This document shows positions 1 through 64,000 of a DNA stretch of 64,000 nucleotides, one piece after another. Position numbers and translations under genes: made by a program. Below the pieces are notes generated by a model, which made no database searches, was not told the origin of the DNA, and was given only the letters and a program-made list of their open reading frames with translations. Origin of the DNA: Caldithrix abyssi DSM 13497 (GTDB taxonomy: Bacteria; Calditrichota; Calditrichia; Calditrichales; Calditrichaceae). The stretch covers positions 2,230,501 to 2,294,500 of the forward strand of contig NZ_CP018099.1 of assembly GCF_001886815.1 (NCBI RefSeq), in the 5' to 3' direction. How positions within the stretch are numbered: the stretch's first letter is position 1; each line of letters opens with the position of its first letter.

Positions 1-532
1 CGGATTTAATGGATTTACGCGTGGCCGTGCGCGCTTCGCTTTTAAACAGGCTCAACACCTGATCCGGATGGGAGGGCAATTGCACGACGCTGGAAATTTC
101 CCGTTTTAAATAACGGAAGCCGTTCTGCAGCATGGCGAAATCGATGTAGTTGGAATAACGGTTCATGTAAACAAGGGGAGGGAGGGTGATTAAAATGCGC
201 GTAAAGCCGTTTTCTCGCGCGTATTTTTTCAAAGCCTCCACCACTTCAAACGCTTCGGCAATGCCCATGTCGCGGTAAACGAATCCGCCGTAAGAGGCGC
301 CCCGATGCGAGTACAGCACCCGGTCTTTGTCCATTTCCATTTCAATGGCCGGCAAAACGGCGCGGATGGAATTTTTTCTTTTAAAGATCAGCGAATGGTC
401 AACAAAACGGCCTTGCGGATGGTAGCTCAAAAAACGTCGCGTGTGGAAGATCGTACCATTGTCTGCCTGCCAGATGTAGTCGTCCCACCAGCTTTCATCT
501 TCTTTTGTAAAACGCGAAATCGTTAAACTCAT
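1..532 (-). CDS. GNAT/FemAB-like acyltransferase, partial
   Basis: Reverse-strand reading frame that starts at ATG 532 and runs off the window edge, so only the first 177 residues are visible. The N-terminal segment with WWDDYIWQADNGTIFHTRRF resembles the opening of FemAB/GNAT-type proteins that transfer an acyl or amino-acyl group onto a small molecule or peptidoglycan precursor. A later stretch, YGGFVYRDMGIAEAFEVVEA, is typical of the same fold. The start codon overlaps the stop of the next minus-strand gene as ATGA, so this gene is downstream of and probably coupled to the SRPBCC gene. The substrate cannot be told from the fragment. Confidence 0.6.
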   Translation of the reverse strand, partial: MSLTISRFTKEDESWWDDYIWQADNGTIFHTRRFLSYHPQGRFVDHSLIFKRKNSIRAVLPAIEMEMDKDRVLYSHRGASYGGFVYRDMGIAEAFEVVEALKKYARENGFTRILITLPPLVYMNRYSNYIDFAMLQNGFRYLKREISSVVQLPSHPDQVLSLFKSEARTATRKSIKS

Positions 533-975
533 GCTTTTTCCCCTTCTTGTTCGCACATCTCTTTTAGGGCCTGATTCATCTTTTTCATGCCTGCCATGTA
601 ACTGTACTCCAGACGATCAAAAAACCACCAGGCCAACAATCCGCTAAAATGCTGGCGATATTCCAGCGTTGTTTCGTTTTCTGAAGAAAAGTTTAAAGTA
701 ATCAAATGTTCCACATTATAAAAACCGGGCAACAGGCTTTTTTTTAGCCAGCGCACCTCTTTGTTCTCTTCTATTTTTTTAAAAATGGATTTGAAAAATT
801 TCGGTTTTTCACCGGGAGCCTTGAGAATAAAAGAAAATTTTTTGCCGACCGCAAACTCGCCCCTGCCGTAAATGATGAACGGATTCCAGAAGGTGTAGGT
901 ATTAATATCCCTTAAAATTTGCCAGACCTTACGCGGACTGGCTTTAATGACGATCGTGGCTTTAATTGTTTTCAT
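529..975 (-). CDS. SRPBCC (START/polyketide cyclase-like) family protein
   Basis: A 148-residue protein with the usual SRPBCC layout. A first beta strand (TIKATIVIKASPRKVWQILR) is followed by the W-N-P segment (TFWNPFI) and a long C-terminal helix with YMAGMKKMNQALKEM. Members form a deep hydrophobic pocket for lipids or aromatic ligands, but the ligand is not predictable here. It is the first gene of a two-gene minus-strand unit with the acyltransferase fragment. The N-terminus has no signal peptide, so it is probably cytoplasmic. Family assignment is by fold pattern only. Confidence 0.7.
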   Translation of the reverse strand: MKTIKATIVIKASPRKVWQILRDINTYTFWNPFIIYGRGEFAVGKKFSFILKAPGEKPKFFKSIFKKIEENKEVRWLKKSLLPGFYNVEHLITLNFSSENETTLEYRQHFSGLLAWWFFDRLEYSYMAGMKKMNQALKEMCEQEGEKA

Positions 976-1624
976 TTTTTTAAGTCCCGATTAAATTTAA
1001 GATTAAATTAATGGATTGGCGCATGCAATTCAAATGGATTTGGAGGGGCGTTAAAAGGTTTAGCGGATAAAAAGGCCAAGACCGCAAAGCCGCTGCCAAA
1101 AACTTTATTAGAGGCGGTTTTGGCCGTAAAAAAATCAACCGCAAAGGGCGCAAAGTAATTTTCTCGCAGATTCCGCAAATAATCGCAGAAAAAGATTAAT
1201 CAAATTATTCTGGGGACGGGGGATGAGTTTTTAAAACAGAACAAAAATTTTCGCACGCTAAGGCATTAGATCTTTCGAAGGAAGTATCATAAACCCACCT
1301 GCGTGGGAAATTAGCGGTTTGGATTCGACGACTTGACATAAGTATTTAAAACTCATTTCAAACCGGTATTTGTCGCCTGAGATTTTAATCAAAGGCAAAA
1401 AGATTTAAAAAAGGGAGAAGATGGCATCATCAGGCAAGTTGCTCCCTTCGAAATAACTCAGGGATTTGTTTTTCCCCTGGAGTGCCGAGCCGTCGAAGCC
1501 ACCGCAGGTTACACTGTTTTGCAGAAAAAAGGCCGTTCTCCCCGCAGCCAAAAAATCCTTTGAAAATTACCATCGTTGTCGTTACATTCAATGCTTGCAA
1601 GTAAATGCGGTAGATATTTAATTT
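976..1624. other. Intergenic region with a copy of a dispersed repeat
   Basis: No convincing gene. Positions about 1138-1215 (Ggcgcaaagtaattttctcg then cagattccgcaaataatcgc) match segments near 32.1 kb (inverted), 37.9 kb and, partly, 42.6 kb, so this is one member of a dispersed non-coding repeat family. A second shared word, a gaaggaagtat-type segment at about 1275, also recurs near 31.53 and 38.39 kb. The region separates a leftward unit from the rightward TonB receptor, so promoters of both must lie here. I could not place them and saw no B12-type riboswitch core. Confidence 0.5.
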
Positions 1625-3937
1625 ATGAAAATATTCTTTTTGCTGTTTCCATTCTATTTTTTCCCAGCCTTTGGCGCTGAACTGCAGGGCGTGGTTAAAA
1701 ATGCTGCCGGAAAGCCCATTGCCGATGTGTATGTGTGGCTCGAACCGGGAGAAAAGACGGCCATCTCCCAGCACAATGGACAATTTAAATTTAAAGGCCT
1801 TAGATCGGGCGCCTATTTTTTAGAATTCAATCACATTTCCTATCAACCGTTACGCATCGGACCGATTGTGGTGACCGATTCATTGCTGGTATTGAACCCG
1901 ATCATTTTAAAGGAAAATTTACATGCCCAGCAGCCATTAGTCGTTACTGCCACGCGCATTCAAACGCCTTTGCCCCTGTTGCCTATGGCGGTCGACCGGC
2001 TGGATCGCGAGCAGCTTATGAATACGCTGGCAAACACCAGCGCCGGCGCGTTAAAAAACGAGCCGGGCGTCTTTATCCAGAAAACAAGTCATGGCGGCGG
2101 CTCGGCTATTATCAGAGGTTTAAGTTCCAGTCGTATTTTGATCTTATTAGATGGAATTCGACTGAACAACAGCCTTTACCGCACCGGCAATCACCAGTAC
2201 CTGAACACAGTCGATCTATTTAGTTTACAGGCTGTGGAGATTGTGTATGGCCCTGCTTCGGTTCAATATGGCAGCGACGCGCTGGGCGGCGTAATTAATT
2301 TAATCAGCCGGGATTTTAGCGACACGGCGGCAGGATATGGCGTGGGGATAATCGGCCGTTTTGCCTCGGCCGATCGTTCGTCCATGTTTCATGGCCAGGC
2401 GCGCTGGCAGGGAAAAACAATTGCCCTGCAAGCCGGTTACAGTTATAAGGATTTTGGCGATTTACGCTACGGGCAGGAAAAATTGCCCGACGCATTGCGA
2501 AATTCCTTTCCCGGTACGGTTCAAAAGCCTACCGCTTATCTGGCCAGGGACTATCAATTTAAACTACAGTGGAAAGCAACGTCATTTACGAACCTGGTGT
2601 TTGCCTGGCAAAAATCATTGCAAACCCACGTGCCCCGTTTCGACAAATACGCTTACAATCAGTACAATCGATGGCTTTATCATCCCCAGGCGCGTTCTCT
2701 TTTTTACACACGCCTGGTGCAAAAAACAAATCATCCATTGCTTAATGAAATAAGCGCGACGTTTTCATATCAGGTTCAGCAAGAAGGCAGGGAAATTCAG
2801 AAAGAGGCGATAACCTCTTTAACGATAGAAAACGATCAGGCGACCACAAAAGGCATTACTCTGCAAATAAACGGCGGATATGCCTCCCATAAAATAAGTT
2901 ATGGAGTGGATTTTTACCACGATTTGATCGGCAGTAGCCGTTGGGTGTACGATTCTTTAACGGATCGGAAAGAGAAAAAAACGATTGCCCGCTATCCGGA
3001 CGGCGCTGTTTACCAGTCGCTGGGAATTTTTGTGCAGGATAAGTTTACCGTGTCGGAACGCCTGTCCATTTTGTGGGGTGGAAGGTGCGCGCGTCATGCA
3101 ACGGAATTTGCCTTAAACGATTCGCTGTTTGGCGATCAACGTTTGACCTTTAAGGCCCTGACATTTAATGCGGGCCTGAACTATCGATTTAGCCAGGCCT
3201 TGCATGGCTATGTTAATATCGGTCAAGGTTTTCGTGCGCCAAACCTGAGCGATCTGTCCAAATTCGGACAGTCCAAAGGGCAGATTATTGAAATCCCCAA
3301 CCCCGATTTAAAGCCGGAGCGCTTGATATCTTACATGGCGGGGCTGAAATTCAGAACCAGCCACACGCGCTTTACCATGAACGGTTACTACAATCTAATT
3401 TCGGGATTAATCGAAAGCGCGCCGGATATTTACCAGGCATCCGACGTTTTGATTATTGATGGCTATTCCTACGAAGTTCGCAGCAAGCAAAATATCGGCC
3501 GCGGGTACATTTACGGTATGGAGCTTGCCCTGCAACGCCAGGTTATAGATAGATGGACTGCGGGATTTCAACTGACTTACACCCGCGGTCAGAACCAAAC
3601 GCGTAACGAGCCCATCGGAGGAATTCCGCCGCCTTTCGCAAAGTTTTTCGTCCGCTATGAACTTGCGGCTTTAATGCTGGAAATGAACCTTAAAGCAGCT
3701 CAAAGACAGACGCGTCTAAGCGAGGACGACCGGCAGGACCCGCGAATTCCCGCGGAAGGAACGCCTGCCTGGAACACCGTTAATTTTCAACTTCAGCGAA
3801 AGGTGGGAAAGTGGCTGCAAGTTCAGGTTGCCATTGAAAATATTTTCGATGTGGGCTATCGGATTCATGGCTCGGGCGTCAACGCGCCCGGCAGGAATTT
3901 TATCTTCAGCTTGCGACTCATTCAATTCGCCTTTTAG
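1625..3937 (+). CDS. TonB-dependent outer-membrane receptor
   Basis: A 770-residue outer-membrane transporter. Residues 1-18 are a signal peptide (MKIFFLLFPFYFFPAFGA), about 20-100 a carboxypeptidase-regulatory-like beta sandwich common in FCB-group receptors, and about 108-225 the plug (RGLSSSRILILLDGIRLNNS, then VEIVYGPASVQYGSDALGGV). The rest is beta barrel ending in a terminal Phe (IQFAF), as barrel-assembly signals do. The plug wording resembles heme/hemoglobin- and vitamin-type receptors, but the substrate cannot be assigned. It stands alone: no TonB, ExbBD or periplasmic binding protein adjoins it. No clear ribosome-binding site was seen before the ATG, although this start gives a good signal peptide. 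Confidence 0.9.
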   Translation: MKIFFLLFPFYFFPAFGAELQGVVKNAAGKPIADVYVWLEPGEKTAISQHNGQFKFKGLRSGAYFLEFNHISYQPLRIGPIVVTDSLLVLNPIILKENLHAQQPLVVTATRIQTPLPLLPMAVDRLDREQLMNTLANTSAGALKNEPGVFIQKTSHGGGSAIIRGLSSSRILILLDGIRLNNSLYRTGNHQYLNTVDLFSLQAVEIVYGPASVQYGSDALGGVINLISRDFSDTAAGYGVGIIGRFASADRSSMFHGQARWQGKTIALQAGYSYKDFGDLRYGQEKLPDALRNSFPGTVQKPTAYLARDYQFKLQWKATSFTNLVFAWQKSLQTHVPRFDKYAYNQYNRWLYHPQARSLFYTRLVQKTNHPLLNEISATFSYQVQQEGREIQKEAITSLTIENDQATTKGITLQINGGYASHKISYGVDFYHDLIGSSRWVYDSLTDRKEKKTIARYPDGAVYQSLGIFVQDKFTVSERLSILWGGRCARHATEFALNDSLFGDQRLTFKALTFNAGLNYRFSQALHGYVNIGQGFRAPNLSDLSKFGQSKGQIIEIPNPDLKPERLISYMAGLKFRTSHTRFTMNGYYNLISGLIESAPDIYQASDVLIIDGYSYEVRSKQNIGRGYIYGMELALQRQVIDRWTAGFQLTYTRGQNQTRNEPIGGIPPPFAKFFVRYELAALMLEMNLKAAQRQTRLSEDDRQDPRIPAEGTPAWNTVNFQLQRKVGKWLQVQVAIENIFDVGYRIHGSGVNAPGRNFIFSLRLIQFAF

Positions 3938-3971
3938 CAAACCATTTAACGCGCGATATTCGTTTTGCCGC

Positions 3972-4240
3972 AGTGATTCAATAATTTGAATGTCCCCCAA
4001 AATTTCAAACAAAGACCTTATAATCGATTGATATTTAAGGAAATACAATAGCTGAATGTATGAAAAACTCACCTCATTCCCCCGCCTTGCTCTGTGAGTC
4101 TTTTTGCAAAGAGAGGGGGATAAGAGCATGTCTAACGTGTTAGTAATTTTGTAATTAGGGGGTGAGTTATAAAAATGATTTTAGAAAAAATATTGTAATC
4201 TTAAAAAATTTGGGGGACATTCAGAGTGATTCAATAATTT
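3972..4240. mobile_element. MITE-like element with terminal inverted repeats and flanking direct repeats
   Basis: About 237 bp (3987-4223) is bounded by inverted repeats TGAATGTCCCCCAAA on the left and its complement on the right (one base differs just inside). It is flanked by a direct repeat AGTGATTCAATAATT, on the left at 3972-3986 and on the right at 4225-4239 with one base between element and repeat. An inner inverted pair (aactcacc / ggtgagtt) is also present. No transposase is encoded; short reading frames across it look spurious. The element fills most of the 448-bp gap between the TonB receptor and the phosphatase gene. Confidence 0.5.
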
Positions 4241-4385
4241 CTTGACGATATTTTTTTTTAGAGAAGCATCCACCAAATTAATATAAGCGCTTTATTTGCA
4301 AATGAATAGAAAAATATTAAAAAAGTATTTGATAATCCTGAAATTTGTTTTTAATTTTTGTGTTTACAAATATGCAAGGATGTAA

Positions 4386-6056
4386 ATGAAAGCGAACGAT
4401 TATTACGTACTTTTTGAAGATTCCTTTCGCTCATGGAAAGAATCTTCTGGCTCGGAAGTTGGCGCGCTGATCAAATATGGTGACGACAAATGGATAATGG
4501 TTTTTCCGCAAAGCGCCAGAAAAACGATTAGCGTTACGCTTTCTGATGTTGCCTTACAACAATTGGCTGAAAAGAAAATCCTTCCTTTATCTTCGCTTCC
4601 CCCTGAACTCCGGCAGCTATTAGAGACTTACCGATTCGAATGGGTCCTATCGGTAGGTCAAAAAGACTTTTTGATTCTCGGCAAAAACTCTATCAATGAG
4701 ATCGCTTTTCTTTTGCTGGAACTGTGTACGCGTGTATTTGAACTGCTGATCCGCAACAAAAAATTGGAAGAAGATCTCAAACGCAAATCGCGGGAGATGG
4801 AAGACCTGCTGGAAAAAACGAGCGCTCTGCACGAAATCAGCCGCTCCATCGAATCCCTGACCTCTCTGGACAATTTGTTGCAGGATATCGTTCAAAAGGC
4901 CATGCACTTAATGAATGCGGAATCGGGTTCTTTGCTGCTGTTTACAGAGGAAGGCGACGAACTGGAATTTAAAGTGGCGCTCGGTCCCAAATCCGGCACG
5001 GTTAAACCCTTTCGCATTAAGCTGGGGCAGGGAATTTCCGGTTGGGTTGCCGAACACGGCGAACCGATTCTGATTAAAGATGCCTACAGCGATCCGCGGT
5101 TTGATCCCAGCTTTGACAAACGCAGCGGCTACCGCACGCGTTCGTTTTTATGCGTGCCTTTACGCTACAAAGAACGCATTCTGGGCGTCATTACCATTCT
5201 GAATCGCCTGAATATGGAGCCATTTTCGGAAAAAGACCTGGAGCTTTTACTGACCTTTAGCACCCAGGCTGCGCTGGCCATTGAGAATACGCGTCTTTTG
5301 CAGGAAGCCATCGAAAAAGAACGTTTAAAAGCCGATATCAAGATAGCCTCAGAAATACAAAAACTTTTGATTCCCACCGAATTGCCTTCCGTGGCCGGCC
5401 TGGAAGTTGACGCTACATATATTCCATGCAAGGAGATGAGCGGAGATTTTTACGATGTCATTTCCATCAAAGGCGGGAAATGGGCCTTTTTGATGGCCGA
5501 TGTTTCCGGAAAGAGCATTCCGGCCGCCATGCTCATGTCCAATTTTCAGGCCTCGGTGCGTACCATTTTCCAGTTTTCGGATGACCTGGCCTGGATCATG
5601 GAAAACTTGAATCGCATGATTATGCGTCAAACGACGTCGGATCGTTACATTACGGTTTTTGCCGCCATTTACGATCCGGCGACAGGCACGCTGGATTATG
5701 TTAACGCCGGTCATAATCCGCCATTTATCCTTTCTGAATCCGGTGAAATCGTCCTTTTAAATAAGGGCGGAATCTTTCTGGGCGTGCTGCCATGGGAGTA
5801 TGAAAAGATCCGTTTGCAATTAAAAACAAATGACTTAATCATTATTTACACCGATGGCCTGGTAGAAGCCATGAACGAAAAAGAGGAAGAGTTCGAATTG
5901 AAGAATTTGCAAAAACTGGTGCGGGCCAATCGAAAGCAAACGCTAAAGGAATTAAAAGAAACCATTATCCATGCCGTAAGAGCGCACGTGGGCAGCCAGC
6001 TGCTCGACGACGACTTTACCCTGATGCTGCTTAGAAAAACAGATGCAAACCTTTAA
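4386..6056 (+). CDS. GAF-domain PP2C (SpoIIE/RsbU-type) serine phosphatase
   Basis: A 556-residue protein with a variable N-terminal domain (1-120), a coiled coil (about 125-150), a GAF sensor domain (about 150-305) and a SpoIIE-type PP2C phosphatase (about 325-555). Metal-binding and catalytic motifs are present: EMSGDFYDV, MADVSGKSIPAAMLMS, NAGHNPP, YTDGLVEAMN and DDDFTLMLL. Proteins of this type dephosphorylate STAS anti-anti-sigma proteins and so release sigma factors or other partners; a STAS gene follows 294 bp downstream. The ribosome-binding site AAGGATGTAA precedes the ATG. Cytoplasmic, with no membrane segment. The signal bound by the GAF domain is unknown. Confidence 0.92.
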   Translation: MKANDYYVLFEDSFRSWKESSGSEVGALIKYGDDKWIMVFPQSARKTISVTLSDVALQQLAEKKILPLSSLPPELRQLLETYRFEWVLSVGQKDFLILGKNSINEIAFLLLELCTRVFELLIRNKKLEEDLKRKSREMEDLLEKTSALHEISRSIESLTSLDNLLQDIVQKAMHLMNAESGSLLLFTEEGDELEFKVALGPKSGTVKPFRIKLGQGISGWVAEHGEPILIKDAYSDPRFDPSFDKRSGYRTRSFLCVPLRYKERILGVITILNRLNMEPFSEKDLELLLTFSTQAALAIENTRLLQEAIEKERLKADIKIASEIQKLLIPTELPSVAGLEVDATYIPCKEMSGDFYDVISIKGGKWAFLMADVSGKSIPAAMLMSNFQASVRTIFQFSDDLAWIMENLNRMIMRQTTSDRYITVFAAIYDPATGTLDYVNAGHNPPFILSESGEIVLLNKGGIFLGVLPWEYEKIRLQLKTNDLIIIYTDGLVEAMNEKEEEFELKNLQKLVRANRKQTLKELKETIIHAVRAHVGSQLLDDDFTLMLLRKTDANL

Positions 6057-6180
6057 TCTGCTCATTTCCAAATACTGTGCGCAAACGGCGCAAAGATTGA
6101 ACCTGGGAGAAAATGCGTTCCGGGCGCAAAATTAATCTTGAAAACGAATATAAAAAAGACTGGCCGCCGGAGTCATCTTC

Positions 6181-6270
6181 ATGGCAAATCTAAATCGAAG
6201 CTTCGGCTTAACTGCACAATTTCTTTTGCCGTTCATTGGCTTTTTGAGCGGCTTTGTCTTAAACGGATAA
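6181..6270 (+). CDS. Possible 29-residue hydrophobic small protein
   Basis: A short frame begins MANLNRSFGL and continues into one hydrophobic stretch (FLLPFIGFLSGFVL) before TAA. A weak purine-rich site (CCGGAG) lies about 7 bases upstream. It occupies the gap between the phosphatase and STAS genes. There is no family match I recognise, and a chance frame is as likely. The rest of the 6057-6350 gap shows nothing. Confidence 0.2.
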   Translation: MANLNRSFGLTAQFLLPFIGFLSGFVLNG

Positions 6271-6350
6271 GAGCCTGATGTTTGAATATAATTTTTAAAA
6301 AAGTTAAATTACAGACGATTATTAAACCAGAAACCATAGAGGACAGTGAT

Positions 6351-6695
6351 ATGAATTTTCCAACCCAATTTATGTTGAATGGCGAAGTTGTGGTGATTGA
6401 TATCCCACGTCGTTTGACCTCGGAAATTTCCGGAGAGTTAAAAAAGTTGATGAAGGAATTGCTTGCGCAGGAGAAATATAAAATTGTAATGAACCTGGAA
6501 AAGACGCGATACATGGACTCCAGCGGTTTGGGAGCCATTGTTTCAAAAATTGCGGCAACCCGTACGCATGGCGGCGATATCCGTCTGGCGGCTCCGCAGC
6601 AAACGATTATTGATTTACTGGAACTCACGCATATCAATCAAATAGTAAAAATATTTGATTCGGTTGAGGAAGCCGTAAAAAGTTTTGAGGAGTAG
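6351..6695 (+). CDS. STAS-domain anti-anti-sigma factor (SpoIIAA/RsbV-like)
   Basis: A 114-residue single STAS domain. The start ATG 6351 was chosen over an upstream in-frame start because AGAGGA lies 7 bases before it and the protein then has normal family length. The phosphorylatable-serine loop is visible as KTRYMDSSGLGAIV, with Ser at the DSSG position. Such proteins bind an anti-sigma kinase when dephosphorylated; the upstream PP2C enzyme is the natural phosphatase for it. No RsbW-type kinase is in the window. Only 6 bases separate its stop from the sugar phosphorylase start. Confidence 0.9.
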   Translation: MNFPTQFMLNGEVVVIDIPRRLTSEISGELKKLMKELLAQEKYKIVMNLEKTRYMDSSGLGAIVSKIAATRTHGGDIRLAAPQQTIIDLLELTHINQIVKIFDSVEEAVKSFEE

Positions 6696-6701
6696 TCCTT
6701 G

Positions 6702-8585
6702 ATGAGATGTCAGGAAGACAGGATTGACAGAAGGAAATTCCACTATAGCGAGCCGGACTATACCAGACCTGTGTTAAATATTTCAGACTATTTCGCGCAG
6801 CGTTTTAAAAACAAGTTGACCTTTTTGTACGGTAAAGCGAGGGTCGAAAATATTTATCCGGAACTGGAGCGCATTCTTAAAGTTTACTATGCGCATAAAA
6901 CGCCAATGATGTTAGAGTGGGAGAAAAACTTTGACCCCGAAAACCGTTTTACCGAATGCGACGCGATTTTGATCACCTATGGCGATTTGATCAAAACGCC
7001 CAATCAAAAGCCCCTGCGCACCTTATCACAACTTTCGGAAACCTATTTAAGAAACGTCATTAATACCCTGCATATTCTGCCGTTTTTTCCTTCTTCATCC
7101 GATCGGGGTTTTGCGGTTATGGACTTTGAAGAGGTCGATCCCAATCTTGGCACCTGGGACGATATTCTGGAGTTAAAAAAAGACTTCAAGTTGATGTTCG
7201 ACGGGGTATTTAATCACGTTTCTTCCAAAAGCCGATGGTTCCAGGAATTTTTAAATCAGAATCCGCAGTTTCTGGATTTTTTTGTGGTCTTTTCCACCAA
7301 ACAACAACTTTCGCCGGACCAATTACGTTTAATCGTGCGGCCGCGCACCACCCCTATTTTGACCGAGTTCAATACGTTGAACGGAAAACGGCTGGTGTGG
7401 ACCACCTTCAGTCAGGATCAAATCGATCTGAATTACCACAATCCGCACGTTCTCTTAAAAATGATAGAAATTTTACTCACCTATGTGAGGAGGGGCGCCG
7501 ATATCATCCGCCTGGACGCGGTAACGTACCTCTGGGAAGAATTGGGCACCTCTTGTGTGCATCTGGAGCAGACGCACACCATCATTAAATTATTCAGAGA
7601 TATTTTAAACGCTGTGGCGCCGCATGTGGCCATTATCACAGAAACCAATGTGCCGCATCAGGAAAATATTCGTTATTTTGGGAATGGAAGAGACGAGGCG
7701 CAGATGGTGTACAATTTTGCTCTGCCGCCGCTTGTGCTTCATTCTTTCCAAACAGAGAACGCTAAAAAGTTAACCGAATGGGCGGCTACTTTAAAGAAAC
7801 CTTCCGATGAAGCGACTTTTTTTAATTTTCTGGATTCTCACGACGGCGTTGGCGTTATGGCCGTTCAGGGAATTCTCACACAAGAAGAAATTGATCTGAT
7901 GGCCTTGCGCGTGGTAGAACACGGCGGATATATCTCGTACAAAGCCAACCCTGACGGTTCGTTGAGCCCGTACGAATTGAATATTACCTGGTTCAGCGCC
8001 ATCAATAATGAAGATAGCGACGAACCCATGGAAATTCAGGTTAGTCGCTATATCGCCTCGCGCGCCATTGCGCTGGTGTTGATGGGCGTTCCGGGAATTT
8101 ACCTGCACGGTTTTCTCGGCTCTAAAAATGATGCAGACCTGGTGATCGAAGAAAAATCGACGCGCAGCATTAACCGTAAAACACTTAACAAAAAGGAGTT
8201 GTTACGCTCTCTGGAAAATCCGCAAACAACCACCTACCACGTTACCAGAAAATTGGTGCGTTTAATTGAGATTCGCAAAAGACAACGCGCCTTTCATCCA
8301 AATTCTCCGCAAAAAATCCTGAAGATTGCAGACGAGGTTTTTTGTGTCATACGTTATACGCAAGATCATAAAGAAATTATTTTGACATTAACCAATGTGT
8401 CTTCCAAAAGAATAGCATTAAACATCAAGCTGGAAGAGTGGGGCATTTTGGGTAACCATCACTGGCGCGACCTTTTAAGTAAACGGGCGTTCAAAACAGA
8501 AGCCAATCACCTGTCTTTGGTTATTAATCCTTACGAAATTCTCTGGCTTAAAGCGCTGAACGGGAAATTCAGAATTTTGGATTAG
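6702..8585 (+). CDS. GH13_18 sugar phosphorylase (sucrose/glucosylglycerate phosphorylase-like)
   Basis: A 627-residue alpha-amylase-superfamily enzyme of the sucrose-phosphorylase type, expected to use phosphate to split an alpha-glucoside into glucose 1-phosphate. The four GH13 regions are seen: DGVFNHVSSK, then RLDAV with nucleophile D272, then ITETN with acid/base E314, and LDSHDGVG with H380/D381. There is no signal peptide, so it acts in the cytoplasm. The length exceeds classical sucrose phosphorylases (about 490-500), closer to the glucosylglycerate/glucosylglycerol phosphorylase branch, which would fit compatible-solute turnover. GGAG of the preceding STAS gene end serves as ribosome-binding site for ATG 6702. 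Substrate unproven. Confidence 0.85.
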   Translation: MRCQEDRIDRRKFHYSEPDYTRPVLNISDYFAQRFKNKLTFLYGKARVENIYPELERILKVYYAHKTPMMLEWEKNFDPENRFTECDAILITYGDLIKTPNQKPLRTLSQLSETYLRNVINTLHILPFFPSSSDRGFAVMDFEEVDPNLGTWDDILELKKDFKLMFDGVFNHVSSKSRWFQEFLNQNPQFLDFFVVFSTKQQLSPDQLRLIVRPRTTPILTEFNTLNGKRLVWTTFSQDQIDLNYHNPHVLLKMIEILLTYVRRGADIIRLDAVTYLWEELGTSCVHLEQTHTIIKLFRDILNAVAPHVAIITETNVPHQENIRYFGNGRDEAQMVYNFALPPLVLHSFQTENAKKLTEWAATLKKPSDEATFFNFLDSHDGVGVMAVQGILTQEEIDLMALRVVEHGGYISYKANPDGSLSPYELNITWFSAINNEDSDEPMEIQVSRYIASRAIALVLMGVPGIYLHGFLGSKNDADLVIEEKSTRSINRKTLNKKELLRSLENPQTTTYHVTRKLVRLIEIRKRQRAFHPNSPQKILKIADEVFCVIRYTQDHKEIILTLTNVSSKRIALNIKLEEWGILGNHHWRDLLSKRAFKTEANHLSLVINPYEILWLKALNGKFRILD

Positions 8586-8609
8586 GCTGCACCCAACTAA
8601 TCCTCAATG

Positions 8610-8649
8610 GGGGTCGATATCGATTGAAGGATATCGATCCCTTTTTCTT
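8610..8649 (+). terminator. Rho-independent terminator after the sugar phosphorylase
   Basis: A 12-bp stem (GGGGTCGATATC with GATATCGATCCC, one G-U pair), an 8-base loop, then TTTTTCTT. It closes the STAS-phosphorylase unit before cdsA. Confidence 0.85.
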
Positions 8650-8716
8650 AATTGCGCCAAAAGTAAATAATACGTATCTTCCACACCATAACTGTTTGAA
8701 CGAATTAGAGGTTAGA

Positions 8717-9544
8717 ATGAAAGAATTATTGATTCGTGTTGCCGTGGCCATCGTTGGTATTCCGCTGTTATTATTTGTTATTTTAAAGGGCGGATTGTTT
8801 TTTTATTTGTTTTCGGTAATCGTAACCATTATCGGTCAATGGGAAATGTACAATTTGCTCAAGCAGAAGGGCGGCCGTCCGATGCCTGTGGCGGGGATGC
8901 TGAGCGGTCAGGCGCTTCTGGCCATTTTGTATTCGGGATTTTCGCCTTTGCTGTGTTTGGCGGTCGTGGGACTTGTTTTGTACATTTTTGGATATGAAAT
9001 GTTTAAGAATGACGGTTCCGCCCTGTTAAACACCTCTTCTACAATTATGGGCGTGATTTATCCCACGATGTTCTGGGGCGCTCTGTTGTTTTTACGTCAG
9101 AATGCGCATCATGTTTTTCAGGCCGATTATAATTTTAGCGGAATATTTATCCTGATCATGTTTGTGGCCATCTGGATTTGCGACACGTTTGCCTATTTCT
9201 TCGGCATGAAATTCGGAAAACACCGTTTATTTGCGCGCGTATCACCTAAAAAAAGCTGGGAAGGCGCCGTTGCCGGCCTGGCCGGAGCCTTGCTGGTCTA
9301 TTTAATAGTTTACTTTCAGAAAATTATTCCGATAAGTTTAGAAGTGGCCATTGTCAGCGGTTTGATTGTCGGCGTGGTCGGGCAGTTTGGCGACCTGGTG
9401 GAGTCGTGGTTTAAGCGCGACGCAGGCGTAAAGGATTCTTCTGCTTTACTGCCGGGGCACGGCGGGGTTCTCGATCGCTTTGACAGCGTTTTGTTTAGTT
9501 CAATGGCTTTTTTGATCTTTTATTTTATTTTACAGTTGAGGTGA
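8717..9544 (+). CDS. cdsA: Phosphatidate cytidylyltransferase
   Basis: A 275-residue integral membrane enzyme that makes CDP-diacylglycerol from phosphatidate and CTP, the branch point of phospholipid synthesis. The C-terminal signature is intact: SPKKSWEGAVAGL, followed by VGQFGDLVESWFKRDAGVKD and LLPGHGGVLDRFDS, with the expected Asp and Lys residues. About seven to eight hydrophobic segments precede or surround it. Start ATG 8717 follows AGAGG; an upstream in-frame extension would run through the terminator hairpin and was rejected. The next gene begins 10 bases after its stop. Confidence 0.95.
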   Translation: MKELLIRVAVAIVGIPLLLFVILKGGLFFYLFSVIVTIIGQWEMYNLLKQKGGRPMPVAGMLSGQALLAILYSGFSPLLCLAVVGLVLYIFGYEMFKNDGSALLNTSSTIMGVIYPTMFWGALLFLRQNAHHVFQADYNFSGIFILIMFVAIWICDTFAYFFGMKFGKHRLFARVSPKKSWEGAVAGLAGALLVYLIVYFQKIIPISLEVAIVSGLIVGVVGQFGDLVESWFKRDAGVKDSSALLPGHGGVLDRFDSVLFSSMAFLIFYFILQLR

Positions 9545-9554
9545 AAAGCAAAAA

Positions 9555-10652
9555 ATGAATGGTAAGCGTGTTTTAATTGTGGACGATGAAGAAGATTTAA
9601 CATGGTCCATATCCAAACATCTTTCTCGCGATAAAGATAAGTTCGAACTGATCGCCGTTAACAGCGGGATGGCGGCGCTGGACGTGCTGGCTCAGGTGCC
9701 GGTGGACCTGGTCATCACCGATATCAGAATGCCGGAAATTTCCGGGCTGGATTTATTGCTTAAAATCAGAGAGAATTATCCGCAGACTAAAGTGGTGATT
9801 ATGACCGCTTATGGTTCATCCGAAATTCAGGACGAGGCGAATCGCCGCGGTTGTTTTAAGTATATTGAAAAACCATTTGAAATACAGGAGCTACGCAAGC
9901 TCATCCTCGATGTGCTGCAGGAGAAGAAAGGTTTTGAAGGGAAAATTTCCGACTTTCAGTTGACCGATCTCATTCAATTACTCTGCCTGGGGCGGCAAAC
10001 CAACAGCCTTCACTTTGAAAAAGACCATCAACACGGCGTCATTTATTTTGATGATGGCAATATCGTCCATGCCACGGTTGGAGATCTGGAAGGCGAAGAC
10101 GCTTTTTATGAAATATTAACCTGGGAAGGCGGCACCTTTAATCTAAAAAAAGGCGACAGGGCGCCCAAAGAGACCATTTTTAAAAACTGGCAAAATCTGC
10201 TGCTGGAAGGACTGAGGCGTCTGGATGAACTACGCGCCAGAGTGTCTCATGTAGATGACCGTAGCACGGATGTTCAGCGGCGAATTATTCTTTTATTGGA
10301 AAATGCGCTCAGCATGCGCGGAATACGACTTTGGGCCATAGTGGATGAAAGCGGATTTATAGTCGCTTCGGCCGTGGCGCCGGAACAAAAAGAAAATCTC
10401 GATCTGGCAGAGATCATTCCCATCATTTCTAAATTTATCAGTACGGCACAGGACAATGGCAAAGAATTCGAATTTGGTCATACGGAGGAAATCTTTGCCC
10501 AGTTTGAAAAAGGATTGATCCGTTTGGCGCGCATTCCGGCTCAGAACTACTATCTGGTTACGCTGGGCGATGAATTTGCCAACGGCAGTTTAATACGCCT
10601 GGAAAGCAAAAAGCTCATCAAACAACTGGAGCCCCTGCTGCCGCAGTTGTGA
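9555..10652 (+). CDS. Response regulator: REC-DUF4388-roadblock/LC7-like
   Basis: 365 residues in three parts. The receiver domain (1-120) has phospho-acceptor D56 in LVITDIRMPE and acidic pocket D10-D11. A DUF4388/PATAN-type domain (about 126-220) includes GVIYFDDGNIVHATVGDLEGEDAFYEIL. A C-terminal domain (about 240-360) with the IRLWAIVDESGFIVASAV pattern resembles roadblock/LC7 proteins that bind small GTPases such as MglA. There is no DNA-binding domain, so output is probably by protein interaction. A partner histidine kinase is not adjacent. Its domain set is echoed by the shorter regulator at 62.7 kb. Confidence 0.85.
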   Translation: MNGKRVLIVDDEEDLTWSISKHLSRDKDKFELIAVNSGMAALDVLAQVPVDLVITDIRMPEISGLDLLLKIRENYPQTKVVIMTAYGSSEIQDEANRRGCFKYIEKPFEIQELRKLILDVLQEKKGFEGKISDFQLTDLIQLLCLGRQTNSLHFEKDHQHGVIYFDDGNIVHATVGDLEGEDAFYEILTWEGGTFNLKKGDRAPKETIFKNWQNLLLEGLRRLDELRARVSHVDDRSTDVQRRIILLLENALSMRGIRLWAIVDESGFIVASAVAPEQKENLDLAEIIPIISKFISTAQDNGKEFEFGHTEEIFAQFEKGLIRLARIPAQNYYLVTLGDEFANGSLIRLESKKLIKQLEPLLPQL

Positions 10653-10895
10653 TGGAAGAAGAACGGCTTCCCCTACGAGCGATGGCCAGAGAGTTGAAGG
10701 TTGCCGCGCGGGATGCACGAAACAGGCATTCTATTCTCACCTGCCGCTTTGCGTAGTCTGCCAGAGACCTTATGAGACAACTCAGTTCAAAATTCCTGAT
10801 TATTACTTTTGCTTAACATCAATATTTTGTAAATTAGGGCGTTATATTTTTAAAATAATTTACCATTTCAATGAAAGTTAATGGGGGAGTTTTTT
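10652..10895. other. Gap upstream of the methylmalonyl-CoA mutase genes
   Basis: Holds an AT-rich stretch (about 10790-10880) likely to contain the promoter of the mutase genes. A 34-codon frame begins at ATG 10652, overlapping the preceding stop as TGATG, and ends at 10756. It shows no recognisable family and I do not count it as a gene. Confidence 0.35.
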
Positions 10896-12539
10896 ATGGA
10901 TTCTAAATCATTCAAACGCTGGCAGCAGGAAGTTGCCTCCGCTAAACTAAGGGACGCCAAGTTCATCACCGCTTCAGGCGATCCGGTAGAAATGCTCGGC
11001 ACGCCGGAAATGATAAAAGACCTGGATTACGATCGCGACCTGGGGATGCCGGGACAGTATCCTTACACGCGCGGCGTTCATGCCACCATGTACCGCGGCC
11101 GCCTGTGGACCATGCGGCAGTTTGCCGGATTTGGTTCGCCGGAAGACACCAATCAGCGTTTTAAATATCTGCTGGAAAACGGGCAAACCGGACTTTCGGT
11201 GGCCTTTGACCTGCCCACCTTGATGGGCCGCGATGCCGACGATCCCTGGAGCGAGGGGGAAGTGGGCGTGTGCGGCGTGTCGGTTAGCTCCCTGCGCGAT
11301 ATGGAGATCTTGTTCGACGGCATTCCGCTGGACAAGGTCTCCACTTCGATGACCATTAATTCCCCGGCCATTATTCTTTTGGCCTTTTACATTGCCGTGG
11401 CCGAAAAACAGGGCGTAAAACCGGAACAGCTGCGCGGTACCATTCAAAACGATATCTTAAAGGAGTACATTGCCCAGAAAGAATACATCTTTCCGCCGTC
11501 CCCTTCCATGCGCATTATTGTGGACATGATCGAATACTGTACGGAAAGCATGCCTCAATGGAACACCATCAGCATCAGCGGCTACCACATCCGTGAAGCC
11601 GGCTCAACCGCCCTGCAGGAGCTGGCGTTTACCCTGGCCGACGGCTTTGCTTACATTGAAGCGGCCATGGAGCGTGGGCTGGACATCGACGCCTTTGCCC
11701 CGCGACTGTCTTTCTTTTTTAACGCGCACAACGATTTTTTTGAAGAGATCGCCAAATATCGTGCGGCGCGACGCATTTACGCCCGGCGCATGAAAGAAAA
11801 ATACGGCGCTAAAAAGGAACGTTCGTGGATGCTGCGCTTCCACACGCAGACCGCCGGCTGCACTTTAACCGCGCAGCAGCCGGAAAACAATATCGTTCGT
11901 GTGGCTTATCAGGCGCTGGCCGCCGTACTGGGCGGGACTCAAAGCTTACACACCAACTCCATGGATGAAACGCTGGCCCTGCCTTCGGAAAAGGCTGTGA
12001 AAATTGCCCTGCGTACGCAACAAATTCTGGCCTACGAAAGCGGCGTACCGCATACCATCGATCCGCTGGCCGGTAGTTATTTTATGGAAGATTTAACCAA
12101 TAAAATGGAGCAGGGCGCCGAAGAGTATTTTAAAAAGATCGAAGAGTTGGGCGGCGTTATTCCGGCCATTGAAAAGGGCTTTTTTCAGCGCGAAATTGCC
12201 GAAGCGGCCTACCGTTACCAGTTAGAAATTGAAAATAACGATCGCTACATCGTGGGCGTAAACGCCTTTCAGGACAAAGACGAAAAGATCGAAATACCGC
12301 TTTTGCAGATTTCGCCCGAAGTGGAAAAAGAGCAGGTCAGACGTTTACAGGAATTAAAGCGTGAAAGAGACAACAACAAAGTGCAGTCTTTGTTAAAGGA
12401 GTTAAAACAGGCCGCCATTGAAAATAAAAATCTGATGCCGGTGATAATCGAAGCGGCCAAAGCTTACGCTACCGTTGGCGAAATGATCAACACGCTTAAA
12501 GATGTGTTTGGAGAATATCAGGAATCTACCGATTTTTAG
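10896..12539 (+). CDS. Methylmalonyl-CoA mutase, catalytic (large) subunit
   Basis: 547 residues forming the substrate-binding TIM barrel of B12-dependent methylmalonyl-CoA mutase, which interconverts methylmalonyl-CoA and succinyl-CoA. Family motifs include [20 protein letters not shown] near the N-terminus, [27 protein letters not shown] and [14 protein letters not shown]. The cobalamin domain is a separate protein encoded immediately downstream, the split arrangement common in archaea and thermophiles. Start ATG 10896 is preferred because GGGGGAG lies 6 bases before it; an in-frame ATG five codons earlier has this site inside it. A carboxyltransferase of the same pathway lies 2.8 kb downstream. 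Confidence 0.95.
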
Positions 12540-12563
12540 TTGAACCCTTTGGCGAGGAGAGTA

Positions 12564-12995
12564 ATGGAAAAGAAGATACGTATTTTAGTGGCCAAGGCCG
12601 GCCTGGATGGGCATGACCGCGGCGCAAAGGTCGTGGCCTCGTTTTTTCGCGACGCCGGCTTTGAAGTGATTTACAGTGGACTGCGACAAACGCCACAAAT
12701 GATTGTACAAACCGCCCTGCAAGAAGATGTGGATGTGATTGCCATCAGTATGTTGTCTGGCGCGCACATGACGGTTTTTCCCAGGGTTTTGCAGCTGATG
12801 AAAGAAAACAATATGAACGATGTGCTGCTTACTGGCGGTGGTATCATGAGCGATGAGGACATCCAGAAGCTGCAGGAAATGGGCGTCGGCCGTCTATTCG
12901 GGCCGGGAAGCTCCCTGCATGAAGCCGTGGCCTATGTTCGGGAATGGTACGAGAAAACGAAAGGCGCCAAACCGGAAAAGGAGAACCACGATTAA
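12564..12995 (+). CDS. Methylmalonyl-CoA mutase, B12-binding (small) subunit
   Basis: 143 residues comprising one cobalamin-binding domain. The DxHxxG lower-ligand motif is [10 protein letters not shown], with SMLSGAH and [10 protein letters not shown] completing the base-off/His-on site. It pairs with the large subunit just upstream. Start ATG 12564 follows GAGGAG with good spacing. The C-terminus ends in HD, and its last codons and stop (cacgattaa) lie within the first, degenerate unit of the 138-bp repeat array. The repeat therefore appears to have replaced or provided the 3' end of the gene. Confidence 0.93.
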
Positions 12996-13743
12996 AAGGA
13001 TTGAAGGATTAACATGATTTTCTATGAAGAGAGTTCGGCTCAAAATTTTAAGGGAGACAGTTGAAATAAGACAACCTTAATCCCGGTAATCTCGAAATCC
13101 TGTAAATCCTTTTCATTTTTGAACCATGATTGTCAGGATTACAGGATTAACCAGATTTTTCATCAGGAGATTTCGACTCAAAATTTTAAGGGAGACTGTT
13201 AAGAGAGGACAACCTTAATCCCGGTAATCTCGAAATCCTGTAAATCCTTTTCATTTTTGAACCATGATTGTCAGGATTACAGGATTAACCAGATTTTTCA
13301 TCAGGAGATTTCGGCTCAAAATTTTAAGGAAGACTGTTAAGAGAGGATAACCTTAATCCCGGTAATTTTGAAATCCTTTAAATCTTGTTCATTTTTGAAC
13401 CATGATTGTCAGGATTACAGGATTAACCAGATTTTTCATCAGGAGATTTCGACTCAAAATTTTAAGGGAGACTGTTAAGAGAGGACAACCTTAATCCCGG
13501 TAATCTCGAAATCCTGTAAATCCTTTTCATTTTTGAACCATGATTGTCAGGATTACAGGATTAACCAGATTTTTCATCGGGAGAGTTCAGCTCAAAATTT
13601 TAAGGGAGACTGTTAAGATAGGATAACCTTAATCCTGGTAATCTCGAAATCCTGTAAATCCTGGTTCAAAACTTAAAGGGAGATTGTTGAAAGAAGATAA
13701 CCCTAATCCTAAAATTCTGAAATCTTGCAAGTCAAGGTTCAGA
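12983..13743. repeat. 138-bp tandem repeat array A plus truncated end unit
   Basis: Units begin with gaaccatgattgtcaggatt (or a variant) at 12983, 13121, 13259, 13397 and 13535, exactly 138 bp apart. A shorter, diverged unit follows at about 13661-13743. The first unit is degenerate. Each unit has aatcctgtaaatcc and aggattacaggatt about 30 bases apart, which can pair as a hairpin. No unique spacers exist, so it is not a CRISPR. Although 138 is a multiple of three, I see no long open frame through it. Confidence 0.9.
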
Positions 13744-13777
13744 GACAATTGGTTAACTAAAATAAATCAAGGTCTCA

Positions 13778-14161
13778 ATGATGAAGTACGAAGACCTTAC
13801 GCATAAAATAATCGGTTGTGCGATGGAGGTGCACAGAATATTGGGTAATGGATTTCAGGAAGTTATTTATCAGCGCGCTTTAGCTATTGAAATGCGGGCG
13901 CAAGATCTGGACTTTGAACGAGAAAAAGAGATGCCAATCTTTTATCACGGATATGAAATTGGCACACGACGGATTGACTTTTTTGTAGAAAATAAAATCA
14001 TGGTCGAAGTAAAAGCAATTAAGCAATTAGAAGATGTCCATCTTGCACAAGCATTGAATTACCTGGAAGCATATAATATGGAAGTTGGATTACTAATCAA
14101 TTTTGGAGCAACCAGCCTGGAATTTAAACGCGTGCATAATAAAAAGATTAAGCATGATTAA
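13778..14161 (+). CDS. GxxExxY family protein (PDDEXK-like fold)
   Basis: A 127-residue member of the GxxExxY family: GNGFQEVIYQRALAIEM carries the naming motif, and IDFFVENKIMVEVKAIKQL carries the D...ExK residues of a PD-(D/E)XK nuclease-like core. The family is widespread in environmental bacteria, often repeated, and its function is not established. It lies between two arrays of the same 138-bp repeat and follows a truncated unit. It ends in KHD with the stop inside repeat-like sequence (catgattaa), like the gene before array A. Its smaller AT-rich frame and unrelated context suggest transfer with the repeats. Confidence 0.85.
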   Translation: MMKYEDLTHKIIGCAMEVHRILGNGFQEVIYQRALAIEMRAQDLDFEREKEMPIFYHGYEIGTRRIDFFVENKIMVEVKAIKQLEDVHLAQALNYLEAYNMEVGLLINFGATSLEFKRVHNKKIKHD

Positions 14162-14580
14162 TAAGATTAAAGAATTTCCTTGATTTTAAGGGAAAATGTT
14201 GAAAGGAGAAGAACGTAATCCTGTTCATTTTTGAACCATGATTGTCAGGATTACAGGATTAACCAGATTTTTCATCAGGAGATTTCGGCTCAAAATTTTA
14301 AGGGAGACTGTTAAGATAGGATAACCTTAATCCCGGTAATTTTGAAATCCTTTAAATCTTGTTCATTTTTGAACCATGATTGCAAGGATTACAGGATTAA
14401 CAAGATTTTTCATCAGGAGATTTCGACTCAAAATTTTAAGGGAGACTGTTAAGAGAGGACAACCTTAATCCCGGTAATCTCGAAATCCTGTAAATCCTGG
14501 TTCAAAACTTAAAGGGAGATTGTTGAAAGAAGATACCCCTAATCCTAAAATTCTGAAATCTTGCAAGTCAAGGTTCAGAA
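14162..14580. repeat. 138-bp repeat array B plus truncated end unit
   Basis: Degenerate repeat sequence after the GxxExxY stop leads into two regular units starting at 14233 and 14371 (138 bp apart). A truncated end unit follows at about 14499-14580, nearly identical to the one at 13661-13743. The order array-end unit-gene-array-end unit suggests duplication of a whole module. The remaining bases to radC (14581-14640) show nothing. Confidence 0.88.
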
Positions 14581-14640
14581 ACGAAAAGGATCATAAACCG
14601 GGTAATCCTAAACCATTCGTGAATTAAAGTCGGGGGTAAG

Positions 14641-15360
14641 ATGAACCGCATCAATGAACCGCAGCATTTCCGGGCGCGCATCACCGACTGGCCGCTGGAA
14701 GAACGGCCGCGTGAAAAACTGATGCGCTTTGGGGCCGATTCGGTCAGCAACGCCGAGTTGATCGCCATTCTGCTGGGGCAGGGCACCACCCGCCTCAACG
14801 CCGTGGAGTTAGCAAAAAAAATGCTGCGCGCTTTCGGTTCCCTGGAAGCCCTGAGTAATGCATCGTTAAAAGAGATGCAGCAGGTTAAAGGCATTGGCCC
14901 GGCCAAAGCGGTGACTATGTTGGCCGCTTTTCAACTGTATCGCAACCTGCAAAAGGAAGTGGCCGAACGCGAAATTGTGGCCTTCAGAGAACCGGCAAAA
15001 GTGGCCAGAGCCTACCAGCCCATTCTGGGGCACCTGAAGCAAGAGGTCTTTTATGTAATCTTGCTCAATAATAATCTGGAACGCATTCAGGATTTTCGGA
15101 TCACTCAGGGTACGCTAGACGCCTCTCTGGTGCATCCGCGCGAGGTGTTTAATCCGGCCATCCGTTACCTGGCCAAGGGAATTATTGTTCTGCACAATCA
15201 TCCTTCCGGACAAAAACGACCGTCTCAAGCCGATATCGACATTACGCGTAAACTTGTGGAGAGCGGTAAAATTTTGGATATTCCTGTTTATGATCATGTA
15301 ATCATCACGCAAGATGATTATTTTAGTTTTAAAGAAAATGGCTTAATGGATAATTTTTAG
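14641..15360 (+). CDS. radC: RadC family protein (JAB/MPN domain)
   Basis: 239 residues. The N-terminal half has a helix-hairpin-helix region (VKGIGPAKAVTMLAAFQL). The C-terminal half is the MPN/JAB domain with the metal motif LHNHPSG and the downstream DHVIITQDDYFSFKENG. The historical link to DNA repair is weak; the family is often found near mobile DNA. Here it sits just after the repeat module and 9 bases before the carboxyltransferase gene, splitting the propionate genes. GGGGG lies just before the ATG. Confidence 0.92.
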   Translation: MNRINEPQHFRARITDWPLEERPREKLMRFGADSVSNAELIAILLGQGTTRLNAVELAKKMLRAFGSLEALSNASLKEMQQVKGIGPAKAVTMLAAFQLYRNLQKEVAEREIVAFREPAKVARAYQPILGHLKQEVFYVILLNNNLERIQDFRITQGTLDASLVHPREVFNPAIRYLAKGIIVLHNHPSGQKRPSQADIDITRKLVESGKILDIPVYDHVIITQDDYFSFKENGLMDNF

Positions 15361-15369
15361 GGGGAGCAC

Positions 15370-16920
15370 ATGTCTTACAAGGAAAATGTGAAGTTGTTGA
15401 AACAAATGCGCAAATTGGCCTTGCTGGGCGGCGGGGAAGAAAAAATCAAAAAACAACACGAAAAAGGAAAGTTAACCGCTCGTGAACGCATCAAACTTTT
15501 GCTGGACGAAGGAAGTTTCGTCGAAATGGATATGCTGGTTAAGCACCGCACGCGTGATTTTGGTCTTGACAAACAGCGCGTGCCGGGCGACGGCGTGGTG
15601 ACCGGCTATGGCTATATTGACGGTAGGCTGGTGTTTGTCTTTTCGCAGGATTTTACTGTTTTTGGCGGTAGTCTTTCCGAAACCTTTGCTTTAAAAATCA
15701 CCAAAATTATGGATCAGGCGCTAAAAGTAGGCGCGCCGGTTATCGGAATAAACGATTCAGGCGGGGCCAGAATTCAGGAAGGCGTGCGCAGCCTGGCCGG
15801 CTATGCGGAGATTTTTTTGCGCAATACTCTGGCCTCTGGCGTGGTGCCGCAAATTTCGGCTGTGATGGGCCCCTGCGCCGGCGGCGCGGTCTATTCTCCG
15901 GCTATTACCGATTTTATTTTTATGGTGAAAAATACCAGTTACATGTTTGTCACCGGCCCCAATGTGGTTAAAACCGTGACGCATGAAGAAGTTAGCTACG
16001 AAGAGCTGGGAGGCGCCGAAACACATGCCAGCAAAAGCGGCGTAAACCATGTAACCTGCGAAAATGACGCGGAATGTTTACAACAAATACGCAAGCTTCT
16101 ATCATATTTGCCCTCCAACTACCTGGAAGATCCCCCGAAAATCGAGAGCACAGACGATCCCAACCGCATTGACGATGAGCTGGATGAATTTATTCCGGAA
16201 AATCCCAACCAACCTTACGACATGCATCAGATCATTAAGCGGGTGATCGATAAGGACAGTTTCTTTGAAATTCATGCCGATTATGCCAAAAACCTCATCG
16301 TTGGTTTTGCCCGAATGGATGGCTTTTCCGTGGGAATTGTCGCCAACCAGCCGGAGCACCTGGCCGGCGTGCTGGATATCGACGCCTCGGTTAAAGGGGC
16401 GCGTTTTGTGCGTTTTTGCGACGCGTTCAATATTCCCATTATTACCTTTGAAGATGTGCCCGGATTTTTACCAGGCACCAATCAAGAGTGGGGCGGCATT
16501 ATCCGGCATGGCGCCAAGTTGCTTTACGCCTTTTCGGAAGCGACCGTTCCCAAAATCACCGTCATTGTGCGCAAGGCTTACGGCGGCGCTTACGATGTGA
16601 TGAGTTCCAAGCATATTCGCGGCGATGTGAACCTGGCCTGGCCCAGCGCCGAAATCGCGGTGATGGGGCCCAAGGGCGCCGCCGAAATCATCTTTAAAAA
16701 AGAAATCAGCAACGCCGAAGACCCGGAGCAAATGCTCGCTAAAAAGGAAGAAGAATATCGCGAAAAATTTGCCAATCCATTTCTTGCCGCCGAACTGGGC
16801 TATGTGGATGAAATTATTGAACCCAGATTTACGCGACAGCGTATAATTCAGGCACTGCACATGCTGCAAAATAAAGTGGATTCCAATCCGGCAAAAAAAC
16901 ATGGAAATATTCCCCTGTAA
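15370..16920 (+). CDS. Propionyl/methylmalonyl-CoA carboxyltransferase (beta) subunit
   Basis: 516 residues of the biotin-dependent carboxyltransferase family. The N-terminal crotonase-like half contains [35 protein letters not shown] and [13 protein letters not shown]. The C-terminal half contains [35 protein letters not shown] and [15 protein letters not shown]. It transfers carboxylate between biotin carrier and acyl-CoA. With the mutase genes upstream it supports a propionyl-CoA/methylmalonyl-CoA/succinyl-CoA route. Biotin carrier and carboxylase or decarboxylase partners are not in the window, so direction is uncertain. GGGGAG precedes the ATG. Confidence 0.93.
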
Positions 16921-16936
16921 TTTGTAATATTGCGTT

Positions 16937-16971
16937 GCCGGATGGAATGAGCTAAAAAGATTGCATCCGGC
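16937..16971 (+). terminator. Dyad after the carboxyltransferase gene, possible terminator
   Basis: GCCGGATG (16937) pairs with CATCCGGC (16964) across a 19-base loop. No T-run follows, so it may be an mRNA-stabilising hairpin rather than an intrinsic terminator. Confidence 0.35.
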
Positions 16972-17006
16972 GCGCTGAAATTAATGTTTTAATAGAATTA
17001 GATAAA

Positions 17007-17930
17007 TTGGAGTTTAAAACGGTCTTGGAAGCGCTAACATATTACGAAGGAAAATTACGTGTAGCGGATAAGGCCACGATTATTTATCAGCTGTTCATTT
17101 TAACCGTTATTTTCTTTAATTATCCCCGGATTCCCAATGGATTTTGGTTGATTTTAATCCATCTTGCCATCATTGCCTTTCTGTTATGGCTTCCGAATCT
17201 TGGCGGGGGGAAAATATTAAACTGGATCCGACTCTGGAATTTGGTGCCCATTATTTTGTTCAATTTTTCTGAACTGCACTTTATTGTGCACAATGTTCGT
17301 CCTCAGGACATGGATACGCTTTTGATCCAGATCGATAAAAATTTATTCGGCGTTCATCCAACCATCTGGCTGGAAAAATTTCATCATCCAATTTTAACAG
17401 AATACTTACAATTGGTTTACACAAGTTTCTATTTTTTACCGCTAATTCTGGCTGTTTTACTTTATCGGAAAAATCGGATGGAAGAGTTCGATTACTTTGC
17501 CTTTATCATAGTTTATGGTTTTTACCTGTCTTACCTGGGATATTTTATGGTGCCGGCAATTGGGCCGCGCTTTACACTGGATCATCTGCAAAGTTTTCCC
17601 CTGCACGGTTTATGGCTGTCCGATCATTTGCAGCATCTGCTGAACAGATTGGAAAACATTCAACGCGATGTCTTCCCCAGCGGGCACACAAAAATTACGG
17701 TGCTAACCATGTATTTTGCCGCCAGATATCATCGTAAATATTTTTACGTGCTTCTGATCATTGGCCCCAGTTTAATTTTTTCGACCGTCTATCTGCGCTA
17801 CCATTACGTTATCGATGTAATCGCCGGTTTTGCCTTTGCCGCTTTTGTGATTGTTACGGCGCCGGCCTTTTATCGTTTGCTGAGCTGGCTGCAGTTTGTC
17901 CCATTAAGGAGTAGTGAGGAATGTGGTTAA
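17007..17930 (+). CDS. PAP2-family membrane phosphatase/phosphotransferase
   Basis: About 307 residues with roughly six membrane segments. The PAP2 active-site motifs lie near the C-terminus: DVFPSGHTK (P-S-G-H), then VYLRYHYVIDV with Arg and His of the third motif. It resembles the inositolphosphotransferase (Aur1/Ipt1-like, PAP2_3) branch more than PgpB and may act on a lipid head group. The start is uncertain: TTG 17007 gives a full first segment but no strong ribosome-binding site is seen. It overlaps the following GNAT gene by 10 bases. Confidence 0.8.
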   Translation: MEFKTVLEALTYYEGKLRVADKATIIYQLFILTVIFFNYPRIPNGFWLILIHLAIIAFLLWLPNLGGGKILNWIRLWNLVPIILFNFSELHFIVHNVRPQDMDTLLIQIDKNLFGVHPTIWLEKFHHPILTEYLQLVYTSFYFLPLILAVLLYRKNRMEEFDYFAFIIVYGFYLSYLGYFMVPAIGPRFTLDHLQSFPLHGLWLSDHLQHLLNRLENIQRDVFPSGHTKITVLTMYFAARYHRKYFYVLLIIGPSLIFSTVYLRYHYVIDVIAGFAFAAFVIVTAPAFYRLLSWLQFVPLRSSEECG

Positions 17931-18403
17931 AATCCGGAAACATTCTCCTTAAAAGAGAATTTGATTTCCAGAAAATAGCGGAGGCCAGGAAAACTCTTCC
18001 CGAATGGCAAAATTTGAGCGAGCGCATCTGGCATCCGGCGGGCATGCCCGATAAATTGGCCTTTACCATTGAATATGAAGGGAAGTTCGCAGGCTGTGTG
18101 GAGTTGGTGAATATTCGCTGGTTTAACCGTAAAGCGGAAATTACCATCTGGATTTTACCGGAATTCAGAGGCAAAGCGCTTGCTAAAGATGCGCTCGAAG
18201 GAATCGTAAAGCTGGCTTTTGAACAGTTCAATTTCCATCGTCTGGAGGCGGAAGTTTACGAATTTAATGAAAAGGCCAGGAACTTATTCACCAGCGCGGG
18301 GTTTGTAATCGAGGGAAAATTACGCGAAGCCAAGTACAGAGATGGTCGTTATTATGACATTATTCGATTTGGGTTGTTAAAAAAAGAATGGGAAACGAAC
18401 TAA
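17921..18403 (+). CDS. GNAT N-acetyltransferase (RimJ/RimL-like)
   Basis: 160 residues of a single GNAT domain. WILPEFRGKALAKDALEGI is the acetyl-CoA-binding motif A, and HRLEAEVYEFNEKARNLFTS followed by GFVIEGKLREAKYRDGRYYD is the typical ending of the RimJ/L-type subgroup that acetylates N-termini or small amines. ATG 17921 is preceded by AAGGAG and TGAGGA inside the end of the PAP2 gene, so the two are translationally coupled. Substrate not predictable. Confidence 0.85.
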   Translation: MWLKSGNILLKREFDFQKIAEARKTLPEWQNLSERIWHPAGMPDKLAFTIEYEGKFAGCVELVNIRWFNRKAEITIWILPEFRGKALAKDALEGIVKLAFEQFNFHRLEAEVYEFNEKARNLFTSAGFVIEGKLREAKYRDGRYYDIIRFGLLKKEWETN

Positions 18404-18428
18404 ATTTTCTATGGATGGATTTTGACTC

Positions 18429-19250
18429 ATGATTGAAACGCTCTTTGCTTTAATGGTTATTGGCTTTGTGGTCGGTTTTGTGTTTTCCATGCCTACCGCC
18501 GGGCCGATTAGTATTCTGGTGGTTTCTAACACGCTACATGACCAGCGTAAAAGAGCCATGTTTATTGCCATTGGCGGCGCCATTGTTGATTTTATTTACA
18601 TCTTTATCATGGTTTTTGGGTTTACCAGATTGCTGACCAGCCATCAATGGATCATCAGCTACATTTTATTAATTGGCGCCATATTTATTTTTATTCAGGC
18701 CGTTAAGTTGCTGCGTTATCATGTTAAAATTAGTAACGGCAATGGTTCGGATAGTGTGGTTGATACGGCGCTAATCAAAAAGATCAGACACCATCACGGC
18801 CTTTACACCGGTTTTTTTGTGAACCTGTTGAATCCAACCATCATTTTCGGCTGGATGATTTCTTCGCTGGTGATTTTGTCTTTTGCCGCTTCGAACGGCG
18901 TTAATGTGGGCGGGATGGAATACGTATTTCTAAACAACGTGGAAGAGATAAAGGATCAGGCGGTTTTCAAAAACAGCGAACCTGAGAATTTAGTCGAGCA
19001 AATGGAAAAGAAAAAACATGAACCGCAGCCGCACACCTTTCACCAGGTCATTAACAGTCTGGATTATGCGCTTTCGGTGGCCTTTGGCACCGTTGTCTGG
19101 TTTTATTTGCTTACCGGGCTTCTGAAAAGGCACAAAGACAAAATACCGGAGCAATTTTTCAACTATCTGGTGCACGGCCTGGCGGTCTTTTTATTTTTAA
19201 TCTCGGGCTATCTTTTGTTCGATAGTTTAAAACTGTTCCACATCATTTGA
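18429..19250 (+). CDS. LysE-type exporter family protein
   Basis: 273 residues with about six membrane helices and the LysE/RhtB-type opening VGFVFSMPTAGPISILVVSN, then FIAIGGAIVDFIYIF. An internal hydrophilic loop of about 60 residues (near 165-205, with EQMEKKKHEPQPHTFH) is longer than in classical LysE. Such proteins export amino acids or related small solutes; the cargo is unknown. It lies 25 bases after the GNAT gene and 15 before the aldehyde dehydrogenase gene, in a rightward run of closely spaced genes. Confidence 0.75.
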   Translation: MIETLFALMVIGFVVGFVFSMPTAGPISILVVSNTLHDQRKRAMFIAIGGAIVDFIYIFIMVFGFTRLLTSHQWIISYILLIGAIFIFIQAVKLLRYHVKISNGNGSDSVVDTALIKKIRHHHGLYTGFFVNLLNPTIIFGWMISSLVILSFAASNGVNVGGMEYVFLNNVEEIKDQAVFKNSEPENLVEQMEKKKHEPQPHTFHQVINSLDYALSVAFGTVVWFYLLTGLLKRHKDKIPEQFFNYLVHGLAVFLFLISGYLLFDSLKLFHII

Positions 19251-19265
19251 AGGGGGGCTTAAAAC

Positions 19266-20627
19266 ATGAAGGCTGTTAACCCTGCCAACAATCGGCTGAT
19301 CAAAGAATATCCTGAACATGAAATGGCGGAAGTAAAACATATTATTAACCTGGCGCAGGAGGAGTATCATGCCTGGCGTCGGGTTTCGTTTGTTCAAAGA
19401 GCGGCCTTAATGAAAAATGCGGCTCATGTTTTGCGCAAGAACAAGGAAAAATTGGCGTTTTTGATTACGCAAGAGATGGGCAAAATTATCCGCGAATCGC
19501 GTGCCGAAGTGGAGAAGTGCGCCTGGGTTTGCGATTATTACGCTGAAAATGCCGAACGCTTTTTGACGGCAGAAATCATTGAAACCGATGCCGGCGAAAG
19601 CTACGTCTCTTTTGAACCGCTGGGCATTGTGCTGGCTGTAATGCCCTGGAACTTTCCATTCTGGCAGGTATTTCGCTTTGCCGCCCCGGCTTTAATGGCC
19701 GGAAATGCCGGTCTTCTGAAGCATGCCTCCAATGTGCCCGGCTGTGCGCTGGCCATTGAAAAAATTTTTAAAGAGGCCGGCTTTCCAGAAAATATTTTTC
19801 GCACCCTGCTGATTAAACCCAATTTGATTCCTGATGTTATCGGCGACCGTCATGTGCAGGCCGCCACCTTAACCGGCAGCGAACCGGCCGGAGCGGCCGT
19901 TGCAGCCCTGGCCGGCCGGGAGATTAAGAAAACCGTTCTCGAATTGGGCGGTTCTGATCCTTTTATTGTTTTACGGGACGCAGATCTGGACAAAGCGGTT
20001 CAAACAGCCGTACAGGCCAGGATGATCAATGCCGGTCAAAGCTGCATTGCGGCCAAACGATTTATTGTGGTTGAGGATTTGCTGCCTGCTTTTAAACAAA
20101 AAATGGCCGAAAAAATGCGCGCTTTAAAGGTGGGTGATCCGCAGGATGAATCGACCGACGTGGGGCCCTTAGCCAGGCCGGATCTGGTAAGAGACCTTGA
20201 ACGGCAGGTGGAAAAATCCATTGAGCAGGGCGCCAGATTGCTGCTTGGCGGTAAGGCCATCGAAGGCCCCGGGAATTTTTATCAGCCAACAGTCCTTACA
20301 GATGTGAAAAAAGGCATGCCCGTTTACGAAGAAGAAACCTTTGGTCCGGTGGCGGCGATTATTCCGGTGCAGGATGAGGACGAGGCAATTGCGGTGGCCA
20401 ATGATTCGCCATTCGGCCTGGGAGCAAGTTTGTGGACAAAAAATATTGAAAAAGGAAAAACTCTGGCCAGAGAAATCCGGGCCGGGGCCGTTTTCATCAA
20501 CGGCATGGTTAAATCGGACCCCCGCCTGCCCTTTGGAGGTATTAAAAAATCGGGCTACGGACGTGAACTTTCTCATTATGGTATTAAAGAATTTGTAAAC
20601 ATTAAAACGGTATGGGTTGCTGAATGA
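19266..20627 (+). CDS. NAD(P)-dependent aldehyde (succinate-semialdehyde type) dehydrogenase
   Basis: 453 residues of the aldehyde dehydrogenase superfamily. Catalytic Cys is C260 in [12 protein letters not shown] and general base E226 in [29 protein letters not shown] and [13 protein letters not shown] are family hallmarks. The short N-terminus and the [21 protein letters not shown] ending resemble the Sad/YneI-type succinate-semialdehyde dehydrogenases. The ribosome-binding site is in AAGGGGGGCTTAAAAC. Its stop overlaps the start of the thioredoxin-like gene as ATGA, so expression is coupled. Confidence 0.9.
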
Positions 20628-21175
20628 AGAATTTAAGCGATTATTTTGAAAAGGCATTGCCCCTTAAAACCTACCTTTCGTATTTGGGCGATCAACGCGC
20701 CCTGCATGAACTCCATTACCGAAGAGCGCAGGTCGATGAGTTTTTGCCCGTTTCTTTACCGGAATTAAAAATTCTGGTCATTACCGAACCGTGGTGCGGC
20801 GATTCAACGGCTATTTTACCCGTTCTGCAAAAATTTTTTGAAAATAAACCGGCGGAAATCCGTATTGCCTTAAGAGATGAGCAGCCGGATTTAATGGATT
20901 TATTTTTAACCAACGGCGCAAGGGCCATCCCGATTGTGGCGGTTCTGGACAAAGAAGGCCGCTACCTGTTCCGTTTTGGTCCGCGCCCCGAAGCGGCGCG
21001 CCAGATATTCGAAAATTATCGTCCGTTGATTAACGAGGGGAAGATCGAAAAAGTTGAAGTTTTGAAAAAAATTCGCCAATTTTATGCAAAAGATCGAGGA
21101 AGGGCAATCTTAACAGAATTGGTGGAAAAATTGACGGCCGCCGATCATAAGAATGAAACAATTGAGGACGTATGA
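20624..21175 (+). CDS. Thioredoxin-like family protein
   Basis: 183 residues with a thioredoxin fold of the Thioredoxin_9 kind. The motif is EPWCGDS with a single cysteine (C58); the second cysteine of CxxC is replaced, so classical disulfide exchange is unlikely. A cis-Pro region (RAIPIVAVLD) is present. It overlaps both neighbours by 4 bases (ATGA), making a tight aldehyde dehydrogenase-thioredoxin-AI-2E unit. Role unknown. Confidence 0.8.
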   Translation: MKNLSDYFEKALPLKTYLSYLGDQRALHELHYRRAQVDEFLPVSLPELKILVITEPWCGDSTAILPVLQKFFENKPAEIRIALRDEQPDLMDLFLTNGARAIPIVAVLDKEGRYLFRFGPRPEAARQIFENYRPLINEGKIEKVEVLKKIRQFYAKDRGRAILTELVEKLTAADHKNETIEDV

Positions 21176-22254
21176 GAGATCAAAAAGAAATCGATTTTAG
21201 CGCAAAATTTATTAACATTGCGTTGAGCTTGATTGTGGTTTTTTTGGTCGTCTGGGTGCTGTACATCGGACGCTCGATTATTCTGCCCTTCTTAATCGCC
21301 CTGTTTCTGGGGTTTATTCTTGACCCCATTGTACAGTTCTTTACGCGACATAAAATCCCTTTGTTTTTGGCCGTGCTTATTACGCTTATTCTGTCCTTTG
21401 TTATTCTGTATCTGCTGGGATTGCTGGTTTATGCCAATGTGCAAATGTTTGTCGATCAGTTTCCCCGCTACCAGGAGCGGATGATTCAATCCATCGATAA
21501 TTTTTTGATGAACTTTAATCAATTGTTAAGCCAATCAAAATATCAGGTGTACCTTGATCGATCAACCTGGAAACAGATCGACTGGATTTCGGCCATTAAA
21601 AATTTGAATATTACGGAAGGCGTTTTAAACAGCGTGGGTACGTTTTTAACATTTCTGTTTAAAACGGTTATTGTGATTATCTTTTTAGCCTATTTTTTAA
21701 TGGGCAAGCGAAACATCGACGTAAAGATCAGGTTGGCCTTTGATCATACACAGGCCGAACGCATTATTTCCATCCTCAATAGCGTGACTACGCAGGTTCA
21801 GCGTTACCTTGGGGCAAAAACCGTTGTCAGTTTTTTAACTGGCGGTATCAGTATCCTCATCTTTCTGGCCTTTGGTCTGGATTTTGCCATCTTCTGGGGG
21901 TTTTTAATCTTTCTTTTTAACTATATTCCGAATATCGGTTCCATCATTGCCTCTCTTTTGCCGGTTATCTTTAGCCTGGTTCAATTCGGCTCGTTTTCCA
22001 AAGCCTTCTGGATGCTGCTGGCTTTAGCCGTGTTGCAAACCACGATGGGCAACCTGGTGGAACCGCGTTTAATGGGCCGCACGCTCAACCTCAGTCCGTT
22101 GATGGTGATTATTTCTTTGATCTTCTGGGGCTATTTGTGGGGCGTGGCCGGCATGATTCTGGCCGTTCCCATTTTAGCCACGTTGACCATTATCTTTGAA
22201 AATGTGCCGGAATTGCGTTTTTTAAGCGTCTTTTTAAGAGGCAAACCAAAATAA
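21172..22254 (+). CDS. AI-2E family transporter (YdiK/PerM-like)
   Basis: 360 residues, with eight or so membrane helices and a cytoplasmic/periplasmic helical region near 80-150. Signature segments are LPFLIALFLGFILDPIVQF, FNYIPNIGSIIASLLPVI and GNLVEPRLMGRTLNLSPL, the last being the strongest family mark. The family includes transporters proposed for the AI-2 signal, Na+/H+ antiporters and unknowns; no single substrate can be given. It is the last gene of its rightward run, ending 7 bases from the convergent Nudix gene. Confidence 0.85.
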   Translation: MRDQKEIDFSAKFINIALSLIVVFLVVWVLYIGRSIILPFLIALFLGFILDPIVQFFTRHKIPLFLAVLITLILSFVILYLLGLLVYANVQMFVDQFPRYQERMIQSIDNFLMNFNQLLSQSKYQVYLDRSTWKQIDWISAIKNLNITEGVLNSVGTFLTFLFKTVIVIIFLAYFLMGKRNIDVKIRLAFDHTQAERIISILNSVTTQVQRYLGAKTVVSFLTGGISILIFLAFGLDFAIFWGFLIFLFNYIPNIGSIIASLLPVIFSLVQFGSFSKAFWMLLALAVLQTTMGNLVEPRLMGRTLNLSPLMVIISLIFWGYLWGVAGMILAVPILATLTIIFENVPELRFLSVFLRGKPK

Positions 22255-22261
22255 AAGGTTG

Positions 22262-22819
22262 TTACAGCCACTTCCACTTTTCCAGCGTGTTTTTGGCCCG
22301 CAGCAGGCCAATAATCGACATGGCGTCCTTGATGATCCCTTTTTCTACCATTGTCCAGGCTTCCGCAAATTTTACCTTACGCAGTTCCAGTTGCTCGGTA
22401 TGATCGGGACTGGTTTTGCCTGCGGTCAAATCCCAGGCCAGGTAAAGGTAGGCCACTTCGTTGGTAAAGGAATTGGAAGTGTAAGCGCTGCCTAAATAGG
22501 CCCATTTAGATGCTGTGAAGCCGGTTTCTTCTAAAAGTTCACGTTGAGCGCCCTGAAAAATTGATTCTTTCGCTTGTCCGCCGCCTTCGGGAATTTCCCA
22601 GCTGTAGATGTTCAATGTGTAGCGGTATTGTCCAATCAAATAGGTAAAACCGTCGTTGGTAATGGGAACCACACCGATGGCCGGGTAGGGTTCAACCACG
22701 CCGTAAATTCCTTTTGTGCCGGTGGGCGTAATCACCTGATCTTCACGCAGACGAATCCAGGAGTTCTGGTAAACGAGTCGGCTGGAAATTTTCTGCCATG
22801 GATTTTTTGCGTATTTCAT
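22262..22819 (-). CDS. Nudix hydrolase (ADP-ribose pyrophosphatase-like)
   Basis: 185 residues. The Nudix box reads GGGQAKESIFQGAQRELLEE then TGF, with the REx2EE metal ligands intact, and the preceding IPEGG fits ADP-sugar hydrolases. It likely cleaves ADP-ribose or a related nucleoside diphosphate sugar as housekeeping or salvage. Start ATG 22819 is preferred since GGAG lies 6 bases before it; a 12-codon upstream extension lacks this. It is convergent with the AI-2E gene, and no terminator fits in the 7-base gap. Confidence 0.88.
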   Translation of the reverse strand: MKYAKNPWQKISSRLVYQNSWIRLREDQVITPTGTKGIYGVVEPYPAIGVVPITNDGFTYLIGQYRYTLNIYSWEIPEGGGQAKESIFQGAQRELLEETGFTASKWAYLGSAYTSNSFTNEVAYLYLAWDLTAGKTSPDHTEQLELRKVKFAEAWTMVEKGIIKDAMSIIGLLRAKNTLEKWKWL

Positions 22820-23147
22820 GTTCGCTCCGTTCACGCTTTCAGAATTTACTCGCACTGTGCGATTAATTTAAAAAATGTGGCATTCAGCGCAACCGAAAGT
22901 GATGAACGCTTAGCCGCTTTGAACAATCTGACGATTCCGTTGCCCCATTTTTGTTTTTGCAAACGCAACTAAGGATTCCTTTTCTTTTATGTCGGGATTC
23001 TTCATCCGATAAATAGGGTTCAGCATGACAATTGGCGTAGCATATCTTGCAAATTAATGGATGAAAGGTTATATTCAAATGAATATTTAATCCTGTCATT
23101 TAATCTTCTTTTTTGGCAAAAGTCGATTTTAGATAAAAGGAGTTATC
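22820..23147. other. Intergenic region before the RAYT locus
   Basis: No gene supported. The segment at about 22975-23035 (gattcttcatccg, agggttcagcatgac) is a diverged inverted relative of the tgtcattctgaacggagcg-type sequence near 31.65 kb. The promoter of the leftward Nudix gene and of the interrupted gene at 23148 should be here. Confidence 0.4.
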
Positions 23148-23477
23148 ATGACTCTCCGAATGATCTTACCTCTGATTTTATTGATTTTTTTTAAAATATT
23201 ATTGGCCCAGGACAAGCAAGCCATTATCCGTTCGGGAAAATACTATTACGGTAGCGGAGGGCCAAAATCGCATTCCGTTGGTGCCATCATCGGATCGTTT
23301 CGATCGGCGGTAACCAACCGTATTAACAAATATCGTCAAACGCCCGGCGCCAAATTGTGGCAACGCAATTATTGGGAACACATCATCCGCGACGAAAACG
23401 AATTAAACCGTATTCGGCAATACATCAAAAATAACCCATTGAAATGGACGGATGATGATTATTTTGAAACGGTGTGA
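23148..23477 (+). pseudogene. Chimeric frame: truncated secreted-protein gene joined to a RAYT 3' fragment
   Basis: Codons 1-37 begin MTLRMILPLILLIFFKILLA, a good signal peptide, followed by IIRSGKYYYGSG, and have a strong AAAGGAG site 7 bases before ATG. From GPKSHSVGAI (position 23259) on, the sequence is a copy of the last 73 codons of the transposase gene at 23711-24319, 842 bp away, with the same stop. I read it as the 5' end of a host exported-protein gene cut off by the transposon and fused in frame with its tail. The YYYGSG wording recalls LPP20-like envelope proteins, but that is a guess. Confidence 0.6.
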
Positions 23478-23494
23478 ATGGTTTGGGGTGATGG
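23259..23494 (+). repeat. Direct repeat of the RAYT 3' end (partner at 24101-24336)
   Basis: About 235 bp is nearly identical to 24101-24336. Most differences fall in the first 80 bp, and the later part including the stop codon is essentially unchanged. The pair brackets the palindrome-rich 5' part of the transposase locus and would allow deletion by recombination. Confidence 0.85.
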
Positions 23495-23567
23495 ACGTGG
23501 GGGCGACGCATTCGGTGGTGGGCGACGCCATCAATTGGGGTGGTGGATGATTGTGACGACGCATTTG

Positions 23568-23595
23568 GTAGGGGCGACGCATGCGTCGCCCCTAC
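23568..23595. repeat. REP-type perfect 28-bp palindrome, copy 1
   Basis: GTAGGGGCGACGCA followed directly by its exact complement. Diverged half-sites (gcgacgcattcgg, gcgacgccatc, gaatgcgtcgccc) surround it at about 23500-23650. Confidence 0.9.
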
Positions 23596-23710
23596 GATAA
23601 CGACAACGACAACAATCACCACAACACGGTGGGATGAATGCGTCGCCCTTACGGTAACGACAACGACACCAATAAACAACAATAAATACAACAATAATGG
23701 ACATTGTATC

Positions 23711-24319
23711 ATGACCCATTACGATCCGCAAAAACACCACCGCCGGTCCATCCGGTTGAAGGGGTGGGATTACCGCTGTCCCGGTTATTATTTTGTAACC
23801 ATGGTGGTACACAACCGGGAATGTTTGTTTGGTCGGGTGGTAAACGGGGAAATGGTGTTGAATGCATTTGGCGAAATTTGTAACCAATGTTGGTTGGCCA
23901 TTCCCGATCATTTTGACAACGTAACATTGGACGAATGTCAAATCATGCCCAACCACGTGCATGGGATTATTGTGATTACGAAATGGATTGATGGTGTTGA
24001 TACGGTGGATGGCGACGTAGGGGCGACGAATTCGGTAGGGGCGACGCATGCGTCGCCCCTACAACAATCACAACAAAATCCACACAACGGTGCACCGCGC
24101 GGGCCAAAATCGCATTCCGTGGGGGCCATTGTCGGTTCGTTTCGATCGGCGGTGACCAACCGCATTAACAAATATCGCCAAACACCCGGCGCCAAATTGT
24201 GGCAACGCAATTATTGGGAACACATCATCCGCGACGAAAACGAATTAAACCGTATTCGGCAATACATCAAAAATAACCCATTGAAATGGACGGATGATGA
24301 TTATTTTGAAACGGTGTGA
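23711..24319 (+). CDS. REP-associated tyrosine transposase (RAYT, Y1-type)
   Basis: 202 residues. The N-terminus RLKGWDYRCPGYYFVTMVVH and the HUH metal motif MPNHVHGIIVI (HxH) are typical of RAYTs, as is the C-terminal block LWQRNYWEHIIRDENELNRI with the expected catalytic Tyr. These single-strand nucleases handle REP palindromes. A 28-bp palindrome lies inside the gene (24035-24062) and is translated as VGATHASPL, between the HUH motif and the C-terminal block. ATG 23711 fits other family N-termini; an upstream in-frame extension merely translates palindromes. Probably intact. Confidence 0.88.
   Translation: MTHYDPQKHHRRSIRLKGWDYRCPGYYFVTMVVHNRECLFGRVVNGEMVLNAFGEICNQCWLAIPDHFDNVTLDECQIMPNHVHGIIVITKWIDGVDTVDGDVGATNSVGATHASPLQQSQQNPHNGAPRGPKSHSVGAIVGSFRSAVTNRINKYRQTPGAKLWQRNYWEHIIRDENELNRIRQYIKNNPLKWTDDDYFETV
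24035..24062. repeat. REP-type perfect 28-bp palindrome, copy 2, inside the RAYT gene
   Basis: Identical to copy 1. A further half-site (gtaggggcgacgaattc) starts at 24017, so about 45 bp of the coding sequence is REP-derived. Confidence 0.9.
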
Positions 24320-24338
24320 TTGGTTTGGGGGGATTGGT

Positions 24339-24366
24339 GTAGGGGCGACGCATGCGTCGCCCCTAC
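24339..24366. repeat. REP-type perfect 28-bp palindrome, copy 3
   Basis: Identical to copies 1 and 2, 19 bases after the transposase stop and about 75 bp upstream of the predicted trp promoter. Confidence 0.9.
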
Positions 24367-24442
24367 GACAACGGCAACAATCACCACAAAACGGTGGGAT
24401 GAATGCGCCGCACATACCGAATGCGTCCCCCGACATTTTTTT

Positions 24443-24471
24443 TTGCATTTAAAAAAAATATTTGTTACTAT
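24443..24471 (+). promoter_or_regulatory. Predicted trp operon promoter
   Basis: TTGCAT and TACTAT with 17 bases between, in an AT-rich stretch, placing transcription start near 24478. That leaves a leader of about 160 nt containing the Trp-rich peptide and attenuator. Based on the sigma-70 consensus only; promoter preference in this organism is unknown. Confidence 0.45.
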
Positions 24472-24481
24472 TCATAGAAAC
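24464..24481. promoter_or_regulatory. 18-bp dyad over the trp -10 region, candidate operator
   Basis: GTTACTATTCATAGAAAC is symmetrical apart from one pair (GTTxCTAT / ATAGxAAC). It covers the predicted -10 box and recurs with 16 of 18 bases at 24633-24650. It does not match the known E. coli TrpR operator core (CTAGTTAACTAG). Confidence 0.45.
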
Positions 24482-24500
24482 AAAATGATGGGTCAAAAAT

Positions 24501-24563
24501 ATGGGAAAAATGGATTACAGCAGACCAAAAAAATTGTGGTGGAATTGGTTTAAAATTAAATAG
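24501..24563 (+). CDS. trpL: trp leader peptide with Trp codons
   Basis: A 20-codon frame, or 17 from the second ATG at 24510, encodes a peptide ending KKLWWNWFKIK: codons TGG TGG AAT TGG at 24537-24548, then TAG. Three Trp codons in four, just ahead of a terminator and trpE, is the hallmark of ribosome-mediated attenuation. Ribosome-binding sites are weak: GGG at 24490 or GGGA at 24503. In this model uncharged tRNA-Trp stalls the ribosome at the Trp codons and frees the segment after the stop. Confidence 0.85.
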   Translation: MGKMDYSRPKKLWWNWFKIK

Positions 24564-24564
24564 G

Positions 24565-24621
24565 GTTCAGTCTTTTAATTTTAATGTAAAACTGGGCCCA
24601 CTCTGAACGAGTGGGTTTTTT
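24565..24621 (+). terminator. trp attenuator (terminator and short antiterminator)
   Basis: Terminator stem CCCACTC / GAGTGGG (24597-24603 and 24609-24615) with loop TGAAC, followed by TTTTTT. GTTCAG at 24565-24570, overlapping the region right after the trpL stop, is complementary to CTGAAC at 24603-24608, which spans the end of the stem and the loop. This gives an alternative pairing that would weaken the terminator. The antiterminator is short (6 bp) by eye; longer pairing may exist. Confidence 0.8.
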
Positions 24622-24632
24622 ATTGGAGCAAT

Positions 24633-24650
24633 GTTACTATGAATAGAAAC
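24633..24650. promoter_or_regulatory. Second 18-bp dyad, over the trpE start codon
   Basis: GTTACTATGAATAGAAAC matches the promoter dyad except for the central two bases and includes the trpE ATG (24639-24641). It is 169 bp downstream of the first site. Part of the match could be coincidence because it is also coding sequence. Confidence 0.4.
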
Positions 24651-26123
24651 ATAGAGCAATCCGAAGTTGATTACTATTGTCAAAAAGCGACCTTTGACGA
24701 GGTGGCCAAAAGCGCCGTTAAAGGCCATCGCATCCCTGTTTATCAAATTTTGCATGCCGATTTTTTGACGCCGACCATGGTTTATGTCCGCTTGCGCCAG
24801 AAAAGTCCCTTTTCCTTTTTGCTGGAAAGTGTGATTAAGGGGGAGCAAATGGGCCGCTATTCGTTCATCGGCGCGCAACCAACCGATTTTCTAATCGAAA
24901 ACGATGCGTCGATTTTTCAAAAGGATGGCCCCTTTTTTGAAAAATTAAACCAGCGGCTGACTCAAAAACCGGCCATACATTTGCCTGGTTTACCGCGCTT
25001 TAGCGGCGGCGCGGTGGGCTACATCGGCTATGATATGATCCGTCAGATTGAAAATATCCCGTCGCCCGGTGCGGATGCCCTTCCAATTCCGGACGCCGTA
25101 CTCGGCTTTTTTGATGAATTGATCGCCTTCGATCATGTGAAAAATCAGGTCTTTTTAATTCGTTTGATCGATCCGGAGGCCGGCGATCTGAAAATCCTTT
25201 TTAAACAGGCCATGCAACGACTGGAAGCCCTGAAAGAAATGGTTGTGGCCGACCATTCCTTTTCGTTGCAGCCTTTCAACGTCAAAGATTACCGCATCCG
25301 CAGTAATTTTCAACCGGCCAATTATAAAAAAGCCGTGCACAAGGCTATCGAGCATATTTACGCAGGCGATATTTTTCAGGTCGTGCTTTCTCAGCGTTTT
25401 GCGCTTGATTTTACAGGCGATGTGTTTCAGGTTTACCGCGCTTTGCGCACCATTAATCCTTCTCCTTACATGTTTTTCATGGATTTCAAAGATTTTCAAT
25501 TACTGGGCGCTTCGCCGGAGCCGTTGATTCGCCTTGAGGACGGCGAACTGGAGATTATTCCCATTGCCGGTACGCGTCCGCGCGGCGCCAGTGAAAAAGA
25601 AGATGGCCTGCTGGCCGATGAACTGTTGCAGGATCCCAAAGAACGCGCCGAACACATCATGCTGGTCGATCTGGCGCGCAACGATCTGGGCCGTGTTTCC
25701 AAACCAGGCACCGTACGCGTTGAAGACCTGTTAACCATCGAGCGCTATTCCCACGTCATGCACATCATCAGTCATGTTTTTGGGCGAATTAAGACCGGGG
25801 CAACCGCGGTGGATGCCTTTAAAGCCGCTTTTCCCGCAGGCACGGTTTCCGGCGCGCCAAAGATCAGAGCCATGGAATTGATCAATGAGTTGGAACCGTC
25901 CAAACGGGGCTTTTATGCCGGCGCCGTCGGTTATTTTGATTACGGAGGTAATATGGATACCTGTATTGCCATACGTACCCTGCTGGCTAAAAACGGCACA
26001 CTGTACTGGCAGGCCGGCGCAGGCATTGTAGCCGATAGCATTCCCGAAAACGAATATCAGGAAACCTTGAATAAGGGAAAGGCCCTCTTTAAGGCCATTC
26101 AAAAAGCCGCAGGAGGAAACTGA
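24639..26123 (+). CDS. trpE: Anthranilate synthase component I
   Basis: 494 residues. Converts chorismate to anthranilate with ammonia delivered by TrpG. The Trp-feedback site motif LLES is present in FSFLLESVIKGEQMGRYSFI, and the chorismate-binding core reads IAGTRPRGAS, LVDLARNDLGRV and FPAGTVSGAPKIRAMELI. First structural gene of a complete trpEGDCFBA operon, preceded by the attenuator. GGAG lies about 10 bases before the ATG. Stop and trpG start overlap as TGATG. Confidence 0.97.
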   Translation: MNRNIEQSEVDYYCQKATFDEVAKSAVKGHRIPVYQILHADFLTPTMVYVRLRQKSPFSFLLESVIKGEQMGRYSFIGAQPTDFLIENDASIFQKDGPFFEKLNQRLTQKPAIHLPGLPRFSGGAVGYIGYDMIRQIENIPSPGADALPIPDAVLGFFDELIAFDHVKNQVFLIRLIDPEAGDLKILFKQAMQRLEALKEMVVADHSFSLQPFNVKDYRIRSNFQPANYKKAVHKAIEHIYAGDIFQVVLSQRFALDFTGDVFQVYRALRTINPSPYMFFMDFKDFQLLGASPEPLIRLEDGELEIIPIAGTRPRGASEKEDGLLADELLQDPKERAEHIMLVDLARNDLGRVSKPGTVRVEDLLTIERYSHVMHIISHVFGRIKTGATAVDAFKAAFPAGTVSGAPKIRAMELINELEPSKRGFYAGAVGYFDYGGNMDTCIAIRTLLAKNGTLYWQAGAGIVADSIPENEYQETLNKGKALFKAIQKAAGGN

Positions 26124-26710
26124 TGTTACTCTTTATCGATAATTATGATTCTTTTACGTACAATCTGGTGGACTATTTCGGGCAACTGGCGGATGAGATA
26201 CGAGTGTTTCGCAATGACGCCATCTCCTTTGAAGAAATCGAAGCGTTGCAACCAGAGGGAATTGTGATTTCGCCCGGGCCCGGAACGCCGGAGCAATCGG
26301 GCGTCAGTCTTGAAGTTGTGAAACGATTGGGAGAAAAAATCCCCGTGCTCGGCATTTGTCTGGGGCATCAGGTCATTGGTCAGATTTACGGGGCAAAGGT
26401 CATTCGGGCAGATGAGCCAGTGCATGGGAAGGTTTCAGAAATATTGCACAAAGGTGATCTTTTGTTTACAGGAATCCCTTCTCCTTTCCCGGCGACGCGT
26501 TACCATTCTTTAGTAGTTGAATGGGATTCGTTGCCTGAAGAATTAGAGGTGATTGCTCACACCTCTGATCAGATCATCATGGCCATGCGCCATCGGCGCT
26601 TTTCGGTCGTTGGGATTCAATTCCACCCCGAATCCATTTTAACCAGAGATGGGATGAAAATGTTAAGCAACTGGTATCGTAGTATCAAAAAAGTCGAGGA
26701 AGCAATATGA
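26123..26710 (+). CDS. trpG: Anthranilate synthase component II (glutamine amidotransferase)
   Basis: 195 residues of a class I amidotransferase supplying ammonia to TrpE. Nucleophile C79 in LGICLGHQVIG, oxyanion region SPGPGTPEQSG, and the His/Glu of FHPES near the C-terminus are all present. Not fused to trpD. In many bacteria the same subunit also serves p-aminobenzoate synthesis; that cannot be judged here. Overlaps trpE by 1 and trpD by 4 bases. Confidence 0.97.
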   Translation: MLLFIDNYDSFTYNLVDYFGQLADEIRVFRNDAISFEEIEALQPEGIVISPGPGTPEQSGVSLEVVKRLGEKIPVLGICLGHQVIGQIYGAKVIRADEPVHGKVSEILHKGDLLFTGIPSPFPATRYHSLVVEWDSLPEELEVIAHTSDQIIMAMRHRRFSVVGIQFHPESILTRDGMKMLSNWYRSIKKVEEAI

Positions 26711-27717
26711 AACAACTATTGGAGAAAATAGCCGACGGGCAGAATTTAACGCGCGCCGAAGCAAGAGAAGCCCTGCAAGCGGTGATTGACGAGCGTATTA
26801 CCGCAGCTCAGGCTGGCGCTCTTTTGATGGGCTTGCGGCAAAAAGGGGAGAGCGTGGATGAGATCAATGGCTTTTTGGATGTGTTAAACGAACACAAAGT
26901 ACAGGTTTTTCTGAAAGACGCGCAGGCAGTAGATGTTTGCGGAACAGGCGGAGATGGCAAGGGCACGTTCAATATTTCCACAGCCGTGGGATTTGTACTG
27001 GCGGCCGGCGGAGTGACCGTTGCCAAGCACGGCAATCGATCCATTTCCAGTAAAGCCGGCTCGGCAGACGTGCTGGAAGCTCTGGGCGTCAACATTAATC
27101 TGACGCCGGAACAGGCCAAACAATGCGCCGACGAAATTCAGATTACTTTCTTCTTTGCGCCGGCCTATCATCCGGCCATGAAAAAAATCGCTCCGCATCG
27201 TAAGAGTTTAAGCATTCGTACGGTTTTTAACATGCTGGGCCCATTGCTAAATCCGGCTAACGTTCGTCGACAATTGATTGGCGCTTTTAATCCGCAGGCC
27301 GCGGAGATGATGGCGCAGGTTCTACTGGAGCGCGGCCATGAACACGCTTACGTGGTACATGCCCGGGATGGGCTGGATGAGGTTTCGCCTTTTAGCAAAA
27401 CCATCATTCACGAGGTCAAGCAGGGCGCGCGTCAGATTAAACGTTTTGAATTCAACGGCTTCGACGCCTCCGGTCCCTTTTCCGATATTGCCGGGCAAAG
27501 CGCGGAAGAGAATGCGGAAAAGATTTTACAAATCTTTAACGGGAAAAGGGGCGCCGACCGGGATGTTGTGGTTTTGAACAGCGCGTTTGCCTTTAAAGCG
27601 GCCGGCAGGGTTAGCGACATTGACGAAGGGATAGCGCTGGCCAGAGAGACGATCGATTCCGGCCAGGTGATCAAAAAATTAGCGCAGTTTGTAGAGATGA
27701 GTCACTCTTTTAACTAA
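26707..27717 (+). CDS. trpD: Anthranilate phosphoribosyltransferase
   Basis: 336 residues. Joins anthranilate to PRPP. The diagnostic loop CGTGGDGKGTFNISTA and the KHGNRSISSKAGSADVLEAL segment are both complete. ATGA overlap with trpG gives translational coupling. Nothing unusual in length or motifs. Confidence 0.97.
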   Translation: MKQLLEKIADGQNLTRAEAREALQAVIDERITAAQAGALLMGLRQKGESVDEINGFLDVLNEHKVQVFLKDAQAVDVCGTGGDGKGTFNISTAVGFVLAAGGVTVAKHGNRSISSKAGSADVLEALGVNINLTPEQAKQCADEIQITFFFAPAYHPAMKKIAPHRKSLSIRTVFNMLGPLLNPANVRRQLIGAFNPQAAEMMAQVLLERGHEHAYVVHARDGLDEVSPFSKTIIHEVKQGARQIKRFEFNGFDASGPFSDIAGQSAEENAEKILQIFNGKRGADRDVVVLNSAFAFKAAGRVSDIDEGIALARETIDSGQVIKKLAQFVEMSHSFN

Positions 27718-27735
27718 AACGGAGTTCAGAAGTTA

Positions 27736-28548
27736 ATGAAAATTCTGGAAAAGATCGTCCGCCAAAAACAAAAAGAAGTCGCTTCGCTAAAACGCAGGAT
27801 TCCTTTAAAGGATTTAAAGCAGAAGTGGGCGATCTCCGCTGCAAAAAAATTTTCACTGATTGAAAAAATGAAAAACAGCGCCGAATTACGGTTCATTTGC
27901 GAGGTGAAAAGAGCCTCTCCATCCGCCGGATGGATTAAACAGGAGGTCGATCCTGCAGACCAGGCGAAGGCCTATGCCGCGGGCGGCGCGGCGGCCATAT
28001 CAGTACTGACCGATAAACACTTTTTCAACGGGCGGCAGGAAGACCTCACGCAAATTAGACATGCGATTGATCTGCCGTTGTTGCGCAAAGATTTCATTAT
28101 TGACGAATACCAGGTCTGGGAGAGCGCTCTGATGGGAGCCGATCTCATCCTTTTAATCGTTCGAATTCTGGATACGGATCAACTGGAACGCTTGTTAAGG
28201 TTAGCCAGCGAACTTGGCCTGGAAGTCCTGGTTGAGTTGCACGGTAAAAAGGATATTGAAAAATTGCCGGCGCATATTGAAACGCTCCCAGTAATTCTGG
28301 GCGTCAACAATCGAAATCTGGACACTTTTGAAGTGGATCTCAACCATTCTCTTAAAATGATCGGTTACCTGCCGCACGGCCTGCCCGCAATCAGCGAAAG
28401 CGGAGTAAAATCGGCGGATGATTGCGTACAACTCAAAACGCACGGTTTTAAAGGCGTTTTGATCGGCGAAGCCCTGATGCGTCAGCAAGATCCCAGTAAA
28501 TTTTTAAGACATCTGATAGAGGCGACCGGGCATGTTTACACATCTTAA
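27736..28548 (+). CDS. trpC: Indole-3-glycerol phosphate synthase
   Basis: 270 residues of a (beta/alpha)8 enzyme. The N-terminal KQKEVASLK, the catalytic Lys region FICEVKRASPSAG, LLRKDFIIDEYQV, LGVNNRNLDTFEVD and SESGVKSADD all match the family. It closes the indole ring and hands product to TrpAB. Overlaps trpF by 17 bases; unlike E. coli, TrpC and TrpF are separate proteins. Confidence 0.97.
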   Translation: MKILEKIVRQKQKEVASLKRRIPLKDLKQKWAISAAKKFSLIEKMKNSAELRFICEVKRASPSAGWIKQEVDPADQAKAYAAGGAAAISVLTDKHFFNGRQEDLTQIRHAIDLPLLRKDFIIDEYQVWESALMGADLILLIVRILDTDQLERLLRLASELGLEVLVELHGKKDIEKLPAHIETLPVILGVNNRNLDTFEVDLNHSLKMIGYLPHGLPAISESGVKSADDCVQLKTHGFKGVLIGEALMRQQDPSKFLRHLIEATGHVYTS

Positions 28549-29185
28549 AATTTGCGGCATCACCCGATTAGAGGAAGCGCAGAAGATCGCAGAGCTGGGC
28601 GTAAGTTTTTTAGGATTTAACTTTTACGAACGGAGCCCGCGCTTCGTTACGACTGGCCGGGCGCGGGAGATCATCCGCCAATTGCCGGCCTGGGTGAACA
28701 CGGTGGGTATTCTGGTCCGGCCAACGCTGCGGGAGTGCCTGCAAATCCTAAAACACACGGAAATTAAATTTTTGCAGATTTACGATCCGCTTGATTTTAC
28801 AGATTTTAACCGCCTGCCGGCGCCGGTCATTGCCGCCTTTCGTTTAAAAGATGGCGTTGAATTTAGCTACCAGAGGCGCGGCGAGCAGTACGTGTTACTG
28901 GATGCCTTTCATTCCGGCGTCTATGGCGGAACTGGAAGGACATTAAACTGGCTTCAACTGCCCGCAGAAGTTCCGCGCGAACGATTGTTTCTGGCGGGCG
29001 GCATTAATCCTGATAATATTCTAAAAGCCTTAACAGCCGTCAACCCGGCGGTTATTGACGTAGCCAGTGGAGCGGAACGCGCGCCCGGAGTTAAGGATCT
29101 GGAAAAGGTTCGGGCGATGCAGATGACCGTGCTGTCGTTTAATCTTGCAAAGATCGATCGGGCAAAACAGAACGGAAACAATTAA
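28532..29185 (+). CDS. trpF: Phosphoribosylanthranilate isomerase
   Basis: 217 residues. Catalytic Cys is C8 in LKICGITRLEEAQ. The phosphate-binding loops FLAGGINPDNI and VIDVASGAERAPGVKD are typical. It isomerises phosphoribosylanthranilate between TrpD and TrpC. The start lies 17 bases inside trpC. A 148-bp gap separates it from trpB, the only sizeable gap within the operon. Confidence 0.96.
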   Translation: MFTHLKICGITRLEEAQKIAELGVSFLGFNFYERSPRFVTTGRAREIIRQLPAWVNTVGILVRPTLRECLQILKHTEIKFLQIYDPLDFTDFNRLPAPVIAAFRLKDGVEFSYQRRGEQYVLLDAFHSGVYGGTGRTLNWLQLPAEVPRERLFLAGGINPDNILKALTAVNPAVIDVASGAERAPGVKDLEKVRAMQMTVLSFNLAKIDRAKQNGNN

Positions 29186-29271
29186 CACTGCCTTTGATGG
29201 AAATTCTGGTTGTTGGGCGCGCAATAGGCCCTCAATACCATTCTTCTTTTCCCGGAGATTGGAAGGGGAGC

Positions 29272-29352
29272 ATGGCGATGAGACCGTGTAATTTGAAAAG
29301 AATACTCAAACTAACAATAGGAGAGTTATTCAGGTGTCGAATGAAACGTTAA
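29272..29352 (+). CDS. Possible 26-codon frame overlapping the trpB start
   Basis: An ATG with a strong AAGGGGAG site opens a basic peptide beginning [10 protein letters not shown] that ends TAA 19 bases inside trpB. It could couple trpB translation to upstream ribosomes; no homolog is recognised and chance is possible. Confidence 0.25.
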
Positions 29353-30545
29353 ATAAAAAACTCACTTACTTACCCGATGAGCGCGGCTACTTCGGGCGCT
29401 TTGGCGGGCAATATGTGCCTGAGATTTTAAAGCCGGCGCTGGATGAATTACTGGCGGCCTATCAGGCGTTAAAAAACGAGCCGCAATTTTTCAGAGAATT
29501 TGAAGAGGAGTTAAAAAACTACGCAGGGCGCCCCACGCCGTTGTATTTTGCGCAAAATCTTACCCAATATTATCAAAAAGCCAGAATTTATTTAAAACGC
29601 GAAGACCTGGCGCACACCGGCGCGCACAAAATTAACAACACCATCGGTCAAATTTTGCTGGCGAAACGGATGGGCAAAAAACGAATCATCGCCGAAACCG
29701 GCGCCGGCCAGCATGGCGTGGCCACGGCCACGGTGGCGGCAAAGGCCGGCCTGGAGTGCTGCATTTACATGGGCGAGCAAGATGTGGAACGACAAAAGCC
29801 CAATGTTCAGCGCATGAAAATGCTGGGCGCCGAGGTACGCCCCGTGTTTTCCGGCACGCAAACTTTGAAAGACGCGACCAACGAGGCCATGCGCGACTGG
29901 CTTTCCAATGTGCAAAACACACATTACATCATCGGTTCGGTGGTGGGGCCGCACCCTTTTCCCATGATGGTGCGTGATTTTCAAAGTGTGATTGGGCGTG
30001 AAACGAAGGAACAGATTCAGGAAAAGGAAAAACGCCTGCCCGATTACCTGGTAGCCTGTGTGGGCGGCGGAAGCAACGCTATCGGTCTCTTTTATCCGTT
30101 TTTAGATTTTAAAAGCGTTAAATTAATTGGCGTGGAGGCTGCCGGATTGGGATTGCAAAGCGGCAAACATGCGGCTTCGTTAACCTCCGGAAAGCCGGGC
30201 ATTTTTCATGGCATGCTGACCTATCTTCTGCAAAACGAGGACGGGCAGGTGCAGCTGCCTCATTCCATTTCGGCCGGGCTGGATTACCCGGGCGTTGGCG
30301 TGGAGCACAGTTTTTTGAAGGAAGACGGCCGCGCCGTTTACACTTCCGTTACGGATGAAGAAGCCCTGAAGGCTGCCTTTTTACTCAGTAAATTGGAAGG
30401 CATCATTCCAGCTCTGGAAAGCGCCCATGCGCTGGCTTATCTGGAAAAATTGATGCCCGAAACTTCTCCTCAACAAGTGGTGGTTGTCAATGTAAGCGGC
30501 AGAGGCGATAAAGACATGGAAACCTATCTTAAGTATCTGGAATAG
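29334..30545 (+). CDS. trpB: Tryptophan synthase beta chain
   Basis: 403 residues. PLP lysine is K99 in [15 protein letters not shown]. The glycine-rich phosphate loop [10 protein letters not shown] and the N-terminal [15 protein letters not shown] segment place it in the TrpB1 type that partners TrpA. Condenses indole with serine. GTG start at 29334 is supported by AGGAGAG 8-9 bases upstream; no better ATG is available without losing conserved residues. Confidence 0.97.
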
Positions 30546-30601
30546 GCGGCAGCGCCTTTTAGCCAGTTTGTAAAACAAAGTAAGAAAGGTAAACGGTTAA
30601 A

Positions 30602-31390
30602 ATGAGCAAACGTCTGCGTGAACTAATAGAGCGCAACACTAAAAGCGGAAAAAAGATGCTTTCGCTTTATGTAATGGCCGGTTTTCCCGATATCGATTCA
30701 ACATCAGACATTGTTCTTGCCTGCGAACAAGCCGGCGTGGATTTTATTGAACTGGGCATGCCCTTTTCCGATCCCATCGCCGACGGGCCGGTTATTCAAA
30801 AAGCGGCGGACAGAGCGCTGAGACAGGGCGTTAATTTACACACAATCTTTGAAATCGTAAAAAAAATTCGTACACAAAGTCAGATTCCCATAATTTTAAT
30901 GGGTTACCTGAATCCCGTTTTTCAATTTGGTCTGAAGAACTTTTTTGCCGAATGCGCCAGAATCGGCGTGGATGGTTTGATTTTACCGGATTGGCCGGTG
31001 GAAGAAAGCGAGCCCTATCTTTCTCTGCTGGAGTCTTACGATCTGGATTTGATTTACCTGATTGCGCCCAACACGCGCATGGAGCGCATACGGTACATTG
31101 ATCGTTTAAGCCGGGCATTCATTTATTGTACAGCTTATACCGGCGTAACCGGCAGGAATAATCGCCCTCTGCCGCAAATGGAAAAATTTTTAGGCGATTT
31201 AAAAACATCGCTGCGCCATCCATTCTTTATCGGTTTTGGCGTAAAGTCTGCGCAGGATTTTAATTTTTACAATCGCTATTCGGCAGGCGTTATTATTGGC
31301 AGCGCATTTATTCGTTTGCTGGATTCCTGTGAGCGACGCAGTCTAAAAAAAGAAATCAGCCGTTTTGTAACACAGATTCGAGGAAATTAG
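30602..31390 (+). CDS. trpA: Tryptophan synthase alpha chain
   Basis: 262 residues. Catalytic E50 (VDFIELGMPFSD) and D61 (PIADGP) are in place, as is the GFGVKSAQD region of the phosphate site. Releases indole from indole-glycerol phosphate for TrpB. Last gene of the operon. A clear intrinsic terminator was not found after it; the CATGATT / AATCATG pair at 31401-31466 is a weak long-range candidate. Confidence 0.97.
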   Translation: MSKRLRELIERNTKSGKKMLSLYVMAGFPDIDSTSDIVLACEQAGVDFIELGMPFSDPIADGPVIQKAADRALRQGVNLHTIFEIVKKIRTQSQIPIILMGYLNPVFQFGLKNFFAECARIGVDGLILPDWPVEESEPYLSLLESYDLDLIYLIAPNTRMERIRYIDRLSRAFIYCTAYTGVTGRNNRPLPQMEKFLGDLKTSLRHPFFIGFGVKSAQDFNFYNRYSAGVIIGSAFIRLLDSCERRSLKKEISRFVTQIRGN

Positions 31391-31785
31391 CCCTCGCCCT
31401 CATGATTCCCCTTTCCCAAAATAAAAGGCTGGGTGAAGGAGATGCTCAGCTTGGGCGGTTAATCATGAAGATGGCCGGGGCGGAATGATAGTCCGGTGAG
31501 CATCTTAAAATATCTCCTTTAGAATACTTCCCTTGAAAGATTCGGTCCGACATGGCGGGATGGGAAAATTTTTGTGCTGCTGGATTGGTTGAATAGTTAA
31601 TTAGTTGATTAGTTGAATGGTTGAATGGTTGAATAGTCGCTAGCCTGTCATTCTGAACGGAGCGCCAGCGGAGTGAAGAATCTATACCGTTGAATGGTTA
31701 AATAGAAATTATCCGGCGTTGGCGCCCAGCACACCGTCGGAGAAAATTCTCAACAGCAAATATTCCCCTTATCCCCAATTTTTAT

Positions 31786-32135
31786 TGTGATAGAAGGGAA
31801 TCGAGGCGTAAGGGCAATTGAAACTATTTTTAATTTAAAATATTCATTGCGCCCTTTGTGACTTCTCTGAGCTCTCTGTGGTCGCTTAAATTCCTGCGGG
31901 AATTTTTTTAGTTGTGGCTATGCTGTACTAGAATTAAAAATTAAAAATTAAAAATTAAAAATTAAAAATTACGAATTACGAATTACGAATTACGAATTAC
32001 GAATTATCACGCGGAGCGGGAGGCTGTGCCCGAATAGTAGAGTGCCGATTTGCTTAGCTTTCGTCTTAAATGTTAAATAATTTCCTGCGATTATTGGCGT
32101 AATCTGCGAGAAAATTACTTTGCGCGCGTTGCGGT
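31786..32135 (-). repeat. Dispersed repeat, inverted copy of 37895-38206
   Basis: Long near-identical blocks in opposite orientation: cctttgtgacttctctg, taaattcctgcgggaat, gttgtggctatgctgtac, cgcggagcgggaggctgtgc and aatctgcgagaaaattactt all have complements in the other copy. Weaker matching continues on the trpA side with gaatacttccctt and ggttgaat motifs. Partial copies lie at about 1138-1215 and 42505-42635. Confidence 0.85.
31936..32005. repeat. Two adjoining heptamer arrays, 5 x AAAAATT then 5 x ACGAATT
   Basis: Perfect tandem heptamers inside the dispersed repeat. The inverted copy at 38035-38062 has two of each, so both blocks differ by the same number of units. Confidence 0.92.
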
Positions 32136-32533
32136 TGATTTTTTTACTGCCAAAACCGTCTATAATAAAATTTTTGACTGGGGCCATGATGCCTTAGTGT
32201 TTTGAACCGTGATTTTCTTGATCTATGGATGAGTTCAGTATAAAAACCACGAATTTCACGAATGGACACGAATATATTTTATGTAATTTAAATAAAAACA
32301 ATAGGCCCATTTAAATGAATTTGGATAACAATACCTTTTTAGAGTGGACTCATGGATTACCATAAATTTTTTTTATACTGTAAAAATTCTCCTTAAATAT
32401 GGGCAGTAAACTTTCTCAATAGAATTTTTTGATTTTGGCCATGCGGCCTTCCGAAAAACTTGAACTATATCGAATTTTTTGTAGCTTTTGGTTTTTAAGT
32501 TAAAAAGAGTGTAAAACCAATTGGAGGAGTACC

Positions 32534-34609
32534 ATGCCATTTAAGTCGTTCCATCGTTTAATCTTGTTAATGTTTATCATTTTGTTTTTTAGCCATTCAT
32601 TCGCTGTTGCTGAGAGCGATGAACGGTTGTTAACTCCGCAGGAGCTTTTGCAGCTTAAGATGGTTGCTACTGCTCAGGTTAGCCCTGACGGCAACTATAT
32701 CGCTTATACCGTGCGCGTGCCGCGTGCTGCGGACGATGAGCCGGGCAGCGCCTATTCAGAGCTTTATGTTATGGCGCTAAAAACGCGTCAAATCACGCCC
32801 TTTATTACTGGTAAGGTGAGGGTTGTCGGCGTGCAATGGCGGCCGGACAGCAAGGCCATTACCTTTCTTGACAAACGGGAGGGCGATGAGTTCAGGCAGG
32901 TTTACGAAATTCGGCTGGATGGAGGGGAAGCCTATCCTATTACCGATGTCCAAAAAAATATTTCCCGCTACCAATGGCATCCTTCCGGTAAGATGTTGGT
33001 CTTTAGCGCCACGGAGCCGCCATCTGAAAAGGAAAAGTTTTTACGTAAAAAAGGCTACGACTTCATCTTTTACGAAGAAGAGTGGAAACACATCAATCTG
33101 TACGCTTATGATCTAACCACCAAAGAGGAACGTCAGATTACGCGCGACATTACGGTTCTGGATTTTATCTTTGATCCGCAGGGCGGTCAACTGTTTGCCA
33201 GAATGACCGAAAAAAATCTGATTGATTATCACTACATGTTCACGCACTGGTACAAAGTAAATCTCAAAGATGGCAGCTATCAGAAGGTAAGCCAGAACAA
33301 GGGTAAATTAGGCAATGCCAGCGTCAGTCCGGATGGCAGGTGGCTGGCTTACAACGCGGGGCTGAACGAACACGATAGCGACTTCAGCCAGGCTTTTTTA
33401 ATTTCTCTGGATGAACCGCAAAAGGAAGCAGTGAATATTACGCCGCCCAAATACCGGGGACACATCACCTGGGTGGGCTGGCTTTCCAATAATAAAATGT
33501 TGTATCTGGCGGCCGAAGGCGTGGAAAATGTTTTGTATGAATACAACGTAAAAAACGGCAAACGAAAAAAAATACTGCACTCTGCCCAGCAGGGCGTCAT
33601 TTTTGACGTGCCTTCCATGTCCAGAGACAGAAAGGTCTTTGTGTTTACCGGACATTCTGCCACTTTTCCGCGTGAAGTCTTTTTATGGAAAAAACGCAAA
33701 CGTTTAACGCGTCTGACGACTTTAAACCCCTGGCTGGCCGATAAAACACTGGGCGAGCAAAAAGTGATTCATTATGCGGCGCGGGATGGCCTGCAAATTG
33801 AGGGATTGCTTATTTACCCGGTAGATTACCAGCAAGGTAAAAAATATCCGCTGGTGGTGCAGGTGCACGGCGGCCCTGAATCGCACTATTCCAACGGCTG
33901 GATCAGTCGGTACGCAACGCCCGGCCAGACGCTGGCTGCGCGCGGTTATTTTGTGTTTTACCCCAACTACCGGGCCAGTACCGGCTACGGCGTCGAGTTT
34001 GCCATGCAGGGCTTTGGCGATCCGGCCGGCAAAGAATTTGACGATATTGCGGACGGCATTAAATATTTGATTGATCAGGGGTTGGTTGATCCGCAGCGCG
34101 TGGGACTTGGCGGAGGCTCTTATGGCGGTTATGCCGCAGCCTGGTTTGCCACCTATTACACCGATCTGGTTAAAGCGGCCTGTATGTTCGTCGGTGTCAG
34201 CGACATGATCAGTAAAAAAGGTACTACGGATATACCCTATGAGGAATTACTGGTTCATGCCGGTAAAAAAATCGAAGAAGAATGGCAAAAAATTCTGGAA
34301 CGCAGCCCCATTTACTGGGCGCATCAATCCCGCACGGCATTATTGATTTTTGGCGGGACGGCGGATACGCGCGTCCATCCTTCCCAGAGCCTGGAGCTTT
34401 ACCGGCGCTTTAAGATGAATGATAAAACCGTGCGCCTGGTTCAGTATCCGGGCGAAGGCCACGGAAACGCCCGCCAGCCCGGGCAAATTGATGTGCTCTA
34501 TCGGGTGCTGGACTGGTATGATTGGTATTTAAAGGAAAATCATCCGGTTGATGGCCCCATGCCACCGCTGGACATCAGCGAAAAGTATGGTCTGAGCCTA
34601 CCGGAGTAA
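32534..34609 (+). CDS. S9 family peptidase (acylaminoacyl/dipeptidyl-peptidase-like)
   Basis: 691 residues. A signal peptide (ending near SFAVAESD) suggests export, probably to the periplasm. Residues about 30-430 form the WD-like beta propeller (repeated SPDGRWLAYN-type blades), and 440-690 the alpha/beta hydrolase. Catalytic triad: S529 in GGGSYGGY, D611 in GTADTRVHP, H643 in GEGHGNA. Such oligopeptidases trim short peptides. TTGGAGGAG gives a very strong ribosome-binding site. The gene stands alone between repeats and a terminator. Confidence 0.93.
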   Translation: MPFKSFHRLILLMFIILFFSHSFAVAESDERLLTPQELLQLKMVATAQVSPDGNYIAYTVRVPRAADDEPGSAYSELYVMALKTRQITPFITGKVRVVGVQWRPDSKAITFLDKREGDEFRQVYEIRLDGGEAYPITDVQKNISRYQWHPSGKMLVFSATEPPSEKEKFLRKKGYDFIFYEEEWKHINLYAYDLTTKEERQITRDITVLDFIFDPQGGQLFARMTEKNLIDYHYMFTHWYKVNLKDGSYQKVSQNKGKLGNASVSPDGRWLAYNAGLNEHDSDFSQAFLISLDEPQKEAVNITPPKYRGHITWVGWLSNNKMLYLAAEGVENVLYEYNVKNGKRKKILHSAQQGVIFDVPSMSRDRKVFVFTGHSATFPREVFLWKKRKRLTRLTTLNPWLADKTLGEQKVIHYAARDGLQIEGLLIYPVDYQQGKKYPLVVQVHGGPESHYSNGWISRYATPGQTLAARGYFVFYPNYRASTGYGVEFAMQGFGDPAGKEFDDIADGIKYLIDQGLVDPQRVGLGGGSYGGYAAAWFATYYTDLVKAACMFVGVSDMISKKGTTDIPYEELLVHAGKKIEEEWQKILERSPIYWAHQSRTALLIFGGTADTRVHPSQSLELYRRFKMNDKTVRLVQYPGEGHGNARQPGQIDVLYRVLDWYDWYLKENHPVDGPMPPLDISEKYGLSLPE

Positions 34610-34624
34610 GGAACAAGCAATACC

Positions 34625-34665
34625 ACGGCGGTGAGTACAAGCGGACTTACCGCCGTTTTTTATTT
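34625..34665 (+). terminator. Rho-independent terminator after the S9 peptidase
   Basis: ACGGCGGTGAGT pairs with ACTTACCGCCGT (12 bp, one wobble) and is followed by TTTTTATTTT. Confidence 0.9.
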
Positions 34666-34683
34666 TCGCCTGCCATGGAGTAT

Positions 34684-34790
34684 GAGCGTGAAGGTGAAAG
34701 TCTTCTTCGTCCCAGGCAAGGAGAACTTCCGTTGGTCGACAGGAGTGTCCATCGTGAACAGGATGACTAATGCGCCGACTCGGCTATCGA
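34684..34790 (+). mobile_element. Possible 5' remnant of a group II intron
   Basis: GGTGAAAGTC, cgtcccaggcaagga, then GGTCGACAGGAGTGTCCATC followed by GTGA resembles the opening of domain I of bacterial group II introns as I remember it. No reverse transcriptase or domain V follows; the rest of the 34.8-35.16 kb gap is AT-rich and shows nothing else. Recognition is from memory of consensus. Confidence 0.4.
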
Positions 34791-35164
34791 AGACGCGAGT
34801 TCTTTTACTCGCCCGGGAAATCATTTAAATGACCTCGCTTTTTTGTTGAATCGCCTGCCCATTCTTCAGCAAATGGAACATCGAAATATTCTAAAAAAAA
34901 CGGAGTGGCAAAAAAAGCGCGCTTCTCAAAAATTTTTGAATTTGCCTAAAAAATTAGATTGATTTGATTGTGGTTATAAGATTTCTCTCTTCGGTCGAAA
35001 TGACAAATCATACTTAATAGAGCGAACTTATTTTCAAAAATGTTTGAAAATTTACGCAAGGCATCTTACTTTACTTAAAACTCTTTTTGGTTTAAGCGGA
35101 AGAAGAGTGCCGGGGAAATTCCGGACAGATTGTGGCCAATCAAACAAGGCGAAAGGACGTGACC

Positions 35165-35950
35165 ATGAGGAGGTTTATTATAGCCATCCTGCTGTGGGGA
35201 CAGTTTTTCGTTGTACAAAAGTATGCAGCCGCCGGTGAAATTCCTCCGTTTCGCTGGCAGGTCGGCGAGCGGCTTACGTGGAAAGTAAGCTGGTCATTCA
35301 TTCGCCTGGGGACTCTGCAGATGATCGTGGAAGATACGGTCAGAATAAAAAACCAGAAGTTGTACCGCATCAAATTGTTAATGGATTCCAATCCGGTTTT
35401 AATTTTTGTCAATATTCACAATCAATACGAGTGTTTGATCGACTCCCTGTTCCGTCCGGTCATTTACCTGGTTAATGAAAATGAGTCGGGGAATAAGAAC
35501 ATATTGCTTTATCAATTTGACTACGATAAAAGACAGGCGTTGATGCAGGTACTGGATGTAAATGATTCCACCCATGTGCTGGATGAAAAAATTATCAATT
35601 TAGAGCACAATTTGTACGATGGGATTTCTTTGACATTTTTTGCACGGGGCAATGCTTCGCCCAATAAAACATTTGAATTGTACACTTTTATTAATGATCG
35701 AACGGGCCCGCTGGATATGCGTTTTGGCAGCGAGGTAGAGGAAGTGAAGATTCGTTCGGTTGGAAAAGAGCTCCTGACGATCCGGGTGGAAGGAACGTTC
35801 CATATTAAAGGCATCGCCGGTGTTACCGGCGATTACAAGGGTTGGTTCACGCGAGATGAGCGCCGAGTGCCGTTAAAAGCGCTGCTTAAAGTGTTTGTTG
35901 GTAATGTGGTTGTGGAGCTGGAATCCTGGAAAAACTGGCATTATGAATAA
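35165..35950 (+). CDS. DUF3108 domain-containing exported protein
   Basis: 261 residues. The N-terminal signal peptide (MRRFIIAILLWGQFFVVQ..AAAGE) is followed by a beta-rich domain beginning FRWQVGERLTWKVSWSFIRL, the usual DUF3108 opening. Members are periplasmic or outer-membrane-associated and uncharacterised. ATG 35165 was chosen over an upstream in-frame start because AAAGGA precedes it and it opens the signal peptide. The C-terminus ends VVVELESWKNWHYE. Convergent with the LbH acyltransferase. Confidence 0.8.
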   Translation: MRRFIIAILLWGQFFVVQKYAAAGEIPPFRWQVGERLTWKVSWSFIRLGTLQMIVEDTVRIKNQKLYRIKLLMDSNPVLIFVNIHNQYECLIDSLFRPVIYLVNENESGNKNILLYQFDYDKRQALMQVLDVNDSTHVLDEKIINLEHNLYDGISLTFFARGNASPNKTFELYTFINDRTGPLDMRFGSEVEEVKIRSVGKELLTIRVEGTFHIKGIAGVTGDYKGWFTRDERRVPLKALLKVFVGNVVVELESWKNWHYE

Positions 35951-35990
35951 GGCGTCCCTTAGGAGGCGGACGCCTTGTTGGTCTTTTTTT
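35949..35990 (+). terminator. Terminator after the DUF3108 gene, inside the 3' end of the convergent gene
   Basis: AAGGCGTCC / GGACGCCTT (9 bp, 10-base loop), then GTTGGTC and seven T. The right arm and T-run are coding for the opposite-strand protein's tail. Confidence 0.65.
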
Positions 35991-36783
35991 CTTCGTGCTG
36001 ATTGTTTTGCTGGTTGTTTTTGGGCGGCTTGCGATGGGCCGGAATCCTTGACTTGGGGAAAATGACCTCATGCGGTGCGATCATGGCCCCCGGGCCGATT
36101 TCAACGTCGCCCATGACGGTCGATTTCATTCCGATTGTAACTCCGTCTCCAATTTTCACTTTGCCCAGTACAAGATAGCCTTTTTGCCCGTAATGGGCGA
36201 TGATGGTGGCAGAGCCGCCGATGGTTACGTAGTTGCCAATCTCAATCAAACCCGGATCTGAAATATTGGTGGTGTTAATATGCACGCCTTTTCCCACTTT
36301 CATGCCCATCATTTTGTAAAAAAGAACATTTAGCGGCGTGGGCGTAACAAATTCTAAAAATGTGTAGCGCACGATATAGGTCAGCGCATTATGAATGTAC
36401 CATGGCACGCTGTGATAAGAAAAATAGTTGCCGCGGAACGGTTTGATTTTAAATGGTATTAAAAAATTAAAAAAAGGAATGACAAAAATCAGACAAAAAC
36501 CATAAATAAAATAGGCTAAAACGGCAGCCGTACTGATCATAAAATAGTGAAAAATCGGATCCCAGGCAGCCGTAGCACTTTTAATCCAGAAGAAAAAATA
36601 GACGCCCGGTGTGGCTGATATTCCCATGGCAATAATTCCAACAAAATAGAGCGGCAGCAAAGCTAACAAAAACATACCGGTTCGGAATTTACGGAGTAAG
36701 GTTTCGAATACGCCGGCCAAACCGCTGAGATTGGATTTCGTCGTTAAGATATTCTCTTTGTACGCCTTTTTCTTCTCTTCCAT
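35959..36783 (-). CDS. Membrane-associated left-handed beta-helix (hexapeptide) acyltransferase-like protein
   Basis: 274 residues. There are two to three hydrophobic segments between about 35 and 120 (MFLLALLPLYFVGIIAM, then ISTAAVLAYFIYGFCLIFVI). From about 165 on, hexapeptide repeats follow (GKGVHINTTNI, IEIGNYVTIGGSATI, KIGDGVTIGMKSTVMGDVEI), ending in a charged Asn/Gln/Lys tail. The combination resembles acyltransferase domains attached to some peptide synthetases. The substrate is unknown; the CoA-dependent transferase role is inferred from fold. The charged tail overlaps the convergent gene's terminator. Confidence 0.75.
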   Translation of the reverse strand: MEEKKKAYKENILTTKSNLSGLAGVFETLLRKFRTGMFLLALLPLYFVGIIAMGISATPGVYFFFWIKSATAAWDPIFHYFMISTAAVLAYFIYGFCLIFVIPFFNFLIPFKIKPFRGNYFSYHSVPWYIHNALTYIVRYTFLEFVTPTPLNVLFYKMMGMKVGKGVHINTTNISDPGLIEIGNYVTIGGSATIIAHYGQKGYLVLGKVKIGDGVTIGMKSTVMGDVEIGPGAMIAPHEVIFPKSRIPAHRKPPKNNQQNNQHEEKKTNKASAS

Positions 36784-37049
36784 AACGAATCATCCCTGTT
36801 TTAATTTTCCTGTTCTCTGTAAATTAAAACGAACTTTCTTTTCATTTTTGTTGAATAGCACAAAAATTATATTAATTTCAGTTCTGTTATGAATGTTTAA
36901 ATCGGCGTTTGACTTAAAATATTGAGTTAAACACAAAGAAAAATTAAATTCTTATTAATTTTATGCGTTTGCTCAAAGTTTGGTCAACTTTAAAAATTAT
37001 CTTATATTAAGAAAAACAATTTTTAACAAAATCTATGAAAAGGTGAAAA

Positions 37050-37823
37050 ATGTTGGACACAAAAAAAGAGATGGAACGGCTCGAAAAAGAGAAGCATCGC
37101 CAAATTGTTAAACTGGTTACCCATTCTTTTTACAAAGAGCTAATTAATTATGGCGTAAACCAAAGCGATATTATCAATGTCTCTACACAGTTGTTGGATC
37201 ATGTACTGCAGAAGAAGCCTATCAATAACAATGGCACTTACAGTAAGGAGTTGCAATTATCCGAAGTAGATGACCGCTGGCACATCGAGAAAAAAATCAT
37301 TTTAGGCGAGGTCCACATTGAACCTTTGGCCGAGGTATGTATCCCCACTATTTGTGAATGGTTGAAACAACACGAAATTAGTCAGACCTTTATTCGCTTT
37401 TTCCCGCAGGATAAGGAAAAACTGGAAGAATATTTGCTTCACGCGCCAAACAAGCAGTATTTTGCCGTTAAATATTTAAAAGAGCATCTGGTGGGCATCA
37501 TTGGAGCTGAAAACATTGATGAGGTCAATAAAAAACTGGAAATGAAAAAATTTATCGGCGCTACGGAGTACAGGAACCGCGGCATCGGTAAATTAGCGAC
37601 CTTCCTCTTTTTGTACTATGTTTTTGAGATTCTTAATTTCCAGAAAATTTACATCCATTCGCTGGACACCAATATTAAGAATATTAATCTAAACAGCAAG
37701 TTTGGTTTTGAACTGGAAGGGATTTTGTATTCTGAAGTTTTGATCGACGGCAAGTCGTACGATGTTTTGCGCATGAGCCTGCTGCGTGAGAAATGGCAAA
37801 GACTGTTCGGGCAGACAATGTAG
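37050..37823 (+). CDS. GNAT acetyltransferase with N-terminal extension
   Basis: 257 residues. The C-terminal 160 are a GNAT domain (KFIGATEYRNRGIGKLATFL as the acetyl-CoA motif, NSKFGFELEGILYSEVLIDG as its ending). The first about 90, highly charged and helical, match nothing I recognise and may be a binding or dimerisation module. AAAAGGTG precedes the ATG. Isolated between a divergent promoter region and repeats. Confidence 0.75.
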   Translation: MLDTKKEMERLEKEKHRQIVKLVTHSFYKELINYGVNQSDIINVSTQLLDHVLQKKPINNNGTYSKELQLSEVDDRWHIEKKIILGEVHIEPLAEVCIPTICEWLKQHEISQTFIRFFPQDKEKLEEYLLHAPNKQYFAVKYLKEHLVGIIGAENIDEVNKKLEMKKFIGATEYRNRGIGKLATFLFLYYVFEILNFQKIYIHSLDTNIKNINLNSKFGFELEGILYSEVLIDGKSYDVLRMSLLREKWQRLFGQTM

Positions 37824-37894
37824 AGAAAAAAGCCGCCTTTCGAATAAAGTGAGATGTTCGCTCTGAGGCAAAATAGCCGCAACTAAAATTACCC

Positions 37895-38206
37895 GCAACG
37901 CGCGCAAAGTAATTTTCTCGCAGATTACGCCAATCATCGCAGAAAGAGAATAAACAAATTATTCTGAGACCAAAGTTAAGCGAATCGGCACTCTACTATT
38001 CGTAATTCGGGCACAGCCTCCCGCTCCGCGTGATAATTCGTAATTCGTAATTTTTAATTTTTAATTCAAGTACAGCATAGCCACAACCAAAAACATTCCC
38101 GCAGGAATTTAAGCAACCACAGGGAGCGCAGAGAAGTCACAAAGGGCATAAAGAATGTTTAAAATTAAAAATCATTTCAATTGCCCTTACCCCCTCGATT
38201 TCTCTC
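37895..38206 (+). repeat. Dispersed repeat, direct-orientation copy
   Basis: Partner of 31786-32135 in opposite orientation. It differs by small indels and by heptamer copy number. Confidence 0.85.
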
Positions 38207-38242
38207 TCCCAGAATAAAAGTCTGGGAGAGCAGATTGCACCC

Positions 38243-38294
38243 AGTGCAACCACACAGTGCAAGCACAAAGTGCAAGCACACAGTGCAAGCAGTC
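38243..38294. repeat. 13-bp tandem repeat, four units
   Basis: Unit AGTGCAAGCACAC with single-base variants, four in a row, directly after the dispersed repeat. Not seen in the partner copy near 31.8 kb. Confidence 0.85.
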
Positions 38295-38554
38295 TTTATT
38301 TAACGCTGTAAGGCATGAGAGTTTTTGTTGAATATTCAACCATTCAACTAATCAACCATTCAACCAATTCAGCCATGGCGGGACAGATGCTACGAAGGAA
38401 GTATTCTTAAAAGGCGGCGCAATAATTTTTACCAGTTAAATATGTAAAATGGGTAATGATATTTTTAAGGTATCTTTACTTCCACTACTTAGAAATAAAA
38501 TCCTGCGTTTTACAGTTTACAAACATAGAAGATTTCAATTTATTTAAGGGAAAA

Positions 38555-41254
38555 ATGATACAGGCAATAGATTATTTAGATCACATACATTCAGGCTATC
38601 TGGAAAGTTTATATGAACAGTTCAAAAAGGATCCTTCAACGCTTGACGAGAGCTGGCAGCGTTTTTTCGAGGGCTTTGAGTTAGGGCAAAAAACAGGCGT
38701 CTCTGCGGACGGCGAACAGCTGGCAAAGGAATTCAAGGTCATAGAATTGATCAATGCCTACCGAACCAGAGGACATCTGTTCACCAGAACAAATCCCGTA
38801 AGACAGAGAAGGAAATATCGTCCCACTCTGGATATCGAAAATTTCTGTTTGAGCAAACAAGACCTTAAAACGGTGTTTCATGCCGGCGAGTTGATTGGTA
38901 TCGGTGCGGCGACGCTTGAAGAGATACTGCAGCATTTAAACCATACCTATTGCCGTTCGGTTGGCGCGGAGTTCATGTTTATTCGGGTGCCGGAGCGTGT
39001 GCAGTGGCTGCGCGAGCGCATGGAATCCACCAGAAACGAGCCCCATTTGTCTATTGAGGATAAAAAACGGATTTTGCAGAAGTTGAACGAAGCGCTGGTA
39101 TTTGAAACTTTTTTGCACAAGCGCTATCTGGGGCAAAAGCGATTTTCGTTGCAAGGCAGCGAAACGTTGATTCCCGGCCTTGATTTTTTAATCGAGCACG
39201 GCGCAGAATTGGGAGTGGAAGAGTTCGTGATTGGTATGGCGCATCGCGGACGACTCAACGTGCTGGCTAATATTCTTGAAAAGACCTACGAAGAAATTTT
39301 TGCTGAATTCGAGGATTTCCCGCTTGATGAAGGTTCCTTCTCGGGCGATGTGAAATACCACCTGGGCTATACCAGTCTGTTGAAAACCAAACGTGGAAAA
39401 CAGGTAAAAGTGAGCCTCTCTCCCAATCCTTCTCATCTTGAGGCGGTTGACCCGGTTATTGAAGGTATGGCGCGGGCGGGTATTGACGAGCAGTACAATG
39501 GGGACGTTAATAAAATTGTGCCCATTCTCATTCATGGCGATGCAGCCATCGCCGGTCAGGGCGTGGTGTACGAGGTGATTCAAATGTCTTTGTTAGAAGG
39601 CTACGCAACCGGTGGAACCATCCATCTGGTAATTAATAACCAGTTGGGTTTTACCACCAGCTATCTGGAAGGTCGTTCCAGCACCTACTGCACCGATGTG
39701 GCTAAAGTGACGCTTTCGCCGGTTTTTCATGTAAATGCCGATGACGCCGAGGCGGTGGTGCACGTTATTCGTCTGGCCATGGAATACCGTCAGAAGTTTC
39801 ATACCGATGTGTTTATTGATTTGTTAGGTTATCGGCGCTATGGTCATAACGAGGGCGACGAACCGCGTTTTACCCAGCCTAAATTGTACCAGGCCATTGC
39901 CAATCACCCCGATCCGCGTACGATTTACTATCAAAAGTTGCTCAAAAGCAGCGAGGTGGAACGCGGCCTGGCCGAAAAGATGGAGCGCGAATTTCAGGTG
40001 CAATTGCAGGAAAAGTTAAACTGGGTGCGCGATAAAAAAGCTCCCATTTCCACTCTCCAAAAACAGAAGTCCAATGGCAGGCAGTCCCGCTCCTCTCTGC
40101 CGAAAACCGGTGTTCCGTTGGATGAATTAAAAACGACGGCGGAGCGCATTTTCCGCATTCCGGAGCAGTTAAATCCTCTGCCAAAAATTCTTAAAATTTA
40201 TGATGAGCGGCAGAGACGGTTTGCGGAGGGAAAGAATATCGATTGGGGCATGGCCGAAGCGCTGGCCTTTGGCACGCTGGTGCATGAAAAAATTCCGGTC
40301 AGACTCAGCGGGCAGGACAGCGTGCGCGGCACTTTTGCGCACCGCCATGCGGCCATTTTGTCGCAGGATGATGAAGAGCAGTACATCCCGCTGCAGCATG
40401 TGTCCGAAGATCAGGCGCCGTTTTACATTTACAACTCGCCGTTGTCGGAATATGCCGTGATGGGCTTTGAATTCGGTTATTCTTGCGCCAGGCCCAATGC
40501 GCTTACGATCTGGGAAGCCCAGTACGGCGATTTTGCCAATGGCGCGCAAATCGTTATTGATGAGTTTATCGCCAGTTCTGCGGAAAAGTGGAACAAGGAC
40601 AATGGGCTGGTTCTCTTCCTGCCGCACGGTTATGAGGGTCACGGGCCCGATCATTCGTCAGCCCGCATTGAACGCTTTTTACTGCTGGCCGCCAATCAGA
40701 ACATGCGTATTGTTAACTGCACAACGCCGGCCAATTTTTTTCATTTATTGAGATCGCAGGTAAAATTGGACGTCAGATCGCCTTTGATCGTCTTTACGCC
40801 TAAAAGTCTGCTGCGCCATCCCCAATGCGTCAGTTCATTAAAGGAATTTACAACCGGAACGTTTAAAACGATTATCGATGACGCTGTTGTGGATCGAAAA
40901 AAGGTGACGAGGGCCGTGCTTTGCTCCGGCAAATTCTATTATGATATTAACCAGCGCAGACAGGAGGTAGGCGACCGGAGCACGGCCGTGATCCGCCTGG
41001 AGCAAATTTATCCCTTTCCGAAAGAAGAATTAGAGCGGATTCTGAAAAGGTATTCCAATTTAAAAGAAGTGTGGTGGGCGCAGGAGGAACCGGAGAATGC
41101 CGGAGCCCTGTGGTTCATGGAAAGAGAACTGAGTACAATGCAGGTAAAAACGGTCAGCCGTCCGGCCAGCGCTGCGCCGGCCACGGGATCGCATTTAAAA
41201 CATGTACAGGAACAAAACGCATTACTGGAAAAAATTTTTAATAAAGAAGAGTAG
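38555..41254 (+). CDS. sucA: 2-oxoglutarate dehydrogenase E1 component
   Basis: 899 residues of the thiamine-diphosphate-dependent E1 that decarboxylates 2-oxoglutarate. The N-terminal [21 protein letters not shown]-type binding segment, [16 protein letters not shown], the metal/ThDP region [15 protein letters not shown] and the C-terminal [19 protein letters not shown] are all present. Start ATG 38555 follows AAGGG and matches usual family N-termini. sucB follows after 8 bases; the E3 gene is elsewhere. It implies at least the oxidative 2-oxoglutarate step of the TCA cycle. Confidence 0.95.
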
Positions 41255-41262
41255 AAGAGAAA

Positions 41263-42498
41263 ATGAGAATAGAAATCAAAGCGCCGGAAGTCGGTGAATC
41301 GATTAACGAGGTAACCATTGGCAAATGGTTGAAAAAAGACGGGGATTTTGTGGAGCAGGATGAAATCATCTGTGAAGTGGAATCAGAAAAGGCCACTTTA
41401 GAAGTCGTATCGGAAAATAGCGGTCAGATTAAAATATTGGTGAAGGAAGGAGAAACCGTACCCATTGGCACGCCTATCGCCACCATCGAAACAGATGCTG
41501 CCCGGCCTCAAAAAGATTCGAAGGTTTCCGATGAGTCGGTTGTGGAAAAAACGGTTGACATAGCGACGAAAACCGCAGAAGAGCACAAACTGAAAATTAC
41601 ACCGGTCGCCCGTAAGATCATCCAGGAAAAAAAGATCGACGAAAAGTTACTGGCCAGGTTTTCTGCCGATGAGCGGATCACCAAAGCCAGGCTGGAAGAG
41701 CTATTAAAAGACCAGCAGAACGACGCGCTCGCCGCCCAGGCCGCAGAGTTTAAAGAGGATGAAGAGCGGACAAAAAGCGCGCAACCATCCGGCATTGGAC
41801 GAAAAGAGCGCCGCGAGCGAATGTCCACTCTGCGGCAGACCATTGCCCGCCATCTTGTGCAGGCCAAGCAGTCCACGGCCATGCTCACCACTTTTAATGA
41901 AGTGGATATGAGCGAAATCATTAAGCTCAGGCAGGAATACAAAGAGGAATTTTTGCAGAAAAAGGGCGTTAAGCTGGGCTTCATGTCTTTTTTTATCAAG
42001 GCGACGGCGCAGGCTTTACAGGAGTTCCCTGTGGTCAATGCAAGAATCGACGGTGAGGACATTGTTTACCATGAATACGTGGATATTGGTGTCGCCGTTT
42101 CTACCGATCGCGGTCTGGTGGTGCCTGTAATCAGAGATGTGCAGAATCTGAGTCTCGCTGAAATTGAAAGGGAAGTGGCCCGGCTGGCCGCGGCGGCGCG
42201 AGACAAAAAATTATCGATTGAGGAGTTGAAAGGCGGCACATTTTCCATTACCAACGGCGGTGTGTTTGGCTCTTTGCTTTCCACGCCCATCATAAATATT
42301 CCGCAAACCGCCATATTGGGGATGCACAACATCCAGGAGCGTCCCGTGGCCATTGAGGGACAGGTGGTCATTCGTCCCATGATGTATCTGGCGCTGTCCT
42401 ACGATCACCGCGTCATTGACGGCAAAGAGTCGGTTCAATTTTTGGTACGCGTTAAGGAATTAATTGAGCGTCCTATCCGTTTGTTGCTTGATGTGTAA
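41263..42498 (+). CDS. sucB: Dihydrolipoyllysine succinyltransferase (E2)
   Basis: 411 residues. Single lipoyl domain (1-77) with lipoyl-lysine K43 in [11 protein letters not shown], peripheral subunit-binding domain (about 108-142, [19 protein letters not shown]), a flexible linker, then the catalytic domain with H382 and D386 in [11 protein letters not shown]. The subunit-binding segment is somewhat atypical, lacking the usual P-S-A-R-R wording. Pairs with SucA just upstream. Confidence 0.95.
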
Positions 42499-43123
42499 AG
42501 CCTAAGGCAGAGTATTTCCGCAGGGATTTAAGCAACCACAGAGCGCGCAGCGCACAGCGCACAGAGAAGTCAGTAGAGTAGAAAATTACTTTGCGCACGT
42601 TGCGCTTGATTTTGGTTGCGGCTACGCTGCCTTGAAAACTCCCCCCTGTTTTTCCCTCTGTTAAATAAAAAGAAAGTGCTGCCTGAAGTAAGTTTCAACT
42701 TCTGGGGCAGCCCTCTGAAAAAGTGGTCCAGGTTTGATGCGCGCCAAAGTCAAACGGGCGCCTCTGGCGACTGCATTGGGTGTATGGTGGCTGATTTAAA
42801 CGGCGCTGTGAGGTTGTTCATGATCAGTTCATTTTACGGGGAGGGGAGTGAAGCAGCGCTCTGTCAGAGCGCTGCTTGCTGCGGTGAAGAAATCAGCCCG
42901 GGGCAACGCCCCGGGCTACCATCCCTTGACCAAAACCTCTTCACCAACGCATCACCCGTGCCGGATGGAATTGGACGATCCTGATGCGTTCCTATGACTT
43001 TTAAATCGCGGCTGGCACACTAACACCTTAACGTTTTATCACCATTCCAGACCATGAACACATCCTGCCCATTGTCCTTTTTAAGTTTGCAAATGGCCCC
43101 CTAAATCCCGGCAGGATGATGAT
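42499..43123. other. Intergenic region with repeat fragment and two strong hairpins
   Basis: Repeat copy D at about 42505-42635 (gcagggatttaagcaacc, gaaaattactttgcgc). A 12-bp arm palindrome AGCAGCGCTCTG around one T lies at 42852-42876. A second hairpin, AGCCCGGGGC aac GCCCCGGGCT, is at 42895-42917. No gene is supported. The region separates the rightward sucAB from the end of the leftward hydrogenase operon. Confidence 0.7.
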
Positions 43124-43651
43124 TTAACACATGGAAGCCCGGCACGGGCGAGCCCCCTTTAGCGATCTGCCCGATAAAATGCCGAGTACTTCCCGTTCAA
43201 CCTTTTTTAAGATTTGTCCGTATTTTTTTTGAATTTCTTTGCTCAGCCCTTCTTCGATCTGCAGCCCTTCATTCACGGTTATGCCGATTAACCACAGCTC
43301 TTTGGGCATGTTCAGATGCAAACGATTTCCCAGGGCAATCATGGAATGAATGCCGATGTAGTGCGGAGAACTGCCGTAAACCGTGGCGGCGGATTTTTTT
43401 AAAGCAATGCATTGAACCTGGCCTGCAACTTCACGTGCGCAGGAGATGGTATCAATAAAAATAACACATTGATAACCGATTAGCAGGTCAAGCAAATAAA
43501 GCCCGGACTGGCTGGAAAAAAAAAAAGAGGCTTTTTGCCGCAGCTGGCTGTTTTTCTGCAAATCCTCAACCAGTAAAAGCCCCAGACGATCGTCGCCCAA
43601 AAGCGGATTACCCAGCCCCAGAATTAGGGTGTTTTTTTTCTCACCGCCCAT
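43124..43651 (-). CDS. [NiFe]-hydrogenase maturation protease (HycI/HybD family)
   Basis: 175 residues. The N-terminal LILGLGNPLLGDDRLGLLL carries the conserved Gly-Asn and the Asp that contacts nickel, and FIDTISC and SSPHYIGIHSMI are further family segments. It should remove the C-terminal tail of the large subunit encoded just upstream after nickel insertion. The ATG at 43651 lies 11 bases inside the large-subunit gene; an in-frame start six codons earlier is possible. Last gene of the hydrogenase/Hdr operon. Confidence 0.9.
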   Translation of the reverse strand: MGGEKKNTLILGLGNPLLGDDRLGLLLVEDLQKNSQLRQKASFFFSSQSGLYLLDLLIGYQCVIFIDTISCAREVAGQVQCIALKKSAATVYGSSPHYIGIHSMIALGNRLHLNMPKELWLIGITVNEGLQIEEGLSKEIQKKYGQILKKVEREVLGILSGRSLKGARPCRASMC

Positions 43652-45119
43652 GGTTTGTCCCGCGCACAATCTCCCACAGTTTTTCGCCTTTTAAATTGAA
43701 AAATTGATAAATGACGGGCATTTCGCCCGGGAACGAGTGGGTGGCGCAGGCGTGACAGGGATCGTAGGCGCGAAAGGCCATTTCAATCTGATTCAAAATG
43801 CCGTCGTCGTAGTGCCCGTCATTGATCAGATTACGTGCGGCTTTATCCACCGACATGGCAATGCGCGCCGCATTATTTTGCGTGGCGACAATTAAATTGG
43901 CCTTTTGGATGACGCCCTGCTCGTCGGTCTGATAGTGATGAAAGAGCGTGCCGCGCGGCGCTTCCACCACGCCTATTCCCACCGTCGGTGTTTCTGTGGG
44001 GACATTGCGGATGTTATCGCTTAAAATTTCCGGATCGTTTGCCAGCTCTGCCATGCGTTCCGCGGCGTACAGTAGTTCGATTAAGCGCGCCCAGTGGTTG
44101 GCCAGCGTAAAATGCACGGGTTTGCCGCCCAGCGTTTCAAAAAATTTCAAATAGAACTCCTGCGCCCTGGGCGTGGCCATGCCCTCGGCGGCGTTCAGCC
44201 GGGCCAGCGGCGCCACGCTGTAGATGCCCGATTTTTTGCCTTCCGAAAATCCATTCCAGCCCACCTTTTTTAAGAACGGAAATTTTACGTAAGTCCAGGG
44301 CTCCACGTGTTCGGCGATCCAGTCTAAATATTCCTGAACCTTGAAGCGGGCGAACTCTTTACCATCCGGCGCAACCACGCGAATCCAGCCGTCATAAAAA
44401 TTAACGTGATTGTTATCGTCAACCAGACCCATGTAATAGGTTTTGTGCGTGTACGCCGGCGATGTGATAATGTCCACGTACGCCGAATTATTCAAAACAA
44501 CGTCTTCGAACAACTGCAAGCTAAACAGCGCAAACTCCACCGCCTGGTTGGCAACGTCAACAAAGCGTTCCTGTATTTCTTTGGTCATTTTTTTGGAAAC
44601 GCCGCCAGGCAACCCTAACACAGGATGAATGACCTTGCCGCCCATTTCGGTGATCAGTTCTCTCAGTTGCCGACGCATGCCAATCACTTTCAGCCCCGTT
44701 TCGGTGCCCACTTTCTGCAAAACGCCCAGAATATTGCGACTTGCTTTGGGCGCATCCGGGCCCACCACAAAATCGGGTCCGCCTAAAAAGAAAAAGTGTA
44801 AGGCGTGATCTTCGACCATGAATGTGCTGTACACCAGCTCCCGGATCTTTCTGGCGGTTGCAGGCGGTTCTATTTTGTAAAGATCGTCCAGCGCTTTGGT
44901 CGAGGCCATGTGGTGCGCGGTCGGGCAAACGCCGCAAATACGCGAGGTAATCTGAGGCATATCTTCCGCAGGGCGTCCTTCGGCAAACTTTTCAAAACCG
45001 CGTAGCTCAGGTATCTGAAAGTAAGCGCGATCCACATTGCCGCTGTCGTTTAAAAAAATGGCGATTTTGCCATGGCCTTCAAGCCTGGTAATTGGATCTA
45101 TGGTAATTTTTTGTCCCAT
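43641..45119 (-). CDS. mvhA: [NiFe]-hydrogenase large subunit, group 3 (MvhA-like)
   Basis: 492 residues holding the Ni-Fe site. L1 motif RICGVC (C62, C65) with PTAHH following; L2 motif DPCHACATH (C455, C458) near the C-terminus. A 31-residue tail after H461 should be cleaved by the adjacent protease. FQIPELRGFEKFAEGRPAED is typical of group 3 cytoplasmic hydrogenases. Together with mvhG, mvhD and hdrABC it implies an electron-bifurcating or confurcating complex linked to H2. ATG 45119 follows GGAG. Confidence 0.93.
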   Translation of the reverse strand: MGQKITIDPITRLEGHGKIAIFLNDSGNVDRAYFQIPELRGFEKFAEGRPAEDMPQITSRICGVCPTAHHMASTKALDDLYKIEPPATARKIRELVYSTFMVEDHALHFFFLGGPDFVVGPDAPKASRNILGVLQKVGTETGLKVIGMRRQLRELITEMGGKVIHPVLGLPGGVSKKMTKEIQERFVDVANQAVEFALFSLQLFEDVVLNNSAYVDIITSPAYTHKTYYMGLVDDNNHVNFYDGWIRVVAPDGKEFARFKVQEYLDWIAEHVEPWTYVKFPFLKKVGWNGFSEGKKSGIYSVAPLARLNAAEGMATPRAQEFYLKFFETLGGKPVHFTLANHWARLIELLYAAERMAELANDPEILSDNIRNVPTETPTVGIGVVEAPRGTLFHHYQTDEQGVIQKANLIVATQNNAARIAMSVDKAARNLINDGHYDDGILNQIEMAFRAYDPCHACATHSFPGEMPVIYQFFNLKGEKLWEIVRGTNHGR

Positions 45120-45167
45120 AATCACGCTCCATAGGTTTTGGTTTTATTTTTCGAAAATTCCGCTGCT

Positions 45168-46157
45168 TTATGAGGCCGTTTCCTTTTTTAAATGAGCCAT
45201 GTTTCTGCGCTGTAACAGGGAAGCCGGTAAACTGTAGCGATAGAACGTTCCGACCGGATCGACGATCTTATTCATCACCTGTTGAATGTCGTTCTCGTCA
45301 TTGTAATCAATGATGGAAGCAATGGCCGAAAGCGCCTTGGCCCCCTGGTCGAGCACCTTTGAAGTCGGTCCGAAACAACCGGTGCAGGGCATATTGCCGT
45401 TAACGCAAAGCGCTTCGCAGCCGGCGCGCGTTGCAGGCCCCATGCAGATAATTCCCTGAGCCAGCAAGCATTTCTCAGAATCGATATGAATTTGATGGGG
45501 ACGTTTGATATCGGTCATTAACAATTTTTCCGGCTTGCTTTCGTTCCGCGGACATTCTTCGCACAGCGCTTTGTCCGGCGCCAGCACCGATCCGGGCGGC
45601 GGCAGTTCCCCTTTTAAAATGGCCTGCACCGCCTGCAGCAGCAATTTAGGCGTGGGTGGACAGCCAGGTAGATAGTAATCCACCTCAACCACCTGGTTTA
45701 AGGTGCGTACCGTGTCGAAAAATTCGGGCAGTTCCAGGTCTCCTTCGGGCGCTTTAAAGTGCGTCATGGGATGTTTGCCGTTCTGTTCTTCCATGGACGG
45801 CACTTCATGGTAGGCGCGCTGAAAAATCTCATCCCGATTCCACAGATTGCCCAGTCCCGGAATCCCGCCCAGGTGTGAACAACTGCCAAAAGCGATCATT
45901 AATTTGGACTTTTGACGAAGGAGTTTGGCCATCTCTTCCTGTTCTTGCAAACGGATGGCGCCGTTGAGAAAGGTAACGTCAATCTCCCTGTCTTCCATTT
46001 GTTCCACGTCCTGCCGTTTAAAGTCCAGAGCGACCGGCCAGAAAACGATATCCACCGCCGCCACCACATCCAGGATGTTTTCGGCCAGGTCAACAACAGC
46101 TTCTTCGCAGCCGCCGCAACTGGCGCACCAGTAAAAGGCTACTTTAGGTTTGCTCAT
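45168..46157 (-). CDS. mvhG: Hydrogenase small subunit / 20-kDa NADH-ubiquinone oxidoreductase-like (MvhG)
   Basis: 329 residues. FYWCASCGGCEEAV supplies the proximal cluster cysteines (CxxCxxC), FGSCSHLGGIPGL and YYLPGCPPTPKLL are further ligands, and a Cys-rich C-terminal part (CEECPRN, CLLAQGIICMGPATRAGC, CTGCFGP) carries additional [4Fe-4S] clusters. It passes electrons from the Ni-Fe site to MvhD/HdrA. No Tat signal, so cytoplasmic, as for group 3 enzymes. ATG 46157 follows GAGGA. Confidence 0.92.
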   Translation of the reverse strand: MSKPKVAFYWCASCGGCEEAVVDLAENILDVVAAVDIVFWPVALDFKRQDVEQMEDREIDVTFLNGAIRLQEQEEMAKLLRQKSKLMIAFGSCSHLGGIPGLGNLWNRDEIFQRAYHEVPSMEEQNGKHPMTHFKAPEGDLELPEFFDTVRTLNQVVEVDYYLPGCPPTPKLLLQAVQAILKGELPPPGSVLAPDKALCEECPRNESKPEKLLMTDIKRPHQIHIDSEKCLLAQGIICMGPATRAGCEALCVNGNMPCTGCFGPTSKVLDQGAKALSAIASIIDYNDENDIQQVMNKIVDPVGTFYRYSLPASLLQRRNMAHLKKETAS

Positions 46158-46190
46158 TTTCAATTCCTCACCAAATTGATTTTTTTATTC

Positions 46191-46634
46191 TTAAGAAATT
46201 GAAGCGGCCCGCACGGGCGTTTCTTCCGCTTTTTCCATGATGGTGAGCGGCCCCAGTTTCCGAAGCGTTTCCGTCATCTCGTCGATCACCTGTTTTACTT
46301 TATCGCCTTCAGAGGCGGAAATCCATTCCAGTCGCAGGCGTTCTTTTTCAATGCCCATCTGTTTGAGTAATTGTTGCAGTAAATGGTAACGACGCAGTGC
46401 CTTGTAGTTGCCTTCCTGGTAGTGACAGTCGCCCGGATGACAGCCGCCTAACAACACACCGTCGGCTCCCTTGCGAAAGGCGTCCAGCACAAATTGGGGA
46501 TCGATGCGTCCGGAACACATGACGCGTATGACACGCGCATTAGGCGCGTATTGCATGCGCGCCGTGCCGGCTAAATCGGCCGCCGTGTAAGTGCACCAGG
46601 TACAGAAAAACGCAACAATTTTAGGTTCAAACAT
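46191..46634 (-). CDS. mvhD: Hydrogenase delta subunit (MvhD/FlpD family)
   Basis: 147 residues. FFCTWCTYTAADLAGTARM, VMCSGRIDPQFVLDAFRKGA and LGGCHPGDCHYQEGNYKA are the MvhD cysteine motifs for a [2Fe-2S] cluster. This is the adaptor that connects hydrogenase (or formate dehydrogenase) to HdrA in bifurcating complexes. AAGGAG precedes the ATG. Lies between the hdrA fusion and mvhG, as expected for a functional link. Confidence 0.95.
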   Translation of the reverse strand: MFEPKIVAFFCTWCTYTAADLAGTARMQYAPNARVIRVMCSGRIDPQFVLDAFRKGADGVLLGGCHPGDCHYQEGNYKALRRYHLLQQLLKQMGIEKERLRLEWISASEGDKVKQVIDEMTETLRKLGPLTIMEKAEETPVRAASIS

Positions 46635-46708
46635 GGAATTCTCCTTTTAAATGCTTATTGCTAATTTTATTGGCTTTTTTAAAATTCTACTCCCTAATTT
46701 AGTGCCAA

Positions 46709-49700
46709 TTACACCATTAACACGCCGTCGATTTCGGCAAATATTTGTTCGTCCAGGTACAGATGTTGCATGGCGGCGCCGCTGGGGCAGGCGGCCACAC
46801 AGGTGCCGCAGCCCTTACATAGCACTTCGTTAACCACCGAGATATGTTTTTCAGGATCAAAACTAATAGCCGAGAAGGGGCAGAGCGCCACGCAGGTCTG
46901 GCAGCCGGAGCAGGCTTCTTCGTTAATCCAGGCTGTGTTTGGTTCCAGTTCTACCACGCCTTTGTCAATCAATGCCAGGGCCTCGGCAGCTGCCGCGCCG
47001 GCCTGAGCCACCGCATCGGGAATGTCCTTCGGCCCCTGACAGGCGCCGGCCAGAAAAACGCCATCGGTAAAGGTTGAAACGGGCGCCAGCTTCGGGTGCC
47101 GTTCCAGGAAAAAGCCTTCGGTGCTGCAAGAAATGTTAAATAAGCGGCGGATCATATCGGCGTCCGGCTGCGCTTCCAATCCCACCGAAAGAATGACCAT
47201 GTCCACCGGAATGCGGCGCACCATGCCAATCATGGTATCTTCCACACGGATCACCAGCTTGCCTTTTTCGGATGGATCCAGTGCCACGTCCGTAACCTCG
47301 GCCACGCGTCCGCGAATTAAGTGTGCGCCTTCTTTTAAAATACGATCGTAAAACTCTTCGTAGCCCTTGCCAAAGGCGCGCATGTCGATGTAAAAATTGT
47401 ACACTTCGGCATCCAGACGTTCGCGCAGCAGGTGGGCAAACTTCAGCGAATACATACAGCAAACGCGTGAGCAGTAGGCGTGATGATGCACATCGCGCGA
47501 TCCCACACAGTGAATGATGCCCACGCTTTTTGGCTGCTGTCCGTTCTGTAAAATAATTTCTCCGCCGGTTGGCCCGGCCGAGTTAATGAGCCGTTCGATT
47601 TCCAGACTGGTAAACACATTATGGTAGCGGCCGTAACCATAATTTGGCATCTTTTTGGCGTCGAAGGTTTTAAAGCCGGTGGCTAAAATAATCGTTCCCA
47701 CATCAATTTCTTTGATTTCGTCTTTTTGATTGTAATCGATGGCTTTGGCCTCGCAAACGGTAGAGCAAAGCTGACAATCGCAGCATATGCCGCAGGCCAG
47801 GCAGCGGATCGCTTCTTCCATGGCCATCTCTGGCGTGTAGCCAAGATGTACCTCTTCAAACGTACGCCTTTTTTCAATATCAATGGCCGGCATTTCCACG
47901 CGCCATTTGACTGGCACGCCTTCAGTATCCAGATCAAAGGTCGGTTCAAACGGCCCCTCCAATTCGCGTCCTTCGGAAAGGTCCTGATTGTTTAAGTAGC
48001 GATCGATGGAAATGGCTGCTTTTCGACCGGCGAACATGGCGTTGACCACCACGTCCGGGCCGGTTACGCAGTCGCCGCCGGCAAAAACGCCGGGGATGTT
48101 GGTTTCCAGAGTAAGCGGATCGGCTGCAAATGTGTTGAATTTGGTGACGGCCAGCCCCAACCGGTCGCGCAAAGCTTCCACATCAGGTTTCTGGCCGATA
48201 GTAACAATGGCGCCGTCGCAGGGCAGGGTAAACTCCGAATTGGGGATAGGCACCGGTCGGCGACGTCCCGTCTCGTCGGGATGGCCTAACTTGGTGCGAA
48301 TGAATTCCATGGCTGTCACGCGTCCGTTATTTCCGATAAAGCGCAGGGGCGAAGCCATAAAGTAGAAGCGAATGCCTTCTTTTTCCGCCTCTTCTACTTC
48401 CAGCTGATCGGCGGGCATTTCGTTGCGGCTGCGGCGATAGACGATGGTTACTTCTTCTGCGCCGCTTCGTAAAGCGGTACGGGCAGCGTCAATGGCCGAA
48501 TTTCCGCCGCCAATCACCAGCACGCGTTTGCCGGGCGTAACGTGCATGCCCAGATTAATGCGCCGTAAAAAGTCGATACCGCCCCAGATGCCGCGTAAAT
48601 CCTCTCCCGGAATGTTTAACTTCCGTTCAACGCCCGCGCCGATGGCTAAATAAACGGCCGCGTATTTTTTCTTTAATTCTTTCAAAGAAATATCGAGTCC
48701 GACGTGCGTGTTCAATTTTATGTGGATACCAATGCGTTCCAGACGTTCAATTTCTTTATTGATGATGCCGCGCGGCAGGCGGAAGGCCGGAATGCCCTGA
48801 ATGAGCATTCCTCCCGGTTGAGAGGCGGATTCGAAGATGGTTACCTTATAGCCGCGTTGACGCAGCTCGTAGGCGCACATCAGACCCGAAGGCCCGGAAC
48901 CGACAATGGCGATATGCTCCTTACGCTCTAATGCAGGATCGGGCTTGGGCAGTTCGTAATCGGCAAATTGGTCGGTGACAAAGCGTTTTAAACCGGGAAT
49001 GTTAACCGGCTCGTCCACCTTGTTCCTGGAACAGAGCGACATGCATGGATGGGAACAAACGCGCCCGCAAATGGAGGGCAGAGGATTGTCCAGCAGAATG
49101 ATTTCCAGCGCTTTTTCAAATTCGCCTTTGGCGATTAACTGAATGTAGGCCTGCGCTTTTTGATGCAGACTGCAGGTGGCCTGGCAGGGCGGAATGCCGC
49201 GCCGCGAAATGGTGTAGGTGTTGGGCACCGACTGCGGAAAAGGTCGATAAATGGCCTTGCGCGAGCCCAGCCCTTCGTCAAATTCTGAAGGCACGGTGAT
49301 GGGGCAGATTTTTGTGCATTCGCCGCAGCCAGTACACAGGTCTTCGATCACGTAGCGCGCCTTTTTGCGCACCTGCACCTTAAAATTGCCCACGTAGCCT
49401 TCCACGGCATCCACTTCGGCGTAAGTCATTAATTCAATATTGGGATGCGAGGCCACCTGTGTCATTTTGGGCGTTAAAATACAGGAGGCGCAATCCAGCG
49501 TGGGAAAGGTTTTGTCAAATTTTGCCATGTGCCCGCCAATGGAGGGCTCGCGTTCTACCAGATAAACCTTTTTGCCGGCGTTGGCAATGGTCAGTGCGGA
49601 TTGAATACCGGCAATACCGCCGCCGACAATCAGCACGTTGTCATTAACCGGCACGGAATTTTTTTCAAGTTCTTCGTGATAGAACACGCGTTTAACCGCC

Positions 49701-50077
49701 GCGGCAATCAATGCTTTGGCCTTGTGCGTGGCCTGCTGAACATCTTCGGTTACCCACGAATCGTGTTCGCGGATATTGGCCATGTGGAAAAAGTAAGGAT
49801 TGCTGCCGCCTTCTTCCACGGCGCGGCGAAACGTTGTTTCGTGCATCAGCGGAGAACAGGAAGCGACTACCACGCGATTGATGCCAAATTCTTGAATGTC
49901 CTGTTTAATCAATTCCTGCCCGGGATCCGAACACATGAATTTGTATTCGCGCGCCACGGTTACAAAAGGCAGCGTGGAAGCGAACTCAACCACTTCGGGA
50001 ACATTGACTTTTGCGGCGATATTCGTGCCGCAGTGGCACACATACACACCGATTTTTACTTTTCCATTCTCTTTCAT
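46709..50077 (-). CDS. HdrA-like flavoprotein with inserted GltD-type NAD(P)H oxidoreductase domain
   Basis: 1122 residues. HdrA N-terminal part (1-270): VCHCGTNIA, FAD motif VGGGIAG (150-156), CASC (196-199) and a CTGCGECTKIC cluster (248-258). An insertion of about 470 residues (about 285-755) is a glutamate-synthase small-subunit-like module: Cys-rich CSLHQ...CGRVCSHPC, FAD motif VGSGPSG (392-398), NAD(P) motif VIGGGNSAID (521-530). The HdrA remainder has CLACGICCDCQLC (759-771), CVGSRD...CSRVCC, and two C-terminal ferredoxin motifs (1056-1066, 1087-1097). Two or more flavins and many clusters suggest electron bifurcation among H2, ferredoxin, NAD(P)H and the HdrBC disulfide site. The true substrate is unknown. 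Confidence 0.9.
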   Translation of the reverse strand: MKENGKVKIGVYVCHCGTNIAAKVNVPEVVEFASTLPFVTVAREYKFMCSDPGQELIKQDIQEFGINRVVVASCSPLMHETTFRRAVEEGGSNPYFFHMANIREHDSWVTEDVQQATHKAKALIAAAVKRVFYHEELEKNSVPVNDNVLIVGGGIAGIQSALTIANAGKKVYLVEREPSIGGHMAKFDKTFPTLDCASCILTPKMTQVASHPNIELMTYAEVDAVEGYVGNFKVQVRKKARYVIEDLCTGCGECTKICPITVPSEFDEGLGSRKAIYRPFPQSVPNTYTISRRGIPPCQATCSLHQKAQAYIQLIAKGEFEKALEIILLDNPLPSICGRVCSHPCMSLCSRNKVDEPVNIPGLKRFVTDQFADYELPKPDPALERKEHIAIVGSGPSGLMCAYELRQRGYKVTIFESASQPGGMLIQGIPAFRLPRGIINKEIERLERIGIHIKLNTHVGLDISLKELKKKYAAVYLAIGAGVERKLNIPGEDLRGIWGGIDFLRRINLGMHVTPGKRVLVIGGGNSAIDAARTALRSGAEEVTIVYRRSRNEMPADQLEVEEAEKEGIRFYFMASPLRFIGNNGRVTAMEFIRTKLGHPDETGRRRPVPIPNSEFTLPCDGAIVTIGQKPDVEALRDRLGLAVTKFNTFAADPLTLETNIPGVFAGGDCVTGPDVVVNAMFAGRKAAISIDRYLNNQDLSEGRELEGPFEPTFDLDTEGVPVKWRVEMPAIDIEKRRTFEEVHLGYTPEMAMEEAIRCLACGICCDCQLCSTVCEAKAIDYNQKDEIKEIDVGTIILATGFKTFDAKKMPNYGYGRYHNVFTSLEIERLINSAGPTGGEIILQNGQQPKSVGIIHCVGSRDVHHHAYCSRVCCMYSLKFAHLLRERLDAEVYNFYIDMRAFGKGYEEFYDRILKEGAHLIRGRVAEVTDVALDPSEKGKLVIRVEDTMIGMVRRIPVDMVILSVGLEAQPDADMIRRLFNISCSTEGFFLERHPKLAPVSTFTDGVFLAGACQGPKDIPDAVAQAGAAAAEALALIDKGVVELEPNTAWINEEACSGCQTCVALCPFSAISFDPEKHISVVNEVLCKGCGTCVAACPSGAAMQHLYLDEQIFAEIDGVLMV

Positions 50078-50098
50078 AAATAAACCCCAATCAATTTG

Positions 50099-50986
50099 TC
50101 AAACCATTGGTTGGACATGGTGTAAACTTTGCACCAGCTCTTGCGCTGAAACGATATGTTGTTTTAAGCCAAGATCTTTGGCTTCGATGCCGAAAGCGAG
50201 CCCTAAAAGTTGTGTGAAATACAGAATGGGAATTTCAGCCAGCTCTTTATGCTGCTTTATGATTTTTTTCTGATAAACTTCCAGATTAAACTGACACAGG
50301 GGGCACACCGTGGCAATGCAGTTTGCGCCGCGCTCCAGCGCTTCTTTTAAAAGAATGTAGTTCAAACGTAAGCCCACATCGGCAATGGTGCCGGTCAATG
50401 AGCCGCCGCAGCAGCGCGTTTTTACCGGATAGTCGATCACTTCGGCTCCCAGAACATGAAACAAATGATCCATGGTCTCGGGGTAGGTCGCGTCGTCAAA
50501 TTCCTGAAAAGGGCGGACGATCTGACAGCCATAATAGGGGGCCACTTTAAAGGCGCGCAGCGGCAATCGTGTCCGATTGCGGATGGCCTCAAGTCCCACA
50601 TCGTTGTACAAAACTTCCAGAGGATGACGCACGCGAACCGTCCCTGAATACGTTAAGTTGGCGGCCGTAAGGGCGGCGTCCACTTTTTCTCTGATTTCCG
50701 GATATTTCTGGATGTAATCTTTGGTTTTGAGTAAAGTTAAATAACACGCGCTGCAGGGCGTTACAATATCACGTCCCAGAGTTTCGGACAGCGCCAGATT
50801 TCTTGAAGAGAGCACAAAGGAGGTTATCTCGTCCACGGACATGTAAAAGGTGGCGCCGCAACAATTCCAGTCGGGAAGCTCTTCCAGCTTTAATTCAAGG
50901 GCTTCAAAAACCTGCAAAAGGGAAGCTTCATACGATTTTGCCGTGCCTTTAATGGAACAGCCCGGGTAATAGGTGTATGTTTTCAT
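50099..50986 (-). CDS. hdrB: Heterodisulfide reductase subunit B-like (two CCG domains)
   Basis: 295 residues. YYPGCSIKGTAKSYE opens the first cysteine-rich CCG domain, with NCCGATFYMS and TPCSACYLTLL. The second has YYGCQIVRP, TRCCGGSLTG and CPLCQFNLE. Both complete domains are expected to bind noncubane [4Fe-4S] clusters that reduce disulfides. Its substrate in a bacterium lacking CoM/CoB is unknown. GGAGGC inside the hdrC end serves as ribosome-binding site; only 2 bases separate the genes. Confidence 0.93.
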   Translation of the reverse strand: MKTYTYYPGCSIKGTAKSYEASLLQVFEALELKLEELPDWNCCGATFYMSVDEITSFVLSSRNLALSETLGRDIVTPCSACYLTLLKTKDYIQKYPEIREKVDAALTAANLTYSGTVRVRHPLEVLYNDVGLEAIRNRTRLPLRAFKVAPYYGCQIVRPFQEFDDATYPETMDHLFHVLGAEVIDYPVKTRCCGGSLTGTIADVGLRLNYILLKEALERGANCIATVCPLCQFNLEVYQKKIIKQHKELAEIPILYFTQLLGLAFGIEAKDLGLKQHIVSAQELVQSLHHVQPMV

Positions 50987-50988
50987 GA

Positions 50989-51561
50989 TTATGCCTCCAC
51001 AGCCTTGAGCATGGTTTTAATTTGTTCTTTGTTTTGCACCTGTTCCTTCTTTAATGAAAGCCTGCCGGCGCGCATTAAGCTCCAGCCAAGCGGCGCCATG
51101 CGCAGCAAATGAAGCAAGCCGATTTTTAAAGCCAGCGTCATCACCAGCCGACTTTCGGTGATGCGGCCGTTCTTTTTGACCATGTTGACAAAGGAACGCG
51201 CCAGAATGGGAATGGCAAAACGGCGCCTGGGCAAAACTTTTTCTTCAATGGCGCGCCGCTTTAAACCGTACATGATGTCGGTAATTTTGATGTCCTTCGG
51301 GCAATTGACCGTGCAGGCATAGCACGAGGCGCATAACCAGATGGTAAAGCTCTGCAGCACGTCGTCCTTAAAACCGGAATCGGCCATGGCCATTAAACGG
51401 CGGGGCGTGATGTCCATGTAAATGCTAACCGGACAGATACTGCTGCAGGTGCCGCACTGCATGCATTCTCGCACCCGTTCTCCTCCCGGAATGGTGCTCA
51501 GCCAGGAGGTAAATTCGGGATTTAATTCGTTTTCGTACTTAACTTTTCGCAAAATTTGCAT
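50989..51561 (-). CDS. hdrC: Heterodisulfide reductase subunit C-like ferredoxin
   Basis: 190 residues with two [4Fe-4S] motifs: CMQCGTCSSICPVSIYMDIT and CASCYACTVNCPKDIKITDI. The C-terminal half is helical. It relays electrons from HdrA to HdrB. First gene of the leftward seven-gene operon, with promoter expected in the 490-bp gap to abgT. ATG 51561 follows GGAGAG; a TTG start four codons earlier overlaps that site and was rejected. Confidence 0.93.
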   Translation of the reverse strand: MQILRKVKYENELNPEFTSWLSTIPGGERVRECMQCGTCSSICPVSIYMDITPRRLMAMADSGFKDDVLQSFTIWLCASCYACTVNCPKDIKITDIMYGLKRRAIEEKVLPRRRFAIPILARSFVNMVKKNGRITESRLVMTLALKIGLLHLLRMAPLGWSLMRAGRLSLKKEQVQNKEQIKTMLKAVEA

Positions 51562-52051
51562 GGTTCTCTCCAACGAATTCTGGTTTTACCTGTTAATACT
51601 AAATTCAAATATGGTGCCAGAAAGATGAAGAAATGGCCAACTCACTGAAAAATAAAATCTTACATGAGAATGGTAGCTGCATGGCAAAAAACGAAAAAAA
51701 GCAAAAACGTTTCCTTAAGATGCGCAGGCGGGTAAAAAGGAAACGGTTGCCGCAAAAACAGTAGGGGAGAGTAATTGGTTTATATCGGTAAAAGTTAAAA
51801 TAACAGTGAAATAGCCCATCAGGTAAAAACCGCATTCGGGGTGTTACGATTTTTACATTTTTTATTGCACAATATTGTATTTTTTTTACATATTATATTT
51901 GGCGGCTTGAGCGCTGAAAATGTATGGCGCCGGTGAGTTAATAACTGTTAAAACAATTAGTTAGGCGGCTTTAATGCTTTTCGTTCAAAGATGAGTTTAA
52001 AAGTTATTGAAAACATGTAATCGTAAGTTGGATTAAATCAGGGAACCCGTA
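51562..52051. other. Divergent intergenic region between hdrC and the AbgT transporter
   Basis: 490 bp, increasingly AT-rich toward 51900. It must hold promoters for both directions, but no convincing boxes, dyads or riboswitch were recognised. A 76-codon frame on the minus strand (51605-51835) is low-complexity and rejected. Confidence 0.5.
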
Positions 52052-53602
52052 ATGCCAAATTTACAAACCAAACAAACTAAAGAAAAAAAAGAGAAAATCT
52101 CACTATTCAATAGGATCCTGGAATGGGTGGAAATTGGCGGAAATGCTCTTCCGCATCCGGCTACATTATTTGCTTTGTTTGCCGTGGCCACTCTTATCCT
52201 TTCCGCCGTAACTCACTATATGGGGTTAGAGGCCATCCATCCGGGAACCCAGGAAATGATCAAACCGGTTAATCTTATATCGATAGAAGGGCTTCATCGA
52301 ATCATCCTGGAGATGGTGGAAAATTATACCAGTTTTGCGCCTCTGGGCATTGTGATGGTCGCCATGCTGGGGATTGGGATGGCCGAAAGCAGCGGTATGA
52401 TCAATGCGCTGATCCGTCTGCTGGTTTTATCTGCTCCCAAGCATTTGCTGACTTTTATTATTGTTTTTTCCGGAATCCTTTCCAATGTGGCCAGCGATAT
52501 TGGCTATGTGTTGCTCATCCCTCTGGCCGGCGTAATTTTTATGGCTGTGGGCAGGCATCCGATAGCGGGAATGGCTGCGGCATTTGCCGGCGTATCCGGC
52601 GGTTTTAGCGCCAACCTTTTTATTGGCACCATTGACCCGCTGCTTGCCGGTTTGTCCGAAGAGGCGGCGCGCATCATCGATCCGGATTATCTGGTCAATC
52701 CTACTGCTAATTATTATTTCATGGCCTTTTCAACCATCGTCATTTCTCTGGCGGGTACATGGGTTACGGAAAAGATTGTTGAGCCGCGACTCGGAAAGTA
52801 CAAAGGCGACGTGCCCATCGAGAAAATTGAAACGTTGTCTCCCGATGAGAAGAGAGGATTAATTTATTGTACGATTACCTCCGTTTTTATTTTAGGGGTG
52901 ATTTTACTTGGCATATTACCGGCTAACGGATTTTTAAGAGGACCTGACGGCAGCATGCTTAATTCCCCACTGATTAAAGGCGTGGTGGCCATGCTCTTTG
53001 TCGTGGCTGGAACGTTAGGGCTTGTTTACGGTTTTGCTTCCGGAAAATTTAAGAATGATACCGACGTGGTCAACGGGATGAGTAAGGCCATGCAAACGCT
53101 CGGTCTTTATCTGGTGCTGGTCTTTTTTGCCGCACAGTTTGTGGCCTATTTTAAATGGTCGAATTTAGGCGTTATTTTTGCCGTACAAGGCGCTGATCTT
53201 TTAAAATCTTCCGGTTTGGGGGTTATTCCGCTGATGATTATTTTTATTATTCTCTCGGCTTCCATAAATATGTTAATGGGCAGCGCTTCGGCAAAATGGG
53301 CTTTGATGGCGCCTATATTTATTCCCATGTTTATGCTGCTGGGCTACTCGCCGGAGTTAACTCAGGTCGTTTACAGGATTGGCGACAGCGTTTCTAATAT
53401 TGTTTCTCCCATGATGAGTTTTTTTGCGCTGATTATTGCCTATTTCCAGAAGTATGAAAGTAATACAGGAATTGGCACCATTATCGCCACCATGCTGCCA
53501 TACTCCATTGCCTTTTTCTTTGTGTGGACAGCCCTGCTGATCGTGTGGTTAGTTTTTGGTTTGCCTTTAGGGCCCGGAGCGGAACTGCACTACACGCTAT
53601 AG
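52052..53602 (+). CDS. AbgT family transporter
   Basis: 516 residues with about ten to twelve membrane helices. [20 protein letters not shown] is the typical N-terminus, and the repeated substrate-site elements [20 protein letters not shown] and [20 protein letters not shown] are clear. The family imports p-aminobenzoyl-glutamate or exports sulfonamide-like compounds, using an ion gradient. AGGGAA precedes the ATG. Alone on its strand and ended by a shared terminator. Confidence 0.92.
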
Positions 53603-53724
53603 AAAAAGGGAGAATGGCCCTGTCAGGTAAAAAGTACAGACATTGACTTCCGGGGAGGCTTTATGTCAGGCTAAGTAACTCGTGCGTGCTTCCAATGTCA
53701 ATTTGAAGTCCAATCAGCACATTT

Positions 53725-53766
53725 AAAAAACCTTACGGGGGCAGGGAAGCCCTCGTAAGGTTTTTA
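53725..53766. terminator. Bidirectional terminator between abgT-type gene and ahcY
   Basis: AACCTTACGGGGGC pairs with GCCCTCGTAAGGTT across a 6-base loop (14 bp, one mismatch), with A-run before and T-run after. It therefore serves both converging genes. Confidence 0.92.
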
Positions 53767-53779
53767 ATATGGAGAAAAA

Positions 53780-55039
<1,260 letters not shown>

Positions 55040-55105
55040 TCATCCTTTCTTGTTAATTTATGTTAATTATTTTGAATCTCATTTAAAACGTAGGTTTATT
55101 TGCGT

Positions 55106-55153
55106 AAAAAAAATGCCTTTGCCCGCAAACGGCGGCTTTGCCGAGTTTACGGG
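55106..55153 (-). terminator. Terminator between the sigma-methyltransferase gene and ahcY
   Basis: Read on the minus strand: CCCGTAAAC..CGGC AAA GCCG..GTTTGCGGG, then CAAAGGCA and eight T. ahcY is therefore likely to have its own promoter in the remaining about 70 bp, or to be controlled by readthrough here. Confidence 0.7.
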
Positions 55154-55180
55154 GCGTGTGCAGGACTAAAATGTGCCGTC

Positions 55181-56368
55181 TTACCGTTTTTCAAACAGAT
55201 ACCTGCGAACCGCCAGGCCTGCTCTGGAATGCCATTGCTGGCTTGCCGCTAATTTCATTTGATTGTCTTTTGCCCAGCGTTCGACGGCGGCGGGCGCAAA
55301 GCCCAGCCAGATGTCGTGCATGGTGTCGGCCAGTTGCCTGTTGTTGTGCCGCTCAAAATCGACGATTACCAGATGGCCTTTTGCTTTAAGCAGCATGGCT
55401 GCTGTTTCGAACCATCCCGGCGGATGCGGTAAGTGATGCAGAACCAGGGTGGCAAAGATCAGATCTACAGATTGCGGACGCAGGGGAATTGTTCTCAGGT
55501 CAGCGCGGACGACCCAAAGATTTTGCAAACCGAGCGTACGCTGAATATGGCGCAAATATCTTACAAATCGTCGGTTTATATCAACGGCAATCACCTGCCG
55601 GGCTTTTAAGGCGCAATTAATGGCCACCATTCCGGTCGCGCTTCCGGCGTCCAGCACGGTTTTGTTCTCCAGTTCTGGCAGCTCTGAAAAGATTTGATGC
55701 AGGTGATCTAATGTAAAGAACTGTTCGCGTACCAGATCCCATTGTTGCCTGATGTTCGAAAAGTAGCGCTGACTCTGCTCAAAAATATTTCTCAGGATCG
55801 GCTGATCGGTGACCTCCGGTTTGACAAAGCGCAATACATCTTCCAGCGGGAGTTGCCGGGCGGCGCGCTTTAACCAATCGGGCAAAAAGAACAGTTGATA
55901 TTGTTTTTTAAAATTGTTGCGCGCACGACTCAGCAATGAAGTGACCGCCGCTTCGCTCAAACGGAACTCACTCGCCAGCTGCCGGTAATCCAGTTCTTCA
56001 ATTTCGCGCAACAAAAAGATTTTTCGCTGTCGTTCGGGAAGCGCCTGTAGAGCAAATTGAATGGCTTCGTCGTCGGTTTTTGCGTGCGGGGCGTCAAGCG
56101 TCTGGTGATGCGCCTCCAGTGGTTGGGCGGCCCGTCTATTTTGATCGCGATAGTAATTGATCACCTTGTTGCGAGCTACCGTGTAAAGCCAATTTTTCAA
56201 AGAACGATCGGGATTGAGTCTATCTAAATTTACCAGCGCCTGGTAATAAACTTCCTGAAATAAATCTCTGGCTACTTCGCCGTCTTCCACGGCGCGTTTC
56301 AGATAGCCTAAAATTTCTCCCTCATAGCTGTGCAGTACCTGCCAGATTTTGCGATACTTCTTATTCAT
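55181..56368 (-). CDS. ECF sigma factor fused to a SAM-dependent methyltransferase domain
   Basis: 395 residues. Residues 10-80 are sigma region 2 (DLFQEVYYQALVNLDRLNP, SLKNWLYTVARNKVINYYRD), and 104-156 are region 4 (LPERQRKIFLLREIEELDYR, then a helix-turn-helix). A linker with RYFSNIRQQWDLVREQFF leads to a class I methyltransferase fold (235-395): SAM motif VLDAGSATG (238-246), acidic D263, ADLRTIPL, LHHLPHP, and a WLGF segment near 354. The linker and WLGF tail resemble methyltransferase domains fused to ArsR-type repressors in other bacteria. Start ATG 56368: a more upstream TTG start would simply be part of a TTGACA sequence. Context beside ahcY suggests SAM/SAH sensing (inference). Confidence 0.88.
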   Translation of the reverse strand: MNKKYRKIWQVLHSYEGEILGYLKRAVEDGEVARDLFQEVYYQALVNLDRLNPDRSLKNWLYTVARNKVINYYRDQNRRAAQPLEAHHQTLDAPHAKTDDEAIQFALQALPERQRKIFLLREIEELDYRQLASEFRLSEAAVTSLLSRARNNFKKQYQLFFLPDWLKRAARQLPLEDVLRFVKPEVTDQPILRNIFEQSQRYFSNIRQQWDLVREQFFTLDHLHQIFSELPELENKTVLDAGSATGMVAINCALKARQVIAVDINRRFVRYLRHIQRTLGLQNLWVVRADLRTIPLRPQSVDLIFATLVLHHLPHPPGWFETAAMLLKAKGHLVIVDFERHNNRQLADTMHDIWLGFAPAAVERWAKDNQMKLAASQQWHSRAGLAVRRYLFEKR

Positions 56369-56508
56369 ATACACCCGAACGTTCAATTTCTTTCGCTGTA
56401 ATTTAAAATTTTTTGTCAATTAGAAAAATAAAAAAGAAAGGTGTGCATGCAGCTCCAGATTATCAGATTAAAACAGAACGTGTTGATGGAAAATACGATG
56501 ACGGTTTT

Positions 56509-57432
56509 TTATTCTTGAATTTCTGATTGTAAAACCTTTACGCGTTCCATTTTATTTTGGCCTGCGTAGAACTGAATTAGCATTTTGAGCAGTTTCTTTT
56601 TGCGCACGCCTTTTTGATAGGCCCTCTCGAACTGTTGCACTGCTTCGTGTGCGTTGCCAATAGCCTGATAGTACAGCCCACGGTAATAGTAGAGCAAAGC
56701 TTCGGGAAAATGGCGATTTTTGCGCACGCCGGCCAACAAATCGAAGTAGGCCTCCAGGTTTTGCGTTTTTAACAGGGTTTCAAAGGCCCATTCCGCCTGT
56801 TCTTTTGAAAGGCATTCCCCGCAATGACTGCGCGCATAAAAGCGGGCGGCGCTAAGAGAATCGCCTTTGGACATGGCCAGGTCTGCCCTGATAACAAAAA
56901 AGAGGGGCGAAACAGGACGCTCCTTTCTTTTTTGTGTGAGACGATATTCGTCCAGAAGATTCTCGGCCTGCCTGATTTCATTTTGTTGAAGACGAATCTG
57001 GGCCAATTTTAAAAGAAAATCCACACTGTCCGGAGCCTCGATGTAAGCCTTACGAAAGTAATAAGCCGCCTCATTAGGCCTTTGGGCCTGTAGCGCCAGT
57101 TCGCCCAGTCGTTTTAAAATCTCAGGCGCATGGGAGCGTAACGTAAGAGACTTTTTGTAATAAAACACAGCAGAATCGCTCACCTGCATGGAATCGAAAA
57201 TTTGCGCCTTAAAAACATAAAACAGGGAAATCTTGTGGTTCAGGCGAATGGCGCGATTGATTTGTTCCAGCGCTTTAGGCGTATCGCCCCGAATTTTGCT
57301 CTGGACGGCCATCTGATAAAAATAAAAAGCGGAGGGTTGCTGCGCCCTTACGGGCGGATCCATATTGTAACACGACCAGAGGAGAAAAATCGAAAAAACG
57401 GAAACCAAAAAGTTCTTGCTGATGCTATTCAT
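56509..57432 (-). CDS. TPR-repeat lipoprotein
   Basis: 307 residues. A lipoprotein signal ends FLLWSC (lipobox Cys near residue 21). Tetratricopeptide repeats follow: ALEQINRAIRLNHKISLFYV, VFYYKKSLTLRSHAPEILKR, AYYFRKAYIEAPDSVDFLLK and more to the C-terminus. It should be membrane-anchored outside the cytoplasm as a protein-interaction scaffold. ATGA overlap with the upstream helical-repeat gene indicates coupling. Confidence 0.85.
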   Translation of the reverse strand: MNSISKNFLVSVFSIFLLWSCYNMDPPVRAQQPSAFYFYQMAVQSKIRGDTPKALEQINRAIRLNHKISLFYVFKAQIFDSMQVSDSAVFYYKKSLTLRSHAPEILKRLGELALQAQRPNEAAYYFRKAYIEAPDSVDFLLKLAQIRLQQNEIRQAENLLDEYRLTQKRKERPVSPLFFVIRADLAMSKGDSLSAARFYARSHCGECLSKEQAEWAFETLLKTQNLEAYFDLLAGVRKNRHFPEALLYYYRGLYYQAIGNAHEAVQQFERAYQKGVRKKKLLKMLIQFYAGQNKMERVKVLQSEIQE

Positions 57433-58064
57433 TTTAAAAACTTAAATTCCGTTTCCAGCCATTCCTGCATGCGCATATATTTCTGTTTTCGTTCCACAGA
57501 ATCCACGGAATTCGATGCCTGGCGGATTATCTCCTGATAGATCAGTTGAACGTAAGAGGCGTCGTCTTCCCGCAACCAGTCACAAATTAATTGTTTAATC
57601 TGTTCATTCCATTTAGTCAGCGATGATAAGCGGGCTAAAATTATGGCGGAAACCTGTTTCATCAATGGATCGGTGGATTTACGGTAATGTTCCAGTATGG
57701 GCAGCACATTGTGTAAATTGTTCTGGGCATGGTACTCCAGCGATTGAAGAGTGAACTGGCGCAGGTTTTTATCCGGATCGTTTAACAACTGTTGCAAAAC
57801 CGACTGCAAACCGTCAATAGGTCCAAAGCGCCCGATCATTTCGGCTAATGTTCCTTTGTCGTGAACGGCCTTTTGCGTCGTTTTCTGAAAAAAACGGTCC
57901 AGCGCCGCAGGAAGCTCTAATAAACGTTCCTCGTCGATTTCATCAGGCGCATTAACATCAAGCGCCTGACAGGCATGGATTAAAAGGTTGGTGGCGTTCC
58001 GCAATTTCCATTTGGTCGGATTGGTATTCAAATAAAAATCAAACAACTCCTGTAAATTAGCCAT
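57429..58064 (-). CDS. Helical-repeat (HEAT-like) protein of unknown function
   Basis: 211 residues, all helical by composition, with HEAT-like pairs (DKNLRQFTLQSLEYHAQNNL, DPLMKQVSAIILARLSS). No catalytic motif or signal peptide. It lies between the adenosine-specific kinase (34 bases upstream) and the TPR lipoprotein (4-base overlap), so the three are probably one transcript. Function not recognised. Confidence 0.6.
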   Translation of the reverse strand: MANLQELFDFYLNTNPTKWKLRNATNLLIHACQALDVNAPDEIDEERLLELPAALDRFFQKTTQKAVHDKGTLAEMIGRFGPIDGLQSVLQQLLNDPDKNLRQFTLQSLEYHAQNNLHNVLPILEHYRKSTDPLMKQVSAIILARLSSLTKWNEQIKQLICDWLREDDASYVQLIYQEIIRQASNSVDSVERKQKYMRMQEWLETEFKFLK

Positions 58065-58098
58065 TAATTCTCCGTTAAACCTGGATTAAATAAATTGA

Positions 58099-58581
58099 TT
58101 AAAACTTGTAACCGATTTTGCGCAAAAACTCTTTTCGAACTTTAATATCCTCATCGGTTTCAATGCCTTTAGTCTTAACACCGTCAACCACGCCAAGGAT
58201 GGCCCGCCCCATTTCGGTTTCGGCAATAATGACTTCCGTTGGATTGGCGGTCGCGCAAAAAATTCTGGTGACTTCGGGCACCATTTTTATGGCATTCAGA
58301 ATGTTGATGGGGAAGGCATTGCCCAGAAAAATGATGAAACTGTGGCCGGCGGAAAGATTCATGGCGTTCTTTTTAGCCAGCTCGATCAATTCCTGATCAT
58401 TGCCGGAATAACGCACCAGAGCCTGCTGTGAAGCCTCGCAAAAGGCCAGGCCGAACTTGATCCCCGGATTGACGTTGACAATGGCTTCGTGCAAATCTTC
58501 AACGGTTTTAATGAAATGGGAATGGCCTAAAATAAAGTTCATCTCTTCCGGCTTTTCGATTTTGACGACTTTAAGTTCCAT
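58099..58581 (-). CDS. Adenosine-specific kinase family protein
   Basis: 160 residues matching the small Adenosine_kin family: MNFILGHSHFIKTVEDLHEA, FGLAFCEASQQALVRYSGND, AGHSFIIFLGNAFPINILNA and TANPTEVIIAETEMGRAILG. The name rests on work with an archaeal homolog; biochemical support in bacteria is thin. If correct it could consume adenosine released by AhcY, encoded 3 kb away on the same strand. ATG 58581 follows GGAGGG; a longer upstream start was rejected. Confidence 0.85.
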   Translation of the reverse strand: MELKVVKIEKPEEMNFILGHSHFIKTVEDLHEAIVNVNPGIKFGLAFCEASQQALVRYSGNDQELIELAKKNAMNLSAGHSFIIFLGNAFPINILNAIKMVPEVTRIFCATANPTEVIIAETEMGRAILGVVDGVKTKGIETDEDIKVRKEFLRKIGYKF

Positions 58582-58883
58582 CTTTGCCCTCCTATTCTTT
58601 TTATTGCTTAATTTAACAGATTTTTTGAAATAAGCAATAAACAAGTAACGCGGAAAATCATTGCCCGCGATTCTCCGGGCCGGCCTTTACTTACATAATG
58701 CCGGAATTGGAATTAAAGGTCAGAGTTATTCATCAAATTTAGCATCCTGCGCAGCCCCCTTTCCATTTCCGGAAAATATTCACAAAATGTCAAAGAAATC
58801 TTTGTTATTATTTTATAAAAATATTAAATTCCCTATCTTGAATAGCAAAATAAACCGCTAAATAAAAACAAAGGTAACAGGAT
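58582..58883. other. Divergent intergenic region before gcvPA
   Basis: About 300 bp, AT-rich near 58800-58870, presumably with promoters for both directions. I looked for a glycine riboswitch core and did not find one. Confidence 0.4.
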
Positions 58884-60212
58884 ATGAGCTACTGGTCTAA
58901 TTCCGAACAAGATATCAAAGCTATGCTGAAAACCATTGGCGTAAAAAATTTTGAAGAGTTAATTGCCAATATTCCCGAAGATCTTAGATTCAAAGGACAA
59001 TATCAAATTCCCGACGGGCTTTCTGAGATGGAGGCGCAGAAATTATTAGAAGAGCTTGCCGCCGAAAATCTGCCATTGATTCCTTTTGCTGGCGCCGGCG
59101 CTTACGACCACTACATACCGGCCATTGTAGATGAAATTGCATCTCGCCCCGAATTTTACACCTCCTACACGCCCTATCAGCCGGAGGTAAGTCAGGGCAA
59201 TTTGCAGGTCATGTACGAATTTCAGTCGTTAATTTGCGAATTAACGCAGATGGATGTTACCAACGCTTCCATGTACGAGGCCGGTTCGGCATTGGCAGAA
59301 GCCATTTTGCTGGCTTTAAGCCACACGCGCAAACAAACGGTATTGTTGCCTGCCACTCTGAACCTGCGTTATAAAAAAGTGATTGAAACCTATTTGCGCC
59401 ACATGGACGTGCAGATCGTTGAGATTCCGCAGAAACATTTTACGCTTGATCTGGAATTTTTAAGACAAAATATTGACGATAACACCGCCTGCATTGTGGT
59501 GCAAAATCCGAATTATTTCGGCTTTCTGGAAGATGTGGAAGCCATCAATCAATTACGCGCCGCTCACAAGGCCCTGCTGATTTATGCCTACGATCCGATA
59601 TCGCTGGGCATTTTAAAAACGCCGGGAGAGTATGAAGCGGATATTGCCGTGGCCGAAGGGCAGGCATTGGGTAATCCGCTAAATTACGGCGGCCCGTTTG
59701 TGGGGTTGTTTTCGGCCAGAGAAACGTTATTGCGCAAAATGCCGGGGCGCATTGCCGGCGAAACAAAAGACGTTGACGGAAAAAGAGGCTACGTTTTAAC
59801 CCTGCAAACGCGCGAGCAACATATTCGTCGCGAAAAGGCAACTTCCAATATCTGCACCAATTCGGGCCTTTTAACCGTTCGGGCGGCGATTTATCTTTCG
59901 GCTTTAGGAAAGAAGGGCATGCAGCAGGTTGCCAGCCTGTGTCTGAATAAGGCGCATTATCTGGCAGAGGGCTTAACCAAATTAGCGGGAATTAGCCTGG
60001 CCGTCGAAGCGCCGTTCTTTAAAGAATTTACTATTAAATTGCCAGTAAATGCCGATACTGTGATTCAGCAATTTGCACAGAAGGGCGTGCTGGCCGGCGT
60101 CAGTTTGCAACATCTTGGCCTAAAAGACCACTTACTGGTGGCCGTCACCGAGAAAAGAACCAGGCAGGAGCTGGATCATTACATCGAAATCATGAAATCA
60201 ATTTTAGATTGA
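58884..60212 (+). CDS. gcvPA: Glycine dehydrogenase (decarboxylating) subunit 1
   Basis: 442 residues of the split P-protein, N-terminal type. PFAGAGAYDHYIPAIVDEIA, EFYTSYTPYQPEVSQGNLQV, YEAGSALAEAILLA and GNPLNYGGPFVGLFSARE are typical. With GcvPB it forms the PLP enzyme that decarboxylates glycine and loads the aminomethyl group on lipoyl-GcvH. Its PLP-lysine partner is in GcvPB. gcvT, gcvH and lpd are not in the window. CAGGAT precedes the ATG; the next gene begins 8 bases after its stop. Confidence 0.96.
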   Translation: MSYWSNSEQDIKAMLKTIGVKNFEELIANIPEDLRFKGQYQIPDGLSEMEAQKLLEELAAENLPLIPFAGAGAYDHYIPAIVDEIASRPEFYTSYTPYQPEVSQGNLQVMYEFQSLICELTQMDVTNASMYEAGSALAEAILLALSHTRKQTVLLPATLNLRYKKVIETYLRHMDVQIVEIPQKHFTLDLEFLRQNIDDNTACIVVQNPNYFGFLEDVEAINQLRAAHKALLIYAYDPISLGILKTPGEYEADIAVAEGQALGNPLNYGGPFVGLFSARETLLRKMPGRIAGETKDVDGKRGYVLTLQTREQHIRREKATSNICTNSGLLTVRAAIYLSALGKKGMQQVASLCLNKAHYLAEGLTKLAGISLAVEAPFFKEFTIKLPVNADTVIQQFAQKGVLAGVSLQHLGLKDHLLVAVTEKRTRQELDHYIEIMKSILD

Positions 60213-60220
60213 GGGAGTGT

Positions 60221-61255
60221 ATGCCGTCCATTTTGATTGCCGATGACAATCCGGAGATGTTAGAGACTCTGGAACGCATTTTTGCTCTATATGAGTTTGA
60301 CGTGCACAAGGCCGAAAACGGAAAACAGGCCGTTGAAATCGCTGAAAAGGAATTGCCCGATCTGGTCATTCTCGATGCGAAAATGCCGGTCATGGATGGC
60401 TTTGAAGCGTGCAGGATTTTAAAGAACAGTCGTAGCACGCGCGATATTCCGGTCGTCTTTTTAACGGCCAACTACATTCAGCCCAATGATCGCGTCACCG
60501 GTTTGCAATTGGGCGCAGACGATTATTTGCTAAAACCGTTTAACTCCAAGGAGCTGGTGGCCAGAGTCAAGAGCATCATCAAACGTAATGAAATATTACG
60601 CATGCTCAAAGATGAAAATCATCGACTGGCAGAAACCACCAAAAAGATCAAAAGAGAACTGAAGGCCTTTTTGGAACATAATCAGGCGGTCAGTGAAAAT
60701 CCCATGATTGACCATTTAACCGGTCTTTACAATTTCAATTTCTTTAAGATTCGTCTAAAAGAAGAAATTCAAATTTCGGCTCGTTACAAAGCGGAGTTTG
60801 GTCTGGCCGTTGTTTTGATCGAAAATTTTGATCAGATTAACGAAGTTCTCGGTCATCAACTGGGCAACTACATTTTAATGAAAATGGCCAATTTTTTGCT
60901 GACCAAAACGCGTAAGGCCGATGTTCTGGCGCGTTCCGGCGAAGGTCTGTTCTACATTTTGATGCCGCACACCGATGCCGAAGGCGCTTACATCGAATCG
61001 GAGCGAATTCGGGTGGTGCTCTCGACCACGGACTATTTAGACGAAGAAATTCTGGAAACCCTGCATCCCGGAAAGAGAAAGATCAGTGAATTGCAGAATC
61101 TGGTGGTGAAAGTAGGCGTTGTTGCAGCTACCACCGAACAATTGCAAAAAGAAACCGTTGATTCTCTTTTACAACGTTTGAGTCGTTGTCTGGATATTGC
61201 CAGAGAGAAAAACTACAGTGTGACCATTGCCGAAAACAAGATCGAAGAGGAGTAA
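60221..61255 (+). CDS. Response regulator: REC with degenerate GGDEF domain
   Basis: 344 residues. Receiver domain (1-120) with phospho-acceptor D52 (LVILDAKMPVMDG) and D8-D9. A coiled segment (about 125-155) leads into a GGDEF-like domain (about 165-300) with DHLTGLYNFNFFKIRL, but the active-site GG(D/E)EF is replaced by SGEGLF, so cyclic-di-GMP synthesis is unlikely. ATG 60221 follows GAGGGAG; a TTG start overlapping gcvPA is less likely. It lies between gcvPA and gcvPB in one transcript, with 6 bases to gcvPB. Confidence 0.87.
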   Translation: MPSILIADDNPEMLETLERIFALYEFDVHKAENGKQAVEIAEKELPDLVILDAKMPVMDGFEACRILKNSRSTRDIPVVFLTANYIQPNDRVTGLQLGADDYLLKPFNSKELVARVKSIIKRNEILRMLKDENHRLAETTKKIKRELKAFLEHNQAVSENPMIDHLTGLYNFNFFKIRLKEEIQISARYKAEFGLAVVLIENFDQINEVLGHQLGNYILMKMANFLLTKTRKADVLARSGEGLFYILMPHTDAEGAYIESERIRVVLSTTDYLDEEILETLHPGKRKISELQNLVVKVGVVAATTEQLQKETVDSLLQRLSRCLDIAREKNYSVTIAENKIEEE

Positions 61256-61261
61256 GTAAGC

Positions 61262-62716
61262 ATGTACCGAAAATTGATTTTTGAATTGAGTAAAGAAGGA
61301 CGCGAAGGGCACACGTTGCCCCGCTGCGATGTTCCCGTAAAAAAGAATGAAGATTTGATTCCTGATAAATATTTGCGTCATAAAGCGGCCAATTTACCAC
61401 AGGTGGCAGAAAACGAAGTTGTTCGACATTTTGTAATGCTTTCCACTTTGAATCATCATGTGGACAAAGCTTTTTATCCGCTGGGTTCCTGCACCATGAA
61501 ATACAACCCCAAAATAAATGAGCGGCTGGCCGGTTTGCCCGGATTTATGAATTTGCATCCCGAGCAGCCAGCAGAAAAGGTACAGGGCGCTTTACGGTTG
61601 ATGTACGAGCTGGGCGAGCTGCTTAAAGAAATTACCGGCTTCAGCGCCATTACGCTTCAGCCCGCAGCCGGCGCCCAGGGAGAACTGACCGGTTTGCTGC
61701 TGATTAAAAAATATCACCAGATGAAGGGACGTCAACGCACGGTTATTCTGGTGCCCGATTCGGCGCACGGCACCAATCCCGCATCCGCCGCCATTTGCGG
61801 TTTTCGGATTAAAACCGTTCGCTCCACAGAGCAGGGATTGGTGGATATGGAAGATTTAAAAGCAAAAACCGATGAGAATGTGGCGGGCATCATGCTCACC
61901 AATCCCAGTACGCTGGGTATTTTTGAGACGCAGCTAAAAGAGATTCGCGCCGTGATGGACGAAGTGGATGCCCTGATGTACATGGATGGCGCAAATTTAA
62001 ACGCCCTGTTCGGCATTGTTCGTCCGGGAGAAACCGGCTTTGACGTCATGCACATCAATTTGCACAAATCATTTTCCACGCCCCATGGCGGCGGCGGGCC
62101 GGGCTCGGGACCGGTGGCCGTAAACGACAAACTAAAAGATTATCTGCCCGCGCCGATTATCATTGAAAAGAACGGACGTTATTTGCTGGAATACAATTTG
62201 CCAGAGAGCATTGGCAGCGTTCATACGTTTTACGGCAATTTTGCCATTTTTGTGCGGGCCTACGCCTACATCCGTATTCTGGGCAAAAGCGGCTTGCCCC
62301 AGGTGACGCGCCATGCGATCATTAACGCCAATTATCTCAAAGCGCAGTTAAAAGAGCTGTTTGAATTGGAATATCCCGCGCCAACCATGCACGAATTTGT
62401 CCTTTCGGCCGAAAAACAGAAAAAACGCGGCGCTAAGGCTCTGGACATTGCCAAACGGTTATTGGATTATGGCGTGCATCCGCCCACAGTTTATTTTCCT
62501 TTGATCGTTAAAGAGGCGATGATGATCGAACCGACCGAAAGCGAAAGCAAAGAGATGCTCGACGTATTTGTGCAGAGCTTAAAACAGATTGATCGTGAAA
62601 TTGACGAAAATCTGGAAACGGTTTTACAGGCGCCGCACAATACGCCGGTTCGGCGGCTGGATGAGGCTGGCGCGGTTAAAAATCTGAATATTAATTATTT
62701 TAAGAATAAAGTTTAA
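61262..62716 (+). CDS. gcvPB: Glycine dehydrogenase (decarboxylating) subunit 2
   Basis: 484 residues of the C-terminal type P-protein half. PLP lysine is K269 in HINLHKSFSTPHGGGGPGSG. KAFYPLGSCTMKYNPKIN and LQPAAGAQGELTGLLLIKKY are further hallmarks. Works with GcvPA, from which it is separated by the response-regulator gene. Another response regulator follows after 17 bases. Confidence 0.96.
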   Translation: MYRKLIFELSKEGREGHTLPRCDVPVKKNEDLIPDKYLRHKAANLPQVAENEVVRHFVMLSTLNHHVDKAFYPLGSCTMKYNPKINERLAGLPGFMNLHPEQPAEKVQGALRLMYELGELLKEITGFSAITLQPAAGAQGELTGLLLIKKYHQMKGRQRTVILVPDSAHGTNPASAAICGFRIKTVRSTEQGLVDMEDLKAKTDENVAGIMLTNPSTLGIFETQLKEIRAVMDEVDALMYMDGANLNALFGIVRPGETGFDVMHINLHKSFSTPHGGGGPGSGPVAVNDKLKDYLPAPIIIEKNGRYLLEYNLPESIGSVHTFYGNFAIFVRAYAYIRILGKSGLPQVTRHAIINANYLKAQLKELFELEYPAPTMHEFVLSAEKQKKRGAKALDIAKRLLDYGVHPPTVYFPLIVKEAMMIEPTESESKEMLDVFVQSLKQIDREIDENLETVLQAPHNTPVRRLDEAGAVKNLNINYFKNKV

Positions 62717-62733
62717 GAGAGCTCGGAGCTGGG

Positions 62734-63477
62734 ATGGGAGCCAAAATTCTGATTGTCGATGACAATCCTAATGTATTAAGATTATTGAAAATTTCGCTAA
62801 CCAAAGCCGGTAAGGATTACGAGATCATCGAAGCAGAAAACGGTGAGCGCGCTTTTGAAATCGCCAATAAAGAAAAACCGGACCTCATTATATCGGATGT
62901 GATGATGCCCCAGATGGATGGCATCGAGCTGTGCTGGATGATCAGAGAAAATTCTCAAATTCCGCTGGTGCCGTTTATCTTTCTCACTTCTTTTGATGAT
63001 CCGGAAATGGAAATTAGAGGTTTCAGAGCCGGCGCCGACGAATATTTGAGCAAGCCGATCGACCGCAAGCTGTTACTGCGCCGCGTTGAGGAACTTTTAG
63101 CTCGTTCGCAAAATGTAAAAAAGATTGAAGATCGCAGCGAAAAACAGCAGGGCTTTGCCGGTGATTTGCGCGATCTTTCGCTGGTAGAGGTGCTGCAGAT
63201 GCTCAATCTGAATAAAAAGAGCGGTCTGCTAACCGTTAAAGGAAAAGTTTCCGGAACCATCTATTTTAAAGAGGGCCAGGTCTGGCATGCTAAAAGCGAT
63301 AATCAGGAAGGCGAAGCCGCCATGTACGAGCTTGTGCCCCTGGAAGAAGGCACCTTTCAATTTAGATCGCAACCGATCAATGTGCAGCGCAATGTGCATA
63401 ATTCGACCATGAATGTAATTATGGAAGCATGCAGAATAATGGATGAAGCCCGGCATCGCGAAGAGTCGGACTCTTAA
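62734..63477 (+). CDS. Response regulator: REC-DUF4388
   Basis: 247 residues. Receiver domain with phospho-acceptor D55 (LIISDVMMPQMDG) and D9-D10, then a DUF4388/PATAN-type domain (about 140-230: LRDLSLVEVLQMLNLNKKSG, GTIYFKEGQVWHAKSDNQEG). No DNA-binding domain; output is by protein interaction. Same domain pair as in the regulator at 9.6 kb but without the roadblock part. Fourth gene of the gcvPA-RR-gcvPB-RR group. Confidence 0.87.
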   Translation: MGAKILIVDDNPNVLRLLKISLTKAGKDYEIIEAENGERAFEIANKEKPDLIISDVMMPQMDGIELCWMIRENSQIPLVPFIFLTSFDDPEMEIRGFRAGADEYLSKPIDRKLLLRRVEELLARSQNVKKIEDRSEKQQGFAGDLRDLSLVEVLQMLNLNKKSGLLTVKGKVSGTIYFKEGQVWHAKSDNQEGEAAMYELVPLEEGTFQFRSQPINVQRNVHNSTMNVIMEACRIMDEARHREESDS

Positions 63478-63614
63478 AAAAGGCGCTTTTTTAATCATTT
63501 TAAAAGATTAGTCAAGGCTGATGGGGGGAGCGACGTCCGCCCGGTTAAAATTTGTGAAAAGCAAGACATATTCCTGAAATGTAAGGCCGTTTAAAACGTG
63601 TAAACAAAAGGAGA

Positions 63615-63632
63615 ATGTCATACAGAAAATGA
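63615..63632 (+). CDS. Possible 5-codon leader frame
   Basis: ATG at 63615, just after AAAGGAG, encodes MSYRK and stops as TGA overlapping the next ATG (ATGA at 63629). It would place ribosomes at the start of the flavoprotein gene, whose own start is 16 bases from the ribosome-binding site. Confidence 0.3.
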   Translation: MSYRK

Positions 63633-64000
63633 AGAAGATAAATAAAGAGATCATCATCATCGGCGGCGGCCCTGCGGGATTAAAAGCAGCCGAAATCGCC
63701 AGACAAAAAAAGATCGATTACGTGATTCTGGAGCGCGGTAAGCCAGGCCAGTCCTGGTCGGAAATTCGTCCGGATATGCTGATGCTTTCTCCCTGTTTGC
63801 CGCAGCGCGATTGGACCAGCCTTTCCAGCAAACTGCCCATCTGGAAAATGGATGTTTTGCGTCCCTATTGCACGGCCGCGCAATTTGCCCGCTATCTGGA
63901 AGCCTACTGCGACTTTTTTCAGCTTGATGTGCAAACGCACCAGCCTGTGCTTTCAGTGGATCGCGATGCCACCGGCTATGTGGTTAAAACCAAAACGCAC
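63629..64000 (+). CDS. FAD/NAD(P)-dependent oxidoreductase, partial
   Basis: 124 residues visible, continuing beyond the window. KEIIIIGGGPAGLKAAEIAR is the N-terminal dinucleotide-binding motif (GxGxxG), followed by YVILERGKPGQSWSEIRPDM. The WSEIRPDMLMLSP region resembles flavin-containing monooxygenase/YpdA-like proteins rather than thioredoxin reductase. The start ATG 63629 gives the standard N-terminus, but the strong AAAGGAG lies 16 bases away, by the 5-codon frame described separately. Confidence 0.7.
   Translation, partial: MKKINKEIIIIGGGPAGLKAAEIARQKKIDYVILERGKPGQSWSEIRPDMLMLSPCLPQRDWTSLSSKLPIWKMDVLRPYCTAAQFARYLEAYCDFFQLDVQTHQPVLSVDRDATGYVVKTKTH

Follow-up and report, generated by a model that had tools for sequence, protein, structure and literature searches.

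An ECF sigma factor fused to a SahR-type methyltransferase domain beside ahcY in Calditrichota: a candidate one-component sensor for the SAM cycle

Introduction

SahR is an S-adenosylhomocysteine (SAH)-responsive regulator whose core regulon comprises sahR, ahcY, metH, metF and metK, and its gene is linked to ahcY or other genes of the S-adenosylmethionine (SAM) cycle (PMC4239095). The protein consists of an ArsR-type winged helix, with a described or predicted repressor role (PMC8877191), and a C-terminal domain of methyltransferase (MT) fold. A second type of relevant system is found among the ECF sigma factors. For other ECF groups it is established that fused C-terminal regulatory domains can take the place of anti-sigma factors, and none of the extensions treated in the review section concerned is a methyltransferase domain (PMC8999054).

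Here, we describe a gene of Caldithrix abyssi DSM 13497 that encodes an ECF sigma factor core followed by a SahR-type MT domain and lies next to ahcY. It is located in a stretch of 64,000 nucleotides, referred to below as the window. Fused-sensor ECF factors and SahR are both known; their combination was not found in the literature searched. No sigma factor with a methyltransferase domain was found there either, and an ECF group of such architecture is not excluded, the main ECF reclassification having remained outside the search.

Results

An earlier note on this DNA, made from the sequence alone, had claimed that sigma regions 2 and 4 and a class I MT domain follow each other in one protein. 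A Pfam search confirmed this arrangement in a single reading frame (Table 1), and the strings quoted as landmarks (VLDAGSATG, RYFSNIRQQWDLVREQFF and WLGF) were all found in the protein. The two sigma regions are separated by ~20 residues and the protein scores above the cut-off of TIGR02937 (5.6e-26); since it has sigma-70 regions 2 and 4 but lacks regions 1 and 3, it qualifies as an ECF (group 4) factor. Matches to Methyltransf_31/11/23/25 (1.6e-15 and weaker) cover about residues 232–350, and homology of the MT domain extends from about residue 193 to the C-terminus. In the alignments, D240, G242 and G246 of motif I are invariant in the family, and an LVLHH motif is conserved together with motif I. 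With a class I fold, SAM motif I and an acidic residue after strand 2, the domain also meets the definition of a methyltransferase enzyme. The AF2 model displayed the expected domains at moderate confidence (pLDDT 75, pTM 0.49), and Foldseek matched its MT part to class I methyltransferases. Because of this pTM and of the low-confidence inter-domain segments (residues 78–97 and 181–207), the model provides no usable domain contacts and says nothing about gating.

Table 1. Positions in the window of the fusion gene, its domains and motifs, the promoter-like element and ahcY.
Feature	Position	Strand	Evidence or remark
ECF sigma factor–methyltransferase-fold fusion gene	55181..56368, stop included	(-)	ATG at 56368, 395 aa
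Sigma region 2, residues 13-79	56132..56332	(-)	Pfam PF04542 Sigma70_r2, 2.1e-13
Sigma region 4, residues 101-150	55919..56068	(-)	Pfam PF08281 Sigma70_r4_2, 2.3e-14
Linker helix and SahR-type methyltransferase domain, residues 193-395	55184..55792	(-)	Pfam, alignments, SahR matches, AF2, Foldseek
SAM-binding motif I DAGSATG, residues 240-246	55631..55651	(-)	Alignments
WLGF tail motif, residues 354-357	55298..55309	(-)	Alignments; common to most ArsR-MT regulators
Promoter-like element GCGAAAGA-N15-TGTATA	56368..56396	(-)	Conserved; last A is the A of the ATG
ahcY, S-adenosylhomocysteine hydrolase	53780..55036	(-)	TIGR00936 equivalog, 642 bits, cut-off 498; next gene downstream

The genome (4.98 Mb, one contig) has a single copy of the fusion, the remaining matches being sigma-only or MT-only. 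The claim was to fall if the gene proved to be a frameshift or an assembly join of two genes, or if homologues always kept the two domains separate, and neither is the case, as the fusion recurs uninterrupted in independent assemblies. It is carried by 9 of 40 Calditrichota genomes and is therefore not an assembly artefact. Twelve related fusions from independent assemblies (11 full length and one cut by a contig end) have the same linker, and we rejected an error joining two genes as having next to no chance of being correct.

To place the MT domain, we considered the best MT-only matches of a profile search across 385 genomes, which were ArsR-MT fusions of about 305–335 aa and solo MTs with Cys-rich tails. 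ArsR-MT genes flank ahcY in five genomes and metK-ahcY in a sixth, and in Leptospira an ArsR-MT gene lies directly before ahcY and close to metH, its MT domain matching that of the fusion protein. The linker helix (SQRYF...W) and the WLGF tail both fall within the alignment common to sigma-MT and ArsR-MT proteins, as do motif I and LVLHH. The ArsR-MT gene of S. meliloti measures 1023 nt and adjoins metF. We call its product SahR because the length is that of the sahR gene in Ensifer aridi (PMC8877191) and SahR has been reported in Rhizobiales. This protein matched the fusion protein by BLASTP (2e-14 over 193 residues) and by profile (1.8e-36). In agreement with the earlier reading, the alignment and the SahR match thus identify the MT domain, linker and WLGF tail included, as that of ArsR-MT proteins encoded near SAM-cycle genes.

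A tree of 27 MT domains places all 12 sigma-MT members on one side of a branch (98/97), with the ArsR-MT proteins and solo MTs on the other. This tree leaves out three long-branch outgroups, and a tree including them split the ECF group. As the 12 domains form one clade in the smaller tree, a single head swap, that is, one fusion event, is the simplest history. Compared with SahR feature by feature, the fusion protein has the C-terminal SahR-type methyltransferase-fold domain, and linkage to ahcY or SAM-cycle genes holds in 9/9 Calditrichota and fails in the three members outside the phylum. The ArsR-type winged-helix domain is absent and replaced by sigma regions 2 and 4, so we did not file the fusion as a SahR. 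Solo members of the MT family, whose Cys-rich tails read ECC... or DDCC..., were observed at L028 501-1130, L029 6969-7595 and L030 7230-7853, not near ahcY; they may be enzymes with a metal(loid)-related role.

The next gene downstream on the same strand had been read as ahcY, and its TIGR00936 match bears this out (Table 1); the gap between the two genes is about 144 nt. The suggestion that the fusion might recur beside ahcY proved right within the phylum: in all nine Calditrichota fusion genomes (6 genera in 2 families, one copy cut by a contig end), ahcY is the immediate downstream gene on the same strand, and the other neighbours differ between genera. ahcY itself was found in 37/40 Calditrichota genomes, most of which have no fusion, and where fusion-lacking genomes were inspected, it had neither a sigma nor an MT gene next to it. 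The search of 385 genomes added three fusions from two other small phyla (G143, G366 and G235). None of these is beside ahcY, so the link is solid for Calditrichota only. The G143 gene adjoins one for a cNMP-binding/patatin protein, and those of G366 and G235 share an operon-like cluster (L099 2205-9377, L100 1649-8728), with a protein with a TonB-like N-terminus encoded upstream of the sigma-MT gene and three exported-looking proteins downstream. None of the four G366 cluster proteins tested had a Pfam match. The cluster suggests a different target of sigma-MT proteins outside Calditrichota. A contig scan with a single strict pattern found only Calditrichota, its matches being labelled Calditrichota or Caldithrix except for one labelled Caldisericaceae; resting on one strict pattern, the scan is no measure of how widely the fusion has spread.

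The MT domain follows region 4 in 12/12 fusions, and among the neighbours in the nine Calditrichota fusion genomes no conserved anti-sigma gene was recognised, as expected from the earlier inference that none would be needed. A conserved extra domain after region 4 without a conserved anti-sigma neighbour is what defines an ECF factor with a regulatory C-terminal extension, and the fusion meets this definition. No SAM/SAH riboswitch was found before the fusion gene or ahcY.

Adenosine is the other product of AhcY, and we noted a gene for an adenosine-specific kinase family protein (PF04008, 1.8e-76) at 58102-58584 (-) in the window; it lies on the strand of the fusion gene, ~1.7 kb upstream of it. 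By eye, no such gene was seen beside the fusion in the regions retrieved from other genomes. Elsewhere in the window, adjacent genes at 46709-51573 (-) resemble heterodisulfide-reductase subunits, among them a 1122-aa HdrA-like protein that seems to contain a glutamate-synthase-like NAD(P)H oxidoreductase insert. At 58884-62716 (+), we recognised by eye gcvPA and gcvPB, the two parts of a split glycine dehydrogenase, separated by a response-regulator/GGDEF-like gene.

The 5' end of the fusion gene carries a promoter-like element that the earlier note had missed. Its two blocks, GCGAAAGA and TGTATA, are found there 15 nt apart in 8/8 testable genomes, within flanking sequence that cannot be aligned between genera; about 81% of the 30 nt upstream of it are A+T. 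With at most one mismatch, the pattern occurred at 8 gene-start sites and 3 stray positions in the nine genomes, and the reversed-pattern control gave 17; shifting the pattern by one base (N16 for N15) left no site at the fusion gene. Leave-one-genus-out scoring returned the element as the best site of the upstream region in 8/8 cases, although for two genomes, where no more than four other sites went into the matrix, the top-scoring of 500 shuffles equalled or beat it. We ruled out that the element is conserved coding sequence, because its offset to the ATG differs by genus and one genome (G012) has stops in that frame. Sigma-70-like promoters upstream of the fusion gene were at background level.

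In the C. abyssi genome, no site except that at the fusion gene has fewer than two mismatches, and sites with two mismatches are at background (31 in all versus 52 in the control), so that a wider regulon is unsupported. A copy of the element belonging to ahcY itself was not seen in the intergenic regions (gap 0–290 nt), and the element is absent from the three sigma-MT members outside Calditrichota. It resembles the promoters of B. subtilis SigW (consensus TGAAAC-N16,17-CGTA, PMC2375139; element CGAAAG-N16-TGTATA). It differs from SigW-type autoregulatory promoters in that its -10-like block overlaps the start codon in 6/8 genomes, only two having space for a short leader, and its recognition by the fusion sigma is inferred. 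Given this overlap, transcription initiated at the usual distance would begin just past the start codon. This may reflect an unusual initiation geometry, a sigma factor made from another transcript with the element mainly driving ahcY, or an operator; the question is unresolved.

Discussion

In our view it is fairly likely that the fusion protein works as a ligand-gated ECF sigma factor of the one-component type, serving the SAM cycle by activating its own operon, which would include ahcY. With an SAH-sensing type of domain attached to a sigma factor and ahcY adjacent in 9/9 Calditrichota fusion genomes, it probably senses SAH within a single protein and turns genes on rather than repressing them. 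The C-terminal domain would bind SAM and/or SAH and act as a sensor instead of, or in addition to, being an enzyme. A build-up of SAH, or a drop in the SAM/SAH ratio, would alter its contact with sigma regions 2 and 4, which, once freed, would recruit RNA polymerase; the anatomy of the fusion fits such control of their access to the polymerase, for which other ECF factors with C-terminal extensions provide described examples (PMC8999054). The holoenzyme would then read the element at the 5' end of its own gene and transcribe the operon with ahcY, and AhcY would remove the SAH. The job would be that of SahR with the logic inverted, an activator being switched on instead of a repressor released. 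We expect activation by SAH, given that sigma factors activate and that the gene linked to this one is ahcY. What the ligand is, that it gates the sigma part, which way the switch works, that this sigma factor uses the element, and that ahcY is co-transcribed and activated are all inferred, with no ligand or transcription data.

The conserved SAM motif does not by itself single out a sensor, being equally expected of an active enzyme. Indeed, motif I and the fold are intact and the solo relatives with Cys-rich tails look like enzymes, so that the domain might methylate a macromolecule, be it RNA polymerase, its own sigma part or nucleic acid, while the adjacent ahcY clears the SAH produced. 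We regard this as distinctly unlikely: among domain-fused proteins, the closest relatives are the ArsR-MT regulators, which have been described as responding to SAH and not as catalysts, and a sigma factor of low abundance would have little need of an SAH hydrolase to itself. Nor do we think it likely, although somewhat more credible, that the sensor reads SAM, with SAM keeping the sigma part inactive and a shortage of SAM freeing it. There is a precedent in SamR of Xanthomonadales, a distant SahR homologue proposed to be SAM-responsive; however, it is SAH-responsive regulation that accompanies ahcY, and the SamR regulon lacks SAM-cycle genes except metK (PMC4239095). The sole linked gene at the locus is ahcY.

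More serious, even if still improbable, is the possibility that the element is an operator or the promoter of another factor, and that the fusion controls ahcY in some other way, or controls other genes. No direct evidence ties the element to the sigma factor of the fusion, the members outside Calditrichota lack it and are located elsewhere, and the overlap with the ATG described above is awkward for a promoter of this kind. On the other hand, two blocks at a fixed spacing, the likeness to SigW promoters and the AT-rich upstream flank speak against that possibility, as does the presence of the element at the fusion gene in every testable genome and at background level elsewhere.

Returning to the ligand-gated sigma factor, its kinship with SahR and SamR lies in a homologous C-terminal MT-fold domain, the SQ-x-[YF]F-x6-W linker and, in most, the WLGF tail, and it shares with SahR the linkage to ahcY or other SAM-cycle genes (PMC4239095). 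SahR regulons also take in metH, metF and metK and have palindromic operators, whereas for the fusion we found only the ecf-ahcY locus with its element. With ECF factors that carry a C-terminal extension (PMC8999054), it has in common the sigma 2–4 core, a fused C-terminal sensor and the lack of an anti-sigma factor. Unlike those extensions, the one described here belongs to an independently known family of metabolite sensors. We lean towards the view that one fusion event transferred the sensor half of SahR to an ECF sigma factor, making the sigma factor itself the sensor of SAH (or SAM/SAH) and converting a repressor circuit into direct activation of ahcY; the regulon may be one operon.

If this is correct, a central metabolite would gate an ECF sigma factor by way of a sensor domain whose family is already known, and because that family is known, ligand, switch and promoter are directly testable. 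The protein could also supply a compact part for an SAH biosensor. For the family itself, it would mean that a one-component sensor has been re-headed, from ArsR repressor to sigma activator, with its target gene kept.
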